From Saccoglossus kowalevskii (lineage: Eukaryota > Hemichordata > Enteropneusta > Harrimaniidae), in the NCBI RefSeq assembly GCF_000003605.2, contig NW_003113463.1:126477-151031 (forward strand): a stretch of 24,555 nucleotides of DNA, in the 5' to 3' direction. The notes under the pieces were generated by a model that was not told where the DNA came from, ran no database searches, and worked only from the letters and a program-made list of their open reading frames with translations. A program made the position numbers and the translations under genes. Below are positions 1-24,555 of this stretch, piece after piece; positions within the stretch are counted from its first letter, which is position 1; each line of letters starts with the position of its first letter.

Positions 1-459
1 GGCATCATTTCCGCTATACCACCAGAATGGAGAGGCTGTACTCCCTTTTTTGTTAGACCAAAATTGCCATTTAGCGTTACCATTGAAACAAAACTCCAAG
101 AATTCCAGTGCAAACTAAATCATAATGTTTTATTTACGAATATTATGCTTCACCGTATGAGACCTCCTCTCGTCACCTCTAGCCTTTGTTCTTTTTGTCA
201 TAATAGCGATGAAACTCTAACACATTTATTCGTTACATGCAATTATGTTACTGTCCTTTGGACATCAATATGTAATAGATGGGGTGAATTTTTAAATACC
301 CCAGACACTTTCACAGATATTCAAATTTTGCTGGGCGATGATCAGTTCTCAAGTTTATTTAACCACATCATTATTATAACTAAACACATTATTTATTCCT
401 GTAAATTAAATGACACTTCACCTTCATTTCGTCTGGTAGAAAAAAAAAGTTATTTATAG
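1..459 (+). CDS. 3' end of a LINE ORF2 (reverse transcriptase C-terminal zinc-binding region), partial
   Basis: The frame is open from the first base of the window to the TAG at 457-459 (152 residues), so the protein enters from outside. It begins with an ISAIPPEWR-type stretch and contains a C-x2-C-x8-H-x4-C motif. The Cys codons start at nt 187, 196 and 238 and the His codon at nt 223. This is the zf-RVT zinc-binding module found after the reverse transcriptase domain in L1/Tx1-like LINEs. The catalytic RT and endonuclease domains, if present, lie upstream of the window. An A-rich tract follows shortly after the stop, as expected for a LINE 3' end. In intact elements ORF2 drives target-primed reverse transcription. 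Whether this copy is intact or 5'-truncated cannot be seen. The family assignment (L1/Tx1-like rather than CR1 or RTE) is inferred from the zinc motif context. Confidence 0.8.
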   Translation, partial: GIISAIPPEWRGCTPFFVRPKLPFSVTIETKLQEFQCKLNHNVLFTNIMLHRMRPPLVTSSLCSFCHNSDETLTHLFVTCNYVTVLWTSICNRWGEFLNTPDTFTDIQILLGDDQFSSLFNHIIIITKHIIYSCKLNDTSPSFRLVEKKSYL

Positions 460-493
460 GTAATAAAAAATATTTATCAAAAAAAAAAAAAAA
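1..493 (+). mobile_element. Non-LTR retrotransposon (L1/Tx1-like LINE) 3' end with A tail
   Basis: The ORF2 end, a short 3' UTR (460-479) and an uninterrupted run of A at about 480-493 together look like the 3' terminus of a LINE inserted in plus orientation. The other end lies outside the window, so no target-site duplication can be checked. The insertion is downstream of, and opposite in orientation to, the minus-strand gene. Confidence 0.7.
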
Positions 494-1660
494 CAGTGAT
501 GACAGAAATGGCATTTTGGTATAAATATGGGTATACTATCCAGGTATAAAAATAGTCACAATTGTGAGCACTCGGAGCACCTCCCTATCCAACTATGTAA
601 CAACTGCCCCCGGGGGGGGACTAAGGTTGGTCGAAATATTTATACATACAAGTATCACTAATCCTGTACTAGTAACAGTTCGTATTCCATTCGTTCGTTC
701 ATTTGCCTTACTCGGCCTCTAGCATGAGTCGATCTGAAGCAAAATATTGAAATCATTGTTTTGACTCAGTTTACAGTTTATACCCTACTATGTTTTCAAT
801 CGTGTGGTGGTTGGGCCGTACATTTCACAGTGGTTCGGGTTTCACGACTTTTTTTCTTTAGTATAGTATAGTGAAAAATACTATTAATAGAGTGAGTTTA
901 TTGAGATTTTCGGGTCTCAAGTAACATATTGTAATATGTCAGCTCATTTTTTGGCTAGGGGGATTTATTGTAGACGCTTCTATTTTGTACCTTATACAGC
1001 TATAACGAGAGTTTTGATTGGACAATGCAGAAGTTCTTTGTATTGCCAAAGCGGACACAACGTTGAGGTGGAAGCCAACCCAGAATGTATTCACTTTGCA
1101 ATATATTGCACTCCCGCGCAATATAATGAAATTGACTTTAACAAAGTTGGGAGTCACCAACCCAATTTTCCAGTATTATATCGCGTTTACCATACGTTCA
1201 TATGGTAGAGATATTATGCAAGATCTTAAATATCATATATTGATAATGATGGGGTACTTTTTGTTGAGCTGAATTATTTCAAAAATCTGAGTTTTAAAAA
1301 GTGTCAAGAAATGCAATTTTTCTTAACATTGTGTGGAATTGTTCTAAAAATAGCGATATTTGAACAACAATGAACATTGTCATGCTATTTATGACAAATT
1401 TTCTCAAACATTGTGTAACATTCTCAAACATCTACCTTAAATACATGTTGGCTAAATAGAATCTGTCAACGTATAGTGGTGAGGCAATAACCAAATAAAC
1501 TAACCTTGTTAGACGAAGAATAAAGAAAATACTGCTGACCTAGGCGCTTCGCCAGAAATAATTATTTTTCCCCTGTTTAAACAAAAACAAAGTTGTTCCG
1601 ACCATGAGATGTTAAACAAATGATGCGATAAAACGCCTTCTTTTTTCTTTATTGTTTCGT

Positions 1661-1678
1661 TATATATATATATATATT
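1661..1678. repeat. TA dinucleotide microsatellite
   Basis: An uninterrupted TA repeat of about eight units follows a pyrimidine-rich stretch. No function is suggested. Confidence 0.8.
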
Positions 1679-2776
1679 AGCCCAAAACAATAAGTTTGAA
1701 ACACATCCTTCAAATTGACGCATGCGCTGATCAGAAACAACTCTATTCTGTTGGCCCTGTATACTTTGGCATGCAAAACAAAACCTAACACAGTGAAAGA
1801 TGAAAAATAACACAACATACATACATTTTTTGGCAAATATTGAACACTAGTATTACGCCACAGTTTATAACATTCATGAATAATCGATAATCATGTCAAA
1901 ATTAATACAGAAAATGTATAAGAAACATCTTTGTTTTGTGAACAGAACTTTTATAGAGATAATAAATTTGCATACATCTCCCATACTTCTTGTTGGCGAT
2001 TCCCGGCATGCATCACAAAAACGATTTGAACGTTCTTGATACGCAGACTGATTTATTTTACTTGGCTGTTTGAAAAAATGTGTAATACAATTTTCATACA
2101 GAATTCAAATGATGGGATATGTATATTTTTCCCAAGTTTATATTATCCAACCCACCCATTTTATGTAACTAAAAAACAACATAATTATTCGGAGCTACAT
2201 TATAATTAATAACATCTCGTCAGTACAATATTAATACGAATTAAATACATTAATATTACATCATATTCTGTTATTAATTAACGCGCCCCACGTGTAGAGA
2301 TTTGTCACTATGACAACTGGCCGTCTGAAGACGTATTCTCCAATGTCCAACGGCAGAGGGCGACACAGTCGGGCGAATAAACGTGCTACAAAATATCGAA
2401 TGTCACTTATTTTAACAAGTTTCTATAAAGAGTATAATATTTAGTAATATATCTCTTGAAATGAGATCAGCTTGTTGGCAATATACATACGCTGTATTGC
2501 ACCAGCGGTACTCGGCAGTAGATTTGTAATGAAAGTTAGAAATATTGCGTAGAAAAGAGAATTAAAAAGGTAATATTTGTGTTGTTTTTTTAATATTTTT
2601 TTTCAGTATTGAATGTTGATAGATATAGGCACTCTATTATTGTTTATCGTTAATTAAAAATAGTATTTTAATCGCTCACACAAACAATATTTGCATGCGC
2701 TTTTATTTTCTGGTACGTACTTTGAATTTAGTGAGTTTTCGCATTTGTTTAATTATTTCTTCGAATCAAGATTGCT

Positions 2777-2790
2777 GCGCCCTCTTGTGA
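2777..2790 (-). promoter_or_regulatory. CTCF-like core motif (minus orientation)
   Basis: The minus strand reads TCACAAGAGGGCGC, close to the bilaterian CTCF core CCASYAGRKGGCRS. It shares the 13-base string CACAAGAGGGCGC with the plus-strand site at 5124-5137. Together the two flank the last exon in divergent orientation. Occupancy is unproven, and the motif could instead derive from a transposon end. Confidence 0.35.
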
Positions 2791-3130
2791 CAACATTTCA
2801 CACTTATAAACGAATTGCTATTGTAGCTTGTTAAAATGTTGGTTGTATAAATTAATGCTGATGGGAAAAAATAGCCGAACTCAATCCAGTAACCTTGACT
2901 ACATCGAATATCATCAACATTGTGGGTTGATATAAACATGACGCAGTACACAAATAGGAGAATACGAATACATCTAATTAAATATTCTTTTTCTAGCAAA
3001 TATTTTATTCCCATATGCCTGACGACAACTTTTGTGTTGACGACATATTTTTTATTTTTAAAAATCTTTTATTTTTGGTAACTTCATCTAACTTCTAACT
3101 CCTTAACTCTTGTTTCAGGCGCTCCCTCAG

Positions 3131-3142
3131 GATGACGTCATC
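3131..3142. promoter_or_regulatory. Perfect CRE palindrome GATGACGTCATC
   Basis: A 12-bp perfect palindrome contains the full CREB/ATF site TGACGTCA (3133-3140). It lies just downstream of the probable poly(A) site of the minus-strand gene. A matching full CRE is uncommon by chance, but nothing shows which promoter, if any, it serves. Confidence 0.4.
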
Positions 3143-3196
3143 GAAGGACGTTGATTCAGAATTTGCTCTTTTAGTGCCTTCACAAACCAATATTAA

Positions 3197-3202
3197 TTTA
3201 AT
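3197..3202 (-). terminator. Candidate poly(A) signal ATTAAA of the PDLIM-like gene
   Basis: The minus strand has ATTAAA about 118 nt after the TAG stop, followed within 20 nt by a GU-rich stretch (TTGGTTTGTG), the usual arrangement of a cleavage site. AATAAA hexamers further on (3068-3073 and 3051-3056, read on the minus strand) are alternatives that would give a longer 3' UTR. Confidence 0.45.
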
Positions 3203-3263
3203 ATGTATATGTAAATACATGTGTGCAGATTTCCAAGAAGGCCACGAATAATATAATATAATA

Positions 3264-3281
3264 GATTATATATATATAATC
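3264..3281. repeat. 18-bp perfect AT palindrome in the 3' UTR
   Basis: GATTATATATATATAATC is a perfect palindrome about 40 nt after the stop codon on the minus strand. In the transcript it can fold into an AU hairpin. A second imperfect palindrome (ATATCATAATCATGATAT, near 3286-3303) lies next to it. Function unknown. Confidence 0.6.
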
Positions 3282-3319
3282 GGTAATATCATAATCATGA
3301 TATTCGCAGTAATAATGTT

Positions 3320-3530
3320 CTACAATTCTTCAGAATCTTCTAAAATCCTGTGTAATTTCACGAAAGACGGCGATTGGATGACAGGGTTACCGTAATCATA
3401 ATATTCGATTTCGTCGTCTTCAAACCCTTTCACATATTGCGCACTCGTTTGTCCTGGTCTTCCCGGGGGCGTGGCGGCATGTACTGTCTTGTAAACGTCA
3501 GATCCGCTGTCCACGCCGACGCGAAAGTTT
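3320..3530 (-). CDS. PDLIM-like gene, terminal exon 5 (DUF4749-like pre-LIM tail and stop)
   Basis: The acceptor TTTGTTTCCAG lies before 3530. One base completes codon 778, then 69 residues run to TAG at 3322-3320. The order VDSGSDVYK (784-792), an acidic tract EDDEIEYYDY (815-824) and QSPSFVKLHRILEDSEE (830-846) matches the segment just before the LIM domain in PDLIM1-4 (SEVYK ... QSxSFxxLQEILE). In those proteins the chain continues into a LIM domain; here it ends SEEL. A weak GT (TT|GTAGAA) overlaps the stop codon. An alternative splice from there into a distant LIM exon cannot be excluded, but no such exon is visible in the window. Confidence 0.85.
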
Positions 3531-6500
3531 CTGGAAACAAAGAGTAAAGAGTACCACTATTTATTACCCATAATGCAAATGTGCTTCCGTGTAACACGCA
3601 AGAAATGGTTACTCCAAATAAGTGTTCTAAAATACGTTTTATGGATGGTTTCCAATGCATCCATATAAATGTGTCGCTGTGATGGTAAATTAAAGATGCA
3701 ATATGGTCGAGAACATGTACATGTATTTTTACTATTCATATTAGATGATGATGAACTTGGAATACGTTAGGCTATGATTTATGATAAACTGGCACACTTC
3801 GTATTCGTTTCATAAAACGACACAATTCTCTAATACGCATGCGCACTTGTTGTTTTGGTATGGACATTAGCAATCATTGCACATGCGTGCATATTAGTGG
3901 TTTTTAATTTTTCATCTAAAGAGTACTCTCGTGTGCCCTGTGAACACAAGATAATGATAAATCATAATAAGATTTGGTCTACAGTATGGTATATCATTTA
4001 AACAATAATATTATATTAATATTTAAGTGGGAGGGTCGTCACCTGCGCACGCGCGGAAATCGAATCCCAAGCTCTTGGGTAGACGCTATGGCCATCTGAC
4101 GCATGCTAACTAGTCCTAAAATAATCGCAAAATGTGTTGATTATCGTTTATTAACTGAAGGCAATTATTAAATACACAGCAATTCTACGCATAGCTCTGT
4201 CATAACATTGGTGTAATTTGTCAAAGTACTATACAATTTATATAGTACATAACAAATTTTGGATAGTGATGCAATTGTCATACGTATACAGCTGCGCGTG
4301 GTTACCATGGAGATGAGAAAATGTATGGTGTCCAATTGCTGTAATTTGATTTGTGATTTGGCATTTGTGATAATTGTAAATAGCATAATGACAATAAATA
4401 TGATTGTTTTTATTTTATTTTATTACAGTAAGCATCTTTAATGGCAAAATGTGAATAAAAGAAAATGAAGTAAAACGGACTAAAAGCGAAAAAAATGGTT
4501 CTTCTGTTGCACACACAACAATATTCGTTACATGGAAAACACTAGGCATATGAACTGTTTGTTATAATTATACGTACCAACATAACAGTGCGCATGCGTT
4601 CATTGTTTCACCGTACGAATACACAGTCGAGAACAGGTTATGACAAATAATAGTTCGTCAATCTACAGTATCGAACAACAATACTAAAATTTGACGTGGT
4701 CTAATTATAGACCATTTCCGTTCACTGCGAGATCCCGCATTATGTGTGAAACAGGACAAACGCGACAATCGCTTTATTGTGTGCTGTACACGTTTGACTA
4801 TGGTGAATTTTGATGAAGTAAAAGTATTCCAACACCATATTCCTCTCTGAAAGAGCGACATTCCGACGGAATAACCGCTCAAATCATTCGATCTTTTGCG
4901 GCTGACGTTCGATCCACGGCTTTCACGATATCTCGCAGTTGATGGAAACTCGCTTATTGCATAATATTCATTCTTCAATGTGCCTCAATCCAATATTAAA
5001 TGTTATCCTATGAGCCATCCCAACAACTGAGTACAATTTACTTTAGCCAGTATTTACGCCAGTATTGGCGGTTTTCCCATGAAACACAATATATTTGTAG
5101 AGGACGAAGCAGTTAGCTTTTTGCCACAAGAGGGCGCGGTATAGGCGACGATGTCTCCATCGGAAACTGTATTGAATACGCAATGAGATACACAATGCAC
5201 AGACGACAAGCAATTGTCTACGCAATAATCGGTCCTAGAAGGACATGAATTACCGACAAAAACGAAGCGGTTATGTGTATTATGAGTGTTATGATGATTG
5301 AATTTCCAACAAAATATCGATAGAATGAACTAGTACTAGTATATAGTGTTTACCGCTCTGTATCATATAGTAGGTAAATTCAACAAAGCTATACAAAGTA
5401 TAGTACTGGTTTACGGTTGTTGTCATAGTGACAGGGGGATATTTGCATATGCGGTTAATGGTTAATAACCACCCCGGTCATAAACCATTAACGCGGACCA
5501 ATTATCCCAAAGCTAAATTAAGGGGAACTCGTAAAGGGTTCACAACACTCACAATTCGTAATGCAGACACTATAACATCGTGGAGATAGCACGCCGAGAT
5601 ACATTTCAATGAGAGATGTGAGTGGTACGGGGTAATGTATGGACACTCAAGTGAATGACATTCCCACGTCAAACCCGTTCCTGAACAATGGTGTACTCTA
5701 TGTCCTAGATAGTTTGGAACTTAAAGCGGGGGGAGTCGTCACCTGCGCATGCGTCATATGGCCATAGCGTGTCGTTGTTTACAAACAAACATCTACCCAT
5801 GAGCCTTTGCGTTTTTAGCGTGTGTTATTATCGTCGCTTGGGACTCAATTCCCGCGCGTGCGCAGGTGACGACCCTCCCGCTTTAATATTGTATGTGTAA
5901 TCACGTTTAGTAATCGCCAGTTATACCAGTTTATTGATGCACGTTTGAGCAAATATGACGTCACGATTCTTCTTCGCGTTTGCCTGCGATGTTTACAGCA
6001 ATCAACAATGAGAACCGAGAATACACGTGTCTTTATAATCAGTACAATTTAGCATTTGTACGCGTTTTCCACAAAGTCGTGGGAAAGGTAACCAAAAACA
6101 ATAGAAATTGTTAACTGTTTTTGGTCTAACAGGGGGAATACAACACTTGTTTTTAATTATGCCAAAATTCGCGACTACAGACTATATATAGAACACATGT
6201 CAAATATCCCACGCCTTGCTGAGAATATCGACGCTATCAGTTTTCTCTGGTGCGTGAGGAGTTTTGCGATCAACTTTGCACTCTTCACCATTTTCAATTG
6301 CGCGTACGTACCCGTTTCACATGTTAATTTTCAAAGTATAAAAGTGATATGGTTGACCCTAGATCACTTTCAATGTGATTATCTGCGCTGACATAACTAA
6401 TAAAACGCAGTTTGATTACAAGGTCAGAACATTAGTTAACTACGTTACGACCAACTCTGGTCATGTGCCCTCTAATACCGCAAGCATGCAGCTCACTTTC

Positions 6501-9500
6501 TTAACAATACAAAGTTCCTACTGAACAGAAATTATAATTTAAACCCCAGCGCTTCCTTTGAAATTTATCACCCATTAACCATGGTTGCGCAAACATGATG
6601 GCATGTATATACCCACAAGGCCATGATAGCAACCTATCAAGTAGACAATAGGGCAAATACCATCTAGACATCAAAGCGGCGGCATAGATAAGTTTGAAAA
6701 TTTGATAGCATTTTGGTTTAAGGTTTATACACACACTGGGTTATAAGGTGTCGTAAAGTGAAAATATGCTGTAGTTTGTAGCGCTCAGAGTAGTAGTCAT
6801 TAAATGAAAAATGAACAGCCTTTGAAATGTTAGCCTGACATGTAGGCGTGAGTGGCGCCCTCACCGACCGAACGGCATCAGACCCCGCGACCTTGTCAGA
6901 CTATTGAATTGTTGGTACGTTCATGCGCATTTGAATAAATTTAAGTTTTGAACGTGTTACACTAACAGTGTTACTACACATTGCATACGCCATGTTTTGT
7001 AATGTACATGGAAACAGTCAGCATCGGAAACTAAACAATTTATTCTATACTTACAGTGGTCGTGGTTTTGTCTTGGCCGCGTCTTGAATAGCGTTATACA
7101 CATTCCCAGTTGAGCGACGTGGTTGGTTTAAATGTACGGGATCAGGCCCTGAATCTGAATACGTACGTGTGTTATAGTATTCTGCCTCGGATTCGCTAAA
7201 ATATTGGGGATTAGTATATTTTGGTATTTCTTGTTGGTCATTTTGCACAACGTAATCATTTGTTGACATCCAAACATGGTGTGGTTGGTTTCCATGACTA
7301 CGAGGACCGTGTAAATGTGTATGAGTAGGGAAGTGCTTCTGGTAATCTGATGTATTTTTGTCTTCACTGCTGAACGGTGTTGCGTTTCTTCTCTGTAATA
7401 ATCAAAAACACAAAACAAAATTGTTGGCAACCATCATGGTGAAAACAAAGGGTGTGCTTAAACCGAAGAACGAAGAAAATATATGTTATGATTAAACAGT
7501 ATGAACGATGAGTGCATGTAAATGTATTAAACTGTTATGATTAAACAGTATGAATATTCTGTCTTCGTTCTTTGTTTTTCGTTCTTCGGTTTAAACACAC
7601 CCGACAACAAATTTTCAGAAAACGGTATTTTGGGATGGTTGTTGACACCCCCCTGAACAGTGTAACAAGATTACCCCTACATATGCAACATATTTAAATT
7701 TGATTGTTTAGGATGTCTTCAAAGTTTGTGCTGTTTTCTCGATTTTAGCTATTTTCACCGGCTTTTCGACCGGTGTTTCACAGCAGCTCACCCGGCAGCT
7801 CGCGCAGAGCCCATATAAATACAAGGTAGAGTGGTGCGCGTCTTAAATAGCAACGTTGAGCGTCTCGTGAATTAGTTCCGCCCCGAAGATTATGATAGCT
7901 TGGCCAAGCGCGTTGAAGAAAGAAGCAATATGATTGGCTGTTGGTAAACTGATTCTAAACTGTGAGGGCATTGTCACATACACGTAGTCCTAATGAAATA
8001 CTTCAATGTGATAGTGGAGTGCTTCGCCGGAACATTCACCTTGAAAATTCAAGATGGTAATTTCATAGTGAAAACATATTTATTTTGCATCGCATGACCG
8101 CCATCATCATCACCACCACCAACCACTAATACCGATGACTGTAAACATGCACCAATATCTATTTCATCTCTATATCCGGGTAAATGTCATACTTACATAA
8201 TCTGAGTACTGTGTTGAATCCGCAGGTCTCCATTCTGGTTTTCCGTGCGGGGTGTCCCTCAGTTCAGTCGGTGCGGGCGCTCTTTGAAATGTGGTACCGC
8301 CTGCGTACTCGCCTCGAGAATGTTGATACTGTGACGATCGATACTTTTGTTCAGGGACATCATTCAACGCACCAAAAGTTATGTTTTCTTTATTTTTATG
8401 AAAATCCATTTTTTGTCTAGATTGCTGATGTTGATTTAGACTAGACATATCGCCTTCACTATAGCGGCCCTTTCGTCTACGAGTATATCTAGGAGTAATG
8501 GCCTCGGTGTCGGACATAGCTACAACGTCGTCTGATATGAGCGCTTCTATTTTGTCGTAATATTTTGGCATTGTGGTCGGTTTATTCAGCGCGCGAGGCG
8601 TATATTGAGGTTCTCTAACCACTTCTCCGGCAGCACGAGTTAGGTTTGGTTCTGTACCGTTGTACTGTCGGCTTCCATGGACAGCCGTTCCAGCACTTGC
8701 TCTTCGTCTGGACGTATTCCCGCCAGGGTGTTGATGATGACCGGCGTTGAGAAAACTGCGACGCAAATTACCTCGATCGTAGTCCTCGGTATCACTGTAA
8801 AATTGGTTGCTAGGGGCAACGTAAGTTTTTACTGGCCGTCGTCTTGGTTGTCCTTCGATGTCGCTGTGATTAGGCACAGTGTCACTTCGCCTGATGTACC
8901 GCGTACGATGGTCTTCAACATCGCTATAGTATTGCTGACTCGGCATACCATGCCGACCGGTGTTTTGTCGACTGATTTCAGCGCGACTGTACAATTGCTT
9001 GTATGGGTTAACTACGCCGTTGCTCTGTGGAGATGACTGAGCGTTTCTTGATCGGGTGGGATTTCTGTTCATAGCTGCGGGTCTAATGTTTTGTTTTGGT
9101 ATAGACGCCACCGAGCTTGGTTTATCGTGTTGCTCCTTTTTACTGAGCAACTGTTGAGGGCGCATGATTTCACCGTCGCTGTGATACGCATCCTTCTCAA
9201 CCCTGCTGGGACGGATTTGATATTGACCGGAATCCGTTTTTGCATCTCTTTGCTCAGTCTCGTGTTGGAGCCGACCGTAGTATCCGGGAACCTTGGTGGG
9301 ACTTCTCATAGGTTCATACTGCTGTTCCCGAACTATTTCCTCTTTATTACTTGTCGCTGACCAAGAACTACACAGTGATTCCACGTCGGCGTCATCGGGA
9401 TTGGAACCATAGAGATGCGCCTTGGTGATTGGGCTACGAGTAATAACAGGCTTGTATACCGGGGAGGACTGCTTCGTACGCGGATCATGTATACAGCTTT

Positions 9501-12500
9501 CGAAATGCGCACTGTGTGGTCTTGCAGGAGTTGGCACACTGTCACGACGCGGTTCATATGCATCTTCATAAGTTGCCGGAGAATGATGTTTCACGTCAAA
9601 ATACCGATCAGGTGTTGCCATGGATATGACATTATGGGTTGAACCATTTTGGTTAATAAGCCTTTCATTGGTTTCTATTGGCGACTTTACATGAGACGAC
9701 GGCGACACAAAATTTCCCCTAGTTGCTCCGACCTCGTTCCCGGCAGTTTGTTTCCAAAGTTTAGTTTTGTCTTGCGAGGAATTCGACATATTAAGCTCAC
9801 CAGTACGCACTGGGGTATGGCCGTGGAGAGGAGGACTGAATTGGGAAACGAACGAGTGAGTTGATGACACCGGTGACGTTGCCATGGTGACAGCGCTGGT
9901 AGGCCTATTCCATACTGCTTGTGGGGGTGCGAATTTATACGTTCCCCTATTGAGAAAAAAAAACAGGAAAGGGAGTTCAATTTGTAAAATAATGCCGATT
10001 TTACTAATTTTAAAATGTAGTCGTTCAGTCAGCGATAATTTGTACCCACGGCATTCAGTAAAACACAATAATTACAAACTATATATTACACATCAACTTG
10101 AACAAAACACCGCTTTCATGAAATCATTTGTTTGTCAATCACGTTCGCAACATTAAGTTAGCGTGAACTAATGAAGCACGAATCACGTCCTGTGCAGTTG
10201 AGCGGATTAATGATTTGTATTAGTTTTACTGAAATGAATAAAAACAATGTAAATCGTACATTGTACACAGGTGTGTGTGCCTACGAACACCTGTGACCTA
10301 CGACGAGTTCAACATCCGGGCATTTCAATGGAAAGTTGCAATTCCTTACCTTCGAACTACAAGGCGGAGATCTCTTGTCGTAGAACGTATTATTTTAGTA
10401 GCCTCTGTCAGAGCCATGTCTTTTGTCCAATCATCGTTTATCTTCACAATTACGTCATTTGTTTTAACGTTTGCCTGGGCTGCCTTGCCTGTTGATATCA
10501 ACTGAGAGATCACGTGATTTAATTTATGATTGACAGTATTGCGTTCATGCACGTGCGATTTAACAGTGCTTTGTTAGTATATGGTTAGCATTTCAGGAGT
10601 AATTATGTCGTCTTGGAGTAATTATGTCGTCTTGGGCGGAGACTTCTGCTGTGAAATAAGCAAAACAAGTCCCTGGGAACTGCCAACGTCAGAACAATAG
10701 TCTGAACACATGATTATACTGACAATGGTACATGTTTTAAAAGTCTATACGAACTACATATGTTGGAATAATTCACATAATTGTGCATACATTTGTATAT
10801 ACCATATAAATATCATCTTAATATGTAGCACGTGATTAATTGTATCCAATCACAGATGCAAATATTGGGAAACAGAATATCTCAGTGTAATTCACGCTAA
10901 ATTCTCATGGGTAAACGTGGTTCACTGTAAAGTCGATACGTGTCCAGGCGGGGGTGCTGTGTTCCGATATACTTACGTATTCTAACGAGGATGCAATCGG
11001 AAACATGAGTCGCGCCCTCTAACTTCGAGGCGTGACGTTAATGTTTGAAATGGAGGTCGTTCACATCGTCGATGTTTTAATCTGTGGTCATATGCCAATA
11101 AAACCATTTTTTTGAAAAACCCTCCTACGAAACTTTAACGTCATATAAGCTTTGTGTCGCTAGAGGGCGCTACTTCCAGGGAAGCTGCTTGGAAGCTGTA
11201 TTATTGCTTGATTTATGGCCGCCATGCTTTGACACTGATACGCATTGTTGAGGATAATATGCGAGATATTTCTGAGTTCGTGATGATGTGTTTATGTGTT
11301 AATTTTATCAACGTATGTTGAGTTACAAGACAAGTCATTCGGTTCAACGTTTAATGACTTGTTGTTGGTATGGTTGAATTCATTCCAATGAGGGCAAATA
11401 TTCTCTGACAATTGGGAGTCGTTTTTACTATGTCGACATGTTGTCAGGTTAATGCATGCGCTCTTCTTTTGTGGGACAAAATAAGTATACTAGGGGGTCT
11501 TTGTGAAACTTTAACGCCACTGTCATGAAACAGTGTAGCGAGAGGAAAGTCGTCCTGCTACCAAAAACTTAAGATGCGCAAATTCCGAGCACATATTTTC
11601 TTTATGAAAAATGGGGTTTAATATTATTACAAATGTTCTGTTTGTAAACTTTAAAAGAGTAGGAAATCGTTTCGTTTGATTGTATATAATGTTAGTATTC
11701 GTAATCTTAAACCCCACTGTCGTTAATTTAAATTGTTAACTACAGATTATGCATCTTGGCTAAGTTGCAAAGTGTGATCAGTATACAATCTTCTACGTGG
11801 GGTTCACATGAGAAGATTCACACTATATAAAAAAATATGAAACATGTTTATTTCAATAATTGGCTGAAACTAATTAATATACACCTATACTTAGTTAACA
11901 GACTATTTACCTACATGATTGGATACACATATTCAAATAAAAAAAATGTAAATTATTAATTAAATATTTTAATAATTTACATAAATTATGTACGACTTCG
12001 TTTATATCTCACGTGCATTATCGCGAGGTGGAGATGATTATATTCGTCCTGTTGAAAACTGAAGGATCATTCTTGATTCAAGTAATGGGTTATGTAATGC
12101 ATCCATGACAAATAAATCAACTTTTCGTATCAGTGTCATGATACGGCTGCCACTGTTGAGACCTTTCGAATGATTATTTTTATGATTTGTGTAAGCCATA
12201 CTAATTCAGAAGACTACTATTACATTCGACCTCATATTTTAATTTAGACAGTATACGTAGAGTATAATCCTATATTGAACTTTAACCTTTAAGTTCCGAT
12301 AACGAAAACAGCATTTGGACTTGCATATTATTTTCTGACCACCGGGTTATGAAAAACAATCCCGAAGTAGGAATTCCTCTGGACCTACTTTTTTTTTAGA
12401 TTACTACTTTTACATTGTCCCCGTAGTTTATGTTTAATTTTTATTGTTGGTGATTTAATACTGTCATTGCAATGTTGTTTTTATTTTATTATATACTAGT

Positions 12501-14672
12501 ACATATTTTAGTGGGCCTCAGGGTAGATTAGAATTCAGCTTAATAATTACTAACAGTGAATAGTGCTTTATAAAAATGTACTGACCCCCCCCCCCCCAAA
12601 TATTACATTTCAAGAATGGTTACATTTTTTTTCTTATTTGAAGAAAATATACTTGCATTTGAAATTGACTTTTTGCAACGCATATTAAGCACGTTTTTGT
12701 TTGGTATCCATATGTGTCCGTCGGTATATGATTCTTTGGTCTGTTTTTTTTTCTGAACGAATAAAATGTGAGTATTGTAAATAACTCGAAATATTCACTA
12801 AAAATGATCTTGGAGATGGGAGTACGCGATTGTACACAACCACTGTCCCTTCATACGAACGATGGTACAACGTTCTTTTTTGTAATAAGACCGTAGATAA
12901 AGTCTTTGTAACTTGGCTCAGAAACGGGGCTAGAACTCGGGAATGTTTCTCGCGCGTTTATCGGGCAACTGAACCAAACGACTGTATGTTTATTTTAATC
13001 AATTACTGGCGGATCTTGATGCATATTCAATATTATTATATATAATTATATATTATTGATCTAATATATCGATGTTTTAACATATTAATTAGCTGCATGA
13101 TTTAATACGAACTTTTAAATTTCATTTTCTGTTTATTAAATTACATCATTATTTGTTTACGTGTATTGTATGACACGGAACGAAAACGATCCTTGGAAAC
13201 CCTTTGAGATTTGATATATAATACAAGATTTACCATAAACTAAACAATTGGCCGTCTTAGTGTCATGATACGTTTGCCACTGGTGGGACCTTGGAATATA
13301 TCTGACAGTATTTTTTATGATTTATGTAAACCATACTAATTTAGAAGTCTCCGATTACACACGAAGATGTGTAAGTATTCCTCGTATTATGGATAATCTA
13401 AAAACGCTGCGGTTGATATCTTGTTGGGGGCGTGTTGATAATTACTCATATGTTTCTGTGATTAAGACAAGTGATACCTATATATACATATTTATATAAT
13501 TTTTTAAGTTTCTGAGGAAAATCCAAATCGTGTGTGTGATCTTAAAACCAGTATGTCACCATTAACATTATTGATACATGTTGGAGTCATGATACTATTT
13601 TACCGACTGTGGTGCATTTTCTGTTCCCGTGATTTGATTTTAAGTAGATTTGTTCATTTTTATGAGGGGCTTACTGTATATGCTTAACGCGTCGATGCAC
13701 TATGCATCAATATATTCTAATTTGAAAAAAATATCGCGTTGGTGCGTTTATTTTTCTGTGATTGCATACGTAATACCAGGCGGACCTTTATTCTCTCCGC
13801 GGATATAGTTATCATATTTTATGTGATATCGCATAACGGATATACGAATCATACGATTACTGCGCTGACAGTTTGCATGAGTTTAACGCATGAAATGTAC
13901 ACTGCAATAAACATCCATCCGCACAATGCTTGGGCAAGTAAACATTTATCGCCATGACTCTAAAAGCCAACATACGTTTACAGTAAAAAAGGAAGGTAAC
14001 TGGCTGGGAGTGAATAGAGAGAGAGCTGTAAATCACATTTAACCCTGTCATTGGCAGGTAACATGGGTGTGGGTGAACCGTACAACAAGGCAGTCATCTG
14101 AAACGTCAACTTTAATTTCTCGTCGAGTTGTTATTGTTTAAAGAATTCTGTCTCGCAACTCCTACAAAATGACGTTTGTTCTAAACACTCGCGTCGAATT
14201 ATGGGTTCACTACGCAATCATATACTTTAGGTTCATGGTTTTACTGTACTGTAAAGTGGGGGAACATGACCTCTGTTGACCTATATGTTTAATGACTACA
14301 TTTTAACTATGCAGGATTCGTTGGTATGTGGTAGTGTTTAAAAGGGCGATTCAAAGGCCACGTATATACTACCTGTAAGCTGAATAGGTGCTCATACCAA
14401 TTAAGACGATACCCCGCCACAGTTGTACTGCATTTAGAACTCAATATTTGCAATGTTTTTTATTTTTATTTTAACAATTCGGGCGAGATTTTAATCAATT
14501 TAAATGTATATTTACGAAAAACAGGAGTACATTAAATAACACATGGTTTGATTAACGACAGATCGGTGAAGTGTCCTACCTTATATACAGTAAGCGGCTC
14601 GTTCGATTCGACGCCTCCTTTAACGCGAAATCCCCAAGGGCCTTCCCCCGATAGGGTGACTGCGAAATCCAT
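3320..14672 (-). CDS. PDZ/ZM-type ALP-Enigma (PDLIM/Zasp/Cypher-like) protein without LIM domains; whole gene model
   Basis: The model joins exons 14672-14580, 10501-10350, 9946-8197, 7392-7055 and 3530-3320, giving 847 residues. Residues 1-82 are a PDZ domain starting two to five residues after Met and containing GPWGFRVKGG, as in PDLIM proteins. Residues 83-777 are polar and probably disordered, with a ZM-like motif NPYKQLYSRAEI at 395-406 and repeated YSDxE-type motifs. Residues 789-846 resemble the PDLIM pre-LIM (DUF4749) tail. Family members bind alpha-actinin and anchor actin at Z-discs, stress fibres or adhesions; that role here is inferred. The usual LIM domain(s) are missing: the frame ends at TAG. 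LIM-less family forms exist elsewhere (short Cypher isoforms; fly Zasp66 and Zasp67). Synaptopodin-2-like proteins have a similar PDZ, but the ZM-like motif and tail favour PDLIM/Zasp. Orthology to one vertebrate paralogue cannot be decided, so no symbol is given. Confidence 0.88.
4023..4107 (-). mobile_element. Truncated, internally deleted copy of the 5721-5886 TTAA repeat
   Basis: The plus strand reads TTAAGTGGGAGGGTCGTCAC and continues through CTGCGCACGCGCGG. This matches the reverse complement of the right end of the 5721-5886 element almost base for base. It then jumps to GGGTAGA plus CGCTATGGCCATCTGACGCA, which are two separate internal blocks of the other copy. The final 26 or so bases of the opposite end are missing. 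It lies in opposite orientation to the 5721 copy and has lost one terminal inverted repeat. Confidence 0.75.
5124..5137 (+). promoter_or_regulatory. CTCF-like core motif CCACAAGAGGGCGC
   Basis: A full match to the CTCF core consensus CCASYAGRKGGCRS, except A at the Y position. It lies in intron 4. Its near twin at 2777-2790 is in the opposite orientation, on the other side of the last exon. Binding is unproven. Confidence 0.4.
5450..5495. repeat. Imperfect inverted repeat (hairpin)
   Basis: GCGGTTAATGGTT pairs with AACCATTAACGC across about 20 bases, with one bulged G. It could form a stem of about 12 bp. It lies within intron 4, 230 bp from the TTAA element; no further function is evident. 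Confidence 0.55.
5721..5886. mobile_element. 166-bp TTAA-bounded MITE (piggyBac-like)
   Basis: Both ends are TTAA. Inside them are inverted repeats of about 28 bp: AGCGGGGGGAGTCGTCACCT on the left, and AGCGGGAGGGTCGTCACCTG as the reverse complement of the right, each followed by GCGCAYGCG. There is no coding capacity. TTAA target duplication is the hallmark of piggyBac-type transposition, so a non-autonomous piggyBac-like MITE is the simplest reading; the superfamily is inferred. It has a truncated relative at 4023-4107 and a longer, diverged one at 23846-24145. Confidence 0.75.
7055..7392 (-). CDS. PDLIM-like gene, exon 4
   Basis: The acceptor TTATTACAG lies before 7392 and the donor CT|GTAAGT follows 7055. 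The 338 nt are read in phase 0 from exon 3 and end with two bases of codon 778 (Leu). Residues 666-777 start RRNATPFSSEDKN. They include a His-rich stretch (HFPTHTHLHGP) and a second NP-Y-S-type motif, YTNPQYFSESEAEYY (724-738), followed by TYSDSG. These continue the motif series of exon 3. No known domain is present. The exact frame match with both neighbours supports it as a real exon; its in-frame ATG at 7269 is internal, not a start. Confidence 0.82.
7393..8196 (-). other. Intron 3 of the PDLIM-like gene
   Basis: 804 bp with consensus GTAAGT donor and TTATTACAG acceptor. It contains a 153-bp inverted-repeat element (7450-7602). Nothing else recognisable. Confidence 0.85.
7450..7602. mobile_element. 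153-bp inverted-repeat element (MITE-like) in intron 3
   Basis: The left arm GGGTGTGCTTAAACCGAAGA is matched by the reverse complement of the right end, GGGTGTGTTTAAACCGAAGA; both continue ACGAA. The arms are about 28 bp with one mismatch in the first 20. The centre holds a 22-bp direct repeat, TGTTATGATTAAACAGTATG plus AA, at 7484-7505 and 7533-7554. No target-site duplication is obvious. The transcript could form a long hairpin. Confidence 0.7.
8197..9946 (-). CDS. PDLIM-like gene, large exon 3 (disordered linker with ZM-like and YSDxE motifs)
   Basis: The acceptor is a long T-rich tract ending CTCAATAG before 9946; the donor is a perfect GTAAGT at 8196-8191. The 1,750 nt give residues 82-665. 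The exon starts GTYKFAPPQAVWNRP, comparable to the VWSP segment after the PDZ in PDLIM1. The rest is rich in Ser, Arg, Gln, Pro and Tyr, with no hydrophobic core visible. A ZM-like motif NPYKQLYSRAEI lies at residues 395-406 (9009-8974). Around it are YHSDGE (336), YYSDVED (421), NHSDIEG (441), FYSDTED (464), MSDTEAI (559), YSEGD (577) and QYSDY at the 3' end. These look like degenerate copies of one short acidic motif. Stop-free plus-strand frames opposite this exon are shadows. A single 1.75-kb exon here is unusual, since PDLIM genes typically divide the linker among several small exons. Confidence 0.88.
9878..9891. promoter_or_regulatory. RFX X-box-like sequence inside exon 3
   Basis: GTTGCCATGGTGAC fits the RFX X-box pattern RYYNYY-N(1-3)-RRNRAC. 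It overlaps coding sequence for VTMATS near the 5' end of exon 3, so it may be coincidence of the codons. A better X-box lies upstream of the gene at 15908-15921. Confidence 0.2.
9947..10349 (-). other. Intron 2 of the PDLIM-like gene
   Basis: 403 bp, bounded by GTAAGG and a T-rich tract ending CAATAG. No internal feature recognised. Confidence 0.85.
10350..10501 (-). CDS. PDLIM-like gene, coding exon 2 (second half of PDZ)
   Basis: The acceptor CTCTCAG lies just before 10501 and the donor AAG|GTAAGG follows 10350. The 152 nt give residues 32-81 plus two bases of codon 82. The sequence LISTGKAAQANVKTNDVIVK continues the PDZ strands, then helix alphaB and the final strand LRLVVRR. GKAAQA and NDVIVKIN match the usual PDLIM pattern GKAAQAGV..GDxVxxI. 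At the alphaB1 position, where PDLIM PDZs usually have His, this protein has Leu (residue 62, codon 10411-10409), which may change ligand class. The phase (2) joins correctly to exon 3 to encode Arg82. Confidence 0.9.
10596..10633. repeat. 19-bp perfect tandem duplication
   Basis: GGAGTAATTATGTCGTCTT occurs twice in direct tandem without a mismatch. This suggests a recent slippage or duplication event. Confidence 0.9.
11012..11170. mobile_element. 159-bp inverted-repeat element with GCGCCCTCTA ends
   Basis: The left end GCGCCCTCTA is exactly mirrored by TAGAGGGCGC at the right end. Inside both ends the order continues with TGACGTTAATGTTTG on the left and TGACGTTAAAGTTTC (reverse complement) on the right. 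It is a small palindromic, non-coding element, best read as a MITE. The right end overlaps a CTCF-like core (CGCTAGAGGGCGC). Confidence 0.6.
11501..11552. repeat. Partial copy related to the right end of the 11012-11170 element
   Basis: GTGAAACTTTAACGCCA followed by TGTAGCGAGAGG resembles ACGAAACTTTAACGTCA followed by TGTCGCTAGAGG of the element 350 bp upstream. The CACTG...CAGTG inverted repeat between these blocks is unique to this copy. Short match, so only moderate support. Confidence 0.4.
11946..11982. repeat. Perfect 14-bp inverted repeat with 9-nt loop
   Basis: ATGTAAATTATTAA is followed after nine bases by its exact complement TTAATAATTTACAT. All pairs but three are A-T. It could extrude as a cruciform or form an RNA hairpin; no function is known. 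Confidence 0.7.
12131..12212. repeat. Dispersed direct repeat, copy 1 (about 85 bp)
   Basis: Starts AGTGTCATGATACG, then GCCACTG.TG.GACCTT, and ends TTTTTATGATTTGTGTAAGC plus CATACTAATTCAGAAG. The same blocks recur in order at 13258-13347. Probably two copies of an unclassified transposon, or an old segmental duplication. Confidence 0.7.
12585..12597. repeat. C13 homopolymer
   Basis: Thirteen consecutive C residues on the plus strand (G on the gene's strand), in intron 1. Likely unstable in length and prone to sequencing error. Confidence 0.9.
12926..12976 (-). repeat. Possible tRNA-derived SINE relic
   Basis: On the minus strand TGGTTCAGTTGC (12976-12965) resembles a pol III A box. After 26 bases GAGTTCTAGCCCC (12938-12926) resembles a B box (consensus GGTTCGANNCC). 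The order and spacing are tRNA-like, but the stems are poorly conserved, so this is not a functional tRNA gene. A decayed SINE head is the best guess, and it could be chance. Confidence 0.3.
13258..13347. repeat. Dispersed direct repeat, copy 2 (about 90 bp)
   Basis: Matches 12131-12212 in the same orientation, about 1,127 bp away: AGTGTCATGATACG, GCCACTG, GGGACCTT, TTTTTATGATTTATGTAAAC and CATACTAATTTAGAAG in order. A shorter related string (GTCATGATACTATTTTACCG) occurs at 13586-13605 and may be a third remnant. Confidence 0.7.
14580..14672 (-). CDS. PDLIM-like gene, coding exon 1 (start codon and first half of PDZ)
   Basis: The ATG at 14672-14670 is the only in-frame Met before the PDZ. 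It has a strong Kozak context (G at -3, G at +4). It starts the protein MDFAVTLSGEGPWGFRVKGG, matching how PDLIM proteins begin directly with the first PDZ strand. GPWGF is the carboxylate-binding loop. The exon ends AAG|GTAGGA, phase 0, after VYK (residue 31). PDLIM PDZ sequences read ..SISR|LTPGGKAA.. at this point and this gene reads ..TVYK|LISTGKAA.., so the split falls between the second strand and its following turn. Upstream a 5' UTR continues. A TTTTAG acceptor (exon from 14707) combined with a GTAAGT donor at 14793-14788 would give an 86-bp 5' UTR intron, but this is uncertain. Confidence 0.9.
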
Positions 14673-14850
14673 TTCCACGTTGAGGATACGACCACTCCCG
14701 TGTTTTACTAAAAGTGATATAAACACACGTCATATAAGTAATACGCACAAATTAAAATCAAATTAGACAAAATCACGTTTTTTGTGAACTTACATGAATA
14801 GCAGCTCCCAGCTAGTTTGTTTGGGAAGAACACTTACAGGCAAACGTTAT
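14673..14850 (-). promoter_or_regulatory. Probable 5' UTR and promoter-proximal region of the PDLIM-like gene
   Basis: On the minus strand two consensus donors (GTAAGT at 14837-14832 and 14793-14788) and an acceptor-like TTTTAG at 14713-14708 lie between the NRF1-type site and the start codon. They could bound a short first intron of 86 or about 130 bp. No TATA box is placed convincingly. The transcription start cannot be read from sequence. Confidence 0.35.
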
Positions 14851-14862
14851 TGCGCATGCGCA
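14851..14862. promoter_or_regulatory. NRF1-type palindrome TGCGCATGCGCA
   Basis: A perfect match to YGCGCAYGCGCR, about 180 bp upstream of the start codon of the minus-strand gene. NRF1 sites in animals are strongly tied to transcription start sites, so it may mark the promoter. Related GCATGCG strings are common in this window's repeats, which weakens the case. Confidence 0.45.
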
Positions 14863-15676
14863 TTTCATACGTTCGATCATAGACGCTCCAGTAGAGTCTA
14901 TGGTTCGATTTATCATGTCTCTTTCCGGAGGCGCAAATAAACAAACAAATATGTCGACGTCACAACATCAACTGTGTTTGTCAAGTTTTTCCTCATTTTG
15001 AAAGATTGATTCCAAGTACTGAGCATACAAGAAGGCGACAACACAAATAAAAGTCAAGTTTGTCAGGTCGAAACCTAACAATAGAGTATTTTCAACTTAA
15101 AAGTCTGCTCACAGTGCAACAATGAGTTCGGTGTCTTCCGTCAACAGACGTTACTAGTAAGCTTCGTGCACAGAAACTACAGCATGCTAGCCACGATAGC
15201 ATTTACACCAATTTAGTTTCACCTCGGCCAATGAAACAAGTAAACACAGACTATTATACATGTTCCCACGTCTGAGCAGTGTTTAATTGCTCTTTGATGA
15301 CGTGAGGTAAATTTTCTTTCAGGCTCTCCTGCTCGGATTTCTAGTCAATCTCAAACAAAGCTCTGTGGAACCGTTGACTCTCCCGTTATGGTGTCACTGC
15401 GCTCACAAGACCGTGCATTTTGAATTGCGTCACGTACACGTGAAAGCATAGAAGAAAGTATTGTTACGTAGCTCGCGAGTCTGAACCACATTTCAAGCGT
15501 TTAAACTGCTTGTTCCCCAAGGTTATTCAGCAGCAGGTTATACGTTCTACTTTTTACACTGCATGGCTCCCTTGTGGAGCCTCCTTCAAACTGAAGTGTT
15601 TCTTTGCCAACAAAACATTGATCAAAACACGTCCACGAGTTCCCGGGTGAGATTATAACGCAGGACACATACATAT

Positions 15677-15749
15677 AACTGTAAAAGGAGTATTGTTAAT
15701 AATTCCGAGTGGTACTCTTAATGGCTCTCCTTAAAATACCCTTACAGTT
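15677..15749. repeat. 73-bp imperfect hairpin
   Basis: AACTGTAAAAGGAGTATTGT pairs with the reverse complement of the right arm, AACTGTAAGGGTATTTTAAG, with small bulges. The loop is about 30 bases. It could be a tiny MITE, since the AACTGTAA ends recall the ACTGTAAAACAC ends of the 20564 element, or simply a foldable RNA segment. Confidence 0.5.
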
Positions 15750-15907
15750 TTACCACTTATTTCATGATCAATAACAACCGATGTTCAAAATGAACGTTTC
15801 CATTGTTTAGTCAGTTGTTGCCATTCGTTTGTTTCGTGTTCTTGAACTTGTAAATTTCCCTATACTACTTTTGTATGAAGATCTGCTGTTGGGTATGTTA
15901 TTTCCAC

Positions 15908-15921
15908 GTTACCATGGAAAC
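15908..15921. promoter_or_regulatory. Perfect RFX X-box GTTACCATGGAAAC
   Basis: Matches the X-box consensus (GTTRCCATGGNAAC) at all 14 positions, about 1.2 kb upstream of the start codon. X-boxes regulate ciliary genes through RFX factors in animals. No ciliary gene is seen here, so its relevance is unknown. Confidence 0.35.
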
Positions 15922-16054
15922 TGTGTCTCGTCTTTTAATATTAACTAACTATTGCAAGATAAGACAATTTTGAAAAAGACTTTAAAAAAATTGTTGACCA
16001 TTTTTTTAGTAGCGATTTAAATAATAATCTAATTTATTTTATCACCGTGTACTG

Positions 16055-16310
16055 CGGAATACGAACAATGTTCAGAAACTGGACACGTGACCAAACCGAT
16101 CACGTGACCAGTCTTACTTGTTGAACCATTGCACAATACAGAATGCCAACAATGTTCATTTGCAACACGTGACCAATCTAACACGCTGTTTCAATGCACA
16201 CTATCGAATGCGAACAATGTTCAGAGACTTGTCACGTGAGCAACCTAATTTATTGTACCACTTTTCAGAAACTGGCTCATCTAACTTGTTGTACCGTTGT
16301 CACAAAACCT
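16055..16310. repeat. Degenerate tandem repeat (period about 65 bp) carrying CACGTG E-boxes
   Basis: Three units begin GAATRCSAACAATGTTCA, at 16057, 16141 and 16206, and continue to CACGTGACC, then CTAA..TTGTT..CCATTGCACA. A fourth, weaker unit starts near 16266. CACGTG occurs at 16084, 16101, 16166 and 16233. The first unit has an extra 17-bp duplication of the E-box block. Confidence 0.75.
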
Positions 16311-16329
16311 GGACACACTGCAAGTTTTA

Positions 16330-19300
16330 GTACGTGGTTGTAATGAACATGAAAATATTAGATTACATATTTTGAAGTATGGCTGTACCCAAAGGCCAAT
16401 CATGTATCAAAGGCATGCGCATAGGACAAAATAGTCATCTAGTTAATTTTCCAATTTATTGATTAAATTCAGCTTTAAATTAGGGGGCAGTAAATCTTGA
16501 TTCTACAGTAGTTTATGCTAGTCAATTCACATTTTTAATTTTTTCACTGATTGAGTGTCTCTAGAACATTTTGATCTGGAAACCATCACAGAAAACAAAT
16601 ATTGTCAGAAAAAAAGAGAACAAACTCTTCATCTTCTCAAGACTACGTGCATCTGTGTAATATGGCTGCTGCCCCATTCCCAACCAAACAACGTTGCCAG
16701 CTTAATATATTAGAATGCAGGCCTGTGATCATCACCACAGTTGTATGGAAAGCTGTGGGCGTAGCGATAATGGTGTGGCATTTGGGGATTGCGAGTTTTG
16801 GTCTCAAGAGGCTTGGAATTTGGATGCCTGAGACTGTAATGCTGTCACCCATCTCTGACTCTGAAACTAGTGAGTGTGTGGTCAGGAAACTAGTAGCCAG
16901 CTGGTCTCGACGTCACCAGAGGTGTTGAGTCATCAATCAATGAATTCTGATCAGAATTCGCAACGTTTATTGCCTGCTTATAGTCCTTGGATGCCAATTT
17001 CTGTGACTTCCCTGATCGTGACTCACTTGCCTTACCAATCCGCGGCCGGGCGAATTCCTGACACCTGTACCCGCCAGTTGATTATCTTTTCTAACGATAT
17101 GATGATTTCCAACCAATACAAAACTAGTATCCAGGCGTATATTGATCTTGCCTCATCTGGAGTGTGAATGAGTCTTCAGTGCCATAAATCCAGGGAAATG
17201 CATCTCAGCAATGCATCGAGTTTCATCAATGCAGTTGATGCCACGTTGGGCCTTCTTTTGCCATTGCCAACAGCAGTATCATCTTCAATTCTACAGTCAC
17301 CAACACAATGGCACCTAATGGAACCTCAGAAGCCCTTCGAAAAAATGATGTGCTACCAATTACCATTTCCTTATTGAGCCACACTTGCTGATGGTTCCAT
17401 TTACTAGCAATAGCATGCATTTCAACCAATGCTTTGTTTTCTCTACATACTTCCCGAATGCAATCGGCCTCAAAATCACATCATCTTCTGGGAATCATTT
17501 GTCCAAGGCCAACAATCTAAGGTGTACAAATTTAAAGGACCCATAGAGAAGCATGCAACCAACTGGATGCTAGCCAACCACCAACAACCTGTTTGATGGT
17601 TAACCTGGCAGTGTAGCCCACATTGTACAGCCTCATTGCCAACAATCTATTTTCCAGCCACTCACCGACTGCTAATGTTTATTCTACAATGGGGAAGTTT
17701 GGTATCTGACAATGTTATACATTCAGTCATATGCGACTAGTACTATCGCAGTGAGTACTATCCACGGACCTTCTTTCAGATCCGGTCCTTGCATTCATTG
17801 CACACTGTTAGCGTTTAGACATTTAGTCAAAACTCAGTCCTGCACTACCTCGACAAAGTATAGAATCAGCGATGTTGAACAAACATGCAGTGGAAATACT
17901 TCTATGGAGCAAAGCCATGTTGTTGCAATTGCAAACAATCTGACGAAAGAGTCAATGTATTCAATGTAACCCAGTCGATAGTGAACCAACTGTATCAATC
18001 TATGGTCAGTGCGATCTATAGACCTATTTACCAACCACTGGTGAGTGGTTGCATGTCAAACACAATGCAATCTAATATTGACTTGGATCACACTAGCAAT
18101 GACAAGGCAGAACGTGATTATTTCTTTCCACCATTTCAGCTCATAGCTGCAGTCCTTTTCAAACTGCAGAGAGTGAATAATATTATGTTACCACTGGATT
18201 AGCTGAGCAGGACATAGTTTCTCCTGCTGCTCAGTCGTCTGTAAGCTGCATTCTATAAACTTATTATTCATCAAGGTTTCATCACTAAATGACTCGATTC
18301 AAAAACAGTTTTATGGAAGGTATATCCTCCTTTATTACAAATGATCACTGAAGTTTGAACATAACCTGGATCACATACTATAAATTTCATCTCCCAATTA
18401 GTTAATGAGCGGTTTTGAGATGTATATTGCAGGGGAGATATGTGGTGCTGTAGCGGACAAGATGGCTCACCTTCTTTCGAAACTTCTGAAATCAGGTCTT
18501 GGTTCGTTTTCAGAAGGTCCATGTTGTGTGATGCTGTGTTGTGTTTTGTTTTCTGGAGTTGTACATTTGCTTGTGGATTCTGACTGTTGTCGGAGTTGAT
18601 TTAGTTAGTCCTCTATGTTTGTATAAGATGGTCCTAGCACAGTAACAGTCCTTCAAAGACGATATTGATGTCGTTTCAGACACAAGCTATTAAGGAGTAA
18701 TTACCAAGCAATATTCCTCTTTGTTTCTTTGGCAGTGCCAGCTTCTTTAACAGGACCCCTGTATGAACCCTGCATTTACACACCTATATTCACATGGTTT
18801 CATAAGATGGTATTCTTGCAATTACATCCAAACAATTTCCATTAGCCACGAATCTAAGTTTGAGTACAAATTACGAGCTTAGAACTAGGAATATTTCCTC
18901 TTTTGAATCTTACATTAGGTCTGATAGCCCAACTGGGTGTCTGAACTGTGCAGTTTGGGTGATAAATGTTTATTTAACTAAGACAAATAAGTCTTGGAAG
19001 GTATGTACTAGCTCATCGTTTTTCTGCTATGCAAAAAGGAAACAAGATGAACTACTAGTAGCCAGTTGCAAAATAGACAGTTTTGTCATTACTAGTATTA
19101 CTATTACTACTACTATAAGTTTTTTCAAGGGCTTACATACATGACATCAACATTGGCATTTTCTGGACAGTGTTACTGGACCATGTTCTTGCCATCAGCT
19201 TCTGGCATTGGGAGTTAACTTTCACCAGAACCTACGTCTTTGACAATAATGGCTGACACACGCCGAACCCCATTAGTGGAGGTGTGTAAAAAAAACTTGG

Positions 19301-19590
19301 AAAGCACTGTGTCACAAAGCCAGAATACATTCCAAATCATTTGTGGGTTCCTGCTAACACACAAACGATACAATCCATACTTATTTCAATTTGACTTACT
19401 AATAAAATTAGAATTACACTTGTTTGGAGATGTTTCATACATTCTGTAAATTTTATTACCTGGCAAGCTGTGACTTTATTACCGAAGCTGTGACCTGTAT
19501 TCACACTCCATGGAAAAACTGGGAAAGTGTCAACGGCTCCTTTTTTGTGAAGAATTGTCTGTCTGCTGATATAAGGCAACACCCGGTTGC
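16330..19590. other. Region without recognisable gene; several overlapping short open frames
   Basis: Open frames of 70-108 codons crowd 16602-18202 on the plus strand (for example 16602-16928, 16874-17167, 17885-18202). They lie in different frames and have no recognisable domain. The stretch looks less AT-rich than its surroundings and repeats short strings such as CCAACAATCT (17509 and 17639). It may be a decayed transposon, a non-coding RNA locus or an unrecognised exon set. I call no gene. A short ATT/ACT-rich microsatellite lies near 19090-19120. Confidence 0.45.
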
Positions 19591-19596
19591 TAAGCA

Positions 19597-19671
19597 GAGG
19601 AGACACCTGCCTGACTGCCAAGAGGAGACACCTGCCTGACTGCCAAGAGGAGACACCTGCCTGACTGCCAA
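19597..19671. repeat. 25-bp tandem repeat, three perfect copies
   Basis: The 25-bp unit starts GAGGAGACACCTGCCTGACT and ends GCCAA. It repeats exactly three times (19597-19621, 19622-19646, 19647-19671) and is followed by GAG of a broken fourth. Identity between copies implies recent expansion. The period is not a multiple of three, so it is unlikely to be coding. Confidence 0.92.
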
Positions 19672-19679
19672 GAGCCTAC

Positions 19680-20560
19680 ACCCCAAGTTTTGTGATTCCC
19701 CTTAGTAATTTTAGTAGGGACAAACTAGCTTGGTGAGATTATATACTAAAAACCTTCAAGCAACCTTCAAATCTTGGTGTGTTTCCTGTCTCTGCGCATA
19801 ATTCTAATTGAATGGGTGTACATAAACGATCACTGTACCTCCGCTGCTAAGTGAGTTTCCCCGACTCAAAGAATCCCACTCCCGATATCCTGACCACACA
19901 GCGAACAATACACACCGACTCCTCACTCTTTACAATTGTGTCAATTGTTAGGATGTCTGATAACATTTTCCATGATACTGTGCTATAGTTAGTGATGTAT
20001 TTTTTCTGGTACACCTAGGTCAATGAAATGTTTTAACTCTTTCAATGTTAGGCTAGTTCAGCATTATCTAATAGCCCCACACAAATGTTTGATGGGTTCA
20101 TCCCCCATTCTGTTCATACCTTATGCTATATATAGTATATACAACTAAAAAATGTGTTGTTATAATACAGTCTGAACCTACTTACATTCATCTCACCTCT
20201 CCAATCATTTGTTCAGCCTGGATTATGGTGATAATTTTGGGGGAATTAACTTTAAGTGGTTGCCTAAATATTCTCAAGAAACATGATTTTAAATATGTGG
20301 TCAGTATTCTCGCGGTTGTTTACCTGGAGATCAATTAACTAAACAATGTATTAATAATGTAGCAGTATACAATAGTAGTAAATTCAGGCAATTCCTAGTA
20401 GCATCCCTTGTGGATTAATAAATATATACACAGAAAGGTTAATATATACACTTCTGATACTTACTGCTCACTTGAGATATTTAATGGATTCAACGTTGAC
20501 TATATTAAATACTTCAAGTCAGCGGTAAACATTGGGCGTGGTGGTGTCCTTCGTTTCAGT
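19680..20560. other. Non-coding DNA, nothing recognised
   Basis: AT-rich sequence with no domain-bearing frame, no RNA gene and no clear repeat beyond short AT runs. Confidence 0.5.
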
Positions 20561-20563
20561 GTA

Positions 20564-20767
20564 TACTGTAAAACACGTCTTTTTAGCTAACATGTCATTT
20601 TAGCTAATTTAGCTAACCTGTACTTTCGCTAATTCAAGATGTCGCTAATTTAGAATAAAGTATATTCTCACAATGATATTGTTGGCATTTTAGCTAAATT
20701 AAGAAATTCACGTATTGAGTCAAATTCGCTAAAATTACATGTAGCTATTTCAATGTGTTTTACAGTA
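20564..20767. mobile_element. 204-bp TA-flanked MITE (Tc1/mariner-like style)
   Basis: The left end TACTGTAAAACAC is exactly mirrored by GTGTTTTACAGTA at the right, and TA lies outside each end. Homology continues inward: the left arm has AGCTAACATGTCATTTTAGC and the right arm, reverse complemented, AGCTACATGTAATTTTAGC. TTAGCTAATTT-type strings recur in the centre. There is no coding capacity. TA target duplication suggests a Tc1/mariner-type non-autonomous element; the superfamily is inferred. Confidence 0.8.
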
Positions 20768-22556
20768 TATTAATAGTTTATACGTAGTAAACAACAGTAA
20801 ACCGTGATGGTGCAATCCCAGGGAATGACAGCTGTCCCTTTGATAGCATATAGCGTGTGTATCGACATGTCAATCACAGTAGCGTGGTTGTTAATACGAT
20901 CCACGGCTTATAACTTTATTGTGGTTTAGAAGAAAAGACTCAATACAATTGTGTATTCACCGATTATTTCTCATGACCGCACTCAGGGGGCGACTCTCGT
21001 GAATGTGGATCTTGAACATCAAATGTTAATTAGGATAGATATATAAATATATCCGTAATGATACACTGCGCTGTTTCTCTCGAGTTTGATCGACTTTTAT
21101 ATATTTCACAGATTATGCAAGTTTCGAATTCGATCGTGAGGAATTTGGTAAAATTATTTCAATCCTTCTATATAGTTTCATTCGTAAAACCTTCAAAGTG
21201 AGTGAATGAGGGTAGTCTTTTTAAAATATCTGACAGCAAATTAAAATGTTGTGCCTTAACGGGTATAATAAGTGGAAATTATACAGGCTACTATTGTAAA
21301 TGTCTAGACGCTGCATAAATCTAATTTAACTGCTGTTAAAATCACTAATCCGCGGATTTATGTACAATGAAATAAACACCGACACTGTCGTACTTATTCA
21401 GAGGGTTATCATATCATTGTGCAAGGGGCGAGTATAGTAAGTAATGGGTATACTCGGGATCACACGGGGTCACTTTGGTGGTTGCGTTCCGGCAAAACAC
21501 ACCATTGAAGATATAGACATGGTTAACTGACAAAGAATGACGTCTTTTCAAACCGCCATAATACGGATTGTGGAACCAATAGCACGGTACAATGGCAGAC
21601 AGTGTGTGCGGTGTTCGCGAACAGATCTGTTGTTTGGTTACATGCACGGGGTTAGACTGAAACTCCCTTCTTCGCTGATTGGCAGTGCCGTGGATACAGT
21701 CTTCCTACGATATACGTACCAGAATAAACCAGCTTAACAACTTGCGCAACCGCGTCACGAAATGAATTGCAGATCAATGCAGGGTCCCAGCACAATAAAA
21801 AAAAAAGACTGTAAACCGGGCGCTGAATAACGGCACAGATTGAGTTTATATGATAGAGTTACTGTTGTCCTGGCACAATATCGGTATTGACTGATTAACG
21901 TCCCACGGCAACCAGTGTGACAATTATTTGATACCTAGTACAAAGGTCGTATCAAAACGAGAAGTCCCTTTATGGTAGCAAACATATTAAGACGACATGG
22001 GAGCAATTAGTGGGGACCATTTCTCCTTCGTCCTAACATTTTAAAGGGAGCGAAATTGTTGAACAGTTTTGGTTGTACACGTCCGCAGTTTGATGATGAG
22101 TTGCAAGTCTGGTTGAATTACAGTTGTCGGCGTCGTTACAATTCGAGAGGGGGCTGAAATGGGTCAACCTAATAGTCGTTACACACTTCCATGTGTACAG
22201 TACACAGCCATGATACGCACGACAAATTATTAACTAAATGGATATGTGCAAATACCTGTAGGCAATGTGCTTGTAGTAAATTTCAGCCTTGTTATTTGCG
22301 TCCCTCCTCTCGACTGTTCCAGATCCAATATATTCCGAAATATGTGCTTATCTTTGCGGTCACTTCTGATGGTTTGTATATACGCCTACTGCGTGTCTAG
22401 TTGGACTCCAGTGAAGCGAGGACAATTGCTTTCCATTGTGCCATCGATTAAAACACGTCAAACAGACATGCTCGCATACATACTTGACCGGCCAAGACGC
22501 TGAAGGCGTGTTCAGAACGAGACCTCTTTAATAAGTGACGGAGGACGCCGCGGCTA

Positions 22557-22573
22557 CAGCGCCCTCACGGTGG
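22557..22573 (-). promoter_or_regulatory. CTCF-like core (minus orientation)
   Basis: The minus strand reads CCACCGTGAGGGCGCTG, which resembles the CTCF core with one inserted base. Weak on its own; listed because several such cores occur in the window. Confidence 0.2.
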
Positions 22574-23441
22574 CAATGCCAAAACGACTTTCGGTGAAGT
22601 TTCTGTACTGTCACGCTGCTTTCTTGTATGAAAGGTCGCAACACAAACATTGCGACGATCGAAATCTGGAACGTTTGGCTAAAACAGTTCAACACCATGA
22701 TAGTTGATGAATTCACTGACATAGAAAACAATATTTCTTTCTATTTTTTATTGCAAGATAACACAACCTACATAAAATAGCAGTACAGTTGACGTGCCAC
22801 ACAATAACTGTCTTAGAAGTTGAGCACAACACGTAATCCGCTGTGACAACGATAAATAGAAATATATAGGTGAAAGTATTACCAAAGTAGTTTATCAAGT
22901 GCGCCATCTCAGTCCACATACAGAAAATAAGTGCATACATAATAAACAATAATGACTGGATTCAGCTTCACAATGAAGTGTATATAAAAAGCCTTATCCA
23001 TATGAACAAACGTGTGTTTTGAGGCAAAAGATATATGAATTGTAAATATAAAATATACCCAGTGGCAATCCGTAAAATTTTGCGCGTGGAGAATTACATA
23101 TTACATTTCTTAAAAAACATCAGATAAGTTCTGTTCAGTCTTTTGCTTTTGCCATACCGGCTTTATCGCACCCAAAATGTGAATTGCAGACATTCAACTC
23201 GCCCCACTGACCGTGATTACGGTTTTTTACCGGAAGTTGATACATTTACATAGTAACTCCGTTAGACTAAGTTGGGGCTCAGTCGGTGATGAACAATGTA
23301 CAATTTTCGAGTTCTGCGTTTGGAGAGGGGGGTTGATTTCGCCACTTAAACGTTCGATAGCGCACCCGAACACCGGGAACCAGCGAATAAATTTCGCGAG
23401 CTCGAAATCAACTTGAACTCTCCCCCATTCTCGCACGGAAA

Positions 23442-23457
23442 CCGACTGGTGGCGCTG
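23442..23457 (+). promoter_or_regulatory. CTCF-like core CCGACTGGTGGCGCTG
   Basis: Differs from a consensus CTCF core (CAGGTGGCGCT) by T for A in the CAG triplet. It is nearly identical to the site at 24192-24207. May be a repeated element rather than a protein site. Confidence 0.3.
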
Positions 23458-23845
23458 TAACTCGAAACTCGTTCATTATCAGTATGTAACAATCGTTGAT
23501 ATTTGAAAAAAATACAATTCTCTCAATTTCTTTTTTTCAGTATTTAAAATTAATTACACATGCGTAAAGGAGTTGTATTGATTAATAAGCTACACAAACA
23601 TACACAAGTCAAATATTAAAAAATATTATCAGATAACACTGGCAAAGAGATCCCGGAAAAATCAATTGTATATAAATTGCTAATATACAGTGACATTACA
23701 GACTTTTCAAAAGCATCTAAAGATTTTTTCTTTGAATCGGCAATTATTCGCGGAAATTCGTTTTTTTGTTTTTAATATTAGTATTAGTCTAAGAGAGCAA
23801 AATATTCCATATATTTACATCCGCATGCGTATGTTGGACTGTTGT

Positions 23846-24145
23846 TTAAAGGGCGGTGGTCGTCGCGCCACGCATGCGCCAGATATGGGTCTCATATGAA
23901 CAAAGATGGCGACTTTGACTGTTGCGCACACCAATGAGTAGAAACTGATACATTACCATGATTTAACTAGGTAATTTATTTGGTAATTGGAGGGTATCGA
24001 AGGAGGCGGTAATTAGGGTACGCCGCGCCCAGGTCAAAACTCGTACTCGTGATTTCCATTCGAAGAGCGCATTGAACTATGGGGAAATCAATGTTTATCA
24101 ACACAAATGTCGCACGTGCGCGGCGCGGTGACTACCGCTCTTTAA
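23846..24145. mobile_element. 300-bp TTAA-bounded MITE
   Basis: TTAA stands at both ends. The left arm reads AGGGCGGTGGTCGTCGCGCC then ACGCATGCG. The right arm, reverse complemented, reads AGAGCGGTAGTCACCGCGCC then GCGCACGTGCG. The terminal repeats are about 31 bp at roughly 80 percent identity. Its layout (TTAA-AG-G/C-rich-GTCGTC-GCATGCG) matches the 166-bp element at 5721-5886, so they belong to one wider family. No coding capacity; piggyBac-like by its TTAA ends (inference). Confidence 0.75.
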
Positions 24146-24191
24146 TCATGTCATGGTCACCCAGTTAGTATTAGATTCTGCTTAATTACGG

Positions 24192-24207
24192 CCGGCTGGT
24201 GGCGCTC
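24192..24207 (+). promoter_or_regulatory. CTCF-like core CCGGCTGGTGGCGCTC
   Basis: Shares CCGRCTGGTGGCGCT with 23442-23457 in the same orientation. The two lie on either side of the 300-bp TTAA element. Confidence 0.3.
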
Positions 24208-24555
24208 TTGTATGTCGTAACCAAGTGTGCTGCATTAGTACCGAACACTACCACTGTACTCACAAAACTTGCATTTATATGAATCCGAAAAAAAAAATAT
24301 AGAAGTGTTTACAAAAATGGGTGAAAAACATTCCGATACGTGAATACCCGGATGTAACTCCAATATTTCAAATCTCCGTATCACGTGCGTCACACCCACG
24401 CTCAAATCGATAGTACAGTCGAATGAAAGACAGTTGATGTAAACTACATTGCTATTTTTACACTGCTCGTTTACTCCCCATATTACGTATGATCGCTATG
24501 TGATAATCGAGGCCACGTTACCTACTGACTCAAACTATGAAGCAAAATTAAAGGG
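24208..24555. other. Non-coding DNA at the window edge
   Basis: AT-rich, with an A9 run near 24288. No gene or repeat recognised. Confidence 0.5.

Follow-up and report, generated by a model that had tools for sequence, protein, structure and literature searches.

We describe a minus-strand gene of the hemichordate Saccoglossus kowalevskii which we favour, with roughly even confidence, as a diverged ALP/Enigma-type PDLIM paralogue, whose model ends right after an ALP-like stretch and would comprise a PDZ domain and a long tail with no LIM domain. The gene lies in a stretch of 24,555 nucleotides (hereafter the window; positions 126477-151031 of contig NW_003113463.1, here C720, within a 572-Mb assembly). 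LIM-less Zasp-like genes have already been described in C. elegans, fly, Ciona and zebrafish (PMC1781342); the novelty here lies in the position of the gene next to other PDLIM-type exons, in the divergence of its PDZ domain and in the repeat of its linker.

Gene Structure and Linker

A script rebuild of the gene gave five exons and 847 codons followed by TAG, separated by introns of 4078, 403, 804 and 3524 bases that are GT-AG in 4/4 cases and consistent in phase, which bears out the structure proposed in an earlier, sequence-only reading of this DNA. The exons, in window coordinates, are the following:

14580..14672, minus strand: exon 1, which carries the start codon and opens the PDZ domain, PWGF loop included (script model)
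10350..10501, minus strand: exon 2, remainder of the PDZ domain, with the helix-B region MALTEA
8197..9946, minus strand: exon 3, long linker rich in Ser, Pro and Arg, a 1,750-base open exon
7055..7392, minus strand: exon 4, further linker, its donor overlapped by an in-frame TAA
3320..3530, minus strand: exon 5, final exon of the model, ending at the TAG

The exon 1 donor (AAG/GTAGGA, phase 0) reaches 8.3 bits against a donor weight matrix. An in-frame stop follows soon past the exon 3 donor and another lies at that of exon 4, so that intron retention could also shorten the protein.

The long linker that had been read from the sequence is present indeed, and spans residues about 83-778 (~700 residues). 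Two short patterns, both chosen post hoc, recur in the protein far above expectation: Q-[LFY]-[YF]-S-x-x-E in four copies (0.0025 expected) and S-[DE]-x-E in seven (0.52 expected), each count being reached by 0/20,000 shuffles. S-D-x-E conforms to the consensus of casein kinase 2. The copies of the first pattern are placed as follows:

8785..8997, minus strand: first three copies, at residues 399, 420 and 463, in exon 3
7186..7206, minus strand: fourth copy, QYFSESE, at residue 728, in exon 4

C-Terminal Tail and ZM Motif

The end of the protein had been assigned to the pre-LIM tail of PDLIM proteins. One stretch bears on this:

3329..3505, minus strand: AM-like stretch, GSDVYK ... QSPSFVKLHRILEDSE, of weak scores and the top segment of the readable contig

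The tail of the gene reads GSDVYK...QSPSFVKLHRILEDSEEL with the TAG directly after, and may be set beside the ALP-like motif (AM) of human PDLIM1, which reads ESEVYKMLQ...QSTSFLVLQEILESEE. On a profile built from the AM stretches of four human PDLIMs, exon 5 ranks first among the six-frame segments of readable C720, with its two halves in order (4.2 + 6.9 bits); the stronger half has an E of 1.2 only, and the runner-up segment reaches 6.6 bits. Taken in isolation, the tail scores 7.2 bits, a value attained by 0/2,000 shuffled tails, and over the full-length protein the highest-scoring stretch has 2.5 bits, equalled by 9/2,000 shuffles. Pfam DUF4749 did not match the tail, in contrast with a human PDLIM3 control, which it matched over the same stretch at E 6.9e-27 and in which the same library detected DUF4749, PDZ and LIM alike. 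Exon 5 tops the AM scan, but with low bits and without a DUF4749 match, and the resemblance of the tail to AM is weakly supported.

The ZM-like motif that had also been proposed did not withstand the search: DUF4749 (PF15936) found no match in the window protein at E up to 10, and on a three-sequence ZM profile the score of the protein was equalled by 134/2,000 shuffles. A DUF4749 search across the animal's own genome gave no match and is uninformative, since the controls matched nowhere either. The linker repeats look like the ZM core (TPMQL, then Tyr-Ser; PMC2670261), a likeness that is visual and suggestive only. The same paper reports that localisation requires this Tyr-Ser pair in the ZM of ALP.

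The LIM Question and the 3' End

No LIM domain was detected by Pfam in the 847-residue model. A LIM profile derived from eight LIM matches within the same genome (positive control contig C1052, 1e-10) was run on readable C720 (97,044/189,162 bases; 3,723 six-frame segments free of stops), including the 3.3 kb past the stop, and its best match had an E of 0.096, none being significant. In a LIM search of the whole genome, 59 candidates were scored and 36 of them matched at E up to 0.001; none of these lies on C720. A LIM first-finger pattern at window position 16209 (plus strand) lies upstream of the gene and outside it, and three loose second-finger patterns (7705, plus strand; 4520 and 15181, minus strand) stand without LIM context; these candidates were rejected.

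The claim of a gene without LIM therefore holds for the model and for the 3.3 kb past its stop, but it meets a gap, as C720:117464-126476 (9,013 bases, which follow immediately past window position 1, downstream of the gene) reads N. The gene is for this reason likely, rather than proven, to be LIM-less. Sequence is readable again at C720:94801-117463 and contains a rhodopsin-type GPCR exon at 105324-104839, a likely limit on how far the gene extends downstream.

Two features bear on the 3' end:

3197..3202, minus strand: ATTAAA hexamer 117 nt past the stop, followed by a GT-rich stretch, as a candidate poly(A) signal (motif match only)
3389..3390, minus strand: GT of a possible alternative donor in exon 5, ACG/GTAACC, 5.4 bits

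The donor-like site at the stop itself, ATT/GTAGAA, scores -2.2 bits, and ten poly(A)-like hexamers, with six variants allowed, occur within 1.2 kb of the stop. The poor donor at the stop, the hexamer 117 nt further on and the lack of LIM in readable C720 make a LIM-less end the plain reading.

A different reading, which we hold to be possible but on the unlikely side, takes exon 5 for an alternative last exon, with LIM exons located in C720:117464-126476 and the gene producing both LIM-bearing and LIM-less forms, like fly Zasp52 and mammalian PDLIM5. The N run offers room for such exons, its 9,013 bases comparing with introns of 0.4-4.1 kb, two of which (3.5 and 4.1 kb) are long in their own right, and this counts against a LIM-less paralogue. 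LIM genes are furthermore known to make LIM-less isoforms, and the donor inside exon 5 at 3391 looks usable, scoring nearly like those of exons 3 and 4 (the four used donors range over 6.3-11.4 bits). Its use, however, would remove the QSPSF half of AM, which is the better-matching half, and at the TAG, where AM ends, a good donor is absent. Against this reading stands also a query with the PDLIM1 LIM, which turned up no LIM of ALP type across the readable genome (nine candidates scored, best E 0.027), although introns, masking or the first-pass screen of the search could hide one.

As for the other LIM genes of the genome, the stretches covering 35/36 of the LIM matches were read, and most of these LIMs are presumably of Lhx/LMO, prickle/testin or zyxin type. 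Contigs C1052 (29000-56000) and C3160 (1508700-1522000) carry several LIM exons each; two of those on C1052 are 50-56% identical to LDB3 LIM2 along some 40 residues, and the 27,001 bases of this contig that were read, 6,071 of them N, showed no PDZ exon nearby. The LIM exons of both contigs could possibly belong to LIM partners, or form the LIM end of another gene.

The PDZ Domain and Its Relatives

The N-terminal PDZ domain proposed from the sequence was confirmed by Pfam (PF00595, residues 8-80, E 3.5e-9), and the three families that match the window protein at E up to 10 are all PDZ; the search of the complete model thus recovered this domain, with no match for DUF4749/ZM or LIM. Among PDB sequences, PDLIM5 is the top match (E 1.8e-14), followed by LDB3, PDLIM2 and PDLIM1, then by Shroom4 (E 9.7e-12), which stands above PDLIM7, PDLIM3 and PDLIM4. 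In a comparison of 11 sequences, the domain is 37-40% identical to those of seven human PDLIMs (two of them taken after a PDB-sequence match), 32% to that of SYNPO2 and 28% to that of Zasp52. Judged by its sequence, the domain is PDLIM-type. Nevertheless, it begins helix B with Leu (MALTEA), whereas His occupies this position (e.g., MTHLEA) in 9/9 PDLIM/Zasp PDZs, namely PDLIM1-5, PDLIM7, LDB3 and Zasp52 (in part PDB-sequence letters) and a neighbouring gene, C, described below. This His is typical of ALP/Enigma PDZ domains without formally defining them.

A PDZ query of the genome led to eight places, the gene itself among them. Two more PDLIM-type first exons lie on the same contig, outside the window and 24-28 kb upstream of the gene:

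C720:164907-164815, minus strand: exon B, a PDLIM-type exon 1, from the PDZ search
C720:169423 onwards, plus strand: exon C, a PDLIM-type exon 1, from the PDZ search
C720:186793-186954, plus strand: second PDZ exon that fits C, its intron at the same PDZ position as in the window gene

A distance of 4.5 kb separates B from C, the two being arranged head to head, and C runs toward the contig end. The pairing of the two exons of C, 17 kb apart with 172987-178455 unread between them, is inferred; once joined, they give a canonical PDZ that matches PDLIM1 at E 1.1e-28 and shares, in the 11-sequence comparison, 50-59% identity with six human PDLIMs and 38% with PDLIM2. Exon B is 74% identical to human PDLIM1 over 27 residues, vs 37% over 41 residues for exon 1 of the window gene. 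Both exons end in phase 0, and B could possibly serve the window gene as another first exon, although it matches PDLIM1 better; no next exon of B was seen, and C720:151032-158338 is unread. Two weaker PDZ places, on contigs C361 and C3225, are other PWGF-type exons of SYNPO2- and Shroom-like appearance, and a further place, on C4306 (E 3), seems unrelated. With more canonical PDLIM-type exons nearby and Leu at the start of its helix B, the window gene looks like a diverged PDLIM paralogue.

This kinship, also part of the sequence-only reading, is sustained by the PDB ranking and by the identity to PDLIMs, and partly contradicted by an unrooted tree of the 11 sequences, in which a weak split (support 53) sets the window gene and SYNPO2 apart from PDLIM/Zasp. 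An alternative that we judge improbable would place the protein with SYNPO2 and Shroom, as an actin scaffold that has a PDZ alone and lacked LIM domains from the outset, its AM likeness being due to chance. The tree split and the rank of Shroom4 above three PDLIMs speak for this, as does the absence of the helix-B His, replaced by Tyr in SYNPO2, and long disordered tails such as that expected here are usual in proteins of this kind. On the other side, four PDLIM-family proteins outrank Shroom4, identity to PDLIMs exceeds that to SYNPO2, the gene adjoins PDLIM-type exons, and exon 5 tops the AM scan. That the gene might be a decaying duplicate whose function is lost, as its diverged PDZ and the failure to find LIM and ZM could suggest, is very improbable given 847 open codons in five exons, intact splice sites and the open exon 3.

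Comparison with Known Systems and Possible Function

As a diverged PDLIM paralogue, the gene would share with the ALP subfamily (PDLIM1-4) an N-terminal PWGF-type PDZ, a long middle region and a putative AM-like stretch at the matching place, and would differ from it in the lack of LIM in readable sequence and of a DUF4749/ZM match, in the change of the helix-B His to Leu, and in the length and repeats of its linker. Defined by its domains, it does not count among the PDZ-LIM proteins; we regard it rather as PDLIM-related, and it may work like the LIM-less forms of this family.

Such forms are known in other animals. Fly Zasp66, Zasp67 and the LIM-less Zasp52 isoforms are, like the window gene as far as it is readable, ALP/Enigma relatives without LIM, and PMC6910826 reports that ZM binds LIM and that forms devoid of LIM stop Z-disc growth. 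The fly mechanism had been given as the PDZ of one molecule binding the ZM of another, which is not what that paper reports. The short ZASP-like genes (PMC1781342) are separate genes with PDZ and without LIM, as the window gene probably is, but they are described as PDZ + ZM, whereas the window gene ends in an AM-like stretch. In mammals, according to PMC11049100, LIM-less PDLIM5 forms (PDLIM5-short) oppose the long form; they share the LIM-less product, but are isoforms of a LIM gene, while the window gene is possibly a separate LIM-less one. The idea of a dedicated blocking form gains slightly from a diverged paralogue located beside canonical PDLIM-type exons. It is weakened by the undetectable ZM, since the fly LIM-less Zasps carry a LIM-binding ZM and block through it.

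The most likely origin of the gene would be a duplication in a local PDLIM cluster, followed by loss of the LIM-coding capacity. The encoded protein, with a long and probably disordered tail, would then act as a LIM-less scaffold, whose PDZ would dock on a partner, probably in actin or Z-disc structures; the change of the helix-B His to Leu leads us to expect a ligand preference altered with respect to the usual alpha-actinin tail. Deprived of LIM domains to recruit further partners, the protein may compete with its LIM-bearing relatives, as do, by analogy, fly and mammalian LIM-less forms. The kinase-site-like Q-[LFY]-[YF]-S-x-x-E repeats could, more speculatively, form a regulated and multivalent binding region.

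A bolder and unlikely proposal would join these elements into a LIM-less antagonist gene derived from the PDLIM cluster, in which the donor after the AM exon was lost, the PDZ was retuned from His to Leu, and a phosphorylatable, multiplied linker motif took the place of the single ZM, so that PDLIM assemblies would be capped by a contact other than that of flies. Should the LIM exons be truly absent, the gene would add a further separate case of an animal locus coding solely for a PDLIM relative without LIM, here with ZM undetectable, and would serve to test whether PDLIM/Zasp capping needs the ZM-LIM contact shown in flies or can evolve otherwise; if they are present, it would simply join the PDLIM genes in which a LIM-less end is an alternative.

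Repeats and Other Elements of the Window

An Rfam scan of the window gave 0 matches. Intron 4 contains a 55-nt inverted repeat (window 4018-4072 and 5836-5890, 91% complementary), with a related further copy between its arms at 5729-5753, which looks like a terminal-inverted-repeat element. Two direct-repeat families are found in intron 1 about 1.1 kb apart (window 12110-12229 and 13237-13364), their second copies being 77% and 85% identical. The zf-RVT domain encoded at window 73-261 (plus strand; PF13966, E 3.7e-8) belongs to an ORF that is open at the window start, and is the 3' end of a reverse-transcriptase retroelement.
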